From Microcoleus sp. LEGE 07076 (lineage in GTDB: Bacteria > Cyanobacteriota > Cyanobacteriia > Cyanobacteriales > Microcoleaceae): a DNA stretch of 53,437 nucleotides. Shown one piece after another: positions 1 to 53,437 of this stretch. The translations under genes were made by a program, and so were the position numbers. Within the stretch, counting starts at the first letter, position 1; every line of letters begins with the position of its first letter. The stretch covers positions 1 through 53,437 of the forward strand of contig NZ_JADEWV010000014.1 in assembly GCF_015207455.1 (NCBI RefSeq), in the 5' to 3' direction. The notes under the pieces are model-generated. The model was not told the DNA's origin. It did not search any database and saw only the letters and a list, made by a program, of their open reading frames with translations.

Positions 1-460
1 CATCCCAACCCTCCCAAACTTGTTCCAACCCTTCCAACTCCCCCTCAGTTTCGGCCTGCAACAGCCTCAATTGCGCCAATGCGCCCGCTTGCGCCGCTTG
101 ACACGAAAGATCCCGCCCCAGCAATCCTTCCAGCGCCGATGCCGTTTCTCTGAGGCGAACAATCTGCTGAATTACCTCCAGATATTGCCGTTGCAAAGCC
201 GCCATCAGCGTCTCGCCGGAAGCATCGCTGTCAGTTTCTAACAGTTTGCGGATGTGAGACAGTTGAAAGCCTTGTTGTTTGAGTGCGACAATTTTTTGCA
301 GTTTCTGTACGTCGCGGAGGGTGTACAGTCTGTAGTTGGAGGTCGATCGCACCGCCGGAGATAGCAGCCCCAAAGCGTGATAGTGCCGCACCATCCGAGG
401 GGTAATTGTGCCTTTTACCGCTTCTGTAAGTTGTTTGATTGTCAGGTATTTTTGTTGCAC
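1..460 (-). CDS. MerR-family transcriptional regulator (3' end outside window)
   Basis: The minus strand reads from a GTG at 460 through 153 codons to the window edge without a stop. The N-terminus (MQQKYLTIKQLTEAVKG, then TPRMVRHYHALGLL and SNYRLYTLRDVQKLQKI) is the winged-helix MerR fold: helix-turn-helix, wing, then a long helix from about residue 75 that should form the dimer coiled coil. The metal- or ligand-binding part lies outside the window, so the inducer cannot be read. A MerR-type operator lies in front of the metal-export ATPase gene about 1.5 kb away, so control of that gene is a reasonable inference. Cyanobacterial CoaR, a MerR fusion to a precorrin-isomerase-like domain that controls the cobalt exporter CoaT, is the obvious comparison, but that C-terminal domain is not visible here. 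Confidence 0.85.
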   Translation of the reverse strand, partial: MQQKYLTIKQLTEAVKGTITPRMVRHYHALGLLSPAVRSTSNYRLYTLRDVQKLQKIVALKQQGFQLSHIRKLLETDSDASGETLMAALQRQYLEVIQQIVRLRETASALEGLLGRDLSCQAAQAGALAQLRLLQAETEGELEGLEQVWEGWD

Positions 461-512
461 AACACCAATTCTGCAAACTAGGACTAAATCTTCTAAATTA
501 TATCCGATATCT

Positions 513-547
513 GTAGGGAAACGGCATTGCCTTGTCCGGCGCGGGAC
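513..547. repeat. Dispersed repeat of the AGGGAAACGGCA family
   Basis: This stretch reads TAGGGAAACGGCATTGCC followed by TTGTCC. Related sequence recurs at 1907-1950 and three times at 9187-9310. It sits upstream of the MerR gene and ends in GGCGCGGG. It is an intergenic repeat and shows no coding signal. Confidence 0.6.
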
Positions 548-751
548 TATGCAATTTTTATAATAAATATTTTTATTTGAGAGCGTTTAATCGTTGATCG
601 AAGTCAATCTTTAGAATTGTTATTACGACGAATAAAGTAATTCATATCTTGAAAATTGCTTTTTTTTAATAAACTAAAAGCTAAAATATTGCTATAAAGC
701 ATGATAAAGTCAACTGATGTAGTGAATCCAAAATCTTAAATATAAAATCTA

Positions 752-1852
752 ATGACTCGATTAATTCACGATCGCTTTGCCAAAGAATACCTAGAAGAGA
801 TGCTGTCTCCATTAGGAACAGTCAATATCGGTCGCGATGTCACTTCCGAAGTGCAAGAAATCGATGTTTACTTTACTCATGAAGCCACAGTCCCAGAACA
901 TATCGAAAACTTAGGATTGTTGGGGCAACTAGCAACTGCGACGGCAATTTTTGAACCGTTCCGCAACCCGGTAACTATCAGGGAAGTTGTCGGTTGCATC
1001 AGCAAATTGTTTGATATTCAGGGCGAATTAGAGCGAGAAGCCAGAAGAGAGAATATTCGACTTAACGAAAATGACTTTCCGAAATTGTGGATTCTGACTC
1101 CCACAGCGTCAGAATCGCTGTTAAACGGGTTTCGGGCGCAACCAGACCAACCCAATTGGATGCCGGGAATCTATTTTTTGGGGGAATATTTGCGATCGGC
1201 AATTGTGGTAATCCATCAGTTGCCAAAAACTCCCGAAACCTTGTGGTTGAGGATTTTGGGCAGAGGAAAGGTGCAGGAAAAAGCAGTGGCTGAGTTGATC
1301 GCCTTGGCTACAGACAACCCCCTGCGAACTAATGCGTTAGAATTGCTGTATCGACTGCAATCAAACTTAGTAGCAGATTTAGAACAGCCCATAGAAATAG
1401 AAGACCGGGAGTTAATTATGACTATCGCACCTCTCTTTCAAGAACAGTTACAAGCAGCACAGGAACAAGGATTAGAACAAGGATTAGAACAAGGAAGACA
1501 AGCACAACAGCGCTTAATTTTAGAGAATTTTCTGCGAGTGAGATTTGGAGAACTAGACTCGTTGATGATAGCGTTTCTCTCTCCCGTGTCCAGGATACCT
1601 GCTGCCGAGTTTACGGTGATTTTACTGGCGATATCTATGCTCGCGGTGGATGCAGCAGGCAGGCAAGAAGCGGTGAGATTGTTAGCAGAAAATGTCTTGG
1701 CACTGCGGTTAAATGAATTTGGCGATAGTTTACCTACACTGGTTGCTAATTTGTTGGCTTTACCTGTCGCAGAGTTGACATTGTTGTTGGAACAATTGCC
1801 TCAGTTATCGGCTGATGAATTGAGTAGCAGATTGGGACAGATACCAGGGTAG
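752..1852 (+). CDS. Rpn/PD-(D/E)XK-like protein with DUF4351-type C-terminus
   Basis: A 366-residue soluble protein. The N-terminal 200 residues (opening MTRLIHDRFAKEYLEEM, with EIDVYFT near residue 37) match a large cyanobacterial family related to Rpn/transposase-associated PD-(D/E)XK nucleases. Residues about 225-250 carry a short in-phase repeat (EQGLEQGLEQGRQ) expected to form a coiled coil. The segment LRVRFGELDSLMIAFL that follows is typical of the DUF4351 tail. Family members are often misnamed flagellar assembly protein; there is no sign of flagella here. The function is unknown, although nuclease or recombination-promoting activity is known for Rpn proteins. It separates the MerR gene from the metal-export ATPase and looks like an independent insertion between them. 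Confidence 0.75.
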   Translation: MTRLIHDRFAKEYLEEMLSPLGTVNIGRDVTSEVQEIDVYFTHEATVPEHIENLGLLGQLATATAIFEPFRNPVTIREVVGCISKLFDIQGELEREARRENIRLNENDFPKLWILTPTASESLLNGFRAQPDQPNWMPGIYFLGEYLRSAIVVIHQLPKTPETLWLRILGRGKVQEKAVAELIALATDNPLRTNALELLYRLQSNLVADLEQPIEIEDRELIMTIAPLFQEQLQAAQEQGLEQGLEQGRQAQQRLILENFLRVRFGELDSLMIAFLSPVSRIPAAEFTVILLAISMLAVDAAGRQEAVRLLAENVLALRLNEFGDSLPTLVANLLALPVAELTLLLEQLPQLSADELSSRLGQIPG

Positions 1853-1917
1853 AATTTGTTTTGAGCGCGATCGACTTTACCGACAGTTTATAGGGGTTTT
1901 CAATTCTAGGAAAGACA

Positions 1918-1938
1918 GGAAACGGCAGTTCCGTTTCC
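1918..1938. repeat. Hairpin repeat GGAAACGG / CCGTTTCC
   Basis: A perfect 8-bp inverted repeat (1918-1925 and 1931-1938) with a 5-nt loop. It belongs to the AGGGAAACGGCA repeat family and lies just upstream of the MerR-type promoter. It could end transcription from the preceding gene, but there is no T-run. Confidence 0.5.
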
Positions 1939-1965
1939 CTACCCGCAGGGAATTTAAACCAAAAG

Positions 1966-1998
1966 CTTGACATTGACATTAATGTCAAGGTTTACGAT
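1966..1998 (+). promoter_or_regulatory. MerR-type promoter/operator of the P1B-4 ATPase gene
   Basis: A -35 box TTGACA lies at 1967-1972 and a -10-like TACGAT at 1993-1998, giving a 20-bp spacer. That overlong spacer is the hallmark of MerR-activated promoters. Dyad symmetry fills the spacer: CTTGACATT (1966-1974) is mirrored by AATGTCAAG (1981-1989), and TTGACATTAATGTCAA (1973-1988) is a perfect palindrome. The ATPase start codon is about 33 bp downstream. Spacing and symmetry are seen directly; the regulator is inferred. Confidence 0.75.
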
Positions 1999-2030
1999 GC
2001 AGGAGTCATTCTACCAAGTCAAATTTTCCC

Positions 2031-3944
2031 ATGACTCCCAATTCCCTCCCCACCTCGCGCCTGTCGCGCCTCGCCGCAGAGCACCCCGATGCTGTGACTG
2101 CCGCCCTGTGCGGAATTCTGGTAATTTTGGGCTCGATCGCCCTACAAGTCGGTTGGCTGGGCTTAGCGGTGTTAATTTTGCCCGCTGCTTACGTGATCGG
2201 CGGCTATTCCAGCACCCGCGAAGGCTTGACTACGCTTTTTCAAGAACATGAATTAGATGTAGATTTGTTGATGATTGTTGCTGCTTTAGGTGCGGCTGGT
2301 TTGGGGCTGTGGCGCCAAGAATATCATTTAATTGTTGACGGTGCGGTGCTGATTTTAATTTTTGCAATTAGCGGCGCGCTGGAAGGTTATGCGATGCAGC
2401 GGACTGAACGCAGTATTCGCAGTTTGATGAGTTTGACGGCGGATACTGCTAGGGTGATAATGTACGATGGGGAACGGTTGGTGGCGATCGACAAATTGGA
2501 AATTGGCGATCGGCTTTTAGTCAAGCCCGGAGAAATCGTCCCCACAGATGCGATAATTATTGAAGGCTACAGCGCGATCGACCAAGCCTCGATTACCGGC
2601 GAATCGATCCCAGTTGAAAAAACCACCGGCGATGAAGTTTATGCAGGTACAATTAACGGTGCCGGCGCGCTAAAACTCGAAGTTCATAAAACTCCCGAAA
2701 GCAGCTTGATTCAGCGAGTGATTCGGCTGGTGCAACAAGCACAAACCGAAGCGCCTCCTTCTCAAATGTTTGTGGAAAAATTCGAGCGCGGTTATGCTAA
2801 ATTAATTGTCGGTTTAGGCTTGTTGCTGGCAATTTTGCCGCCCTTTATTTTGGGCTGGAATTGGGAAGATACAATTTATCGGGCGCTGATTTTCCTAGTA
2901 GTGGCTTCTCCCTGCGCGCTGATGGCTTCGATTATGCCTGCGCTGCTTTCCGGCATGGCTAACGGGGCGAAACAAGGAATTTTGTTTAAAAGTGGCGCGC
3001 AATTAGAGATAATTAGTAAAGTCCGGGCGATCGCCTTTGACAAAACCGGAACTCTCACCACCGGAAAACCTGAAGTTATCCAAATTGTACCAGCAGCCGG
3101 ATATACTGAAACAGAAGTTCTGCAATTAGCTGCGGCCTTGGAAGCTCATTCCGAACACGCGATCGCCTCTTCAATTGTCCGCGCCGCCGGGCAGCAACAG
3201 TTACAATTGTCAACCGCTACCGACGTACAAGCAAAAATCGGCCGCGGCATTGTCGGCCGAGTTAACAATCAAATCATTGCCATTGGTAAAGCCAATTTTG
3301 TCGAAGCAACTTCCGAATTAACTCAAATCAGCCATCAGTTACAAGCCCAAGGCAAAACCGTTGTTTGGGTGGCAAAAAACAGTCAGCTTTTGGGAATCAT
3401 TGCAGTAGCAGATACCCTCCGCCCCGAAGCAGCAGCCACAGTAAAACGCTTGCAAAAATTAGGCATAGAACATATAATTATGCTAACCGGCGACAACGAG
3501 CAAACCGCTCAACACATCGCCCGCCAATTAGGCATCAATCAGGTGTACGCCGAACTTTTGCCAGAAGACAAAGTTCACGTCATTAAACAACTGCAAACCC
3601 AGTATCAAACCGTCGCAATGGTAGGAGACGGCATCAACGACGCACCTGCCCTCGCTCAAGCTTCAGTCGGCATTGCGATGGGTATTTCCGGCAGCGATGT
3701 CGCTTTAGAAACGGCTGATATCGTATTAATGGCAGATAAGTTAGAGCAACTAGCCAAAGCAATTAGTTTAGGCCGCCGCGCTCAAAATGTTGTCAAACAA
3801 AACATTGTTTTTGCACTTAGTTGTATTATCCTGTTATTGGCGGCTAATTTTTTCGGAAATATTACCATGCCTTTAGGTGTAGTCGGTCACGAAGGCTCTA
3901 CAGTAATCGTAACTCTGAGCGGTTTGCGACTGCTGAGACAGTAA
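2031..3944 (+). CDS. P1B-4-type heavy-metal exporting P-type ATPase (CoaT-like)
   Basis: A 637-residue membrane pump that should export a divalent metal (Co, Zn or Fe in this subfamily) using ATP. In order: two or three N-terminal membrane segments (from about residue 22), the actuator-domain TGES near residue 190, the metal-site motif SPC (S293-P294-C295) in a membrane helix, the phosphorylated Asp337 in DKTGT, the hinge GDGINDAP, and HEGST (620-624) in the last helix. SPC plus HEG(G/S)T, with no N-terminal HMA metal-binding domain, defines the P1B-4 group that includes cyanobacterial CoaT and actinobacterial CtpD. The usual His-Pro pair of the nucleotide domain is His376-Ala377 here. The ATG at 2031 has no strong ribosome site but agrees with the promoter at 1966. 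Cobalt specificity is not proven. Confidence 0.9.
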   Translation: MTPNSLPTSRLSRLAAEHPDAVTAALCGILVILGSIALQVGWLGLAVLILPAAYVIGGYSSTREGLTTLFQEHELDVDLLMIVAALGAAGLGLWRQEYHLIVDGAVLILIFAISGALEGYAMQRTERSIRSLMSLTADTARVIMYDGERLVAIDKLEIGDRLLVKPGEIVPTDAIIIEGYSAIDQASITGESIPVEKTTGDEVYAGTINGAGALKLEVHKTPESSLIQRVIRLVQQAQTEAPPSQMFVEKFERGYAKLIVGLGLLLAILPPFILGWNWEDTIYRALIFLVVASPCALMASIMPALLSGMANGAKQGILFKSGAQLEIISKVRAIAFDKTGTLTTGKPEVIQIVPAAGYTETEVLQLAAALEAHSEHAIASSIVRAAGQQQLQLSTATDVQAKIGRGIVGRVNNQIIAIGKANFVEATSELTQISHQLQAQGKTVVWVAKNSQLLGIIAVADTLRPEAAATVKRLQKLGIEHIIMLTGDNEQTAQHIARQLGINQVYAELLPEDKVHVIKQLQTQYQTVAMVGDGINDAPALAQASVGIAMGISGSDVALETADIVLMADKLEQLAKAISLGRRAQNVVKQNIVFALSCIILLLAANFFGNITMPLGVVGHEGSTVIVTLSGLRLLRQ

Positions 3945-3970
3945 TTAAATTACTCGTTACCAGACGAATT

Positions 3971-4157
3971 TGTAGGGGCGGGTTCACCAACAATTTATGA
4001 TAAAAAGCAACAATCTCATAAACCCGCCCTCCCCACCAACAATTCCAATGTACGATGAATTTATTGGTAAAATGTTCATGTAAATAATGGCGGGGATGGG
4101 GCGGGTTTATGAAATTGTTTGTGGGTTTCATAGATGGTTGGTGAACCCGCACCTACA
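3971..4157. repeat. MITE-like element with nested inverted repeats
   Basis: A 187-bp intergenic element bounded by 21-bp terminal inverted repeats (3971-3991 and 4137-4157) with one mismatch. A second nested 13-bp pair, CATAAACCCGCCC (4017-4029) and its mirror (4099-4111), lies inside. There is no reading frame. A short relative with the same GGGGCGGGTT/AACCCGCCCC ends lies at 51402-51455. The structure fits a non-autonomous miniature transposable element. Confidence 0.7.
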
Positions 4158-4182
4158 GGACTTTGGGATTTTTTTTGCAAAA

Positions 4183-5508
4183 CTAACGGCGGAAAATGCG
4201 TGGCCACAAAACTATAATTATCGCAGTCAGCAAGCTAGCCGCCACTCCTGATAAAATCGTAAATCCCATAATTATTCTCAATCCCGAACCAGGTTCAAAA
4301 AATGGGAATAGCGTATTGATGGCAGTATTAATAACGGGATTTGCTTCGATTTCTGTTTTGTAATTGGCACTTGCAGAGGCTATAGTACCGCCAGTAGACA
4401 GCCCGACTCCGACAATACCAACAATATTTTGAAAAGTGCGATCGCTCTCAGCCTTCCGAATCTCAACCGTCCCTCTAATCGTATCAGTCAAACTCCGCAA
4501 AATTTCCAAACAAGGACGAAAATTGTCAATATCTTTTTGGATTTGCTTGGGATAAGTTTGTTTGGCCTTGTCCCAAAAATCCTGCAAAAAACTCAAATCG
4601 TCCGTAGGCCTAGCCTGAGCTTGAATTTCAGCCAACTTAGCCTCATACTTCTCCAGATTAACGTTAATTGTACTATATTGCAGCTCCAGGTAATTAAGGT
4701 CGATCGCAAACTCAGACAATTTCCCCATCGCATCCATCAGCTTCTGGAGATTCAGTCGAGAAGTATTTCTCATCTCCACAATTTGGTTGTAATTACTCAC
4801 CAACCGTTCTTTTAAAAATAAACTTTTCTCATAAGCCCAAATAATTTTATGGCGGTAACACAGCAAATCCAGCCAACTTATGTAAAAATTGCTGCATTCC
4901 CGAAAAGCAGCTTCATCGGGATATAAAATCACCAAAAGTTGCAAATTATCCTCAATCTTATCGCCCCAAAACTCAGCAACTTTCCCGCCCAAAAACTCAC
5001 CGCTTCCTTGACAAACACCATCTTTTGCAAACAAACACTTGTAAACCTGTTTTGCAAGTTCTTCCGCTTCCAAATCAGTCCCAGATTCCAGCCAACCCGA
5101 AAGCATCCAAGTTTTGCCGATATTTTCCAACTTCGGTGGTTGGGGAATTAAATATTGCAAACTTTCAATCAGTTTAATAACTTGGTCAGGTTGATACTTA
5201 TCATCAACGTAGCCGTCAAATAAAAGTTGATAATTATCGCTAACATTCCAGCGGCGGTAGCGGCCCTTAACTTGATGGTTGTTCAGGTTTCCTGTAAAAG
5301 GTAAATCGGCTACTGTTTTCTCATGTAGCGCCAGAAACTTTTGTTTTTGTTCAGCGGTAAAGGAAACATTCAGCTTTTTGTGCAATTGTGCAGACAAACC
5401 CTCTAAAAATCGGCGGTAAACTTTCCGAGTTTCCGGTTCACCGACACCCAACCCTTGTTTGAGAGTGTAGCTAAATAAATTCAGGGTAGGAGCAACTAAT
5501 TTGAGCAT
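4183..5508 (-). CDS. Unknown protein with C-terminal membrane anchor
   Basis: A 441-residue protein I cannot name. The first 230 residues are globular and mixed, with aromatic-rich stretches such as HKIIWAYEKSLFLKERL. Residues about 230-350 are helical and probably coiled coil (LNYLELQYSTINVNLEKYEAKL). Two hydrophobic segments follow near the C-terminus: a glycine-rich one around 372-392 (IVGIVGVGLSTGGTIASAS) and a strong helix around 415-437, ending in the basic WPRIFRR. The bulk should therefore be cytoplasmic and tethered to the inner membrane. The gene lies downstream of, and on the same strand as, the small unknown gene and the TPR-CHAT gene, 280 bp away across a repeat-filled gap. A functional link is possible but unproven. 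Confidence 0.7.
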   Translation of the reverse strand: MLKLVAPTLNLFSYTLKQGLGVGEPETRKVYRRFLEGLSAQLHKKLNVSFTAEQKQKFLALHEKTVADLPFTGNLNNHQVKGRYRRWNVSDNYQLLFDGYVDDKYQPDQVIKLIESLQYLIPQPPKLENIGKTWMLSGWLESGTDLEAEELAKQVYKCLFAKDGVCQGSGEFLGGKVAEFWGDKIEDNLQLLVILYPDEAAFRECSNFYISWLDLLCYRHKIIWAYEKSLFLKERLVSNYNQIVEMRNTSRLNLQKLMDAMGKLSEFAIDLNYLELQYSTINVNLEKYEAKLAEIQAQARPTDDLSFLQDFWDKAKQTYPKQIQKDIDNFRPCLEILRSLTDTIRGTVEIRKAESDRTFQNIVGIVGVGLSTGGTIASASANYKTEIEANPVINTAINTLFPFFEPGSGLRIIMGFTILSGVAASLLTAIIIVLWPRIFRR

Positions 5509-5549
5509 AAAATATGTTTCTGATGGTTAGTTTTTCACTTAGTAAAATA

Positions 5550-5768
5550 AAATTATTCGGCGATTGGAAATCGCGTCTACACAAACCAAGTCCGCCTACG
5601 CGGACTAAAGAATAATATTACATCCTTGGTCATTCGGCGATTGGAAATCGCCGTTTTAACCGCCCAACAGCCACTCTTAATCCGCGTAGGCGGACATCGT
5701 TTGTGTAGCCGCGGTTTCAACCGCCGGGTGGCCTCCGTGTGTAGCAGAGGTTTCAACCGCCGGATAAT
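5550..5768. repeat. Cluster of short intergenic repeats
   Basis: CGGCGATTGGAAATCG occurs twice (near 5558 and 5636). TCCGCCTACGCGGA near 5590 is mirrored by TCCGCGTAGGCGGA near 5681. GGTTTCAACCGCCGG also occurs twice (near 5722 and 5748). The stretch is a composite of palindromic repeats and has no coding potential. Confidence 0.65.
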
Positions 5769-5788
5769 CTTCGCCCGGTGCCCTTAAA

Positions 5789-6214
5789 TCAAAACCTCAA
5801 CCGATAAACCCGTTCCACCAAATCAGTAGCCTTTCCCAACAACTTTCTCGCCACACTCTGCGGATTAGGATTAGTCAAAGGAGGTGCCAAAAAATTATTA
5901 TAATCATCAGTCTCTCGCGGCGGAGTATTTTCATCTAACTCAGGAAGAAACTTATTCTTTTCCTCCGACTCATCAAGTTCCAGCAAATCCTCATAAGCCT
6001 TATTAAAGCACTCAGAAAAAGCCGCATCTTTTTGAGCTATATTAATTAGCAAATCCGCTTTTTCTAACTTACCACTGACCAAAGCCTCGCCAACATTATT
6101 CACTTCAGCTATCAACTCAGGCGAAAGAGGTGCTTCATATCTCGCGAGGGCGATTAAAAAAGCTTTCGGCGCAAACTGATCGAATCCCGATAAAGTAACT
6201 TGTGTAGAAGTCAT
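5789..6214 (-). CDS. Small helical protein of unknown function, next to the TPR-CHAT gene
   Basis: A 141-residue acidic protein without a signal peptide or membrane segment. Residues 1-80 look fully helical (ALARYEAPLSPELIAEVNNV, then KADLLINIAQKDAAFSECF). Residues 85-120 are low-complexity and Pro/Asn/Asp-rich (PPRETDDYNNFLAPP), and a basic helix ends the protein (KATDLVERVYRLRF). Its ATG lies 6 bp after the stop of the TPR-CHAT gene, so the two are almost certainly co-transcribed and probably work together. I recognise no family. A substrate, inhibitor or adaptor of the CHAT protease are possibilities from context only. Confidence 0.75.
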   Translation of the reverse strand: MTSTQVTLSGFDQFAPKAFLIALARYEAPLSPELIAEVNNVGEALVSGKLEKADLLINIAQKDAAFSECFNKAYEDLLELDESEEKNKFLPELDENTPPRETDDYNNFLAPPLTNPNPQSVARKLLGKATDLVERVYRLRF

Positions 6215-6220
6215 AATATG

Positions 6221-9154
6221 TTAGCCGTTGCCGGTGATAGTAAAAGCAGCCCAGTGGTAAGGGTGCTCGTAGGGTTTCTCATCTATTTTAGCTAATTTTT
6301 TTTGCAGTCGTGAGGCTTCCCTTTCAAAGAAAAAGATGTTGTCAAACTCAGCCTCTATCAGCAAAGGCAGCAACTCTCCAGCGTACCACTCGCCTAGCTT
6401 ACCATTCGTGAGCTCTCGGAGCCAATCTTTTGCTTGTTGCAGGGCTGCCGGCGGCTGGATTCCCTGCTTCCATAACTGGTAAAAATAAATCATTAACAAA
6501 GCGCTAGAACGTTCGTCCACTCGCCACAGTGTACTGATAATATAATTAGTCTCCGGCAAAAAGCTGCTGGCTATGCCCACGAATTCATCGATTAACTCGC
6601 CTTTGTTGGTGATGCCGGTTTCGCAAGCGCTGAGGCAGACTAGGTAATAATTGACTAATTTTAACTGTAAAATCTCGGTCAACTTCAATTCTTCGTCTTC
6701 GCCTAATATTAACGCCGAAGCCTCGGATTTTTCGGTGTTGTGGTAGGCGTGACCTGTATAATGAAAGATGCCGCTATTGGCTTTTAGTGCTTCACTAATT
6801 GCCGTTTTAGTGGTTGCATTGGAGGCGCGCTCAGTCTGGTTAATTTGACAGATAGCCGCTGCTTCTATTTGGGTGAATTTTAAGGCGCTTTTGCCTTGTG
6901 AGTGCTCTACCATCAGCAGTGAATTTGGCGCAGTTGCGGTGGGGTTTTGGTGTTGCTGTTGGATGGCAATTTGGGCGCTGGGCAGGCGGGTAATCCTGCG
7001 GATTTTGATTGGCCGAGTATCTGTAAAAGACTCTGCGAAAAAGGGAGGAAAAAACAGAGAATCTAGGGGGAGGATGTGCAAGTCGCGGTGGGGAATTAAG
7101 ATTAAGTGTTGGATATTGGTGAGGTGCGTACAAATTTCGGGAATTTTGAGGATGTCAGCGAGTTGTGGCAATTGCGCTGTCATTGACTCGCGCCAGGGAT
7201 GGGATTCTTTGCTTTGCTGTTTGCTGGTAGTTTGGCCGTAATTTTGATAGTTGGTTTTCCAGTTTCCCAGCCATTTTTCTAAACTCTGACTGTTGCGCTT
7301 TGCGAATATATCGGTGACAGGTGTGCAGATAACTTCAAACTTTTCTACGGTAATGATAAAAGCAGTCAGGGAAACGGGGCTGAGATGCCAGTAAATAATC
7401 GCCGCTGCGGTGTTGTTTGCCAGTAAGTCTCGGATTTGGGGATAAGTCGGGCTTTCGGTACGGTTTTGTGAAGCTGCGCGCATCCATTGCAGGCAAAAGT
7501 TTTTCCGGGCTTCGGCTTTTTCCAGGGCGTTTGCTTTCTTGCCAGACTCAACGAGGGTATCGACTTCTAATTGGTAAAGTCCGGCAAATTTGCGCTGGAG
7601 TCGCTGTTTGATTTCGGGAACAGTTTCATTGTCTAAAATTAGATTTTCTAAGACGGTGGTAGCTTCGGTAAGGTACTCTGTGGTTTTGGGATCTCCCAAG
7701 CTGCGACAGACGGTAATTAAGCCTTCCATTACTTCTAAATAAGTTTCTGGGATCAGGGGAGATTTCAAGAATTCGCGGGCTTGTTCGTAGCTGGCTTTGG
7801 CTTTGTGGAAAAACTCAAAATAAGTGGTTGTTTGTTTGCCCTGTTCGTAGTGTGCCTCGCCTTTTTGCTGGTGCAAATTGCCGCAAGCTTCGCGATAGTC
7901 GCGGTTGCTGGGCCGATATTTCTGTAAGCCTTCATCCCAGTTTTGAATGGCTTCAATGTAGCTCCCGGATTTGAAAAATGCCAAACCTCGATTTACCCAA
8001 GCTTCCCAGAATTGATTGCCTGTAATTTCTAAGGCTTTCTCGAAGGCTGCGATCGCCTCACTGTTGCGGCCCAAATCATTTAGGGTAATGCCCAGCCCGT
8101 TCCAGGCATAGTGGTATTTGGGGTCAATTTCTAAGGCTTTCTCGAAGGCTGCGATCGCCTCACTATAGCGGCCCAACTCTTTTAGGGTAAGGCCCAGCCC
8201 GCTCCAGACATAGTGGAATTTGGGGTCAATTTCTAAGGCTTTCTCGAAGGCTGCGATCGCCTCACTATAGCGGCCCAAATCATTTAGGGTAACGCCCAGG
8301 TTGTTCCAGGCAATGTGGCATTTGGGGTCAATTTCTAAGGCTTTCTCGAAGGCTGCGATCGCCCCTCCTAAATCTCCTGCGTGACAACGTTCTATTCCTC
8401 TATTAAATAATTCTCCTGGTTTTTTACTTATTTGTATTCCTATAAATTTTAGCTGCGAGAGTGCCTCTCTGTTGCGAGGCAAATCATTTAGGCAAGCAAG
8501 CAATACCGTGAGGAATTGGGGGTCAATTTTTAAGGCTTGATCTAAGGTTGCATCCCCCCCTTCGCAATCTCCTGCCTGATAACGTTCTACTGCTTGAAAA
8601 AGTAATTTTTTTGCCTCTTTACTCATTTGTCTTCCTATAGATGTTGTCTGCGAGTTTGATTCCCCTTGATTAGTCGCCGATAAATTATCTGTAGGAAAAC
8701 TCAAACTCTCCCTTCCAAACAATTCAGTAACAATATTTTCATTCCCAACAAATGAATCTTCCGCATCCTTCCGATTCAAACTCTCCCCAGCCAACAATTC
8801 CCTACCAATCTTCCCAGCAACCTCACTAATTCTCCCGCAATTCATCTCACCCAGCCGCACCATCCGCCCACCCAATTCTAAATGCGTTTCCGGCGATACC
8901 AGCAACCTTTCTCCAAAATCTTGCAGCCAGTTTACCCACTCAGCATCATTGATTTTGCTACCGATTAAAAAGCCTTTAATTTCGCCGCGACTCCAGCCTT
9001 CTTCAACACCCTCTAACAGTGCCATGAATTTCTGTTCGTATTCCCCAAAAGAGCGAATCGGAGTTGGCTTTGGCGGTGGGGGTGCTCCTTTGCGGAAATG
9101 TCGCTTAAGAAGCCGCCACAGATTGAGGATGCGTTGCCAAATTTGTCGGAACAT
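6221..9154 (-). CDS. TPR-CHAT protein (caspase-like peptidase)
   Basis: A protein of 977 residues from the ATG at 9154. In order: a basic N-terminus; a conserved cyanobacterial helical segment at about 35-130; a Ser/Asn/Gln-rich linker; TPR repeats at about 180-400, three or four of them nearly identical (AIAAFEKALEIDP); further helical repeats to about 560; and a C-terminal CHAT domain at about 690-975. The CHAT catalytic pair is present: His802 in HYTGHAYH and Cys844 in SACETG. CHAT domains are caspase-clan cysteine peptidases, and TPR-CHAT proteins include known regulated proteases. An in-frame GTG at 9208 would add 18 residues, but it falls inside a dispersed intergenic repeat, so I prefer the ATG. 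No clear ribosome site precedes either start. The substrate is unknown. Confidence 0.85.
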   Translation of the reverse strand: MFRQIWQRILNLWRLLKRHFRKGAPPPPKPTPIRSFGEYEQKFMALLEGVEEGWSRGEIKGFLIGSKINDAEWVNWLQDFGERLLVSPETHLELGGRMVRLGEMNCGRISEVAGKIGRELLAGESLNRKDAEDSFVGNENIVTELFGRESLSFPTDNLSATNQGESNSQTTSIGRQMSKEAKKLLFQAVERYQAGDCEGGDATLDQALKIDPQFLTVLLACLNDLPRNREALSQLKFIGIQISKKPGELFNRGIERCHAGDLGGAIAAFEKALEIDPKCHIAWNNLGVTLNDLGRYSEAIAAFEKALEIDPKFHYVWSGLGLTLKELGRYSEAIAAFEKALEIDPKYHYAWNGLGITLNDLGRNSEAIAAFEKALEITGNQFWEAWVNRGLAFFKSGSYIEAIQNWDEGLQKYRPSNRDYREACGNLHQQKGEAHYEQGKQTTTYFEFFHKAKASYEQAREFLKSPLIPETYLEVMEGLITVCRSLGDPKTTEYLTEATTVLENLILDNETVPEIKQRLQRKFAGLYQLEVDTLVESGKKANALEKAEARKNFCLQWMRAASQNRTESPTYPQIRDLLANNTAAAIIYWHLSPVSLTAFIITVEKFEVICTPVTDIFAKRNSQSLEKWLGNWKTNYQNYGQTTSKQQSKESHPWRESMTAQLPQLADILKIPEICTHLTNIQHLILIPHRDLHILPLDSLFFPPFFAESFTDTRPIKIRRITRLPSAQIAIQQQHQNPTATAPNSLLMVEHSQGKSALKFTQIEAAAICQINQTERASNATTKTAISEALKANSGIFHYTGHAYHNTEKSEASALILGEDEELKLTEILQLKLVNYYLVCLSACETGITNKGELIDEFVGIASSFLPETNYIISTLWRVDERSSALLMIYFYQLWKQGIQPPAALQQAKDWLRELTNGKLGEWYAGELLPLLIEAEFDNIFFFEREASRLQKKLAKIDEKPYEHPYHWAAFTITGNG
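8025..8370 (-). repeat. 102-bp tandem repeat within the TPR coding region
   Basis: Four copies of a 102-bp (34-codon) unit, recognisable by AAGGCTTTCTCGAAGGCTGC near 8033, 8135, 8237 and 8339. Each copy contains GCGATCGC and encodes one TPR. The near-identity of DNA as well as protein points to recent unit duplication or gene conversion. Confidence 0.8.
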
Positions 9155-9186
9155 TGGCTGGGTGGGTGATGTGTTGCTGGAGATTG

Positions 9187-9345
9187 TAACATAAGCAACG
9201 GAGGACACGGCAATGCCGTCTCCCTACCCTCGATTAATTGTAGGGAAACGGCACTGCCGTGTCCTGACTTTGGCCGCGGAGGATACGGCATTGCCGTCTC
9301 CCTACCCCACGTAATTTTCGGGAAACTAAGGACTTTAGTCCTTAC
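9187..9345. repeat. Three copies of the GGAGACGGCAATGCCGT-type hairpin repeat
   Basis: Palindromic units centred on ACGGCA(A/T/C)TGCCGT lie near 9205-9225, 9248-9263 and 9285-9300, alternating with TAGGGAAACGG or CTCCCTACC. AAGGACTTTAGTCCTT follows at about 9327-9342. The stretch fills the gap between the ArsA-like and TPR-CHAT genes and overlaps the alternative GTG start of the latter. Confidence 0.65.
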
Positions 9346-9368
9346 TACAAACGAGCTGGTTTCTTACC

Positions 9369-10463
9369 CTAAAAAGAAACAATCAAGTAACCGCTTTGGA
9401 ACTTAGCACCAGTAACAGACTTGCCAGCCAGCGCCGGAGGAACCAAAATATTGCGACGCTGATCGCCCGCTTCGATCGTCACTTCCGGCCCGGATTGAAT
9501 CAATTTAATTTCTTTCTTGTCAAACCCAGGCAAAAACAAACTAACTTGACGCTGTGCAGTGTTTATGTTAATCGGTTTAGGAGCATTTTTGACCTCAGAA
9601 AAATCTGGCAAAGCATCAATTAGCGGCTGCCAGTTACTGTCGCTGTGTGCCGGTACCGAAACAGCCGTCAAAGGAGCGAAATCAGCAGCAATCGCTTCTG
9701 TAACCGCTGCTTGATTAACAATTACACCGCCGACAGTCAAACCAACTTGTTGAGAACTTCCCCACAGATAGCGAGCTGTGGCGATCGCACTTGCATCCGC
9801 AGTCGTCACCAAATAAGCCCCCGTGCGGTTCGGATCTGCCAGCGCTTCCTTACCCTTATCCAACAGATTATCCACTTGCTTAGTAGATTGAAAAGCATTG
9901 TCTCCCGACATATCCACAGTTAACACGGTACTGACAACTGGTTGAATAAAAGGCGACAAAGCTTTGCCCAAATCCGAATCCACCAAAGCTTGGCGGAAGC
10001 GGCGGATGTACCAGCTCAAAATTTCCGGCATTCCCAGCATCCGCAGCGTATCCATGTTACCGCTGCCGTCATAAACAATTACATCGTATTGTTTGCTTTC
10101 GTCGTATTCCCGAAGTTCGTTCAACGCCAGGGCGCTGTCCATTCCCGGTAACACCCCTAATTCTTGACCGTAAATCTGTTTGAAAAACGGAGTGCGGACG
10201 TATTGAGCTTCTAGTTGTTTAACTTCGTCCCACCTGCGTTCTAGCAGCGGCGCGCTTTGCACCTGAACTGCTTTGAGGTTGGGGGCGATTTCCACGGGCT
10301 CGACATTCAGGGGAACTCCTAGCAGAATACCCAATGCAGGGCCCGGATCTTGGCTAAACAGCAGAACTCGCTTGCCTTGAGCCGCGTATTTTTTAGCAGT
10401 TGCGATCGCGATCGTACTGCAGCCAGTGCCGCCTTTGCCTAAAAATGTCAAAATCAAAGCCAT
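9369..10463 (-). CDS. ArsA/Get3-like ATPase with C-terminal Hsp20-like domain
   Basis: A 364-residue soluble protein. The N-terminus (MALILTFLGKGGTGCSTIAI) is the deviant Walker A of the ArsA/Get3/MinD class, followed by the switch-like FSQDPGPALG around residues 37-46. The last 70 residues (from NINTAQRQVSLFLPGFDKKE) form an alpha-crystallin/Hsp20-like beta domain, as in cyanobacterial and plant ArsA homologues. Such proteins are proposed to handle tail-anchored or other client proteins; no arsenic genes lie nearby. The P-loop position normally held by Lys is Cys15, although the signature Lys10 is kept, so ATP hydrolysis is uncertain. It is transcribed alone. Confidence 0.85.
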   Translation of the reverse strand: MALILTFLGKGGTGCSTIAIATAKKYAAQGKRVLLFSQDPGPALGILLGVPLNVEPVEIAPNLKAVQVQSAPLLERRWDEVKQLEAQYVRTPFFKQIYGQELGVLPGMDSALALNELREYDESKQYDVIVYDGSGNMDTLRMLGMPEILSWYIRRFRQALVDSDLGKALSPFIQPVVSTVLTVDMSGDNAFQSTKQVDNLLDKGKEALADPNRTGAYLVTTADASAIATARYLWGSSQQVGLTVGGVIVNQAAVTEAIAADFAPLTAVSVPAHSDSNWQPLIDALPDFSEVKNAPKPININTAQRQVSLFLPGFDKKEIKLIQSGPEVTIEAGDQRRNILVPPALAGKSVTGAKFQSGYLIVSF

Positions 10464-10965
10464 TTTCTGTTCTCAGTGCCAAATTTTCAGTAACATTAGG
10501 AATTATCAATGCTTTGAGCCATTACTGGCTTAAGTCCTGGTTACTTTTGACCAGACTTTGACTGATTTAACTTTTTACAGTTTGACATATTCACCTGTTG
10601 CGGATCTATCTACAAGCAAACCGATCTTGCAATATTCTAGAGTTTGGTTGGATGCGATCGCCAAGATCGATCGGGCATCAAGCCAGGCTTCAAAAATCGC
10701 AAACCATTGTAAATGCCCAAAAAAATAGACCAACTCCGGTTGGCTGATTCTGGGCTGCGGTTTTTTGGTCTCTGTCCAACTCGCACCCCAACCTCTGGCA
10801 CCATTCGCTACTTAAGCCTGTGACTATATTTAATCTGGCAATTTTTGGCAAAAACTGCCAATTGCTGCTGCTTGAGGCTGCACTCTCGATCGCCCAAAGC
10901 CCGATCGCACTTTCTGTACTCTCGATCAACCGCAAATTATAAACTTTTGTGACAATCGACTTTTA
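10464..10965. other. Intergenic region between the ArsA-like gene and gifA
   Basis: About 500 bp between divergent genes. It must hold the promoter of the ArsA-like gene, which I cannot place. A short hairpin, CCAAC/GTTGG, lies near 10730. The open frames are short and without recognisable protein features, and I see no RNA gene. Confidence 0.5.
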
Positions 10966-10979
10966 GTAGCTTTAGATAC
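10966..10979 (+). promoter_or_regulatory. NtcA-box upstream of gifA
   Basis: GTAGCTTTAGATAC is a perfect match to the NtcA consensus GTA-N8-TAC. The likely -10 box TATAGT lies 12 bp downstream at 10992-10997, so the box covers the -35 region and is centred near -31. NtcA activators normally sit about 22 bp from the -10, so this position suggests repression. That matches the known NtcA repression of gif genes under nitrogen limitation. Confidence 0.7.
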
Positions 10980-10991
10980 AGAAATATCTGT

Positions 10992-10997
10992 TATAGT
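10992..10997 (+). promoter_or_regulatory. -10 box of gifA promoter
   Basis: TATAGT, about 59 bp before the gifA start codon, is the only good -10 hexamer there. Its -35 position is overlapped by the NtcA-box. Confidence 0.55.
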
Positions 10998-11055
10998 GAT
11001 ATCAGCAACAGAAAAACAGCACAAAATTAAATCAAAAAATACGGAGCAACCGCAT

Positions 11056-11250
11056 ATGTCTACCGAAAATCAAGCCCGCTCTCTGATGATGCGCCACCAC
11101 CACATGGTAAAGAATCGGCAGCAATCGATGCTCAACCGCACCGCCACCGAAGTCGGGATGGAAGATACCCACTACTGGGGCCACATTCAAGGCAAACCAC
11201 AGCCCAGCCTTCGAGCCAGCTACGATCGCAGCAACGCCACCATGAGCTAA
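11056..11250 (+). CDS. gifA: Glutamine synthetase inactivating factor IF7
   Basis: A 64-residue basic protein that starts MSTENQARSLMMRHHHMVK, continues NRQQSMLNRTATEVGM and ends in ASYDRSNATMS. Length and sequence match cyanobacterial IF7, which binds type I glutamine synthetase and switches it off when ammonium is plentiful. The arginines known to matter for binding, Arg8, Arg21 and Arg28, are all in place. The ATG at 11056 follows GGAG (11043-11046) at good spacing; a longer frame upstream lacks this support. An NtcA-box overlaps the promoter, as expected of gif genes. A second, damaged copy follows, and argJ lies further downstream, so this is a nitrogen-metabolism neighbourhood. Confidence 0.88.
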   Translation: MSTENQARSLMMRHHHMVKNRQQSMLNRTATEVGMEDTHYWGHIQGKPQPSLRASYDRSNATMS

Positions 11251-11311
11251 GGCCAGCTCAATTTCCCCAACGGCCCGCAAACCTATTACCTAGCATTTGG
11301 AGAAACCAGTT

Positions 11312-11452
11312 ATGTCTGCTGGGTAAAAAGCTCGCAGCCAGACGACGCACAAGAAACACCTCGTCAAAAATCGTCAGGAATCCATGCTGAGCCGTGCGGC
11401 TGCTAAAGTTGGTTTAGATGCTGGTAGAGAGGCGAGTGCCGATCGCCAATAA
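11312..11452 (+). pseudogene. Second gif-like copy with in-frame stop at codon 5
   Basis: Starting at ATG 11312, with GGAGA at 11299-11303, the frame reads MSAG, a TAA stop at 11324-11326, then KARSQTTHKKHLVKNRQ, ESMLSRAAAKVGLDAG and a final TAA at 11450. It aligns with gifA without gaps over the first 37 positions, and the residues equivalent to Arg8, Arg21 and Arg28 are kept. The copy is shorter (46 codons) and lacks the conserved YDRSNA tail. No alternative start codon occurs between the internal stop and Met25. It is either a recently broken tandem paralogue or a base-call error in an intact gene. Confidence 0.75.
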
Positions 11453-11532
11453 CTCGTTTTTCAAACGGCGAGACAGTTGAATCGAATATGTTATTTTTCA
11501 ACTAAATATTAATAACCACAGTTAGAAAACCG

Positions 11533-11576
11533 TCGCGACTTTTTCTCGATTTCGATATCGATAGAGGAAGTCGCGA
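11533..11576. terminator. Hairpin between the gif copies and argJ
   Basis: TCGCGACTT (11533-11541) pairs with AAGTCGCGA (11568-11576), and an inner CTCGAT/ATCGATAGAG pairing extends the stem. It could end gif transcription, but there is no clear T-run. Confidence 0.4.
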
Positions 11577-11677
11577 TGAATTTTGTTGGGTTGGTTAGAG
11601 ACAAAAAGTCAGGTTGAGCCTTGCTTAAGTGAATTTCCACACACAGCCGGGGAACCAGAAAACCCCTGAAAATCTCC

Positions 11678-11707
11678 AATCTAAAATCTAAAATCTAAAA
11701 TCTAAAA
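11678..11707. repeat. TCTAAAA heptamer repeat upstream of argJ
   Basis: Four tandem TCTAAAA-type heptamers directly before the argJ leader. This is a short member of the heptameric repeat class seen elsewhere in the window. Confidence 0.6.
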
Positions 11708-11754
11708 TGATATAATCCCTTTTCAGCATATGGAAGGCTACTAGGGAGGTCATC

Positions 11755-12996
11755 ATGTCGGACTGGAAAGTAATTGACGGCGGAGTTACAGCACCGAAAG
11801 GGTATCGAGCATCGGGAATTACAGCCGGCTTAAAGCCTTCAGGCTTGCCGGATTTAAGCTTAATTTTGTCAGAAGTAGACGCGATCGCCGCAGGAGTCTT
11901 CACCACATCCACCGTCCGGGCCGCTTGCGTGGACTACTGCCGCCAGCGCTTGCAAGCAAAACCCAGCGCCAAAGCAATTTTGTGCAATGCCGGACAAGCA
12001 AATGCTGCTACTGGGGAACAAGGTTTGGCAGATGCTCTCGAAAGTGCCAAATTGTTGGGAGAAGCGCTGAATATTCCTCCTGAATCGATTCTTTTGGCTT
12101 CCACCGGCGTGATCGGACAGCGGATTAAAATGGAGCCGCTCAGGGCCGGAATTCCGCAATTAGTTACCTCAGCATCCGAAACTGGTTCCGATGCGGCGGC
12201 GAAAGCTATTTGTACGACTGATTTAGTGCCGAAAACGATCGCCCTGGAAACCATGTTTGGCGATCGACCCGTGCGAATCGGCGGCATTTGCAAAGGTTCG
12301 GGAATGATTCACCCGAATATGGCAACAATGCTAGCATTTGTAACTTGCGATGCAGCAGTGTCGTCACATTTATGGCAAGAAATGGTGAGTCGGGCGGCTG
12401 ACAGAAGTTTCAATCAAATTACTGTTGACGGCGATACCAGTACCAACGATTCGCTAATTGCTTTAGCTAACGGCCAATCCCGCACGCCGGCGATTACAGA
12501 AATGGATGCCGATGCTGAAAAACTAGAAGCGATGCTGACAGAAGTTTGCGTGTACTTAGCAAAGGCGATCGCCCGCGACGGCGAAGGTGCAACTTGTTTA
12601 GTGGAAGTGCAAGTTAGCGGCGCCGCCGACGAAGTTTCTGCCAGTAAAATTGCCAAAACAATAGTCGGTTCTTCTTTGGTGAAGGCTGCTATTTTTGGAC
12701 GAGATCCGAATTGGGGCAGAATTGCTGCTGCTGCGGGGCGCGCTGCGGTACCTTTTGAACAAGAGAATTTGCGGATTCAATTGGGAGATTTTTTGATGAT
12801 GGAAAACGGACAACCCAAAGAGTTCGATCGCGCTGCTGCGAGTAATTATATGAAAGCCGCCGCGGGCGGTGAATATTTGAAGGAAGACACAGTTTTAATT
12901 CAGATTAGTGTCGGGAATGGCGACGGTTTTGCCAAGGCTTGGGGATGCGATTTGAGTTACGACTACGTAAAAATTAATGCGGAGTATACCACTTAA
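11755..12996 (+). CDS. argJ: Bifunctional glutamate N-acetyltransferase / amino-acid acetyltransferase (ArgJ)
   Basis: A 413-residue enzyme of the cyclic arginine pathway. It moves the acetyl group from N-acetylornithine to glutamate and, in bifunctional forms, also makes acetylglutamate from acetyl-CoA. The self-cleavage site is clear in NMATMLAF: cleavage before Thr191 gives the alpha and beta chains, with Thr191 as nucleophile. Upstream ASTGVIGQ and downstream ITVDGDTSTNDS and FGRDPNWGR are family signatures. The ATG follows a strong GGGAGGT about 9 bp upstream. It appears to be a single gene. Its place after the gif genes links it to glutamine/glutamate control, although the pathway as a whole is usually regulated by PII. 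Confidence 0.96.
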   Translation: MSDWKVIDGGVTAPKGYRASGITAGLKPSGLPDLSLILSEVDAIAAGVFTTSTVRAACVDYCRQRLQAKPSAKAILCNAGQANAATGEQGLADALESAKLLGEALNIPPESILLASTGVIGQRIKMEPLRAGIPQLVTSASETGSDAAAKAICTTDLVPKTIALETMFGDRPVRIGGICKGSGMIHPNMATMLAFVTCDAAVSSHLWQEMVSRAADRSFNQITVDGDTSTNDSLIALANGQSRTPAITEMDADAEKLEAMLTEVCVYLAKAIARDGEGATCLVEVQVSGAADEVSASKIAKTIVGSSLVKAAIFGRDPNWGRIAAAAGRAAVPFEQENLRIQLGDFLMMENGQPKEFDRAAASNYMKAAAGGEYLKEDTVLIQISVGNGDGFAKAWGCDLSYDYVKINAEYTT

Positions 12997-13286
12997 AAAA
13001 GTCTGGGCAGTTGGAAACGACTGCCACAGGACTTGCACCCGACGGGAGCGGGTTAGATAGGAATCAAAAACAATTTCAGATCAATTCCTGTTTTCATCGT
13101 CCAGTATTCATTTCTCTCTAATCTCTCTGTGTTCTCTGTGTTCTAGTAAGGTTAAATCATTCCGATCCAACCAGAAACGATATCACCCAGTCATATAGCA
13201 ACCGCCACAACTTCTTTCTCTGACTTCGCGTCAAGAGCGTCTTCGCGGTTCAATCATTCCGATGCTACCGGATTTGATCTCAAATG

Positions 13287-14288
13287 TCAGGAAATGAGTA
13301 AAACAATTTTACCTGTTACTGAGCCTGTTTCTAACAGTTCGTGGGCAGCTTGAGCTTGTGCCATCGGAAAAGTTTTGCTGACGTGAATTTTGAGCAAATT
13401 ACGATCGCACAAACTAGCGCACTGCTGCAAAATACGAGCCTGCTGTTCCTGTTCTTCCACCAAACCTTGCAGCATCGGAGTTAACATTAATTCCAGACTA
13501 ATTCGCAGATTTCGCATCCTCGCTGTTTTCAAATTCCCCAAAGCCTGATCTGGTTCCAAAATTGTTACCAAATCTCCATAAACCTTCACAGCCGCAATAG
13601 TTCGGTAAAAAGTTTCTCCCCCGACTGTATCGAAAGCCAAGTCAACTCCTTGTCCTTGAGTCCAAGTCAAAACTTCATCGACAACATCGGTATTTTTGTA
13701 GAAAATAACTGAATCTGCACCCAAAGATTTACAAAATTCGGCTTTTGAAGAGGAACTAACAGTGGTGCAAACCTCAGCGCCTAGCAACGAAGCTAACTGT
13801 ACCGCAACGTGGCCGACACCGCCGGCACCAGCTTGGATCAACACTTTTTGCCCCGCTTGCAACCGCCCGCGATCGTACAGCGATTCCCATGCTGTAATTA
13901 AAACTAACGGTGCAGCCGCCGCCTCAGCAAAACTTAAAGCAGCAGGCTTGATGGCGAGGAAACGTTGATCGACAACGGCAAATTCAGCATAAGTACCGAT
14001 CGAGCCGCCCAAACCGCCGTTGCAGAAAAAAACTTCGTCTCCCACTTGGAAACTTTGCACCGCAGCACCGACAGCCTCTACAACTCCAGCACCGTCGCAC
14101 CCCAAAACGTGAGGACTTTTCTCCGGGTAAAAAGTGCCGCGCGATCGCAACTTAGTATCGATCGGATTGATCCCCGCCGCCCGCAACCGTACCAAAACTT
14201 CAGTTTCTGTTTGTATAGTAGGGGCGGGGATATCTTGCAGTCTCAATACGGACGCGCTTCCGGGCGTTTCAAAAACAATCGCTTTCAT
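13287..14288 (-). CDS. Zinc-free quinone oxidoreductase-like protein (MDR superfamily)
   Basis: A 333-residue medium-chain dehydrogenase/reductase. The N-terminal GroES-like catalytic domain includes AAGINPIDTKLR and LGCDGAGVVEAVG. The Rossmann fold has the NADPH-binding motif AGAGGVGHVAVQLA near residue 153. The cysteine cluster of zinc alcohol dehydrogenases is missing, placing it with zeta-crystallin/QOR-type NADPH-dependent reductases. The substrate is unknown; quinones and enones are usual. It is transcribed alone, divergently from the GGDEF-EAL gene, and ends close to a repeat-bearing gap (12997-13286). Confidence 0.88.
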   Translation of the reverse strand: MKAIVFETPGSASVLRLQDIPAPTIQTETEVLVRLRAAGINPIDTKLRSRGTFYPEKSPHVLGCDGAGVVEAVGAAVQSFQVGDEVFFCNGGLGGSIGTYAEFAVVDQRFLAIKPAALSFAEAAAAPLVLITAWESLYDRGRLQAGQKVLIQAGAGGVGHVAVQLASLLGAEVCTTVSSSSKAEFCKSLGADSVIFYKNTDVVDEVLTWTQGQGVDLAFDTVGGETFYRTIAAVKVYGDLVTILEPDQALGNLKTARMRNLRISLELMLTPMLQGLVEEQEQQARILQQCASLCDRNLLKIHVSKTFPMAQAQAAHELLETGSVTGKIVLLIS

Positions 14289-14425
14289 AGGGTGGTATTA
14301 GCTCTCTTGTCGCCTTCACTGCGATCGTACCTTGTTGGCGCTACCCATTCGTGACAATACTTAGTTATTTTTAATAAATAGATTGGCTTCAGATAACTAC
14401 TATAATTGTCGAGCGGTGTAGATCA

Positions 14426-17400
14426 ATGTTTGATCGAGATTTATTTTTTTACTTTGAGATTCTTGCATACCTTCTAGGATTATCGGCGACTTCAGCTTTT
14501 GCCGGAGCGATTTATCTCAAATTGCAGCGAAGGCCTCCCAGTCTGCCCCCCGCCGAAGAGCAGCGACAGTTGTCAGAATTAAACGACGATTTACCTGCAA
14601 AATTGAAAATTCAGAAAAACTTTTTGATTTTCCCCAACTTAAATCTGTTGCCCGTCGCTGACAGATTCTGGCGTAAAGTTTTAGGTATTTGCCGCGCTCT
14701 ATTATTTCCCCAGCAACAGCGCCCAACAGTAAATTCTTCACCTGTTGTCGGCGATTCCACCAGCAAAACAGCAAGTTTGAGCGTGGAGGGAGAGATGGCC
14801 CAAAATCGCTCTCGCCAGTATGCCAACAACCAAGCCGCTGTCAGCGATTCCCCGGAATTAAATGAAGACTTGCTCGGCCACATCCTAGCAGGTACTGATG
14901 CGCCGGGGGGAGCAGAATTCTTTGATACCTTAGTTCGCCAGTTGGCCTGTGCACTGGGAGTTCGCAGCGCCTTGGCGGCCAAGTCGATTAAGTCGATCGA
15001 GCGCAGCGATGCGATTCCCGATAGATTGCAAGTTATCAGTTTTTGGAGCGGCGGACAGCAACAGCCAAACTTTGAGTGCGACACCGCCAACACTCCCGAA
15101 ATGCTGGTGTTCGAGCAAGCAATCTACTCCTGTCCCGACAACCTGCTGGAAAACTTCCCACAAGACCGCAGAGCGGTAGTTACAGGTGCGCGCAGTTTCC
15201 TAGGAACCCTGCTCAAAAACTGTTACGGCGAACCTTTAGGCATTATTTGTATTTTCGACGATCGACCTCTGATAGAAGCATCTCTAACTAAATTCCGACT
15301 AATTCTCAGGATCTTTGCCGCACGGGCCACCGCCGAATTAGAGCGGCAGCGCCTAGAATCAGCGCTGTCCACGGTAGAAGCGAAATACTGCGCCCTGGTA
15401 GAACAAATGCCGGCTGTCACCTACATTTCTCCCCTCAACCGCACCGCTGCCAAACTTTACATCAGTCCGCAAATCGAGACTTTTCTGGGTTATTCTGTAG
15501 CTGAATGGAGGGCCGACCCCGACCTGTGGCTGAAACTCGTTCACCCAGAAGACCGCGCTCGCGTGTTGGTGGAAAACGCCACAAAGAAATTTAGCGAGGC
15601 GGAAGATATCTTTGGCGATGCGCCCCTGGTTTCAGAATACCGCGCGATCGCCCGCAACGGTCGAGTCGTCTGGTTCCGCGATCGAGCCATCGCAGTTCGC
15701 GACGCAGCCAGCAAGTCCGTCATCCTTCAAGGCGCGATGTTTGACATCACCGAGACTAAAGTAGCTGACAGCGCCCTGTTAGAAAGCGAATATCGCTATT
15801 ACACCCTGGCAAAAATCCTGCCTGTCGGGATTTTCCGCGCTGACGCGGCTGGAGATTGTTTTTACGTCAACGAGCGATTTTTGGAGATGGCGGGACTGTC
15901 GGCACCGCAGGCACTTGGCGAAGGTTGGACCGATAGTTTGCATCCAGAAGACCGCGAGAGCGTTTTGAGCCAGTGGTATGGCGCTGTCAAAGACAAGTTG
16001 TGTTGTCAGTTAGAGTACCGCTTTTGCAACGGAGATTCCACAACTTGGGTATTTTGGCAAGCAGTGCCGGAAATTGCCAGTAGCGGGGATGTTCTGGGCT
16101 TTCTCGGCACGCTGACCGATATCAGCGCTCGCAAACAGGCTGAATTCGCGCTGCAACAAGCCGAGGAGAAATACCGCAGCATTTTTGAAAATGCGATCGA
16201 GGGAATTTTTCAGACAACTCCCGACGGGCGCTACCTCAGCGCTAACCCTGCTTTGGCGAGAATTTACGGCTACTCCTCGGCCCCGGAACTGATCGCAAAC
16301 ATCCACAACATAGACCGCCAACTCTATGTCGATCCCAACCGCCGCGTCGAGTTTTTGCGCGCGATCGAAAAACACGGTTCTGTGTCGGAGTTCGAGTCCC
16401 AAGTTTACCGCGCTGACGGCACCACCATCTGGGTTTCCGAAAACGGCCGGGCTGTTCGCGACCAGGAAGGCGGCAGTTTGCTTTACTACGAAGGCACTGT
16501 CGAAGATATCACCCTCCGCAAAATAGCAGAAGAGAAGTTACTGCACGATGCTTTGCACGATACGCTGACGGGTTTGCCCAACCGAGCTTTATTTCTCGAT
16601 CGCTTGGGTCACGCGATCGAGCTTTCAAAACGCCGTCCCGAGGTTTTGTTTGCGGTGCTGTTTATCGATCTCGACCGCTTTAAAGTTGTCAACGACAGTT
16701 TGGGGCATTTAGTGGGCGATCGCTTGCTGATCGCGATCGCGCAGCGGCTGGAGATTTGTTTGCGCGCTGGCGATACCGTTGCGCGTCTCGGCGGCGACGA
16801 ATTCGCTATTTTGCTGGAAAATATCAAAAATACCGAGGATGCGATCCACATTGCCGAACGAGTGCAAGCGGAACTGGCAGAGCCTTTTTACCTCAACGAA
16901 TATCAAGTTTTTACCAGTGCTAGCATTGGCATTGTTTGTTCTGGTTTGCCTCCGGAGCCGGGGGAAAACAGCCAACAGTCTAATCCAGAAAATCTCGGAA
17001 ATATCGATCGACCAACTTCTTTGTCTGACTTCTCTTCCGAGTCTCCTGTTCCCAATGTTCCGTTCCGAATGTTGTACGATCGACCCGAAGAACTGCTGCG
17101 AGATGCAGATGCTGCCATGTATCACGCTAAGGGATTGGGCAAAGCTCGCCACGAAGTTTTTGACTTAAGTATGCACACTCGCGCCGTCGCCCTTTTACAA
17201 CTGGAAAATGATTTGCGGCGCGCTCTCGAGTCTCAGGAATTTCGGCTTTACTACCAACCCATCGTCTCTCTAACCAGCGGTACGATCAGGGGTTTTGAAG
17301 CGCTGCTGCGGTGGTATCACCCGCTGCGGGGTTTAGTATCTCCCGGCGAGTTTATTTTAGTTGCAGAAGAAACTAAATTGATTGTACCTATTGGTTGGTG

Positions 17401-17971
17401 GATGATGGGCTCGGCTTGCCGTCAGATCCACCAGTGGCACCAAAATTTCCCAGCTAATCCGCCGTTGACTGTCAGCGTCAACCTTTCTAACGAACAATTC
17501 AAACATCCGGATTTAATCGATCGCCTCAGGGAAATTTTACACGAAACTCAGCTTGACCCCCGCACTTTAAAAATAGAAATTACTGAAGGCGTCATCATGG
17601 ACAATGCCGAATCAGCAGCCGCTACCCTCGCCCAATTGAAAAGTTTAGAAATTCAATTATACATTGACGATTTCGGCACTGGCTATTCTTCTTTGAGCCG
17701 CCTGCACACTTTTCCCACTGATGCTTTAAAGATCGATCGAGCTTTTGTCAGCCGCATGACTGAAGATGAAGGAAACGAAGCCATCGTACAGACTATTTTA
17801 ATTTTAGCCAGTCATTTAGGTATGGACGTAATTGCTGAAGGAATCGAAACCATCGAACAGCTTAATTTGCTCAGAGCGCTGCAATGCGAATACGGACAGG
17901 GATACTTTTTCTCAAAGCCGGTTGACAGCATCGCCGCCACACTTTTGATAGAAAGTCAACCACAATGGTAA
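14426..17971 (+). CDS. Membrane-anchored GAF/PAS sensor with GGDEF and EAL domains
   Basis: A 1181-residue cyclic-di-GMP enzyme. It has one N-terminal membrane helix (about 9-28), a linker, a GAF-like region (about 150-300), three PAS domains (about 320-450, 455-575, 580-700), a GGDEF domain with intact GGDEF at 789-793, and an EAL domain with E958-A959-L960 and a DDFGTGYSSL loop. An RAGD I-site lies five residues before GGDEF, so the cyclase should be product-inhibited. Both halves look catalytically competent, giving a tunable synthase/phosphodiesterase. About 45 residues inserted within GGDEF (around 840-880, Pro/Ser/Glu-rich) are unusual. The sensed signal is unknown. It stands alone. Confidence 0.92.
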   Translation: MFDRDLFFYFEILAYLLGLSATSAFAGAIYLKLQRRPPSLPPAEEQRQLSELNDDLPAKLKIQKNFLIFPNLNLLPVADRFWRKVLGICRALLFPQQQRPTVNSSPVVGDSTSKTASLSVEGEMAQNRSRQYANNQAAVSDSPELNEDLLGHILAGTDAPGGAEFFDTLVRQLACALGVRSALAAKSIKSIERSDAIPDRLQVISFWSGGQQQPNFECDTANTPEMLVFEQAIYSCPDNLLENFPQDRRAVVTGARSFLGTLLKNCYGEPLGIICIFDDRPLIEASLTKFRLILRIFAARATAELERQRLESALSTVEAKYCALVEQMPAVTYISPLNRTAAKLYISPQIETFLGYSVAEWRADPDLWLKLVHPEDRARVLVENATKKFSEAEDIFGDAPLVSEYRAIARNGRVVWFRDRAIAVRDAASKSVILQGAMFDITETKVADSALLESEYRYYTLAKILPVGIFRADAAGDCFYVNERFLEMAGLSAPQALGEGWTDSLHPEDRESVLSQWYGAVKDKLCCQLEYRFCNGDSTTWVFWQAVPEIASSGDVLGFLGTLTDISARKQAEFALQQAEEKYRSIFENAIEGIFQTTPDGRYLSANPALARIYGYSSAPELIANIHNIDRQLYVDPNRRVEFLRAIEKHGSVSEFESQVYRADGTTIWVSENGRAVRDQEGGSLLYYEGTVEDITLRKIAEEKLLHDALHDTLTGLPNRALFLDRLGHAIELSKRRPEVLFAVLFIDLDRFKVVNDSLGHLVGDRLLIAIAQRLEICLRAGDTVARLGGDEFAILLENIKNTEDAIHIAERVQAELAEPFYLNEYQVFTSASIGIVCSGLPPEPGENSQQSNPENLGNIDRPTSLSDFSSESPVPNVPFRMLYDRPEELLRDADAAMYHAKGLGKARHEVFDLSMHTRAVALLQLENDLRRALESQEFRLYYQPIVSLTSGTIRGFEALLRWYHPLRGLVSPGEFILVAEETKLIVPIGWWMMGSACRQIHQWHQNFPANPPLTVSVNLSNEQFKHPDLIDRLREILHETQLDPRTLKIEITEGVIMDNAESAAATLAQLKSLEIQLYIDDFGTGYSSLSRLHTFPTDALKIDRAFVSRMTEDEGNEAIVQTILILASHLGMDVIAEGIETIEQLNLLRALQCEYGQGYFFSKPVDSIAATLLIESQPQW

Positions 17972-17977
17972 TTTGTT

Positions 17978-18130
17978 AGTTAACGGTTGACTGTTGTCAT
18001 TGGTCATTAGTCAGTTGTCATTAGTCAGCAGTCATTAGTCAGAAAGAATGTTTTAAGTTTTAAGTTTTGACTTCTCATTACCAATTACCAATTACCAATT
18101 ACCAAAGACTAATGACTAATGACTAATGAC
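17978..18130. repeat. Heptameric intergenic repeats after the GGDEF-EAL gene
   Basis: ATTAGTC/TTGTCATT units on one side and ATTACCA/ACTAATG units on the other form an inverted arrangement across about 150 bp. The last ACTAATG units touch the stop codon of ilvH. Confidence 0.8.
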
Positions 18131-18649
18131 TCAAACTTTTGCTTCCAAAGACTTGAGAAACTCGGTATTTACCCCCGACTCCCGCGTCATGGCAAGTTTT
18201 CCAGTCCGGGCAATTTCCTTAATCCCAAATTTATTCAGAACCTGGACAATTGCCACCATTTTACCCGGATCTCCCACAACTTCCAAAGTCAGCGTATCAT
18301 CACCAATATCCACCACTCGCGCTCTAAAAATCTGAGCTAACTCAATGATTTCCGATCGCGTCCCGCTAGCAGCATTAACTTTCAGCAACATCAACTCCCG
18401 TTCCACACAGGGAATTTCCGTTATATCCTGAACTTTCAGCACGTTAATCAACTTGTACAGTTGCTTGGTCAACTGCTCGATAATCTGGTCATCTCCCGGT
18501 ACAACCATCGTAATCCGAGACACTCCCACTTGCTCCGCCGGGCCCACGGTGAGACTTTCAATATTAAAACCCCGACGGGCAAACAAACCAGCAATTCGAG
18601 TGAGGACACCCGCTTCATCTTCAACTAAAACCGAAAGAGTGTGTTTCAT
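18131..18649 (-). CDS. ilvH: Acetolactate synthase small (regulatory) subunit
   Basis: A 172-residue regulatory subunit of acetohydroxyacid synthase, the first common step of valine, leucine and isoleucine synthesis. The N-terminal ACT domain ([20 protein letters not shown], then [14 protein letters not shown]) binds valine for feedback control. The C-terminal domain carries the conserved LMLLKV and [16 protein letters not shown]. The length is normal. The large subunit gene is not in the window, as is usual for cyanobacteria. The upstream region (18747-18860) contains unusual palindromes. Confidence 0.95.
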
Positions 18650-18746
18650 TTCTCCAAAAAAGACGCATTTCGTGCAATTCTACTTTCGCCAATTCCCCTT
18701 TTAGCAGAACTGCACGGTCATTGAACCTTCATTAAACATTTTTTTA

Positions 18747-18762
18747 GTGTACGAACGTACAC
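18747..18762. promoter_or_regulatory. Palindrome upstream of ilvH
   Basis: GTGTACGAACGTACAC has 7-bp perfect arms around a 2-bp centre and lies about 100 bp before the ilvH start. It could be an operator for an unknown dimeric repressor; it is not a clear match to a known cyanobacterial site. Confidence 0.4.
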
Positions 18763-18795
18763 AATTCATTCCTAGAATAAAAACTATTCAGGTCT

Positions 18796-18860
18796 GGTGG
18801 CTGGCGAAAACTGCAATTTTGACACCAATTGGTGACAAAACTGCGAAGTACCAAGCCACC
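18796..18860. other. Structured palindromic element between nitrilase gene and ilvH
   Basis: Outer arms GGTGGCT (18796-18802) and AGCCACC (18854-18860) enclose a near-perfect 24-bp palindrome whose core CACCAATTGGTG (18823-18834) is perfect. It lies downstream of the nitrilase gene and upstream of ilvH on the same strand, so it could be a terminator, a leader structure or a repeat. Confidence 0.5.
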
Positions 18861-18871
18861 ATAACTTACAT

Positions 18872-18937
18872 AAAAACCCGGTGTTGCAGCGAAGGCATTT
18901 GGCGGCGGACTTGTTCTAGCCGATCGGGATTAATTTC
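18872..18937. repeat. Duplicate of the nitrilase gene 3' end
   Basis: These 66 bp match 18978-19043, the last codons and stop of the nitrilase gene, with three mismatches and an offset of 106 bp. On the minus strand the copy still encodes NPDRLEQVRRQMPSLQHRVF followed by Met and a stop. It is a partial tandem duplication. Confidence 0.85.
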
Positions 18938-18940
18938 CCC

Positions 18941-18968
18941 AATTTTGAGACCAATTAATCTCAAAATT
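18941..18968 (-). terminator. Hairpin between the two copies of the nitrilase 3' end
   Basis: AATTTTGAGA (18941-18950) and TCTCAAAATT (18959-18968) form a perfect 10-bp stem with an 8-nt loop just after the nitrilase stop. The flanking A/T pairs make it a plausible Rho-independent terminator for that gene. Confidence 0.5.
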
Positions 18969-18971
18969 CCT

Positions 18972-19784
18972 TCACAGAAAAACCCGGTGTTGCAGGGATG
19001 GCATTTGGCGGCGGACTTGTTCTAGTCGATCGGGATTAATTTCTGCAATCGCCACACCCGGTTCTTCTCCGGCATCCGCCAAAACCGCACCCCAAGGGTC
19101 TACAATCATCGCGTGACCGTGAGTTTGACGGCGGCCGTAGTGGTGTCCCGTCTGTGCCGGGGCGATCGCATAACAAGTATTCTCGATCGCCCTAGCTTGC
19201 AGCAACACCTTCCAGTGATCCTTGCCCGTGTATGCCGTAAACGCCGCCGGCACGAACAAAACATCAGCTCCCTTGTGCGACAAATGCCTGTACACTTCCG
19301 GGAACCGCACGTCGTAGCACACCGAAAGTCCCAGCGTCCCCAACTCCGGCGACACATAAACCTGCGGCAAATCTTCACCAGCTTTCACCGTGCTCGATTC
19401 CCTGTAAGTAATGCCGTCTGGCACATTCACATCAAACAAATGTACTTTTTTGTACCTTGCCAACTCGCTGCCGTTTGGGTCTACGAGCAGACAAGTATTG
19501 TATACCTTCCCGTTCTCGGTCGGCACCGGAAACCCTCCGCCCAGAATAGTTACCTGGAACCGCAGGGCCATCGTTTTGAGGAATTTTTCGCTTTGGAGTC
19601 CGATCGCCTCTGCTTGAGCAATTTTCTCCTCCTCTTCTCCCATAAACGAGAAATTTTCTGGTAAGGAAACTAACTCCGCACCCCGACGCACTGCCAGGTC
19701 GATTAATTCCTCTGCCTGTACCAAATTTTTTTGCAGGTCAGGCAAGCTAGTCATTTGAATTGCTGCGGCGAGATAAGACTTCAT
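18972..19784 (-). CDS. Carbon-nitrogen hydrolase (nitrilase superfamily, Nit-like)
   Basis: A 270-residue cytoplasmic amidase. The catalytic triad is visible: Glu43 in LPENFSF, Lys113 in RYKKVHLFD, and the nucleophile Cys156 in SVCYDVRFPE. Sequence and size match the Nit1/Nit2 branch, whose members hydrolyse omega-amides such as deaminated glutathione; the exact substrate cannot be read. The start MKSYLAAAIQMTSLPDLQKN is the standard family start. It is followed by the partial duplication of its own 3' end, and heptamer repeats begin right upstream of the start codon. Confidence 0.93.
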   Translation of the reverse strand: MKSYLAAAIQMTSLPDLQKNLVQAEELIDLAVRRGAELVSLPENFSFMGEEEEKIAQAEAIGLQSEKFLKTMALRFQVTILGGGFPVPTENGKVYNTCLLVDPNGSELARYKKVHLFDVNVPDGITYRESSTVKAGEDLPQVYVSPELGTLGLSVCYDVRFPEVYRHLSHKGADVLFVPAAFTAYTGKDHWKVLLQARAIENTCYAIAPAQTGHHYGRRQTHGHAMIVDPWGAVLADAGEEPGVAIAEINPDRLEQVRRQMPSLQHRVFL

Positions 19785-19796
19785 CGATTCACAATA

Positions 19797-19996
19797 TTAG
19801 TCAATAGTCAGTTGTCATTAGTCATTAGTCATTAGTCATTGGTCATCAGTTATTGGTTATTGGTTATTGGTTATTGGTCATCAGTTATTGGTTATTGGTT
19901 CTTAGTACCTATGCCCCATGCCCCATGCCCCATGCCCTTAGTCATTGGTCATTGGTCATCAGTCATCAGTTATTGGTTCTTAGTACCTATGCCCAA
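19797..19996. repeat. Heptameric repeats (ATTAGTC, TTATTGG) with ATGCCCC units
   Basis: Runs of GTCATTA, TATTGGT and CCCATGC-type heptamers in blocks that themselves repeat (TTGGTTCTTAGTACCTATGCC occurs twice). No coding signal; apparent frames here arise from the repeat. Confidence 0.85.
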
Positions 19997-20000
19997 TTCC

Positions 20001-20085
20001 CAATTCCCTGCGCGGGCCAATTCCCTGCGCGGGCCAATTCCCTGCGCGGGCCCATTCCCTGCGCGGGCCAATTCCCTGCGCGGGC
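20001..20085. repeat. Five tandem 17-bp GC-rich repeats
   Basis: Five contiguous copies of CAATTCCCTGCGCGGGC (unit 4 starts CCATT). Each contains the palindrome CCCTGCGCGGG, giving five potential small hairpins in a row. It follows the heptamer block upstream of the nitrilase gene. Confidence 0.9.
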
Positions 20086-20137
20086 CCATTCCCCATTCCC
20101 AATGCTCACCTCATGTTATTGAGAAAGTCTATAGAGT

Positions 20138-20203
20138 TTGAGAGTTTTGATGTTTGAGTTTCAATTAACCTTTAACCGATCGCTCAAAACTCAAAACTCT
20201 CAA
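20138..20203 (-). terminator. Inverted repeat downstream of psaJ
   Basis: TTGAGAGTTTTGA (20138-20150) and TCAAAACTCTCAA (20191-20203) form a perfect 13-bp stem with a 40-nt loop, about 40 bp after the psaJ stop. It may end the psaFJ transcript; the long loop makes this uncertain. Confidence 0.4.
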
Positions 20204-20243
20204 CTTTTTTTCCTAGGTTTTGCGATCTAATTTCGCTCAAATT

Positions 20244-20372
20244 TTACGGCAGCGGATGGAAAAGCAAGTCTGGAAAAAAGCGGTTAAATTCAATCAAACC
20301 CGCAGCTTGGATTGAGATCCAGAGGATTGCCAATACTGGCGCGGTCGAAAGAAACTTGACAAAATATTGCAT
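20244..20372 (-). CDS. psaJ: Photosystem I subunit IX
   Basis: A 42-residue single-helix membrane protein starting [20 protein letters not shown] and ending in [13 protein letters not shown], the typical PsaJ sequence and length. It sits at the edge of photosystem I next to PsaF, where it helps stabilise pigment and PsaF binding. It follows psaF on the same strand after 116 bp, the usual psaFJ order. Confidence 0.96.
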
Positions 20373-20488
20373 GAATTCTGCTCCTAAAACTTCGAGACAG
20401 TTGGTAATTTTCGGTCTACCGCTAATTGCTAATTTGCAGTTAATTGTTAGTTAACTACTTGCTATTAGCGCTGCTCCATTTCCCTATT

Positions 20489-20977
20489 TTAGCGGGGGGA
20501 AACAGTGATTTCGTCGTCCTTTGCAAACATTTCACCAGTGGTGATTTCTTTGAGGGCAGCCAGAGGCCACAAAACGCCGCTAAGCATACAGCTAATTGCC
20601 AAAGGAACGTCGATAATAATCTCTTTTTCCTCGGGAGTTGATGATTTTTTGGCTGTTTGCAAGTAAGCGCGGCCTACCCAACCAATCCAACCAGCAATAT
20701 ACAAGAACAGAGCGCTGGGAATCAAAAAGTCGCCAGCGAAACTCAAATTGCCGTCTACGATTAAGTGCGGGTATCCTTCCGGGCCGCACATCTCCGCAGA
20801 ATAGCGATCGAATCGCGCTTTGGCAGATGCCGGATCACCATTTGTCGAACGCGCATTTTTAGCAAGTTCCTGGAATGCGGGAGAGTCCTTGCACGGCACC
20901 AAATTGTAAGCCGAAGCAACTGGAGCAAAACTCATCCACAAACTAACCACTAAAATTGCAGCAAACAATCGTCGCAT
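20489..20977 (-). CDS. psaF: Photosystem I subunit III (plastocyanin/cytochrome c6 docking)
   Basis: A 162-residue photosystem I subunit. The first 23 residues ([20 protein letters not shown], then ASA) are a cleavable thylakoid-lumen signal peptide. The lumenal domain keeps the disulfide cysteines ([10 protein letters not shown] and [12 protein letters not shown]) and is followed by the membrane segments around [18 protein letters not shown]. The short cyanobacterial form lacks the lysine-rich N-terminal helix of plants. It is upstream of psaJ and divergent from tsaD. Confidence 0.97.
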
Positions 20978-21310
20978 GAAATTGTTTCCTTTTGTTACAA
21001 AACAATAAGTTTTTTTACAAGCATTTCAACTTGCCGATCGCGAATCCAGATTACCGCACTTGCTGAGAGTGTAAAGTCTCAATCATTGAGGCGGCAAAAC
21101 CAATAAAATTAGGGATTCGCGTGTCATCAGTCAAGGCGCCAGCTAGCAATACTGCGAAGATATTCTACAGCTTGCATCGCTGCGCCTGGGCCTGTCCTTC
21201 GGGGGGCAGATGCTCCCGCTAGCTATAACCTGAGTACAAGTATAGCGGGGGACTTGCTCCGAATTAGTTAAGCTAGCAATAGCTAACCTATCAAATAAAA
21301 TTACCAGTTA
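20978..21310. other. psaF-tsaD divergent intergenic region
   Basis: About 330 bp that must hold the promoters of psaFJ (-) and tsaD (+). CTAGCAATA occurs twice (near 21142 and 21274) and short GC-rich inverted segments lie around 21185-21250. I could not place a promoter with confidence. Confidence 0.5.
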
Positions 21311-22381
21311 ATGGCAACCATTTTCGCGATCGAAACAAGTTGTGACGAAACAGCAGCAGCAATTGTTAAGAATCGTCAAATTTATAGCAATGTTGTAGCA
21401 TCACAAATTAAAATCCACGAGCAGTATGGTGGGGTAGTGCCAGAAGTGGCTTCGCGCAGTCACCTCGAAATGCTAAATCAGGTAATTGCCCAGTGTCTGA
21501 GTGAAGCCAACCTGAGTTGGTCAGAAATTGACGGGATTGCAGCGACTTGTGCCCCCGGTTTAGTAGGTGCATTGTTAGTGGGGCTAACAGCGGCAAAAAG
21601 CTTAGCAATAGTCCACCAAAAACCTTTTTTAGGTGTTCACCACCTCGAAGGACACATCTACGCTTCTTACCTTACCGAACCCGACTTGCAGCCGCCATTT
21701 TTGTGCCTGTTAGTTTCCGGGGGACACACCAGCTTAATTTACGTCAAAGATTGCGGCGTTTACGAAACTGTAGGACAAACACGCGACGATGCGGCCGGTG
21801 AAGCTTTTGATAAAGTCGCGAGATTGTTGCAGCTAGGATATCCGGGCGGGCCGCTGATTGACAAATTGGCAGCCCTGGGCAATCCCCAAGCATACCCCCT
21901 GCCCGAAGGCAGAATTTCGCTGCCGGGAGGTGGCTATCATCCCTACGATAGCAGTTTTAGCGGGTTGAAAACAGCAGTTTTGCAATTAGTGCAGAAACTC
22001 AAAAAACAAGATATTAATATCGGTGGCGAAGGCATTTTGGCTGCTTCTACAATTAATGATATTGCGGCGAGTTTTCAGGAAACAGTGGCTAAGAGTTTAA
22101 CAAAAAGGGCGATCGGGTGTGCGATCGATTTCGGACTCAGCACAATTGTAGTCGGGGGCGGAGTTGCAGCAAACAGCGGACTGCGAAAACACTTACAAGC
22201 AGCAGCAACCAAACACAACTTGCGAGTATTGTTTCCGCCATTAAAATATTGTACGGACAACGCAGCAATGATCGGCTGTGCGGCGGCAGAACACTTGCAG
22301 CGAGGACACGCATCACCGCTGAATTTAGGAGCAAATTCGCGGATGGCCGTCAGCGATGTTATGCAATTGTACAAGAGTTGA
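21311..22381 (+). CDS. tsaD: tRNA N6-adenosine threonylcarbamoyltransferase
   Basis: A 356-residue ASKHA-fold enzyme that transfers threonylcarbamoyl from its AMP ester onto A37 of ANN-decoding tRNAs. The N-terminus [15 protein letters not shown], the metal-binding HHLEGH near residue 115 and [12 protein letters not shown] are the family signatures. The length is normal for bacterial TsaD. The ATG is at 21311. A large heptamer repeat block begins directly after the stop codon. Confidence 0.97.
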
Positions 22382-22651
22382 CTGTTATTTGTTATTTGTT
22401 GTTTGTTGTTTGTTATTTGTTGTTTGTTATTTGTTATTTGTTATTTGTTGTTTGTTGTTTGTTGTTTGTTATTTGTTGTTTGTTATTAATTGATAGCTAA
22501 CAGTCAACAGTCAACAGCTAACAGTCAACAGCCAACAGTCAACAGCTAACAGTCAACAGCTAACAGTCAACAGTCAACAGTCAACAGTCAACAGCTAACA
22601 GCCAACAGCTAACAGCTAACAGCTAACAGCCAACAGTCAACAGTCAACCAA
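22382..22651. repeat. Long heptameric tandem repeat block
   Basis: About 105 bp of TTATTTG/TTGTTTG heptamers are followed by about 155 bp of AACAGTC/AACAGCT heptamers. It fills the whole gap between tsaD and the GNAT gene, ending 3 bp before its ATG, so the GNAT leader and any promoter are embedded in the repeat. Confidence 0.92.
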
Positions 22652-22654
22652 ATC

Positions 22655-23146
22655 ATGAAAATCCGATCCGCAGTAGAAAGCGATTTGCCAGCAATTGTTC
22701 AAATCTACAACGCAGCAATACCGGGCAGAATAGCCACAGCAGATTTAGAACCAGTCTCAGTAGAAAGCCGCCTCGCGTGGTACAGAGAACACCCTCCCAA
22801 TTCCTGGCCGATTTGGGTAATGGAATCAGAACAAAATATTGTTGGCTGGCTGAGTTTTCAGCTTTTCTACGGACGCGCCGCCTATCAGCATACAGCAGAA
22901 ATTAGCATCTACGTCGCGCCCGATCGCCAACGCTGCGGAATCGGACAAAAATTATTGCAATCGGCAATCGTGCGGAGTCCAGAATTGCAAATTAAAACCC
23001 TGATTGGCATGATTTTTGCCCACAATCAGCCGAGTTTAAGATTGTTCGAGAAATTTGGTTTTCAGCAGTGGGGATATCTGCCACAAGTCGCGGAACTTGA
23101 CGGGGTTGAGAGAGATGTGATAATTCTCGGTTTGCGTTGTTTGTAG
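22655..23146 (+). CDS. GNAT-family N-acetyltransferase (phosphinothricin acetyltransferase-like)
   Basis: A 163-residue acetyl-CoA-dependent acetyltransferase. The opening IRSAVESDLPAIVQIYNAAI and the acetyl-CoA loop APDRQRCGIGQKLLQ (near residue 88) match the PAT/bar branch, whose members acetylate phosphinothricin-like compounds, methionine derivatives or amines. The true substrate is unknown. It is a single gene ending before a terminator-like hairpin at 23188. Confidence 0.88.
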   Translation: MKIRSAVESDLPAIVQIYNAAIPGRIATADLEPVSVESRLAWYREHPPNSWPIWVMESEQNIVGWLSFQLFYGRAAYQHTAEISIYVAPDRQRCGIGQKLLQSAIVRSPELQIKTLIGMIFAHNQPSLRLFEKFGFQQWGYLPQVAELDGVERDVIILGLRCL

Positions 23147-23187
23147 GGATTTAGGCGAAAGTCTTTCCGAAAGTGTCAACTTAAGAT

Positions 23188-23211
23188 AAAAAAGCTGACA
23201 AAGCTTTTTTT
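23188..23211 (+). terminator. Rho-independent terminator after the GNAT gene
   Basis: AAAAAAGCT (23188-23196) pairs with AGCTTTTTT (23202-23210) around a 5-nt loop and is followed by another T, about 40 bp after the stop codon. Confidence 0.7.
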
Positions 23212-23246
23212 GCATTTAAGTTGTCTGTTAAAAAACGATCGAACAA

Positions 23247-23337
23247 TCATATCAATTCCGGTTGCACTCATACATGACTGTTGACTGTTGACTGTTGACT
23301 CGATTTTATTAGACCTCTTGCAACCGGAAACGATATC
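23247..23337. repeat. Small inverted-repeat element containing TTGACTG heptamers
   Basis: The left arm ATATCAATTCCGGTTGCA (23249-23266) is mirrored, with about three mismatches, by TGCAACCGGAAACGATAT (23319-23336). Between them lie tandem TTGACTG heptamers. Its left 27 bp recur exactly, inverted, at 30884-30910, and its right arm recurs at 35854-35872. Confidence 0.7.
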
Positions 23338-23929
23338 AGTGGGGCCCACTCCACAAGACTTTAAATAAAAATTACCAGACAAATTAGATGCAGACCAGCT
23401 TATCGGAAATCCGATCGCCCTCGCCTCGCATCCCTGGGTGGTTTCCCCAACTTGCGCCACATAATTGAGCTTGGATGGCGGCTTGTGCGCCCCATTCCTG
23501 AGAAAGGGCGACACACCAACGCCGGCGCGGAAAATTCGCGATCGCCCGATGCCCCGAACCGCCCCGGTATTCTGTCGATCGCCCCCAAACCACAACCTGT
23601 GCGAGAATATAGTTACGCTCACCCAGAACCCGCCCGCACTTAGGTGACAGGGGTTTTAGATCCGATCGCACCGCAATTGCCGATCGACACGCCAAACCCT
23701 CAAATCAGCACTCTTTAAATAGACTTCTGGCATAATTATTGTGGAACCTACATCTTGCTCGCTTACTGGCTTTTTAAGGAAAACTCTCATAGCGTCTCCC
23801 GCCTCCAACCACCCCCGAGGCGCGCCACTAAAAAATTATAAATGTATAATTTAATCGGCAACTACATATTTTTTATTTCTCATATTTAATTTTTATTCTC
23901 AAAGTAACACTTGTCGAAAAATCAAAAAT
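23338..23929. other. Intergenic region upstream of the six-PAS kinase
   Basis: About 590 bp without a convincing gene. A minus-strand frame at 23384-23695 (containing WCVALSQEWGAQAAIQAQLC) has protein-like composition but no recognised family or ribosome site; it could be a gene remnant. The last 120 bp are AT-rich and probably hold the kinase promoter. Confidence 0.45.
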
Positions 23930-26900
23930 ATGTCTGAAATTCCGGCAAAAAGTTCCGCAGTGTTTCACAACAGCATCAGTGAGCTAGAGCAGGCGGAATC
24001 AGCCCTCGAACTCGCTTGGAACGAACTCGAAAAACAAACAGCAGAAACCATTGCTCAGATAGCCAAAACCGACGAAGCAAACGCACAGAAAATCAGCGAT
24101 CGCTTGGCCTCGGCAAAACAACTGCGCCAGCAGCTTCAAACCCAAATACAACAAACCAACTCGCGCCTGGAATTTCACCTAAAAAACTCGCCAATGGCAG
24201 TTATAGAATGGGACAGCGAATATCGCGCAGTGCGGTGGTCGGCAATGGCCGAACAAATATTTGGCTGGAGTGCAGCAGAAGTAATCGGTAAACACTGGCA
24301 AGAATGGTCAATTGTTTATCCAGAAGACATCGAACGAGTGTCCGCCGCCACAAATCAACTGTTACAGAACAAAGAAGCGTGCAGCATTTGCCGCAACCGC
24401 AACTATACCAAAGATGGCTCGGTAATTTACTGCGAATGGTATAATTGTGCACTAATCGATGCAGAGGGAAAAGTAGTTTCAATTCTCTCTTTTGCTAGAG
24501 ACATAACCGCACACCACCGCACTCAAGAAGAACTTCGCCAGCGCGAACAGGCATTCAGCGCGATCGCCGAAAACGCTACCGACATCATAGCCCGGTTCGA
24601 CCGACAACTGCGCCACCTTTATATCAACCAAGCAGCGGAAGTTGTTACCGGAAAAACCCAAGCACAATTTATCGGCAAAACTACCAGCGAATTGGAACTC
24701 TCGCCGCAGTTGTGCAACCCATTAAACGCAGCTTGTTCCCAAGTTTTCAGCACAGGAAAACCAGAAACAATAGAATTTGACTATCCTACTCCCAGCGGCT
24801 CAAAATATTACCAGTGTCGAATTATTCCAGAATTTGCTGAGGACAATTCAGTAGAAACAGTTTTAGCGATCGTCCGCGAGTTCACAGAAATCAAACAAAT
24901 TGAAGCTCAGTTGCGCCAAAGCGAGGCTCGATTTAGGCGCGTCGTGGATTCTAACATGATCGGGATTGTTTTTTGGAACATTAACGGCGAGATTACCGAT
25001 GCCAATCAGGCTTTTTTAAACCTAGTAGGGTACAGGCGAGAACATTTATTTTTTCAAAAAATTGGCTGGCAAACAATGACACCGCCAGAGTACCGCAGCC
25101 TCGATCAAGAAAAAGTTGCAGAATTGGCAGCTAACAACACAAATACCCCTTTTGAAAAAGAATTCATCCGAGCCGACGGCAGCCGCGTGTCGGTGCTGCT
25201 AGGCTCTGCATTGTTAGAAGGGTCGCGGGAATTGGGAGTGAGTTTTGTACTCGATCTTACCGATCGCAAACAAGCCGAATTTGAGCTAGAAAAACAGCAA
25301 GAACTTTTAGAAAGCATCATTAAAACCATCCCCAACTTCCTGTACATTTACGACACAGAAGCACAGCAAAATATCTATGCAAATGCAGCCGTCACAGCCA
25401 TGCTGGGCTACAGTCCCCAAGAATTGCAAGAGAGAGGTCCAGAAGTTGTCTCTAGCTTGATTCATCAGGAGGATATGCCCAAGTTAATTGCAGGTATGCA
25501 GCGGCTGGAAAACAGCACGAATCCCTACGAAACAGATGACATCGACTACAGAATTAAACACAAAAATGGGGAATGGCGCTGGGTTCACGATCGATCGACT
25601 ATCTTCAAAAGAACGCCAGAGGGACAAATGAAGCAAGTAATCGGTTCCGTACTCGACATTACAGATCGCAAAAGGGCCGAAGAATGCTTACAGCAGCAAA
25701 ACGAATTGCTGCAAACAATCTTCAATAACGTCCCAGTCATGCTGGCATTCTTAGATTCCCAGGGCGAATTAACTTGGGTAAACCGCCACTGGGAACAAGT
25801 GCTCGGCTGGAGTTTTGCAGAAACCAAAAACCGCGATATGTTGGCGGAATTTTATCCGCAGCCGGAATACCGACAACAGGTTTTGGAGTGGATTCAAGCA
25901 GCAACCGAACACTGGGGCGACTTCCAAACTAAAGTTAGAGACGGGCGAGTTATCGACACGACTTGGGCAAATGTTCGCCTCTCCGACGGCAGGTTAATTT
26001 GCATCGGTCAAGATATCAGCGACCGCAAGCGAGCCGAAGCAGAACTCCAACAGCTCAACGAAACTTTAGAAGCTCAAGTCGCCCAGCGTACCGCCGAACT
26101 ACAGACTTTTTTCGATGCTTTACCCGATCGCATTTTTGTTGTTGAACGCGAAAATATGCGCCAGCGTTTTGTCAACAAATCAGTTGCCAAAATTGCTGGA
26201 TTCAACAGCAGAACAGAGATGCAGGGAAAAACTGTTTTTGAATGTTTTCCCACCGAAATCGCTGAACAATTTTGCCTCGAAAATTTGCACGTATTTGAAA
26301 CTGGCGAAACTCTGCATTACCAGGAAAAGTTTTTGATATCCGGTGGCATCACCTATTACGACACTTTTAAAATTCCGTTGAGAAATGTCGAGGGCGAGAT
26401 TTATGCTTTAATTGGCACTTCTCGCGATATCACTGAGTTGATAAAGACGAAACAAGCTTTGTCGGAACGCACGGAGCAATTAGAGGCTGCCAATCAAGAA
26501 TTAGAATCTTTTGGCTACTCGGTTTCTCACGACTTGCGCGCTCCTTTGCGCCATATTTCAGGTTTTGTTAGTGCTTTGAAAAAGCGGTTAGAATCGACTG
26601 AGGTTTTGAACGATCCTAAAATCGTTCATTACATTGAAATAATTGATGACAGCAGTCAAAAAATGAGCTTGTTGATTGACGGTTTGCTGGCTCTTTCGCG
26701 GGTGGGGCGCACCGAGTTGATCCAAGTTCCGATCGATCTTGCCCGTTTGGTGCAAACCGCGATTAAATTGAATAAATTCCGGACTGTAGCAGAGCAGCCG
26801 GAAACTTCTGACAGCAAAGTTGAATTTACTGTCGGAGATTTGCCGGGGGTGATGGGAGATCCAACCTTGCTGCAACAGGTGTTCAGCAACTTGATCGACA

Positions 26901-27208
26901 ACGCCGTCAAGTTCAGCCGCGGACGCAATCCGGCTACAATAGTGATTGATGCTTTACCGGACGGAACAATTTTTGTCAAGGATAACGGGGTGGGTTTTCC
27001 GATGGAATATGCCGATCGGCTGTTTGGAGTTTTTCAGAGGCTGCACTCGCCGAGAGAATTTGAAGGTACCGGCATCGGTTTGGCGATCGTGCAGCGGATT
27101 ATTCACCGCCACGGCGGCACGATTTGGGCAAGGAGCGTACCTAGTCAAGGAGCCACGTTTTACTTTAAACTAAGCCAAACAATCTCAAACGGTAATAGAG
27201 ATTCGTAA
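23930..27208 (+). CDS. Six-PAS soluble sensor histidine kinase
   Basis: A 1092-residue cytoplasmic kinase with no membrane segment. A coiled coil (about 10-85) is followed by six PAS/PAC modules starting near residues 85, 205, 330, 455, 590 and 722. Then come a HisKA domain with phosphoacceptor His867 in SVSHDLRAPL and a HATPase domain with DNGVGF and GTGIGLAIV boxes (about 975-1085). The HisKA/HATPase pair resembles that of bacteriophytochrome-type kinases, but there is no GAF-PHY chromophore module. The signal is unknown. A REC-GGDEF-EAL gene follows on the same strand after 421 bp and is the most obvious phospho-partner, by position only. Confidence 0.9.
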   Translation: MSEIPAKSSAVFHNSISELEQAESALELAWNELEKQTAETIAQIAKTDEANAQKISDRLASAKQLRQQLQTQIQQTNSRLEFHLKNSPMAVIEWDSEYRAVRWSAMAEQIFGWSAAEVIGKHWQEWSIVYPEDIERVSAATNQLLQNKEACSICRNRNYTKDGSVIYCEWYNCALIDAEGKVVSILSFARDITAHHRTQEELRQREQAFSAIAENATDIIARFDRQLRHLYINQAAEVVTGKTQAQFIGKTTSELELSPQLCNPLNAACSQVFSTGKPETIEFDYPTPSGSKYYQCRIIPEFAEDNSVETVLAIVREFTEIKQIEAQLRQSEARFRRVVDSNMIGIVFWNINGEITDANQAFLNLVGYRREHLFFQKIGWQTMTPPEYRSLDQEKVAELAANNTNTPFEKEFIRADGSRVSVLLGSALLEGSRELGVSFVLDLTDRKQAEFELEKQQELLESIIKTIPNFLYIYDTEAQQNIYANAAVTAMLGYSPQELQERGPEVVSSLIHQEDMPKLIAGMQRLENSTNPYETDDIDYRIKHKNGEWRWVHDRSTIFKRTPEGQMKQVIGSVLDITDRKRAEECLQQQNELLQTIFNNVPVMLAFLDSQGELTWVNRHWEQVLGWSFAETKNRDMLAEFYPQPEYRQQVLEWIQAATEHWGDFQTKVRDGRVIDTTWANVRLSDGRLICIGQDISDRKRAEAELQQLNETLEAQVAQRTAELQTFFDALPDRIFVVERENMRQRFVNKSVAKIAGFNSRTEMQGKTVFECFPTEIAEQFCLENLHVFETGETLHYQEKFLISGGITYYDTFKIPLRNVEGEIYALIGTSRDITELIKTKQALSERTEQLEAANQELESFGYSVSHDLRAPLRHISGFVSALKKRLESTEVLNDPKIVHYIEIIDDSSQKMSLLIDGLLALSRVGRTELIQVPIDLARLVQTAIKLNKFRTVAEQPETSDSKVEFTVGDLPGVMGDPTLLQQVFSNLIDNAVKFSRGRNPATIVIDALPDGTIFVKDNGVGFPMEYADRLFGVFQRLHSPREFEGTGIGLAIVQRIIHRHGGTIWARSVPSQGATFYFKLSQTISNGNRDS

Positions 27209-27629
27209 GTTACCGTTATAGTAGTTTTTAATTCATTAAGCTGTTGTGGCATTTAAATTTTATGTAAAAAACAATAAAACTATTGTGGGGTGGGATCGCT
27301 CGCGTGCCCTGAATATGCAATGTTTATTTGTGCAACAGCTTATTTCCAACTATTATACATTTAAACTAAGTCACAGTCGGTTCTGTCTGGGAACATCTCT
27401 GTTTTGTATTTGTAGTGCGAGCGAGGACGATCCGCAGGCGTTAAGATAATAATTTTACGTAAAATTCTCCAGTTCGGTCAGCCCTGGATTACGGGTAATA
27501 AATAATTCTTAGAGAGGATAAATATTTTACCTAAAAACTATTGATAATCGGAAAAAACTCAACCAAGATTACTTCAGAAAATGACATTTATCAACCAAAT
27601 AAAACAAATTCAAACATTCCGAATACCTT
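27209..27629. other. Intergenic region with no recognised feature
   Basis: About 420 AT-rich bp between the six-PAS kinase and the REC-GGDEF-EAL gene. I see no gene, no clear terminator and no repeat. It probably holds a promoter for the downstream gene. Confidence 0.4.
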
Positions 27630-30600
27630 ATGTTAAATAGAAATGAGACCAACAATCTACTAAAACTGGCAGATGAATCAACATTAAAATTGTTGATTGT
27701 AGAAGACATGGCAGAAGATATGGAATTAATAGCGCTCGCCCTAGAAGCAGGGGGAGTAAACTTTAATTGCGACACTGCCCAAACAGCGACAGAGTGCAGA
27801 GAACTGCTCCAAAAATACAAGTACGATGCGGTGCTGTCAGATTACCGCCTCCCCGGCTTCAACGGTTTAGAAGTCTTGAAATTCATGCAGGAATTAGGAC
27901 AAAATATACCATTTATTTTAGTAACGGGAAGTTTGGGAGAAGAAGCGGCAGTTGAGTGCATCAAAGCAGGCATGACCGATTACGTATTAAAAGGACGGCT
28001 GTTTAGGTTGCCAACAGTATTAGAACGATCGCTCCAAGAATACAAAATGCGGCGCCAGCAGCAAGAGGCGATCGCCCAAATTCAGCGGCAAGCGACTCGT
28101 GAGGCGATCGTCAACCGCATCGTCCAAGCCATGCGCTTCACCCTCGTACTCGACGAAGTGCTGCAAACCACCGCAGATCAACTGCACGAAGCACTCAAAA
28201 GCAGCGGCTGCGCCATATTGCAGCCAAATGCCGAAGGCCGGATCGTAGTTCGCTACATCAGCAAAGCCGCCAACAAACAATCGCTGCTGGGGCTAAATTG
28301 TGCATTTGCCGAACACTACCAAACCTCTCTGGCGGCTGGAGAAACCGTCGTCCTCGACGAGTTATCGAGTCTGTGTGGAGAACTGCAATCGCTATCAAAG
28401 TTGATAGATTTTCGCGCCGTCACGATCGCACCGCTGCTTTACAATCAGTCATTTTTGGGAGGAATTAGCCTCTACCAGTGCGATCGCGCCCGTTGTTGGA
28501 GTCCTGAAGAACTATCCCTAGTCAAAGCCATAGCCGATCAGTGCGCGATCGCGATCCACCAAGCCGAACTCTACCAAAGGGCCCAAACCGAACTCGCAGA
28601 ACGCAAGCGCGCCGAAGCAGAAGTCCGCGGCATCCAGCAGCAGCTAGCCACAATGGCAGCCAACATTCCCGGCTCAGTCTACCGCGTCGCGCTGCATCCA
28701 GACGGCACAATGTCCATCCCCTACATCAGTCCCGGGGTGCGCGAACTTACTGGGTTCGATCCCCAAGAAGTAATGGCGCGCCCGGAAATGTTGACCGAAA
28801 TCATTCATCCAGAGGACAAAAGAGTCTTTGACAGCAACGTAACAGCATCGAGCGGCAGTCTGCAGCCCTGCGATCGCCAGTACCGGATCGTGTTGAATTC
28901 CGGCAAAGTCAAGTGGGTGCAAGACAGCGCCAGATTTTCTCAAAACGAAAATGGGTACACTGTTATAGACGGAGTAGCACTCGACATCAGCGATCGGAAA
29001 TTTGCCGAATCAGCCCTGCGAGAAAGCGAACAGCGATTTCGATCGCTGATTGAAAATGCCACAGACATCACGATCATTCTCGACGGCGAAGGTATATTTC
29101 GCTACATCAGCCCCTCAGTCAAGCGAATTTTAGGATACGCGCCCCACCAGGCGATCGGGCGCAGCGCCCTAGGGGCAGTTCACCCCGACGACTGCGCCGC
29201 GATCGCCCAAACCCTCCACAAAACCATTGAAAACCCCAAAAGAAGCCAGTCCCCACTCGAATACCGAGTCCGCCACCGCAACGGTTCTTGGTGTTATCTA
29301 GAAGCTGTAGCCACCAACTTGCTGCACGATCCGGCAGTCAAGGGAATCGTGATCAACTGTCACGACATCACTGGGCGCAAAAAAGCCGAGGAACAACTGC
29401 TGCACGACGCTTTTCATGATGCGCTTACCGGATTGCCCAACAGAGCGCTATTTATCGATCGGCTCGAACACGCTCTGAGGCTGGCAAAACGGCGCACAGA
29501 CTACTTGTTTGCCGTGCTGTTTCTCGATTTAGATCGATTTAAAGTAGTCAACGATTCCCTCGGTCACACGATCGGCGATCAACTCTTATTCGCGATCGCC
29601 CGCCGTCTAGAAACTTGTCTCAGAGCCGGAGATACAGTCGCCCGCCTCGGAGGAGACGAGTTCGTGCTTTTGCTAGAAGACATCGACGGCGTAAATGAAG
29701 CTAGTAGCATTGTCAACCGCCTGCAACAGCAAATCACCTCCCCCATCCTGCTAGAGGGACACGAAGTATTTATCACCGCCAGCATCGGCATTGCTTTGAG
29801 TTCTGACGAATACCTGGAACCGACCAACCTGCTGCGCGACGCTGACACCGCCATGTACCGCGCCAAAGAACTCGGCCGAGCCCGACACGAAGTTTTCAAC
29901 AGTTCCATGCACGCCCACGCTTTGCGGCTGTTGCAGCTAGAAAACGATTTGCGGCGGGCGATCGAATCAATTAGAGACCGGGCCATAGAATCAGACTCTA
30001 CCCGATCGCCCCGATCGGCCTTACCTCCCTTATCCGCAGCCCCCCAGTTTATCATTCACTATCAGCCGATCGTCAGCATCGCCAATAACACAATTATCGG
30101 TTTTGAGGCCCTAGTACGCTGGCAGCATCCAGAACGAGGCTTAGTTTCGCCCAACGAATTTATTCCGATCGCCGAAGAAACCGGATTAATCGTAGCCCTC
30201 GGCCGCTGGGTACTGCGAACAGCTTGCCAACAAATCCGCCAGTGGCAGCAACTATTTCAAAACAACCCGCCCTTAAGCGTCAACGTCAACCTTTCAGTCA
30301 AACAATTTTCACAGCCAGATTTAATCGAATACATCGATCTAGTTCTCCAAGAAAGTCAGCTTGAGGGCAGCAGTTTAAAACTAGAAATTACCGAAAGCGT
30401 ACTCATAGAAAATTCCGACTCAGTAACAGCAATGCTGGGGGAGCTTAGAGCCAGAAACATCAACCTGTGCATCGACGACTTCGGCACCGGCTATTCATCC
30501 CTCTCCTACCTGCACCGCTTCCCCACCAACACCTTAAAAATAGACCGCTCTTTTGTCAGCCGAATGGGAGACGAGTTCAACCAGGGCAAAGGAGGCATTG

Positions 30601-30839
30601 ATCCCACAGAAATTGTGCGGTCGATCGTCACTTTATCGCACAATTTGGGCATGGATGTGGTAGCCGAAGGAGTCGAACAAGCCTCGCAGCTATCTATACT
30701 CAAAGGATTAAAATGCGAGTTCGCCCAGGGATTCTTTTTCTCAAAGCCAGTAGACTCTCAAACAGCAGCAACCCTGATCCGACAGCAAGCAGAAAATCAG
30801 AATTTACAGACATTAAGTTTGTTAGAAAAAGGCAATTAA
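27630..30839 (+). CDS. REC-GAF-PAS-PAS-GGDEF-EAL response regulator
   Basis: A 1069-residue soluble cyclic-di-GMP enzyme under phosphorelay control. In order: a receiver domain (about 17-135) with phosphoacceptor Asp71 in VLSDYRLPG; a GAF domain (about 170-325); two PAS domains (about 340-460 and 468-590); a GGDEF domain with intact motif at 674-678 and an RAGD inhibition site just before it; and an EAL domain with E826-A827-L828 and DDFGTGYSSL. Both output domains look active. Sensor and output resemble the GGDEF-EAL protein at 14426, but the input is a receiver rather than a membrane helix. The upstream kinase is the likely phosphodonor by position. Confidence 0.92.
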   Translation: MLNRNETNNLLKLADESTLKLLIVEDMAEDMELIALALEAGGVNFNCDTAQTATECRELLQKYKYDAVLSDYRLPGFNGLEVLKFMQELGQNIPFILVTGSLGEEAAVECIKAGMTDYVLKGRLFRLPTVLERSLQEYKMRRQQQEAIAQIQRQATREAIVNRIVQAMRFTLVLDEVLQTTADQLHEALKSSGCAILQPNAEGRIVVRYISKAANKQSLLGLNCAFAEHYQTSLAAGETVVLDELSSLCGELQSLSKLIDFRAVTIAPLLYNQSFLGGISLYQCDRARCWSPEELSLVKAIADQCAIAIHQAELYQRAQTELAERKRAEAEVRGIQQQLATMAANIPGSVYRVALHPDGTMSIPYISPGVRELTGFDPQEVMARPEMLTEIIHPEDKRVFDSNVTASSGSLQPCDRQYRIVLNSGKVKWVQDSARFSQNENGYTVIDGVALDISDRKFAESALRESEQRFRSLIENATDITIILDGEGIFRYISPSVKRILGYAPHQAIGRSALGAVHPDDCAAIAQTLHKTIENPKRSQSPLEYRVRHRNGSWCYLEAVATNLLHDPAVKGIVINCHDITGRKKAEEQLLHDAFHDALTGLPNRALFIDRLEHALRLAKRRTDYLFAVLFLDLDRFKVVNDSLGHTIGDQLLFAIARRLETCLRAGDTVARLGGDEFVLLLEDIDGVNEASSIVNRLQQQITSPILLEGHEVFITASIGIALSSDEYLEPTNLLRDADTAMYRAKELGRARHEVFNSSMHAHALRLLQLENDLRRAIESIRDRAIESDSTRSPRSALPPLSAAPQFIIHYQPIVSIANNTIIGFEALVRWQHPERGLVSPNEFIPIAEETGLIVALGRWVLRTACQQIRQWQQLFQNNPPLSVNVNLSVKQFSQPDLIEYIDLVLQESQLEGSSLKLEITESVLIENSDSVTAMLGELRARNINLCIDDFGTGYSSLSYLHRFPTNTLKIDRSFVSRMGDEFNQGKGGIDPTEIVRSIVTLSHNLGMDVVAEGVEQASQLSILKGLKCEFAQGFFFSKPVDSQTAATLIRQQAENQNLQTLSLLEKGN

Positions 30840-30876
30840 AAAAAGCATGGGCCCGGGCTCGCAGACAACCGTCAAC

Positions 30877-30910
30877 AATTCCGGTATGAGTGCAACCGGA
30901 ATTGATATGA
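30877..30910. repeat. Hairpin and repeat between convergent genes
   Basis: AATTCCGG (30877-30884) and CCGGAATT (30896-30903) form an 8-bp stem between the convergent REC-GGDEF-EAL and REC-kinase genes. Positions 30884-30910 are an exact inverted copy of 23247-23273. It could end transcription in both directions. Confidence 0.6.
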
Positions 30911-30913
30911 CTA

Positions 30914-32023
30914 CTAACTAAAAAAAGGCAGGGCGACAATAAATGTAGTACCTTTACCGATCGCAGTTTCCACACTTATTGTACCGCCGTGCAGGTCAAC
31001 TATGTGTTTGACAATGCAGAGTCCCAAACCAGAGCCTTTAATTTTACCTACATTCTCGCCCCGCTCAAACTGCTGAAATAGTTTTCTTTCATATTCCGCT
31101 GTCATTCCAATTCCTTCATCTCGAACTGCAAATATTATTTGCTCGTTTTCGCAGATTAATTCTAAAGTGACATTGCCGCCGTTGGGAGAATATTTAATAG
31201 CATTTGAAACCAAATTAGTCAGCAGGTGGTGCAGCAATTTTGCATCGAGATTAGCGTGCACTGGCTCTGTTTTGGTAGCAAAAGTTAGGAGGTGTTTGTC
31301 ACTGAGAATCGGTTGCAGTTCTTCTAAAACCGAAGCGCAGAAATCAGTCACATTTATCTGATTTAAATTCAATGAAACTTTACCTGACTCTGCTTTGCTG
31401 ATCATTAAAATATCCTCCAGCAATCCACTCATGTTGCTGACCGCTTTTTTAATGCGATCGATATTTTTGTTTTTCGTTCCTGGCAAGTTCATAAACTCGC
31501 AATCTTCCAGCATTTCAGCCGATAGCTGTATGGTAGTTAAAGGAGTGTTTAAATCGTGGTATGCCATTGAAATAAATCGCGATCGGTTGTCGCTTTTTGT
31601 GGCTGCTAGTGCCAGAAGTGTTTGCATATTAACTGCTTCTTGATGTTTGCTCAGCACTATCTTGATGGTGGCGTGCAGTTCTCTTTCTTTAAACGGTTTG
31701 AGCAGGTAGCCGTAAGAACCAGTATTTTCGGCTCGCTGCAAAGTTTCGTCGTCTGCATAGGCAGTTGTATAGATAATTGGGATATCTAGTTTCTGATTAA
31801 TTATTGCTGCTGTTTCTATGCCGTCAATCTCGCCTTTGATGACTATATCCATTAAAATTAAATCTGGTTTCATTTCGACTGCGCGATCGATGGCGTCGGC
31901 TCCAGAAGAAACGATGCCGACGATTTGATATCCCAACTTCTCTAATTTTAAAGATAAGTTCTTGGCAATCAATAATTCGTCTTCGACTATCAAAATATTA
32001 ATTGCTTTAAATTTAAGATCCAT
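30914..32023 (-). CDS. Receiver-histidine kinase hybrid
   Basis: A 369-residue soluble protein. An N-terminal receiver domain (about 8-125, phosphoacceptor Asp59 in LILMDIVIKG) is fused to a HisKA domain with His156 in SMAYHDLNTPL and a HATPase domain (about 255-367, with DEGIGM and GSGLGLCIV). It can both receive phosphate and act as a kinase, a form common in cyanobacteria. It begins 4 bp after the stop of the CBS-PAS-GAF kinase, so the two are co-transcribed and probably form a relay. Confidence 0.92.
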   Translation of the reverse strand: MDLKFKAINILIVEDELLIAKNLSLKLEKLGYQIVGIVSSGADAIDRAVEMKPDLILMDIVIKGEIDGIETAAIINQKLDIPIIYTTAYADDETLQRAENTGSYGYLLKPFKERELHATIKIVLSKHQEAVNMQTLLALAATKSDNRSRFISMAYHDLNTPLTTIQLSAEMLEDCEFMNLPGTKNKNIDRIKKAVSNMSGLLEDILMISKAESGKVSLNLNQINVTDFCASVLEELQPILSDKHLLTFATKTEPVHANLDAKLLHHLLTNLVSNAIKYSPNGGNVTLELICENEQIIFAVRDEGIGMTAEYERKLFQQFERGENVGKIKGSGLGLCIVKHIVDLHGGTISVETAIGKGTTFIVALPFFS

Positions 32024-32027
32024 AACT

Positions 32028-35000
32028 CTAAAACCTTTGAACGTAATTTAGTTCGTTGAATGTTAAGTGAAATTCTGTGCCGGTTTGTCTTGAGAGTTCG
32101 ATGGTTCCTTCTAACTGTTGGGTTAAAGTGCAAACAACTTGAAAGCCCATCGAGTTAGTTTTCCGAAAATCTAAGTTTTGAGGAAAGCCCGTACCGTTGT
32201 CCTTAACGAAGAGGTGGATTTGCCGATCGCCCGTTTGATAGCATTTTACACTAACTGTACCGCTCGTACCATTAGGAAAAGCGTGTTTCAGGGTATTTGA
32301 GACCAATTCATTAGCAATTAAGCCACAGGGAGTAGCAGTCTCAAGATTTAGGGAAATTGGTTCGGCTATTACCTGCAACTGAATGCGGTTGTCACTAATA
32401 TTATAAGAGTGAAACAAATTAGTTACCAAATCTTCGAGATATTCGCTAAAATTAATTTGCGCCTGGTTGGTCGATTTGTAAAGTTTTTCGTGAATCAAAG
32501 CCATAGAGTACAGGCGGTTTTGACTTTCTTCAAACATTTTAGCTAATTGCGTGTCGGCAACGGTGTTAGATTGCAATTCTAGTAAACTGGCAACTACGCA
32601 GAGGTTGTTTTTGACGCGGTGGTGAATTTCTTTGAGCAAAATCTCTTTCTCTTTGAGGGAGTTTTTCAAATTTGCTTGTGCTTGTTTGCGATCGCTCAGT
32701 TCAGCTTCCAGTTGCTGGTAGAGTAGAGATTGCTGAATGGCGATCGCCAATTGATTGATCAACTGATGAAATAAATTGATTTCCCATTCTTGCCAATCCC
32801 TGGGCTCGTCGCACTGGTGTGCAATCAGCAATCCCCAAAGTTTGCCGTGCTGAATAATAGGCACGACTAACTTTGCCTTAACTTGAATTTCTTTCATAAA
32901 CTCCAGCATACAAGGTTCTATGGAGGAGTTATCTAGTTCGGAGATTGCACAAATTCGCCCTTGCAAATAAAGCTGATAACTGTCGGTAGGAAAAATCTCT
33001 TCGCCAAAATATCTATCCACCAGTGGACTGCATCCTTCTGCCACCGCTTCGGCAATGACTCGACCGCCTTCGAGCAAGATTTGATAAACCAAAACTCGAT
33101 CGGCTAACAATACTTGCTGGAGTTCGGCAACCGTAGTGTTGAGAATTTCATCTAGTTGTAAAGACTGGCGGACGCGGCGGGCGATCGCCTCCACCAGCCG
33201 TTCTTGCTCGAACTGCTGCCTCAGAGCGATTTCGGCCTGTTTAGAATTGCTGATATCAGCCGCGTAACCAATAATTTCGAGCGGTTTTCCCCTGCTATCT
33301 ACCAATAGTTTGATTTCCGTCCGCAGCCAGCGGTAAAGTCCGTCTCTGTGTAGAATTCTGTACTCTAAAATACGATTTTTTTTATCCGACAAATTAGCAA
33401 AGTTTAGGATAAATTGCGTGCGGTCTTCCGGGTGAACGCGACTCGACCAAAAGTGAGAATCTGCTAACAGCTTTTGAGGCTCGTAGCCAAAAATAGTTTT
33501 CACGTTGTCGCTAATATAAGTAGTAGCGAAATCCCCTCTCGGTTCCACAGTAAAAATTACCGCCGGATTGAAGGCTAGCAAAAATTGTAACCGTTCTTTT
33601 AACTGTTGCAATTCCATTTCTGCCCGCTTACGATCGCTGATATCTTCCATCGCCGCCATGCTGTAAAGAGGAATACCTTCGCTGTCGCGGATCAGCGTCA
33701 CCGTCAAGTTAGCCCACATCAGCTCGCCATTCTTCTTAATCAAGCGTTTTTGTATCCCGAAACGAGAAATTTTGCCCTCGATTAACTGCTTGACTTGCTC
33801 TATATCTGCTTCTACATCTTCTGGATGCGTGAGCTCAAAAAAAGTCATGTTGGCAAACTCCGCATCGCTGTAGCCCAGCATCTGCCGATGAGCTTCATTC
33901 ACTTGAATGGTGCGGTAGTCGCGCACGCTTGCCAAACCGAGCGCGATCGGCGCATCATCAAATAAGTTGCGAAACTTTTCCTCGCTTTTTTGCAATGCAG
34001 CTTCTGTGTTTTTCCGAACAGTAATGTCTCGGGCAACCCACATCACCCGATCGACTCCCAGCGGCGAAATACTCGCATCAAACCAGAATAACTTGCCCTC
34101 AATTTCCATGCTGTATTCAACCCTGTGGGTTTGCCGAGATGCCAAGGTTTGGCGAATGTGGCCGAGGGCAAAATTAGCTTCTGCTTCTGAGAAGATTTCC
34201 GCGAGGGTTTTGCCCAGCACTTCAGCAGCCGGTTTGTACAGCAGTTCGGGGGCCGTGGGGGCGACTTTGAGGTAGCGGCCGCTGCCGTCGAAAACCATCA
34301 CAATATCCGTCATCGCATTAAACAGCGCCAGCAGTTCGGCTTCGGAGTTTTGCAGTTTTTCTGCGGTCAATTTGCGATCGGTAATGTCGGTGTCAGTCCC
34401 GATCAGCCGGCAGGCTTTGCCCTCGGGCGATCGAACAGCAGTCCCGCGGGCAAGCATCCAGCAGGTGCTACCGTCTTTGCACAGCATCCGGTGTTCGACT
34501 TCAAAAATTTCTGTCACACCCTCTAGATAAGCATTTACTGCTGCCCCGACGGCAACTCGATCGTCGGGATGAACCGCAGATCCCCAATGTTCCATGTAGT
34601 TGGGAATCTCTGCGTCTTGATAGCCCAACAAAGCTTTTAAAGACGGATCAACATAGATTTCGTCGGTTTCCAAATTCCAGTCCCAAACCCCCACTTTGCC
34701 CGCGGATACTGCCAGTTCGTAAAATTTAGTCCGCTGCTGGACTTGCACTTCTAACTCTGCATTGAGTTGTTGCAAAGCGATTTCTGCTTGTTTGCGATCC
34801 GTGACATCTCGGCCCACAGCTTGATACTCGACAATTTGTCCGCTTTCGTCAAAGATAGCCCGATCGCTCCACTGCTGAGTGCGAATTTCCCCGCTCGGCA
34901 AAATTACCCGCTGTTGGCAACTAAAAACAGGCTTTTCGAGAGACAGTAAATTATATTGCTCCATCAGAGATTCTCGGTCTTCCTCTAAAATCAGCGACAT

Positions 35001-35762
35001 AAAGCTGTTACCCAGCAAGTCTTCTGGTTGCACGCCAAAATAGCGACAGCAAGCTTGATTGACAAATGTGATTTTGCCGTCGGGGAGGTAGCGGCAAATC
35101 AATTCCGTTTGGTCTTCCACAATCGCCCGGTAGCGGGCTTCGCTCTCTTGCAGAGCATTTTGGCGGTCGATCACTTGTTTTGCGATTTTTGACTGGTTTT
35201 CTAAGAGTTCACACTGTTTTTGCTGAAATTTTACAACTTCTTGCTGCAACATTGTGACGAGGCGGTAAATTTCTGGGCGAATCCTGGCTTCGGTGACTGA
35301 GCCTACTGGCTGACCTTGTTCGTCTACAATTGGCAAGCAATCGATCGAGTGTTGACAAAATAGCTTATAGGCGGTAAAAATATCGGTAAATTCTGATTCT
35401 TTTAAAACTATTAAATTCTCGGTCATTGCATCGGCGACGTTCATTTCTTGCCATCGGGATTCTGCGGCTAGGTTGAGCGCGTCACCGGGGCTTAGCACTC
35501 CGACTAGCTGATTTCGATCGACAACTAAGAGGGAACTAATCGATGTTTTTACCACTGCGTTTGAGTCGGGCGGTGAATTCGGCAGCCGACAAGAGTTTTT
35601 CGCCGGACGCATCAGAGCGATCGCCTCTGGGAGGGAAGTTGAGGGCGCAACCGTTACAGGATGGCGATCGACAAACCGGGCGGGCGATCGTAAATTTGCC
35701 GATAAATTAGCAAGTTCCATAAACCTTGGCATAAAAGTATTGGTAATTAACTTTAATAACAC
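32028..35762 (-). CDS. CBS-PAS-GAF sensor kinase of the HisKA_2 type
   Basis: A 1244-residue soluble kinase. Two CBS domains (about 30-95 and 118-175, including SLLVVDRNQLVGVLS and CLPIVDEQGQPVGSV) would bind an adenine nucleotide. Five PAS/PAC modules start near 210, 340, 475, 600 and 730. A GAF domain (about 870-1010) resembles those of cyanobacterial photoreceptors but lacks an obvious bilin-binding Cys-His. The kinase core is HisKA_2, with His1047-His1048 in EIHHRVKNNL, then a HATPase domain. The start at 35762 includes a possible alternative, Met11. The REC-kinase gene follows after 4 bp. Confidence 0.9.
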   Translation of the reverse strand: MLLKLITNTFMPRFMELANLSANLRSPARFVDRHPVTVAPSTSLPEAIALMRPAKNSCRLPNSPPDSNAVVKTSISSLLVVDRNQLVGVLSPGDALNLAAESRWQEMNVADAMTENLIVLKESEFTDIFTAYKLFCQHSIDCLPIVDEQGQPVGSVTEARIRPEIYRLVTMLQQEVVKFQQKQCELLENQSKIAKQVIDRQNALQESEARYRAIVEDQTELICRYLPDGKITFVNQACCRYFGVQPEDLLGNSFMSLILEEDRESLMEQYNLLSLEKPVFSCQQRVILPSGEIRTQQWSDRAIFDESGQIVEYQAVGRDVTDRKQAEIALQQLNAELEVQVQQRTKFYELAVSAGKVGVWDWNLETDEIYVDPSLKALLGYQDAEIPNYMEHWGSAVHPDDRVAVGAAVNAYLEGVTEIFEVEHRMLCKDGSTCWMLARGTAVRSPEGKACRLIGTDTDITDRKLTAEKLQNSEAELLALFNAMTDIVMVFDGSGRYLKVAPTAPELLYKPAAEVLGKTLAEIFSEAEANFALGHIRQTLASRQTHRVEYSMEIEGKLFWFDASISPLGVDRVMWVARDITVRKNTEAALQKSEEKFRNLFDDAPIALGLASVRDYRTIQVNEAHRQMLGYSDAEFANMTFFELTHPEDVEADIEQVKQLIEGKISRFGIQKRLIKKNGELMWANLTVTLIRDSEGIPLYSMAAMEDISDRKRAEMELQQLKERLQFLLAFNPAVIFTVEPRGDFATTYISDNVKTIFGYEPQKLLADSHFWSSRVHPEDRTQFILNFANLSDKKNRILEYRILHRDGLYRWLRTEIKLLVDSRGKPLEIIGYAADISNSKQAEIALRQQFEQERLVEAIARRVRQSLQLDEILNTTVAELQQVLLADRVLVYQILLEGGRVIAEAVAEGCSPLVDRYFGEEIFPTDSYQLYLQGRICAISELDNSSIEPCMLEFMKEIQVKAKLVVPIIQHGKLWGLLIAHQCDEPRDWQEWEINLFHQLINQLAIAIQQSLLYQQLEAELSDRKQAQANLKNSLKEKEILLKEIHHRVKNNLCVVASLLELQSNTVADTQLAKMFEESQNRLYSMALIHEKLYKSTNQAQINFSEYLEDLVTNLFHSYNISDNRIQLQVIAEPISLNLETATPCGLIANELVSNTLKHAFPNGTSGTVSVKCYQTGDRQIHLFVKDNGTGFPQNLDFRKTNSMGFQVVCTLTQQLEGTIELSRQTGTEFHLTFNELNYVQRF

Positions 35763-36126
35763 TTTTCGCCATCAGCCAGCACTCACAAGTCATAGGATTT
35801 CCAGTTGAACTCCTTCGGAATAGTTGACTGTTGACTCTATTTTATGATTGCGATGCAACCGGAAACGATATCGCCGCCTAAAATTTAAGGCTAATTAAAT
35901 AAGTAAATTATCACACATACAGCGTATTCCAGGTTTATGAAGTACACACTCCTAACCGGGTTTCTGTACAGTTCTCGCATCATTACTGATTCTGTTCTGT
36001 GAAACCCGGTTTCTCACTCTCTACATCTACATAAAATATGCTGTATAGCGGTTCTCAATCGTTGTGAGGTATGCCCTGTTTGGCCAATTCCCAGCAGCAC
36101 CTCATCTTTCTGAGAAATCCTATACC
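35763..36126. other. Intergenic region with repeat fragments
   Basis: About 360 bp. It holds TTGACTG heptamers and a TGCAACCGGAAACGATATC copy (35854-35872), and an inverted pair ACCGGGTTTCT/AAACCCGGT-type near 35957 and 36003. No gene is seen. Confidence 0.55.
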
Positions 36127-38913
36127 TTATTTTCTGCCAACGAGCAAATAAGTTTTCATTGGTCCTTTTCCTTTAACATCAATAATTCCCCGCTCCTGAA
36201 ACAAATATTTCCCCTCCAATAACTTATAAGTAGTTTCGCTGACTTGAATCTGCCAAGACAAACCGTGAGATTCCATCCGAGAAGCAATATTTACCGTGTC
36301 CCCCCACAAATCATAAATAAACTTTTTAATCCCAATTACTCCCGCAACAACCGGGCCACTGTGGATGCCGACACGGATGCTAAAATATTTCCGATTCTCA
36401 GCATTAAACCCAGCTATTTCTGTTTGCATATCTAGGGCCATTTGGGCGATCGCCTCAGCGTGGTCAGCCCGGGGATTCGGCAGCCCTCCCGCCACCATGT
36501 ACGCATCGCCGATCGTCTTGATTTTCTCTAAGCCGTGCTGTTCGCACAACAGGTCGAATCTTGAGAAAATCTGATTGAGGAGTTCCACAAGCTCGATCGG
36601 ATTCATGTGAGCAGACAAAGGTGTAAACCCCACAATATCTGCAAACAAAACAGTCACTGCTGGAAAATATTCAGCAATAGTAGTTTCATCTTCCTTCAAG
36701 CGTTCTGCTATTGCCTTCGGCAAAATATTTAACAGCAGTTTTTCTGATTTTGCTTGTTCTTCTCGCAGTGCATTTTCTGCTTGCTTGCGTTCGGTAATAT
36801 CGTGATAACTCCAAACTCTGCCGATAATTTGGTCTCCCAGCCGCTGCGGTTCCGAATAGCGTTCAAAAAATCTACCATCTTGAAATTCCAACAAGTCAAA
36901 ACTTTCAGCTTCTGGCTGCTCGTAAAGCGATTCTATTCTGTCTTGGAATGCTTGCGGATCTTTGAGTTGGTTCAGCACAAAGGCGATCGCTGTAGCGTCG
37001 TCTCGCAGCGCCATCACTTCATTAGGTATGCCCCATATTTCCACAAATTCTCGATTGAAACTGACTATTTTTCCGCTCCTGTTAATCGCTAAAATACCGT
37101 CAGCAGTAGAATCAAACGTTGCTTGCAGCAAAGACACAGATTGTGCTAAAGCATCTTCCGCCATTTTGCGATCGGTAATGTCTCGCAAAATAGCGCGAAT
37201 CGCTACTAGCGAACCTTCCGCAAATTTACAGCTTATGCTGCCTTCGAGCAAAATTTGTTCGGAAGATTTCGTAATAAATATTACTTCGACCGAATCGGGA
37301 TAAAATGTATGTTCGTTGAAATCTTTTTTAGTAATAGCTTGATATAATATATCCAGAGAGTCTTGCGAACTGTTAGGATGAATGATATCAAAAACAGTCA
37401 TTTGAGCAATTTCTGCTTCGCTGTAGCCCAGAGTTTCCCGCCAAGCCCGATTTACATACAAAAAATGACCGTCGGCTCCAATACTTTGAATTAAATCAGT
37501 AGCATTTTCAAATAAATCTCGCAATTGTTCTTCGCTTTCCCGCAAAGCTATTTCGGCTTGCTTTCGCTTGATAAATTGACCGATTTGACTGCCGATTGTA
37601 GCCATTGTCTGGAGCAATTCTTCATCAGCATACCGCACTTTACAGCTAAATAAAGTCATCACCCCCAACACAGATTTATCCGAATTTTCCTGCTCGTAGT
37701 CGCCCAAAATGGGGAAGGCAAATGCTCCGTGCAGTCCTTCGGCGATAGCGATTTCTCGGCGCAGAAAATAGCCGCTTTCTGTGACATCTGCAATCCACTG
37801 AGGAGAACCGCTGGCCCAAGCGAGACCGGGCAATCCTTCACCTAACCCGCAGGTCATTTGTTCGCCAAATTCGGCAAATCTGGGGATAGAAACTGAGCCT
37901 TTTGTCCAACTGGCCGCGCACCTGAGCAAATTGGGGTCAGAAACCGCAGTTATTCTCTTACTTCCTGACACTAGTTTTTCTCCAGCTTCTGGCATCCAAA
38001 GTTCGACTGTATCCCATTCCAAGGTGTCGCAAATTACGGGTAAAATTGCTGTTAAAGCTTTTTTGATTGTTTCGGATGTAGACAGGATACGAGTGGTGAC
38101 GTACTGAGCTAATTTTCGCTTGCGGGCTCGTTCTCTATCTGTAATATCGCGGCCGATGTACACGAAATCTTGGAGGGCGGCTGTTGTTTCATAAATCCCT
38201 TGAATTTCACTCGAAATCGCCGTACAGGAAAAGGCAATTGTGAGATTTTCTCCGGTTTTTGCCGTGCAAACTACTTCGACATTGGTTTGAGAGGGTTGAG
38301 GTTGCTCTTGGCTGACTGCTTGCAAAGATTCACCCTCAGCAGCAATAGTGTCTATTTGCTGACCTACTAATTCTGATTCGCTGTAACCGAACAAATTTCG
38401 AGCAGCTTGATTGACTTTTTTGATCTTTCCCGATGCCGTTGTTACAAACAAAACTTCAGCCATTGAAGTAATAATCTTTTCAACATAATTATTAGTAGCG
38501 GCTAAGGTACTCAATAAAATATTCATTTCATTGGTAGCTTGAACTAGAGTTTGTTCCAAACCCATCCTGTCGGTTACATCTTCAAAAAATACAATTAATC
38601 TCTGAGCATTATCGTCATTGCTGAGTTCAACGATATACATATCAAAATAAAGCCGCGAGCCATTTTCTAATACCCGAGTTATCGCTTTTAATTCAAAGTT
38701 TGGCAACCGCCCTTCAAAAATATCGATTAAAATTTCTTCAGTTCCTATCAATTCTGGAAAGGGAGTGCGGACATCGTTGCCGGCCACTACCTCCTCGGCG
38801 CAGTCGCCAAAGCGCTGCACTTTGAGAGATGTTTCTTGGATTAAAAAGTCTCTATCCAGTGCTAGGTACTCCAAGTGGTGGGGAACCAACAGTTTTTTTA
38901 ACAGGGTTTTCAT
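36127..38913 (-). CDS. PAS-GAF-PAS class III adenylate cyclase
   Basis: A 928-residue soluble cyclase. Residues 1-130 are a divergent PAS-like module (with FPELIG) shared with the kinase at 39208. PAS domains start near 150, 465 and 590, with a GAF domain at about 290-450. The catalytic domain (about 735-925) keeps the metal aspartates Asp759 (FADIVGF) and Asp803 (TIGDAYMV). It also keeps the adenine-selecting Lys799 and Asp868 and the transition-state Asn/Arg (TVNIASRM), so it should make cAMP, not cGMP. One domain per chain means it must act as a homodimer. It lies 294 bp downstream of the GTPase-kinase operon on the same strand. Confidence 0.92.
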   Translation of the reverse strand: MKTLLKKLLVPHHLEYLALDRDFLIQETSLKVQRFGDCAEEVVAGNDVRTPFPELIGTEEILIDIFEGRLPNFELKAITRVLENGSRLYFDMYIVELSNDDNAQRLIVFFEDVTDRMGLEQTLVQATNEMNILLSTLAATNNYVEKIITSMAEVLFVTTASGKIKKVNQAARNLFGYSESELVGQQIDTIAAEGESLQAVSQEQPQPSQTNVEVVCTAKTGENLTIAFSCTAISSEIQGIYETTAALQDFVYIGRDITDRERARKRKLAQYVTTRILSTSETIKKALTAILPVICDTLEWDTVELWMPEAGEKLVSGSKRITAVSDPNLLRCAASWTKGSVSIPRFAEFGEQMTCGLGEGLPGLAWASGSPQWIADVTESGYFLRREIAIAEGLHGAFAFPILGDYEQENSDKSVLGVMTLFSCKVRYADEELLQTMATIGSQIGQFIKRKQAEIALRESEEQLRDLFENATDLIQSIGADGHFLYVNRAWRETLGYSEAEIAQMTVFDIIHPNSSQDSLDILYQAITKKDFNEHTFYPDSVEVIFITKSSEQILLEGSISCKFAEGSLVAIRAILRDITDRKMAEDALAQSVSLLQATFDSTADGILAINRSGKIVSFNREFVEIWGIPNEVMALRDDATAIAFVLNQLKDPQAFQDRIESLYEQPEAESFDLLEFQDGRFFERYSEPQRLGDQIIGRVWSYHDITERKQAENALREEQAKSEKLLLNILPKAIAERLKEDETTIAEYFPAVTVLFADIVGFTPLSAHMNPIELVELLNQIFSRFDLLCEQHGLEKIKTIGDAYMVAGGLPNPRADHAEAIAQMALDMQTEIAGFNAENRKYFSIRVGIHSGPVVAGVIGIKKFIYDLWGDTVNIASRMESHGLSWQIQVSETTYKLLEGKYLFQERGIIDVKGKGPMKTYLLVGRK

Positions 38914-39013
38914 GTTGGATTTTTAGTAGTGAACGTGCCCTCTATTCCTGATAGTTATCAATCAGTAGATTTTAGATTTATATCCTGTCCTATCGACTAT
39001 CATAACAAAAACA

Positions 39014-39072
39014 GTTCGTAGTGCGGACTTTAGTCCGCTCTTGCGCTGCGGACTAAAGTCCGCACTACGAAC
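39014..39072. repeat. Perfect 25-bp inverted repeat
   Basis: 39014-39038 and 39048-39072 are exact reverse complements around a 9-nt loop. Each arm contains GCGGACTTTAGTCCGC or its mirror. Related units occur near 5595, 9327 and 45230-45275. It is an intergenic hairpin repeat between the PAS kinase and the cyclase and may work as a terminator. Confidence 0.9.
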
Positions 39073-39207
39073 CAATAATTTTACTGCGGTTAATCTATCG
39101 GATACGATATTACTTCATAGATGATCTGCAAGCAAGTACCCGTTTTTGAGCGGGTCATTCCCAAATCTTCAATGCTTCAATGCTTCAATGCGTAAATCGT
39201 ATTACTT

Positions 39208-40752
39208 CTATTTGTAAAATGGGATTGTGACTATAAAGGTAGTGCCTAATCCTGTCTCGCTGGAAAATTCGATTTGACCTCCGTGCAAGTCTACACACTG
39301 CTTGACTATGGATAAACCCAGTCCTGTTCCGGGTATTTTTCCGACATTTTGGGCTCGGTAATACGATTCAAATAGTTGTTCTTGGTCTTCTATCGGAATG
39401 CCAATGCCTGCGTCTTTAATTTTAAAGGTAGCTTTTTCATTATTACAGTTTAATTGAAAATAAATATTGCTGTCCACCGGCGAATATTTGACAGCATTAG
39501 AAAGCAAGTTTGTCAAGATGTGCCTGAGCAATTTTGGATCGAGCGCGGGCTGGTGTTGTGTTTTTTCCGAATCGCGATCGGGTTTTTTCGCGAGGGAAGT
39601 TGGTTTTCGGTAAATAAAGTTAATTTGATGATTTTTTCCGTAACTAATTTTAATTGATTCTACTAACTCGGTGCAAAAATTTTGTAAGTCAACTGGTGCG
39701 GGATTGAATTGGAGTTTTCCGGCTTCGGCGCTGCTGAGCAGCCGCACGTCGTCTAATAGCTGAGCCATGTGTTTAGATGCTGATTTGACGTGTCCGAGAT
39801 ATTCTTGTTTTTCAGCGTGGGTGATTTCGTCGCCGTATTCTTTGAGGATTTGAGTAGCAAATAATACGGTATTTAAAGGATTGCCGAACTCGTGAGCAAG
39901 CATTGAGAAAAAACGAGATTTTACTTGTCTGAGTTCTTGCTCTTTTGCCAAAGAACGGCGAATTTCTAGTTCTTGTTGCTTGCGTTCTGTGACATCTCTA
40001 CCGATATAGACAAAATCGTAAAGTCCCTCTAATTCTGTCTGAATTGCTGAACAGGAAAATTCTACCCAGATTTCTTCTCCGGCTTTTGTAGTGCAGACTA
40101 CTTCCAGTTCTCTGAGAAACTCTTTTTGAGACAAAATATAGCGGTGACGAGCTTGGTAAAGCAAGGTTTCTTCGACTACTATTTTGGAGAGCGGGTGGTC
40201 GATCAATTCTGCTTCGCTGTACCCAAATAGCCCTTGTGCCGATTGATTGACTGTTTTGATAATTCCTAATGTTGTTGTCACCAACAAAGCATCGCCCATC
40301 GAACGGATAACTTTATCTATATAATCTTTAGAAGCGGCTAAGGCGCTCACCAAAAGATTAGCTTCATTCGCTGTCTGAATCAAGGATTGCTTCATCACCA
40401 TTTTTTCGGTGGCGTCTTCAATCAAGATGAGCAAATTAATTGGCATATCTTGTTCTTTTTCATGTTCTACAGCCAACATATCGAAGTATAAAGGGCGGTT
40501 TTTGTCGGCAAACCGAGCGATACCTTTGAGTTCAAAACTCGGCCGCCGTCCCATCAATATCGACATCAGGATATTTTCAATGCCAATCAGTTCGGGAAAA
40601 CTGATGCGAGCATCTGCACCGGGGATCGCGTCGCTCGGGGTATCGGCATAGTGCTGCACTTCGGCGGAGATTTCCTGAATGATGAAATTGTGGTTTATTA
40701 CAAAATATTCTGTTTGTCGCGGGCCCAATAGCTTTCTAAAAAGGGGGTTCAT
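39208..40752 (-). CDS. PAS sensor histidine kinase, last gene of the GTPase operon
   Basis: A 514-residue soluble kinase. Residues 1-130 are a divergent PAS-like module (FPELIGIENILMSILMGR) paralogous to the start of the cyclase at 36127. A second PAS lies at about 140-260. HisKA follows with His287 in SMLAHEFGNPL, then a HATPase domain (about 390-513, with DAGIGIP and GTGLGLSIV). A stretch near 365-385 is charged and variable. Its ATG overlaps the GTPase stop codon by 4 bp (ATGA), so the two are translationally coupled and very probably work in one pathway. Confidence 0.92.
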   Translation of the reverse strand: MNPLFRKLLGPRQTEYFVINHNFIIQEISAEVQHYADTPSDAIPGADARISFPELIGIENILMSILMGRRPSFELKGIARFADKNRPLYFDMLAVEHEKEQDMPINLLILIEDATEKMVMKQSLIQTANEANLLVSALAASKDYIDKVIRSMGDALLVTTTLGIIKTVNQSAQGLFGYSEAELIDHPLSKIVVEETLLYQARHRYILSQKEFLRELEVVCTTKAGEEIWVEFSCSAIQTELEGLYDFVYIGRDVTERKQQELEIRRSLAKEQELRQVKSRFFSMLAHEFGNPLNTVLFATQILKEYGDEITHAEKQEYLGHVKSASKHMAQLLDDVRLLSSAEAGKLQFNPAPVDLQNFCTELVESIKISYGKNHQINFIYRKPTSLAKKPDRDSEKTQHQPALDPKLLRHILTNLLSNAVKYSPVDSNIYFQLNCNNEKATFKIKDAGIGIPIEDQEQLFESYYRAQNVGKIPGTGLGLSIVKQCVDLHGGQIEFSSETGLGTTFIVTIPFYK

Positions 40753-41285
40753 GCTTGTTCTACCATTGTGTAAGCGAGTTTGTGGAAGATTTGGTCAACG
40801 TCTTTGCCTGTTTTAGCAGATGTGGTGTAAACTGCTATTACTTTGTCTTGACCGAGCGCATGGGAAATTTCTACTAGCAGTGCCAATTTTTCTTCGTCTA
40901 TCAAGTCTACTTTGTTCAAAGCGATGATAATTGACCCTTTGGGATTGACTGAAGAAAAAAGTTTGATGTGTTCGGAGATTCGCTCAACTGTTTCGGTGCG
41001 GCTGACATCGGCAACGATTAAAACGCCGCTAGCTCCCTGCAAGTAAGTCGGTGCGATTCCTTTGAATTTTGTATGGCCTTCTAAGTCCCAAATCAGCAAC
41101 TGTGCAGTGACGTTTTCTCGCTCTTTGATGCCTTCTAATTCTAGGCTTTTGCGGGAAATTTTGACTCCGACAGTGGATAGGTACTCGTCGCTGAATTGCC
41201 GATCGACAAAACGGCGGATTAGGCTAGTTTTGCCTACACCAAAATCGCCGATCATGCACATTTTTTTAGATATAGTAACTGCCAT
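40749..41285 (-). CDS. Ras-like small GTPase
   Basis: A 178-residue Rab/Ras-type GTP-binding protein. All nucleotide motifs are present: P-loop GDFGVGKTS (13-21), switch I Thr38, DLEGH (67-71), NKVD (124-127) and TSAK (155-158). His71 replaces the catalytic Gln of Ras, suggesting slow intrinsic hydrolysis and reliance on a partner. There is no lipidation signal at the C-terminus (YTMVEQA), so membrane recruitment would need another protein. The neighbouring membrane OmpA-like protein, 2 bp upstream, is the prime candidate. It overlaps the PAS kinase gene downstream. Prokaryotic relatives such as MglA control polarity and motility. Confidence 0.93.
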   Translation of the reverse strand: MAVTISKKMCMIGDFGVGKTSLIRRFVDRQFSDEYLSTVGVKISRKSLELEGIKERENVTAQLLIWDLEGHTKFKGIAPTYLQGASGVLIVADVSRTETVERISEHIKLFSSVNPKGSIIIALNKVDLIDEEKLALLVEISHALGQDKVIAVYTTSAKTGKDVDQIFHKLAYTMVEQA

Positions 41286-41287
41286 AA

Positions 41288-44104
41288 TTATTTGCTGTTT
41301 ATGCTCTTAGTTATTGGTTCAAATAGTACGCATCTGCTTAAAACTAGCGGCTGATTGGGTTCCACGCCGTCGGGAGGAATTGAGCTGGCAACCGCTTGGA
41401 GGCGCTTGGGGTCAGCACCTTGCTGCACCAAAGCATCTTGCACTGTAGCGGCACGCCTGAGCGACAATCGTTGATTGGTGGCAAGATCCCCAGTTCCATC
41501 GCTGTGCCCAATTATCTTAATATGTTTTTGAGGATATCGATCCATGAATTTTTTGACACTGGCGATGATTTCTGCTGATGTTGAGTCTAATTTTGTCGTT
41601 CCAGGGTCAAAGTAGATGCGGCTTGGAATTGTGAGCGGATCTAGTTTAACAGTGCTGATGACGGACTGAACGCCGGGAATTTGCTTCAGGGATTGGGCAA
41701 TTTTCTGCGAGTCGGCAGTGTCGGTGACTGTGCCCTCTACTGTAACTTTGCGATCGCCATACCGACTAGAAATATAAACGCCCTGCATCTGGTTCAAAAC
41801 AGCGGTAATCCGCTGTACTTCTCCCGCCGTCAAAACTGGGTCTGGAGGTACATCTACAGCGATAATTTGATTGTCTAATTTCAGATTTGGTAGAGTTGAT
41901 GCAGCTATTTTTTCAGCTTTTGCCCGCAATTCTGGATTTGGCAATTTTCCGGTTAATTTGAGAGTGTTGCCTTCAACGTCGGCGTTTAAGCGGTAAACTG
42001 CTAATTCTGGGGTCGATGCTAAAGCTAAAGCGACATTTGTTACCAGGGGGCGGTCGATGCTGCGGCGGTACTGATACATTCCCCAAGGTATTAAGATTAA
42101 GCTGAGGGCGACTAAACTGATCCCGGCTAGGGCGATCGGAGGTTTGGTGGATTTTTCCTTTTCCAGTGGGTCGAATAAAGTTTTGATAAACGGGTGCAGC
42201 GAATCGGGTATAGTATCGGGGTCGCCGTTAAATTCGTGAATTAATTTAGCGTAGTTAAGGATGAGATTACTAAGTGTTTTCCGCATTTTTTTGATGAACG
42301 AGTCTGGCGGTTCTCCTTTAATTACGATTGCCATGTAGCAGTATCCCGCTACTTCTAGCAAAATTTTTGAGTCGCCGTATTCAATTTGATTGAGTTCGGA
42401 AATTTCTCCCGGCACAACGATGCACTCGTTCACAAAGCTGCGAATAGCTGTGAGCATTCCTGCTACCATTTCTGATTCTAACTGGTAGCTTTCGGAGTTT
42501 TGAACTTCGGAAATCACTAAGCCTGATGCTTTGTGAATTAAGAAGGCTGCTTGGATGGAAAAGGGTACTGATTCTTGGAGGATTAATTCGGCTTCGGAGA
42601 CTCCTTGTACTTTGGAGCGAATTTTGCGCCTAACTCCTTCCACGCTCATGGCATTTGACACTTTTTCATTGATTGTCTTGATTGCTTCTGCCATGTATCT
42701 GGAAATAGTGTTGCCAATTACTGGATAGAGGGCATCTACCATTGCGTCTCGTTCGAGTTCTATTTGGGCTGTAATCGCTTTGCCCATTTCTGGGGCGAGG
42801 GCTTGGGCGATCGACTCTTTGTCGAGGCGAATTTGCTCTTTAATTGCCATGCCGATTTCTGGGGCGATCGCCTTAGCAATATCTTGTGGCGAATTTTCTA
42901 TTTGTTGAGAAAGTGCGTCGGGGAGTAGCTCAGCGATTGCTGAACTCATTGCCGACTTGTTTTCCACGGTTTTTGCTCTAATTACTTCGTCAATAATTGG
43001 CCCGATCGCCTGCACGACTTCTTCTCGGGAATCGGTAATTTTGCGGCTGAGAATTTGTGCGATCCAAGGCAGCATCAGCGCGATCAGCTCTTGGGGATCG
43101 TAGATTTGGTGTTCGAGTTTTCCTAATTTATCGTTGATAGTTACCATCAGTTGGCGCACACCTGGCAAGTCGTTTTGCGCCAGGAGGTTTTTCACTTGCT
43201 CGATATCCGACATTTGCGAGCCAAAAATCAGAGTTTGCAGCCTTTCCATCGCGCTGTCGGCTTCATTTAAGTCTTGTTTAATTTCGCCTAATATTTCTGA
43301 GCGCTGCGATATCGGTGTCGGCTGTTCTGGCACTTCTGGCATCGATTGCAGCTTGTGAACTACCGCATCTAAATATATTTTTTCCGAAGGCGCAGGAATT
43401 GTGGGAACTGCGGCATTTGGCTCATTTGCTGCGGGCGGTTGCAGATTTGGGCGATCGGACAAATTCTCTAAAGCGGTGTCGAAATCTTGGAATTTTTCCG
43501 CCTGTACTTTCTGCGGAAAATCTGATATTGTCAAGTCAGGCGATTCTCTCTCAAAATCGGAAACATCGGCAGAAATATCTATAGTTTTAGCTGAGGAATA
43601 GTTTCTTTCTAGTTCTGAGCTTTTGAGTTTGTGAGTATCGAACAGCCAACTTTTGGAATCGCCTGAAACAGCCGGCGACTGTGTAGATTTTGGTTGTTGA
43701 GAGCCAGTTTTTGGCGGAGCGATCGGTGCAGTTTCCTCTGGCTCTTGCAAATCTGAAATACCTAACAAATCCATCAACCCGCCCAGGGCTTCGGCTTGAC
43801 CTTTTTTGTTGATTATGTCAGCTTCGGAATCTGGGTTTTGCGGCGGTGCAATTTCGTTTGGGTCTTGCTCAGAAATACCTAACAAATCCATCAACCCGCC
43901 GGGGGTCCCAGCTCGATCGTTGCTGCTGCTGTCACTTTCGGACTCAGCATTTTGCTGGTTTGAACCAGCTAAAATTTTGAGTTCGACTAACAGATTCAGC
44001 AAGGGTTCTAGCTGGGTTGCGGCCGAGGCCGCGGACTCGTCAGGTTGAGAAACAAAACCCTCTAGCTGATTTTCATCTGCTGGATTTTCTTTCGGTAAAG
44101 CCAT
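41288..44104 (-). CDS. Membrane OmpA-like protein with large cytoplasmic region and BON-like repeats
   Basis: A 938-residue protein. Residues 1-280 are low-complexity and acidic and contain GGLMDLLGIS twice (about 70 and 112). Residues 280-510 are helical, with repeated AP-E-G-AI units. Residues about 515-645 (FLIHKASGLVISEVQN, then EMVAGMLTAIRSFV) form an alpha/beta domain that may be roadblock/longin-like. One membrane helix (about 652-672) is followed by two BON-like segments and a C-terminal OmpA peptidoglycan-binding domain (IYFDPGTTKLDS, then IGHSDGTGDLATNQRLSLRR). The cytoplasmic half would face the GTPase and the C-terminus the cell wall. It lies 2 bp from the GTPase gene and 6 bp from the coiled-coil gene. 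Confidence 0.85.
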   Translation of the reverse strand: MALPKENPADENQLEGFVSQPDESAASAATQLEPLLNLLVELKILAGSNQQNAESESDSSSNDRAGTPGGLMDLLGISEQDPNEIAPPQNPDSEADIINKKGQAEALGGLMDLLGISDLQEPEETAPIAPPKTGSQQPKSTQSPAVSGDSKSWLFDTHKLKSSELERNYSSAKTIDISADVSDFERESPDLTISDFPQKVQAEKFQDFDTALENLSDRPNLQPPAANEPNAAVPTIPAPSEKIYLDAVVHKLQSMPEVPEQPTPISQRSEILGEIKQDLNEADSAMERLQTLIFGSQMSDIEQVKNLLAQNDLPGVRQLMVTINDKLGKLEHQIYDPQELIALMLPWIAQILSRKITDSREEVVQAIGPIIDEVIRAKTVENKSAMSSAIAELLPDALSQQIENSPQDIAKAIAPEIGMAIKEQIRLDKESIAQALAPEMGKAITAQIELERDAMVDALYPVIGNTISRYMAEAIKTINEKVSNAMSVEGVRRKIRSKVQGVSEAELILQESVPFSIQAAFLIHKASGLVISEVQNSESYQLESEMVAGMLTAIRSFVNECIVVPGEISELNQIEYGDSKILLEVAGYCYMAIVIKGEPPDSFIKKMRKTLSNLILNYAKLIHEFNGDPDTIPDSLHPFIKTLFDPLEKEKSTKPPIALAGISLVALSLILIPWGMYQYRRSIDRPLVTNVALALASTPELAVYRLNADVEGNTLKLTGKLPNPELRAKAEKIAASTLPNLKLDNQIIAVDVPPDPVLTAGEVQRITAVLNQMQGVYISSRYGDRKVTVEGTVTDTADSQKIAQSLKQIPGVQSVISTVKLDPLTIPSRIYFDPGTTKLDSTSAEIIASVKKFMDRYPQKHIKIIGHSDGTGDLATNQRLSLRRAATVQDALVQQGADPKRLQAVASSIPPDGVEPNQPLVLSRCVLFEPITKSINSK

Positions 44105-44110
44105 GCGTTA

Positions 44111-44719
44111 TTATCCGTGGTGGTGGCGCTCCGGCAACAGAAATTCGTTATTTAACTTATTGTCAGTAACGCCTTTTAGTTCGGGGACAAATTCTGTTCC
44201 TTTGAGCCTCATACCGAGTTCAAACAGAATTTCTGCCATGTCGTCTCTGGAAACTTTAACATCTCGGAGCATGGAAAAGCGCCGATCGAGTTCTTCAAAA
44301 ACTTGTGTTTTCAGAGTGCGGGTTTCTTCGGAGAGTCGCTCTCGGGTTTGGGAGAGTTCGTCGCGAATCGAACTGGTTTGATTGTCGATCGCCTCGTCGA
44401 GTGATTCTATGCTGCTGGAGAATTTCCGGTTAACGCGATCGATTTGCTGGCGGAGATCGGCACTTTCTTCTTGCGTGTTTGAGGTTAGGGATTTAACTTT
44501 CTTTTCAAACGAATCAACTGCTACCTTGACTTCGGCTGACAGAACTGCTTTTATCTGTTCGATGCGACTTTGCACATCTTGCTGCATCATTGACAGTTCA
44601 GAATCTATTTTATCAAAACGATTGTCGTATTCTCTAAGCTGCGCCCCGAAAATTATATCTCGAATCTGGTCGATATTTCCCAGCCGTTCGCGCATTTCTT
44701 CTTTAGTTATTTCTGCCAT
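44111..44719 (-). CDS. Coiled-coil protein, first gene of the GTPase operon
   Basis: A 202-residue acidic, almost entirely helical protein. Residues 30-150 are a continuous coiled coil (SEEVRTLK-type heptads, for example LSQTRERLSEETRTLKTQVF). The N-terminal motif IRDIIFGAQLREYDNRF recalls LQTLIFGSQMSDIEQV in the OmpA-like partner. The C-terminus is globular (MAEILFELGMRLKGTEF) and ends in HHHG. There is no signal peptide or membrane helix. The ATG lies 6 bp ahead of the OmpA-like gene. It is probably a scaffold or length-spacer for the GTPase module; no function is established. Confidence 0.8.
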   Translation of the reverse strand: MAEITKEEMRERLGNIDQIRDIIFGAQLREYDNRFDKIDSELSMMQQDVQSRIEQIKAVLSAEVKVAVDSFEKKVKSLTSNTQEESADLRQQIDRVNRKFSSSIESLDEAIDNQTSSIRDELSQTRERLSEETRTLKTQVFEELDRRFSMLRDVKVSRDDMAEILFELGMRLKGTEFVPELKGVTDNKLNNEFLLPERHHHG

Positions 44720-46147
44720 GCTTGTACCTCGAATCTCCCTAAATTGTAAGTTTTGGAACTGTGTTGAATTTTTTGTTAAACTACCTGTCGAGCATTTTAA
44801 GTAGGCTCAAAAGACGTGCCGGGGGCTTTTTCTGCGGTGATTTACCGCAACAGTTGGCTGAACTGCCTTTTTTTGAGTTGGCAGAACTTTATTGCTTGAA
44901 ACTCTCACCCCTGCGTCGGGGAGGGGATTTTTTAGAGTTTTGACTCTTTTATATCCTGAGATTCAAATTCTTGGGGCGGGTTCTGTGGCCCAAAATGGCG
45001 GTTTGCTATTCTTGTTTTGCAGCAAGCTCCTCAAGCTTAGACTTTCCTGCTATACAGGGGGGTAGGTTTTAATGTCTTGTCTTGACTTTTCAATGATATC
45101 CCATCTTTGAGAGCGCCTAATGCCGGGGCATCTAGGTCACGGCAAAAAAAGGGGCGGACGTGATCGCACCGGTGCAAATATCTATAATATCCTGTCTCGT
45201 CGATTCACAACGATAAAATTGGTTCGCGCGTGCGGACTTTAGTCCGCAACCAGGAGCCGACTTTAGTCCGCACACGAACTGTTTTTGTTACGATGACCGG
45301 ACGTGATACGATCTGTGGCTCGAAAGATCCAACTCGGCGGTTAAAATCAGGTCTGCACAAACGGGAGCATCTGGTGTTTTGTAGTTGAGCGTGTTTCGAT
45401 CGCGGATTGTGCAACTCGCGAGCTCGCGACAGCTCGCACGCTCAATAAAAAAATTCTTTTTGCAAAACACAGATGCTCCCTGCACAAACTTTCCTCCGCA
45501 TCCGCAGACTGAAGAATAGACATCGAACTTTCTCCCCGTCTCCCTCTGAAAAAGCGTAGGGCCCGATCGACAGCGATCGGACCCAATAATATGAGAGTTT
45601 TGTTTTTTCTAACAAACGGGATGTGTTTCCGGTAAAGAACAATTACTTACTAGGGTTGACAGTTTGTGCAACTTTACTTTTAATCCGCAAGCACAATAAG
45701 TCTGACTCGACTGCGGTTTGGCTTGACTGCCCGATCGGCAGTTTTGCCACTATTCCAAGTTGTGTTAGGTTAATTTCGGCTGCGCTGGGGAATCTAGACC
45801 GGAGACACCATGCCTATATCCTTGAAGTTTGCTTCTAAATATGGCGACCTCCTGTTTCTTTCTGTTCCGGTGTCTATTATTTAACTTAGCACGAGCTTTC
45901 GCAGGAGTAAAGCACTACTTGCAAAACTTGATTTGTCTTTACATTACTAAGTATAATGATATTAATATCCACATAGATGTAAGTTAGGACTCATGCACTC
46001 GCCCGCAAAGAAACAGGTTTTTTTTACCGGGATTGAGGATTTACCAACCGTGTATTTTGGTAGAAAAACTCGATTTCTCGACAGGGATGCGTCTAGGACT
46101 ATAAATTCTATTGTTGCTACATCTTCACATACTTAACAGTTTTTGTC
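44720..46147. other. Long intergenic region upstream of alaS
   Basis: About 1.4 kb between divergent genes. It holds a GCGGACTTTAGTCCGC-type repeat pair (45230-45275), a partly mirrored segment with AGCATCTG near 45369 and CAGATGCT near 45470, and a hairpin at 45559-45584. All open frames are short and lack family signatures or ribosome sites. Promoters for alaS (+) and for the GTPase operon (-) must lie at its ends. A small RNA cannot be excluded. Confidence 0.45.
45559..45584. terminator. Strong hairpin in the region upstream of alaS
   Basis: GGGCCCGATCG (45559-45569) and CGATCGGACCC (45574-45584) pair with one mismatch around ACAG. A T-rich stretch follows about 15 bp later. It could terminate an unseen transcript. 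Confidence 0.4.
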
Positions 46148-48844
46148 ATGTCTATTTCTCCTAAGTTTCTCTCAGGCACCGAAATCCGCGAAACCTTCCT
46201 GCAATTTTATGCCCAGCGGGGACATAAAATTTTGCCCAGCGCTTCTTTGATACCCGAAGATCCGACAGTGTTGCTGACGATCGCCGGAATGCTGCAATTC
46301 AAGCCGATATTTCTGGGACAGCGGGCGGCCCAATCGCCGCGCGCCACCACTTCGCAAAAGTGCATCCGCACCAACGACATCGAAAACGTCGGCCGCACCG
46401 CCCGCCACCACACGTTTTTTGAAATGTTGGGTAATTTCAGTTTCGGGGATTATTTCAAGAAACAGGCGATTGCTTGGGCTTGGGAACTTTCCACGGAAGT
46501 TTTCGGTTTGTCACCGTCGAATTTGGTTGTGAGTGTTTTCCGAGAAGATGACGAAGCTTTTGCGATTTGGCGCGACGAAATTGGCATTCCGGGCGATCGA
46601 ATTCAGCGCATGGGAGAAGCTGACAATTTCTGGCAATCGGGCCCGACAGGCCCCTGCGGCCCTTGTTCCGAGATTTACTACGATTTCCACCCAGAAAGAG
46701 GCGATAATATTGACCTCGAAGATGATAGCAGGTTTATCGAATTTTACAACCTGGTTTTCATGCAGTACAATCAGGATGCAGAGGGCAATTTAACCCCCCT
46801 GCAAAATCAAAATATTGATACTGGGATGGGATTGGAACGGATGGCGCAAATCCTGCAAGAAGTCCCTAACAATTACGAAACAGATTTAATTTTTCCCATC
46901 ATTGAATCGGCAGCAAAAATTGCCGGAGTTGATTACCACAACAGTGATGAAAAAGTCAAGGTTTCGCTGAAAGTAATTGGCGACCATATTCGGGCTGTGG
47001 TGCACATGATTGCAGACGAAATTCGCGCATCGAATGTGGGTCGCGGTTACATTTTACGAAGGTTAATTCGCCGGGTGGTGCGCCACGGGCGGCTGATAGG
47101 AATTGAGGGCGAATTTACGGCGACTGTGGCCGAAAGTGCGATCGCCCTTTCGGAAGCAGCGTATCCCAATGTGCGCCTGCGCGAAGCTCAAATTAAAGCA
47201 GAATTAGCCAGGGAAGAGGCGCAGTTTCTCAAAACTTTGGAACGCGGAGAGAAGCTGCTGGAAGAAATTGTCAAAAAAGCTCTTGTGGAACAGGAGTCTG
47301 GCTTGTTGCTTTCTGGGGGCGGGCAAGATGCCCACCCCACAGTAGAGATTTCTGGTCAAGATGCTTTCACTCTTTACGATACCTACGGTTTTCCCTTAGA
47401 ACTGACACAAGAAATTGCTGAAGAACAGGGAATTTCTGTCGATTTGGACGGATTTGAAAGGGCGATGAAGGAACAGCAAACTCGCGCCAAAGATGCTCAT
47501 CAAACAATTGATTTGACGGTGCAGGGTTCTTTGGATAAATTGGCTGAGACTATTGAAGTAACTGAATTTGTCGGTTATAATAAGCAGTCAATTTTAGCTG
47601 AGGTAGAAGTTATCTTAGTTGAAGGCAAATCTGTGGAATCGGCAGAGGCGGGAACTGAGGTACAAATTGTTTTGAACAAAACGCCGTTTTATGCTGAATC
47701 CGGCGGACAAATTGGCGATCGAGGTTATTTGAAAAGCGGAGAAAATGGTGATGGTTTGTTGGTGAGAGTTGATGATGTGAAAAAAGAATCGGATTTCTTC
47801 GTGCATTTCGGTTTGGTGGAACGGGGAACGCTGAAAATTGGCGATAAAATTACTGCCAAAATTGACAATAGCAGCCGCCGCCGCATTCAGGCGAACCACA
47901 CAGCAACTCACTTATTACAGTCAGCTTTGCGACAAGTTGTAGATGATTCAATTTCCCAAGCTGGTTCGCTGGTGTCGCCTGAGAGATTGCGGTTTGACTT
48001 CAATTCTCCCCGCGCTGTCACCGCAGAAGAGTTGGAAAAGATTGAGGATTTAATTAATAGTTGGATTGCTGAGGCCCACGCTGCGGAAGTTGCAGAAATG
48101 CCGATCGCCCAAGCGAGAGAAAAAGGCGCTACTGCGATGTTTGGCGAGAAGTACGGCGACGTGGTGCGGGTAATCGATTTTCCCGGCGTTTCGATGGAAT
48201 TGTGCGGGGGGACTCACGTCAGCAATACCGCAGAAATCGGGCTGTTTAAGGTTGTTTCCGAAGCTGGAGTAGCAGCGGGTACTCGCCGGATTGAGGCGGT
48301 TTCGGGCCAAGCTGTTTTGGATTATTTGAACCTGCGAGACAAGGTTGTGCGCGATTTGGGCGATCGATTTAAGGCGAAGCCTGAAGAATTGCCCAACCGG
48401 ATTACTAATTTGCAGAACGAGTTGAAGGACACTCAGAAACAGTTGGCTGCTGCGAAGTCAGAATTGGCGATCGCGAAATCCGACCAATTGCTAAATGCGG
48501 CTGAGGATCTCGGTGAATTCAAAATCATTGTAGCTCAATTGGGGGATGTCGATGCAGAAGCGCTCAAAACGGCCGCGGAAAGATTGCAGCAAAAATTAGG
48601 AAATGCTGCGGTAGTTTTGGCATCGGTTGCTGATGCGGAAAAAGTAACTTTAGTGGCAGCTTTTAGTCCCGAAGTTAATCGAAAAGGATTGCAAGCCGGC
48701 AAATTTATCGGGGGAATAGCTCAAATTTGTGGCGGAAAAGGCGGCGGGCGGCCTAATTTGGCGCAAGCTGGGGGACGCGATGCAAGTAAGTTGCAGTCAG
48801 CGCTAGAATCTGCTCGCAATTTGTTGATTGAAGGGTTGGGTTAG
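46148..48844 (+). CDS. alaS: Alanyl-tRNA synthetase
   Basis: An 898-residue class II synthetase that charges tRNA-Ala. The catalytic domain (about 1-250) begins GTEIRETFLQFYAQRGH and contains the class II region FFEMLGNFSFGDYFK. The tRNA-recognition domain follows. The editing domain has the zinc ligands of NHTATHLL and ELCGGTHV. A coiled coil (about 740-770) and a DHHA1 C-terminal domain (GKGGGRPNLAQAGG) end the protein. Around residues 378-400 an insertion (LLLSGGGQDAHPTVE) not expected in the family coincides with a hairpin-forming DNA repeat. The protein is otherwise complete and should work. Confidence 0.97.
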   Translation: MSISPKFLSGTEIRETFLQFYAQRGHKILPSASLIPEDPTVLLTIAGMLQFKPIFLGQRAAQSPRATTSQKCIRTNDIENVGRTARHHTFFEMLGNFSFGDYFKKQAIAWAWELSTEVFGLSPSNLVVSVFREDDEAFAIWRDEIGIPGDRIQRMGEADNFWQSGPTGPCGPCSEIYYDFHPERGDNIDLEDDSRFIEFYNLVFMQYNQDAEGNLTPLQNQNIDTGMGLERMAQILQEVPNNYETDLIFPIIESAAKIAGVDYHNSDEKVKVSLKVIGDHIRAVVHMIADEIRASNVGRGYILRRLIRRVVRHGRLIGIEGEFTATVAESAIALSEAAYPNVRLREAQIKAELAREEAQFLKTLERGEKLLEEIVKKALVEQESGLLLSGGGQDAHPTVEISGQDAFTLYDTYGFPLELTQEIAEEQGISVDLDGFERAMKEQQTRAKDAHQTIDLTVQGSLDKLAETIEVTEFVGYNKQSILAEVEVILVEGKSVESAEAGTEVQIVLNKTPFYAESGGQIGDRGYLKSGENGDGLLVRVDDVKKESDFFVHFGLVERGTLKIGDKITAKIDNSSRRRIQANHTATHLLQSALRQVVDDSISQAGSLVSPERLRFDFNSPRAVTAEELEKIEDLINSWIAEAHAAEVAEMPIAQAREKGATAMFGEKYGDVVRVIDFPGVSMELCGGTHVSNTAEIGLFKVVSEAGVAAGTRRIEAVSGQAVLDYLNLRDKVVRDLGDRFKAKPEELPNRITNLQNELKDTQKQLAAAKSELAIAKSDQLLNAAEDLGEFKIIVAQLGDVDAEALKTAAERLQQKLGNAAVVLASVADAEKVTLVAAFSPEVNRKGLQAGKFIGGIAQICGGKGGGRPNLAQAGGRDASKLQSALESARNLLIEGLG
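47316..47338. repeat. Hairpin repeat inserted in-frame in alaS
   Basis: GGGGCGGGCA (47316-47325) and TGCCCACCCC (47329-47338) form a stem with one mismatch around AGA. This type of GC-rich hairpin is otherwise intergenic in related cyanobacteria, from general knowledge. Here it is translated as part of AlaRS. Confidence 0.7.
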
Positions 48845-48937
48845 TTGACTGTTGACTGTTGACTGTTGACTGTTGACTGTTAACTGTTGACTGTTAACTG
48901 TTGACTGTTGACTGTTGACTGTTGACTGTTGGCTAAG
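48844..48937. repeat. TTGACTG heptamer tandem repeat after alaS
   Basis: About 13 tandem copies of TTGACTG, with TTAACTG variants, immediately after the alaS stop. Confidence 0.92.
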
Positions 48938-49017
48938 GAATGAGAATTAAATAACTTGCATTTTTTGTAGGAAGTTATTTAATCCCCGATCCTAAGAGGG
49001 GGCACGGGCACCGCCCC

Positions 49018-49150
49018 ACTGACTAATAACCAATAACCAATCACCAATAACCAATCACCAATAACCAATCACCAATAACCAATCACCAATAACCAATCAC
49101 CAATAACCAATAACCAATCACCAATAACCAATAACCAATAACTACTAACC
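49018..49150. repeat. CCAATAA/CCAATCA heptamer tandem repeat
   Basis: About 18 heptamers alternating AACCAAT and CACCAAT types. The block reaches into the stop region of the CHASE2 cyclase gene, so the last codons of that gene lie at the repeat edge. Confidence 0.92.
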
Positions 49151-50974
49151 ACTAACCACTGACTCTTGCTTTTCCCCCAAAATAGCATAAACCACAGTCT
49201 CTTCTTTTTTACCCCGCAATTGAATCGCTCCTACTTTTTGGCCATCGTAGCGATCGCGCACGTAAGCAAAAGTCCTCCCCGTCACCAACAAATTAAAAGG
49301 ACTATCAGAAACAATTTCCTTATTCATAGCCTCCAATCTAGCAGCAACGTTGACAGCATCGCCGATCACAGAATAATTCAAACGCCGGGAACCGCCGACG
49401 CTACCAGCAACTAACTGTCCGGTATGCAAACCTATGCCAAACTTAATTAAAGGTTTGCGTTCAAGTCTCAGCTTTTGGTTGATTTCGTGTAGCTTTTCGT
49501 GCATCGCGATGCAAGCGGCAACTGCATTCAAAGCATCTTGTTGAATTTCTGAATATTCTGTGTGGCAAAAAGGCACTCCAAAAACTGCCATAATTGCATC
49601 ACCGATGTATTTATCGACAACGCCGCCGTGATCCATAATACAGTCGGTCATCGCTTCCAAATAATTGTTCAGCCAGGTGAGCAAATCCCGCGCGGGCATT
49701 TTTTCGGAAATTGAAGTAAAACTGCGAATATCCATAAACAGTACAGTTGCTGTAAGTTCTTGAGGTTCGAGTTCTCCTTGTTCAAATATCTCGGCTTTGC
49801 GCTGCCAAATAAGCTGAGCAGTTTCGGGAGCGACGTGCTTTTCAAATAACTTCATTAACTGCTGTTTTTCGTATTGTTCCCGCAGTTGCAAAGCAGTTCC
49901 AGATAACATTAAAGTGCCGATGGGTGCGACAACGGGAATCCACCAAAAATAGTAGCTAAATAAGACAGCAGCGGCGCAAACCCAAATTACAGGTAAACCG
50001 AGGACGATCGCGATTCTCTCTTTAACACCTCGGTTGCACAGAACCCAAGTAGTAAGCGGGCCAATTCCCAACAGTAACAAAATTTCTAGCCGTAGCGGCA
50101 GCCCCTGCAGCAATCGTTGATTCAGCAAATTGTCAAGCAGCGCTGCATATAAATAAACCCCAGCCGTCGTCTTGTCTAGAGGTGTAGATATCTGGTCAAC
50201 ACCCGTAGCGACGAAGCCGACTAAGATTAATTTATTCTCTAAAGCATTTTCAGGAATTCTACCTTCGACAACATCAACAAAAGCATAGGTGGGTAGATTT
50301 TGTGTTTTCCCTGGCCAGTTAACCCAGACTTTTTCGTCTTGCAGATGTTCTGGCTGCGGCAGCAATACAGGGTTTTGCGGGTTAGCAGCATTATACCTGT
50401 GAGCCATTGCTAAAGCGAAGTTAGGAATAGATCCCAGAAAGATTTTTGCATCGCGACTAACGCCGTCGCTGTTGGGTTCGTGCACGATGTGTCCGACACC
50501 TGCGGCGGCTGCTTTTAAAGATGCGACAGGTTCTTCTTTGGTGGTTCTCGGAAGTACAACTTTGCCGTTGGCGGCGATCGCCTCCGTTAAAATATCATCT
50601 TTCGGGCTCGGATCGAGAAAAAGAATGTCGAAACCAACTGCTGTGGGGGGAGATTTTTTCAAAGCCTGCAGCAGTTGGGCGTAGCGATTGCGCGGCCAAG
50701 GAAATTTACCGTATTCCTGCAAGCTTTGGGGTTCGATCGCAATTACGGCAATTCTCGCATCCCACCCCGGATTTGGCAAAATTCCCGATTGTCTAATTTG
50801 AAATAGTGTTTTGTATCCCAAATATTCTAGGTGTTTCCACATTCCCAATTGCAGCATGGCTAAAGAAATTATGCCTGCTACAGCGCCTGTCATCCAGGGA
50901 GGATTTGTGATTATATATTGCCGGAGGGCGATCGGTTGATGTTTGAGATGCTCAATCAATTTTTTGAACTTCAT
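49145..50974 (-). CDS. CHASE2-domain adenylate cyclase
   Basis: A protein of 609 residues from the ATG at 50974. A first membrane helix (about 28-46) leads into a periplasmic CHASE2 sensor domain (about 47-290). Three membrane helices follow (about 290-370), then a cytoplasmic class III cyclase domain (about 405-600). Metal ligands Asp415 (LFMDIRSF) and Asp459 (KYIGDAIM), adenine-selecting Lys455 and the VNVAAR Asn/Arg are present. The second selecting position is Ser535 (NYSVIGD) instead of Asp, as in class IIIb cyclases, many of which respond to bicarbonate. A TTG at 50992 could add six residues but is less likely. The FecR-domain gene upstream on the same strand is a frequent partner of CHASE2 proteins. 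Confidence 0.92.
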   Translation of the reverse strand: MKFKKLIEHLKHQPIALRQYIITNPPWMTGAVAGIISLAMLQLGMWKHLEYLGYKTLFQIRQSGILPNPGWDARIAVIAIEPQSLQEYGKFPWPRNRYAQLLQALKKSPPTAVGFDILFLDPSPKDDILTEAIAANGKVVLPRTTKEEPVASLKAAAAGVGHIVHEPNSDGVSRDAKIFLGSIPNFALAMAHRYNAANPQNPVLLPQPEHLQDEKVWVNWPGKTQNLPTYAFVDVVEGRIPENALENKLILVGFVATGVDQISTPLDKTTAGVYLYAALLDNLLNQRLLQGLPLRLEILLLLGIGPLTTWVLCNRGVKERIAIVLGLPVIWVCAAAVLFSYYFWWIPVVAPIGTLMLSGTALQLREQYEKQQLMKLFEKHVAPETAQLIWQRKAEIFEQGELEPQELTATVLFMDIRSFTSISEKMPARDLLTWLNNYLEAMTDCIMDHGGVVDKYIGDAIMAVFGVPFCHTEYSEIQQDALNAVAACIAMHEKLHEINQKLRLERKPLIKFGIGLHTGQLVAGSVGGSRRLNYSVIGDAVNVAARLEAMNKEIVSDSPFNLLVTGRTFAYVRDRYDGQKVGAIQLRGKKEETVVYAILGEKQESVVSG

Positions 50975-51168
50975 GCAATTAATTTGACGCAATAATTGAC
51001 ATTCGAGTCCGACGTTCTAGAGGATTTATAGTCATGATTTTTTACAATAGCGCAAGGGAAAAGCGTTGCCGCAAAGTTTCTTTATTTTGACTGCCGAAAT
51101 TCACCGCAAAACGCTTCGCCCCTACAAGAAATAATCAACCCAAATAAAATTTAGTATATATACTGGTG

Positions 51169-51319
51169 CTCAAAAAAGTGAGGTATCCGGGATATGTCCG
51201 GCGCGGGCATATCCCGGATAGTATAGCGTTTCCAGCGAAAGATGAGGTATGCCGAGGTATACTGGAACCCTTATAGTATCAAGCTTTTCTTGGCAAAATG
51301 GGCACCTCACTTTTTAGAG
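51169..51319. repeat. Inverted-repeat element with inner 13-bp hairpin
   Basis: Outer arms CTCAAAAAAGTGAGGT (from 51169) and CACCTCACTTTTTAGAG (ending near 51319) are imperfect mirrors. Inside, TATCCGGGATATG (51184-51196) and CATATCCCGGATA (51208-51220) form a perfect 13-bp stem with an 11-nt loop. It is about 150 bp long and non-coding. Confidence 0.65.
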
Positions 51320-51401
51320 AAAGGCTATACCTCATATCAGAGATCGAAAGGCTATAACTTAAATATTGCACCAATATCGATCGGGCTCTTTTTTGTGGCT
51401 G

Positions 51402-51455
51402 GGGGCGGGTTTATTTAACCTGTTTGCAGCACAGGCTCAAGAGTGAACCCGCCCC
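51402..51455. repeat. Short GGGGCGGGTT inverted-repeat element
   Basis: GGGGCGGGTT (51402-51411) and AACCCGCCCC (51446-51455) are perfect mirrors. The ends match those of the larger element at 3971-4157, suggesting a deleted relative. Confidence 0.65.
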
Positions 51456-51534
51456 TTGTATCTTAAAAGAGTGAGGACGGTCGATCGCTAGATCAAACAG
51501 GCGATCGCGCTTTCCTTACTCCTAGATAAGTTGT

Positions 51535-52641
51535 TTAAGGAACTGCAAGGCTGTAATGCCGTTCCCTGACGGAGGGGGCTCGCACTACGATGTTGAGGCG
51601 GCGGCTGGGAGGTAAAATCCCTTGGATTTTGAATTTGCCCTCTCGATCGACCTCAATCGCTTCGTTGTTGACATAAATTATGTTGATCGGGTTAATTTGA
51701 CCGCTGAAGCGATAGATATCGCCGCTGAGTCTGAACAAACTGCGGACTTGGAGTTCGACTAGGCGAGGGCTCGCTGATGGTGTCGCGGGCTGGCTTTGAG
51801 AGAAAATTGTCGTCGCGCTGCCGCCGTTGACAACGACTTCTGAGTCGGTGCTTCCCGATACTGCGACTGCACCTTCAATAGTTTCGACTGCGGTTTTGCC
51901 GTCGCCGACGCTGACTCCAAAGGAAGTGCCGCGGACTCCGGCCACGCCTTCGGGGGTTTCAACCCTCACAGGCGCGGTTCTGGCAGATTTTTTTTGTTGG
52001 GCAATTTGACTCGAATTTCCGAGTCCGCTGAAGGTATTGAGGGCCACAATTTGGTTCGGCGGGATAATTGTTGAGGTGTTGGCTGCCGGAGTTGCCGCAT
52101 TTGTTTTGCCGACGGACAACCTGACTCGCCCCCTGCTCACAAAAATGGCTGTGTTTTTTTCGTCGCCTGCACCGCTTGACAAATTGGATATTCTGACTGC
52201 TGTGTTTTCGTCAACTTCCACGATGCCGCCGTTGTTTTCGATCGCCAAACGGGCTGTGGAATTTGCGCCGGTGATGATTTCGTCTCCGGGAGCTTGGAGC
52301 CGATCGCCCGCGACGGCAGGCCTGCCTTTAAAGCTGACAGTACCCCGAATTTCTTTAATTTCGAGCGATCGTCCGGCTGCTGTTCCCTGAGCGTTTGTGG
52401 TTGCTGCTGGGGATGGATTTGCCGCCCGGCCTGCCGAAAAATCTGGATACTTTGAGTCCGTAGGCTTTGTTGGCGGTCGATCCACTGAAACAATTTTAGT
52501 AGGGTTTGACTGCTGTTTGGGGGATGGAGATAGCGGACTGGCGATCGTCCCGCTAAATGCCGGCAGACAGCCGAGCACAGCCAAGGACAAACTTCTGAAC
52601 CCTATTTTGGTCGATCGCCAGCACGGAAACATTTTCTTCAT
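51535..52641 (-). CDS. Secreted FecR-domain protein
   Basis: A protein of 368 residues from the ATG at 52641, chosen because it places a signal peptide at the N-terminus (MKKMFPCWRSTKIGFRSLSL, then AVLGCLPAFSGTIAS). An upstream in-frame start would add 34 charged residues and bury it. A Pro/Ser-rich linker precedes a FecR domain (about 105-290) with GRPAVAGDRLQAPGDEIITG, FVSRGRVRLSVG and EGVAGVRGTSFGVSVG. The C-terminal 70 residues are a small beta domain (LSGDIYRFSGQINPINIIYV). FecR domains outside iron uptake often accompany CHASE2 proteins; the cyclase gene lies downstream on the same strand. Confidence 0.85.
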   Translation of the reverse strand: MKKMFPCWRSTKIGFRSLSLAVLGCLPAFSGTIASPLSPSPKQQSNPTKIVSVDRPPTKPTDSKYPDFSAGRAANPSPAATTNAQGTAAGRSLEIKEIRGTVSFKGRPAVAGDRLQAPGDEIITGANSTARLAIENNGGIVEVDENTAVRISNLSSGAGDEKNTAIFVSRGRVRLSVGKTNAATPAANTSTIIPPNQIVALNTFSGLGNSSQIAQQKKSARTAPVRVETPEGVAGVRGTSFGVSVGDGKTAVETIEGAVAVSGSTDSEVVVNGGSATTIFSQSQPATPSASPRLVELQVRSLFRLSGDIYRFSGQINPINIIYVNNEAIEVDREGKFKIQGILPPSRRLNIVVRAPSVRERHYSLAVP

Positions 52642-53301
52642 AATTTCAATTTTGTCATGTTGAAGTTCCTCAACTTCCTTTCCTTTATTAGACTTCCTTA
52701 ATCCGGCAATCGTTCCATTTTTTTTGCTGTCAAACAGCAGCAAAAATAAGCTTTCTCAGCCACAAAGCTTAGCATTAAATCTTCTTTTTACTGTCAAATT
52801 TTAGTAAACTGTTACAACCAGCCCCTTTGCTAAACTCTGATCTACAGCAAATTTAGCATACCAGACTCTAAGTCTTTCCCTGCAAGAGATTGGACCGATG
52901 TCAAGGTTCTAGGACGAGTATTTATCTATACCGAATATAAAATTTATTACTGCTGATGAATGCTTTTTGCATTCTGCCGGAAGGATGAACAATTGGGGAG
53001 AAATCCTGTAATTGTGGCAGTTAATAAAAAGATTCGTTTAAGGAAGCGATAAAAAATAATTATCGGTAGCGGTGCGACGGGAGATGGCGAGTGGAGGTTG
53101 CTGTGGAACCCTAGTCGGAGCTGCTTGTCGCGACCCAAGCAGCTCCGACTAGAATACCGTCTTTTACCGAAAGTTCGGTCGAAATTTCCCCGAAAAATTA
53201 TCGCTGGCGATCTGGTCGCTAGCGTTGCTGTTCGATCGCTCCCGCCAAACTGTAAAATGGACGCTTGTATATAGGTTATATAGAGCAGGAGAACAATTTC
53301 A
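52642..53301. other. Intergenic region upstream of the FecR gene and petP
   Basis: About 660 bp between divergent genes. Apart from the hairpin at 53111-53152 I see no gene or known RNA. The AT-rich part at 52740-52870 probably holds the FecR promoter, and the last 80 bp the promoter of the petP-like gene. Confidence 0.5.
53111..53152. repeat. Perfect 17-bp hairpin
   Basis: CTAGTCGGAGCTGCTTG (53111-53127) and its exact mirror (53136-53152) surround an 8-nt loop. No T-run follows on either side. It looks like a hairpin repeat and not a terminator. Confidence 0.8.
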
Positions 53302-53437
53302 GTGGCAATAGAAGTAGGTCAGAGAGTAAAGGTGCGCCGCCTCAGAGATCGGATACCTCCAAATATGGTGGGCAAGATCAAGGAGAATCCCGTAGGCACT
53401 GTTGACGGATTCAGAATGGTTGACGGCAGTGGAGTAG
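53302..53437 (+). CDS. petP: PetP-like cytochrome b6f regulatory subunit (DUF2862), 3' end outside window
   Basis: The frame from GTG at 53302 runs 45 codons to the window edge. It begins MAIEVGQRVKVRRLRDRIPP and contains GTVDGFRMVDGSGV, the compact SH3-like start of the cyanobacterial DUF2862 family that includes PetP. PetP is a small cytoplasmic-side subunit of the cytochrome b6f complex that affects electron flow. AGGAGA (53287-53292) lies at good distance from the GTG. Other DUF2862 paralogues exist, so the symbol is tentative. Confidence 0.65.
   Translation, partial: MAIEVGQRVKVRRLRDRIPPNMVGKIKENPVGTVDGFRMVDGSGV

Follow-up and report, generated by a model that had tools for sequence, protein, structure and literature searches.

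A Group 1 Rup-type GTPase unit of Microcoleus with a wall-anchored protein of predicted longin fold and PAS-headed outputs

What does a small Ras-like GTPase do in a filamentous cyanobacterium when its gene lies between those for a wall-anchored membrane protein and a histidine kinase? We analyzed a 53,437-nucleotide stretch of the Microcoleus sp. LEGE 07076 genome (contig NZ_JADEWV010000014.1), hereafter the window, in which four minus-strand open reading frames follow one another: a small cytosolic companion protein (202 aa; 44719-44111), a wall-anchored longin-fold protein (938 aa; 44104-41288), the GTPase (178 aa; 41285-40749) and an output histidine kinase (514 aa; 40752-39208). ORF calling placed them 6 bp and 2 bp apart and then with a 4-bp overlap, exactly as an initial annotation of this DNA had described. 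Our preferred reading, to which we give a probability of about one half, is that the locus is a Group 1 Rup signaling unit with two linked outputs, in which a wall-tethered longin domain controls the GTPase and the GTPase switches PAS-headed output proteins.

The GTPase matches Pfam Ras (E 2.4e-28), nearly all of its best sequence matches in the PDB are Rab/Sec4/Ypt proteins, and it is the sole close match in its own genome. Motifs G1-G5 are present, with G13, G18-K19-T20, T38, D67/G70, N124-K125/D127 and S156-A157-K158 invariant across 19 GTPase sequences. A search with the GTPase matched at least 589 stretches, of which at least 556 were confirmed; from these we took the best 80 loci by GTPase similarity, mostly cyanobacterial by title. 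The initial annotation had pointed to His in place of the catalytic Gln; this is true of the window, where the G3 motif reads WDLEGH, but not as a conserved feature, the residue being H in 30, S in 25, Q in 8, R in 5, N in 4, K in 3, G in 3 and A in 2 of these best 80 of at least 556 loci. Because the position varies in this way, we discarded the idea that the His is a catalytically meaningful substitution. The C-terminus has no Cys and no prenylation signal, in agreement with the proposed absence of a lipid anchor, and among the best 80 homologues only two carry Cys within the last four residues. Neither GTPase-longin nor GTPase-output fusions occurred among the matched ORFs in the sets of 40 and best 80 loci. 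With Ras-superfamily motifs and a G3 that lacks a conserved Gln, the protein is by its sequence a fit to Group 1 Rup.

The likeness extends to the whole unit. Wuichet and Søgaard-Andersen (2014; PMC4316618) predicted a Group 1 Rup system with the identical four-gene set and reported it in Bacteroidetes, Chloroflexi, Cyanobacteria and gamma-Proteobacteria. The unit matches that system, and its layout is therefore already in print; the initial annotation had described a real arrangement without recognizing its published counterpart. Both the published system and the window have a GTPase without the conserved G3 Gln, a coiled-coil partner, a second partner with a conserved domain, a membrane helix and OmpA, and an output whose N-terminal region carries an invariant Gln (PMC4316618); we infer the Gln in the logo of that paper to be Gln126 of the kinase described here. 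The conserved middle domain is of unknown function in that paper, whereas here residues 516-645 have a predicted longin fold. In its main text the typical output is a histidine kinase or a diguanylate cyclase/phosphodiesterase fusion; here sigma-54 activators and class III cyclases also serve as predicted outputs, and one genome has three receiver-headed proteins to a single GTPase. Nostoc punctiforme is named in the 2014 paper as having a Group 1 Rup gene that is transcribed (PMC4316618). Group 1 Rup proteins were described as very similar to Rab/Ran/Ras/Rho, with none characterized in 2014 (PMC4316618), and among the matches listed in the open-licence literature we found no experimental study of such a system. 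What is new here is the longin-fold prediction, the PAS-plus-helix module shared across outputs and the co-occurrence of the GTPase with the longin protein.

The 938-aa protein runs from a variable N-terminus through a helical region, the longin-fold domain, one membrane helix and BON domains to an OmpA domain. Residues 320-500 (42605..43147, minus strand) form a region conserved across 67 sequences that is helical where modeled, with residues 436-500 appearing as low-confidence helices in the AlphaFold2 model. Hydropathy detected a single hydrophobic segment (KD19 peaking at residue 657, with about 656 aa preceding it), which gives a single membrane helix at residues 657-675 (42080..42136, minus strand); all 67 of the 67 aligned proteins, window included, have a hydrophobic segment at the equivalent place. 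BON matches occupy two stretches, the best at residues 686-738 (41891..42049, minus strand; Pfam PF04972, E 2.1e-10), and the OmpA domain lies at residues 831-906 (41387..41614, minus strand; Pfam PF00691, E 2.7e-15), with Arg884 kept in 66/67 rows and Asp869 in 50/67. A large half before one helix and an OmpA domain had been claimed earlier and is borne out; the BON domains had gone unmentioned.

Residues 516-645 (42170..42559, minus strand) are predicted by AlphaFold2 to adopt the order b-b-a-b-b-b-a-a (in model numbering E81-89, E95-100, H109-127, E138-141, E144-151, E154-161, H166-188 and H199-209), with pLDDT mostly 83-92 and 72 around model residues 121-140. Longins of TRAPP, VAMP7, Sec22b and Fuzzy filled the top VIA-align rows, with Z of 12.8 for 2j3t_D (TRAPP), 12.2 for VAMP7 and 12.0 for Sec22b; the best roadblock reached 11.0 and MglB 10.7. 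Foldseek also supported a roadblock/longin-type fold. We take chain 2j3t_D to be Trs23 and 3cue_C to be Bet5. A third helix, confidently modeled, follows the core, which is the longin order of elements in this prediction, and the VIA-align alignments to longins reach about model residue 213. A further helix precedes the core; its pLDDT is about 53-64, and the alignments to roadblock chains do not cover it. The roadblock/longin fold that the initial annotation had suggested for residues 515-645 is thus what the model predicts, somewhat nearer to longin. Sequence profiles gave less: the window protein matched no longin profile in Pfam, and of the two longin proteins in its genome the paralogue scored E 3.5e-5 and 24.5 bits against Pfam Fuz_longin_1, below the 26.1 cut-off. 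Profiles from the longin alignments retrieved nothing significant from PDB sequences: unrelated rows at E 0.2 ranked ahead of the best longin row, Bet5 (E 0.4), and another profile search of PDB returned no longin. On the strength of the model, we class the domain as a longin fold and not as a member of the Pfam longin families.

Small GTPases and proteins of this fold are paired in several known systems. Like MglA-MglB, the window joins a bacterial Ras-like GTPase to a roadblock/longin-type protein, but MglB is a free Roadblock protein, whereas here an extra helix follows the core. We considered an MglB-type partner in the window's genome and rejected it for want of a Robl_LC7 match. Actinobacterial conservons, or AGPS, likewise combine a small GTPase, a roadblock-type protein and a histidine kinase in a conserved four-gene operon, in which the GTPase is of the MglA family and the roadblock protein CvnB is free and accompanied by CvnC (PMC13343842, PMC4316618). 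In contrast, the window GTPase is Rab-like by its best sequence matches, the kinase lacks a membrane segment, and the longin-type order of elements is fused to membrane and wall domains; no CvnB-type protein with a Robl_LC7 match was found beside the GTPase, at the locus or in the genome, by a search that matched 3 of 14 genomes as a control. Eukaryotic Rab proteins and their longin regulators (the TRAPP core, Mon1-Ccz1 and Fuzzy-Inturned) also share a Rab-like GTPase and the longin fold, here predicted, but the window GTPase has no prenylation signal, and its longin partner is a membrane-spanning protein with an OmpA domain.

Rup GTPases have been placed next to Rab/Ras/Rho/Ran (PMC4316618) and called the prokaryotic group nearest to Rab/Ran/Ras/Rho, with phylogeny unable to resolve the relationship (PMC4915359). 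Because 'Longin/Roadblock' has been jointly listed as present in Bacteria (PMC4917890), longin derived from prokaryotic roadblock domains (PMC3521125) and the longin/roadblock families called archaeal in origin (PMC10933270), the novelty of a longin fold here is reduced; a search of open-licence papers for phrases naming a bacterial longin found none. In the archaeon MK-D1, small GTPase genes are generally not in operons with longin genes (PMC10933270). If the operon partner is a longin, bacteria would offer a place to study the pairing on which eukaryotic Rab control rests, and the operon itself would identify the partner. We raise, as a doubtful conjecture, that the Rab-longin partnership of eukaryotic trafficking (TRAPP, Mon1-Ccz1) arose neither in eukaryotes nor in Asgard archaea: with bacteria keeping a Rab-like GTPase and a longin-fold regulator in a conserved operon, it would be an older envelope-signaling module, possibly contributed together with the bacterial Rup GTPases.

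We next consider how constant the unit is. Its first gene encodes a protein without a membrane segment, with only sub-threshold family matches, largely to coiled-coil families, on which it is probably a coiled coil; it has one match in its own genome, and a homologue, counted anywhere upstream of the GTPase in the locus, is present in 54 of the best 80 of at least 556 loci. All four parts stand in order in 40 of the same best 80. Contig ends hide the place of the longin protein in 4 of these loci, that of the small protein in 15 and that of the output in 2; where there was room, no output lay beside the GTPase (within 1,500 bp) in 19/80 and no longin/OmpA protein in 10/80. Across 291 genomes of the window's class, the GTPase was found in 67 and the longin-fold protein in 66; 69 genomes had at least one of the two, and 64 had both. 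Two genomes had a longin match without the GTPase and seven a receiver match without it, and 18 of the 67 GTPase genomes had no receiver match. Fisher p-values for this co-occurrence are overconfident, given that the genomes are related.

In a second phylum (251 genomes), the GTPase was present in all 12 longin genomes, and 3 of 15 GTPase genomes had no longin match, two of them with weak GTPase matches (E about 1e-24). Neighborhoods were drawn for 7 of the 12 longin genomes, one of which contributed a second locus (L148), and the other five were placed by coordinates only. The four parts cluster in two gene orders, and the set has therefore outlived rearrangement; in one genome of this phylum the GTPase and longin genes are on different contigs. 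Because the Anaerolineae longin protein of L148 had no OmpA match when scanned, the longin domain looks more constant than the wall anchor. Among the best 80 loci, some come from MAGs titled Campylobacterales, Helicobacteraceae, Campylobacteraceae, Chlorobi, Bacteroidetes and Anaerolineae. The class and phylum labels of some compared genomes, and the lifestyles of the named cyanobacterial genera, are presumed here. Kept as it is in other genomes and in more than one phylum, the arrangement goes beyond chance, and the conserved neighborhood on which the initial annotation had staked its proposal does exist.

The output kinase consists of a receiver module, PAS, HisKA and HATPase_c. AlphaFold2 models the receiver (residues 1-142; 40327..40752, minus strand) as a PAS fold followed by a helix, with a mean pLDDT of 86.3 and PAS-fold structure matches up to Z 10.7. 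Gln126 sits in the long helix that follows the PAS domain and occurs in 79 of the 80 receiver rows with a residue there; Gln122, Asn129 and Glu130 are also near invariant. On the same strand, 294 bp downstream, lies a class III adenylate/guanylate cyclase of 928 aa (36127..38913, minus strand; Pfam Guanylate_cyc, E 3.6e-67), the second output. Its receiver (38913-38488, minus strand) is identical to that of the kinase at 61 of 141 residues and scores E 1.0e-53 against the receiver profile, which was built from sequences that include the cyclase row. As this gene begins with the kinase's N-terminal module, the unit may extend past 39208. The kinase-cyclase gap is 48-57 bp in four and 166-806 bp in four of the eight closest loci with both genes. 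Scans counted 16 promoter-like sites (15.6 expected) and 8 terminator-like sites (13.3 expected), and we therefore claim no transcript ends.

A diguanylate cyclase encoded elsewhere brings the receiver-headed outputs of this genome to three, and in relatives the module also heads hybrid kinases, sigma-54 activators, class III cyclases and GGDEF proteins. We assigned output classes by BLAST to one example domain each and by Pfam on 10 outputs, of which one (L108) had no catalytic domain. No output class was found for 9 of 81 receiver ORFs, one of which (L147) has a kinase ATP-binding motif. The model first proposed, in which a wall-anchored switch signals through a PAS kinase, still fits, with the amendments that the outputs are wider than kinases and that the L148 protein has no OmpA match.

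In the mechanism that we favor, the longin side would be cytosolic, with the OmpA/BON part holding peptidoglycan. The longin domain, probably dimeric through the preceding helical region, would dock the GTPase and set its nucleotide state, by analogy with the longin/roadblock dimers of TRAPP, Mon1-Ccz1 and MglA-MglB. GTP-bound GTPase would then engage the receivers and shift their signaling helices, thereby switching the histidine kinase, the cyclase and the diguanylate cyclase encoded elsewhere. Phosphotransfer, cyclic mononucleotide and c-di-GMP signaling would then all be fed by a single GTPase tethered to the envelope, which suggests how one exchangeable receiver could place kinase, class III cyclase and diguanylate cyclase under its control. 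Longin domains can also serve as effectors or adaptors.

The signal could run the other way, with the PAS-headed proteins sensing and the GTPase on its wall-anchored longin protein acting as an output on envelope position or assembly. We consider this the most credible alternative, at well under the likelihood of our preferred reading. PAS domains often sense, and the receiver has a predicted PAS fold. In the conservon model, the kinase is upstream and signals to the GTPase via a GAP and/or GEF (PMC13343842), and the GTPase has been posited as the conservon output (PMC4316618). Polarity, pili, gliding and the septum would be the envelope targets of such a flow. However, the receiver is followed by interchangeable catalytic parts, several of which produce second messengers or activate transcription, so that the PAS-headed proteins are easier to read as output; Pfam found no motility gene among the five genes.

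A different division of labor would make the near-invariant Gln of the output a trans-acting catalytic residue for the GTPase and leave the longin domain as only an anchor or effector. This idea was raised as speculation in section 18 of PMC4316618, and the constancy of Gln126 beside a varying G3 position is in its favor. Yet Gln126 shares the post-PAS helix with Gln122, Asn129 and Glu130, as a coiled-coil core or a binding stripe would give, and in the small sample of eight loci where the GTPase has its own Gln, all four of the outputs found keep Gln126. We therefore regard a catalytic role in trans as unlikely.

The initial annotation had raised gliding, polarity or septum/wall sensing in filaments as possible roles. 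For a dedicated gliding or polarity switch of filamentous cyanobacteria, MglA-MglB is a precedent in GTPase control of motility, and the several loci each in records titled Microcoleus, Pseudanabaena and Nostoc would conform to it. But loci also occur in records titled Xenococcus, Pleurocapsa, Hyella and unicellular cyanobacterium SU3, as well as in the Campylobacterales, Chlorobi and Anaerolineae records, and the lack of a Pfam motility match in the five genes again counts against it, which makes this role improbable. Mere convenience of shared transcription, with proteins that do not interact, is very hard to credit against co-occurrence in two phyla, gene sets that are rearranged yet intact and one receiver on unrelated catalytic parts.

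The four genes of the unit lie on the minus strand as consecutive open reading frames encoding a small protein (202 aa, 44719-44111), a longin/membrane protein (938 aa, 44104-41288; Pfam OmpA and BON), a GTPase (178 aa, 41285-40749; Pfam Ras) and a histidine kinase (514 aa, 40752-39208; Pfam PAS, HisKA and HATPase_c). The gaps of 6 and 2 bp and the 4-bp overlap between them agree with the initial annotation. Hydropathy analysis detected one membrane segment in the 938-aa protein and none in the other three, which, together with the Pfam OmpA match, bears out the single membrane helix and OmpA domain ascribed to the second protein. Its variable N-terminus carries GGLMDLLGIS twice (residues 69-78 and 108-117; window 43754-43900), possibly a binding motif. 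The next gene after the kinase (38913-36127, minus strand) encodes a class III cyclase (Pfam Guanylate_cyc, E 3.6e-67), whose residues 1-142 are the same module as the kinase N-terminus (61/141 identical). The palindrome GCGGACTAAAGTCCGC flanks the unit at 39023-39063 and 45232-45271 as three perfect copies and a fourth carrying a mismatch, one pair sitting in the kinase-cyclase gap; it has 19 exact matches in the whole genome (reversed control pattern, 0) and looks like a dispersed repeat.

The unit itself is an already known predicted system: every Group 1 Rup feature checked, in GTPase motifs, neighbouring genes and output protein, is found in it. According to the 2014 survey (PMC4316618), none of the Rup proteins had by then been studied experimentally, and its main text gives kinases and diguanylate cyclase/phosphodiesterase fusions as typical Group 1 outputs. 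Among PDB sequences, the best 60 of 716 matches to the GTPase are nearly all named Rab, Sec4 or Ypt. The open-licence literature searched yielded neither a longin prediction nor the assignment of a PAS fold to the receiver (the N-terminal module of the outputs), neither class III cyclase and sigma-54 outputs of Rup units nor rearranged yet intact gene sets in another phylum; we regard these four as additions to the known system.

Conservation of the four-gene order in other genomes, which the initial annotation had proposed as a check, was recovered: all four parts occur in 40 of the best 80 loci by GTPase similarity, taken from named genomes. Within 1,500 bp, the longin/OmpA protein lies upstream of the GTPase in 66 of these (absent 10, contig-cut 4), a receiver-headed output downstream in 59 (absent 19, cut 2), and the small protein, counted at any distance upstream within the locus, in 54 (absent 11, cut 15). 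Seven of the 80 records bear titles of other bacteria: Campylobacterales (2), Helicobacteraceae, Campylobacteraceae, Chlorobi, Bacteroidetes and Anaerolineae. One more record has a non-cyanobacterial title (L112, Candidatus Gracilibacteria), but its locus is of cyanobacterial type with a 56% identical GTPase, which may point to a binning error. Another locus, L090, holds two GTPase copies, one after a longin protein with a kinase, the other beside a class III cyclase. Of 291 genomes in the same class as the window (presumably Cyanobacteriia), 67 have the GTPase, 66 the longin protein and 56 the receiver. A more divergent sister group, mostly at 34-42% identity, is counted in the 67. GTPase and longin protein occur together in 64 genomes (GTPase without longin, 3; the reverse, 2), and GTPase and receiver in 49 (GTPase without receiver, 18; the reverse, 7). 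In the sister group, six of the loci read have their own longin protein (L062, L063, L064, L065, L067 and L069); an OmpA domain was confirmed for L062 and L065. The kinase adjoining the L062 GTPase matched HATPase_c alone and gave no receiver match. In 251 genomes from the phylum of the Anaerolineae genome (GTPase cut-off E <= 1e-20), 15 carry the GTPase and 12 the longin protein, all 12 among the 15 (Fisher 5e-18, overconfident since kinship of genomes is ignored). Seven neighbourhoods fetched there contain all four parts, ordered GTPase-small protein-longin-output in five and small protein-longin-GTPase-output in two. Coiled-coil matches may reflect composition, but the small protein is consistent in size and position.

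The best conserved portion of the membrane protein is its middle. A model of residues 436-655, aligned with 66 homologues (mean confidence 71.2, pTM 0.62), scored 83-92 for most of model residues 81-210 (protein 516-645), with 72 at 121-140 and low values in the preceding helices. The predicted domain runs strand-strand-helix-three strands-helix-helix. Its best 50 Foldseek matches span E 4e-4 to 3e-3; most are longin, roadblock, TRAPP, Ragulator or adaptor chains. VIA-align ranked TRAPP chain 2j3t_D first (Z 12.8, 2.9 A, 125 residues), followed by VAMP7 (12.2), Sec22b (12.0), Fuzzy (11.6) and a second TRAPP chain, 3cue_C (11.4), the best roadblock scoring 11.0 (103 residues) and MglB 10.7; on these values the two folds differ little in Z, the longin alignments covering more residues. 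The roadblock/longin fold guessed earlier is thus consistent with the model, which resembles both and gives longins the highest Z. According to PMC10933270, longins lack the roadblock N-terminal helix and have an extra C-terminal helix instead, and such a helix is modelled here with high confidence. Sequence comparison points weakly in the same direction: an own-genome paralogue scored 24.5 bits against Pfam Fuz_longin_1 (cut-off 26.1), 4 of 32 domain sequences matched this profile at E <= 1, and the window protein itself matched no longin profile.

Parts and linkage are observed directly and folds are predicted; from these we propose a signalling order. The OmpA part would bind peptidoglycan; Arg884 is present in 66 of 67 aligned rows and Asp869 in 50, and the matching residues have a role in other OmpA domains. 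The longin domain may then set the GTPase state, given the precedent of longin and roadblock dimers reported in PMC10933270 and PMC3521125, and the GTPase would act on the receivers. OmpA was not found in the Anaerolineae longin protein (L148; sole match a sub-threshold SH3_3), so the wall anchor seems to be conserved less strictly than the longin domain. The signal could also run in reverse order, as in conservons (PMC13343842).

Kinase residues 1-142, modelled with 60 relatives (mean pLDDT 86.3), are predicted to form a PAS fold, matching photoactive yellow protein at Z 10.7, with a long helix after it. This helix holds Gln126, conserved in 79 of the 80 rows that cover its position; Gln122, Asn129 and Glu130 are near invariant. 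PMC4316618 speculated in 2014 that an invariant output Gln, presumably this one, is a trans-catalytic residue for the GTPase. Because Gln126 sits in a predicted helix, a role in a coiled coil or in binding looks no less likely. Where the GTPase carries a Gln of its own, all 4 outputs recovered retain Gln126. After the receiver, the 81 ORFs (Pfam run on 10) continue with HATPase in 24 (one truncated by a contig end), HATPase plus a response-regulator domain in 21, class III cyclase in 20, GGDEF in 5 (one truncated) and a sigma-54 activator in 2 (one truncated), while in 9 (two truncated) no catalytic part was found. Short ORFs of this last kind (L081:4850, L083:7334, L105:4230, L116 and L125:6152) are possibly decaying outputs or frameshifts.

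The window's own genome has one such GTPase, the sole further match being weak and partial (28% identity, E 2e-4, inside a 639-aa frame), and one match to the small protein. It encodes two longin-OmpA proteins, the operon copy and a 1202-aa longin-BON-OmpA protein on contig 144 (L152:4943-8551), at whose locus no GTPase of this kind was found; each of the two other genomes searched from this genus likewise has a second longin match. Receiver-headed outputs number three: the kinase, the cyclase and a 701-aa GGDEF protein, a lone diguanylate cyclase with a Rup-type receiver on contig 464 (L153:9510-11615). By these counts, the three output enzymes and two wall anchors could share a single GTPase.
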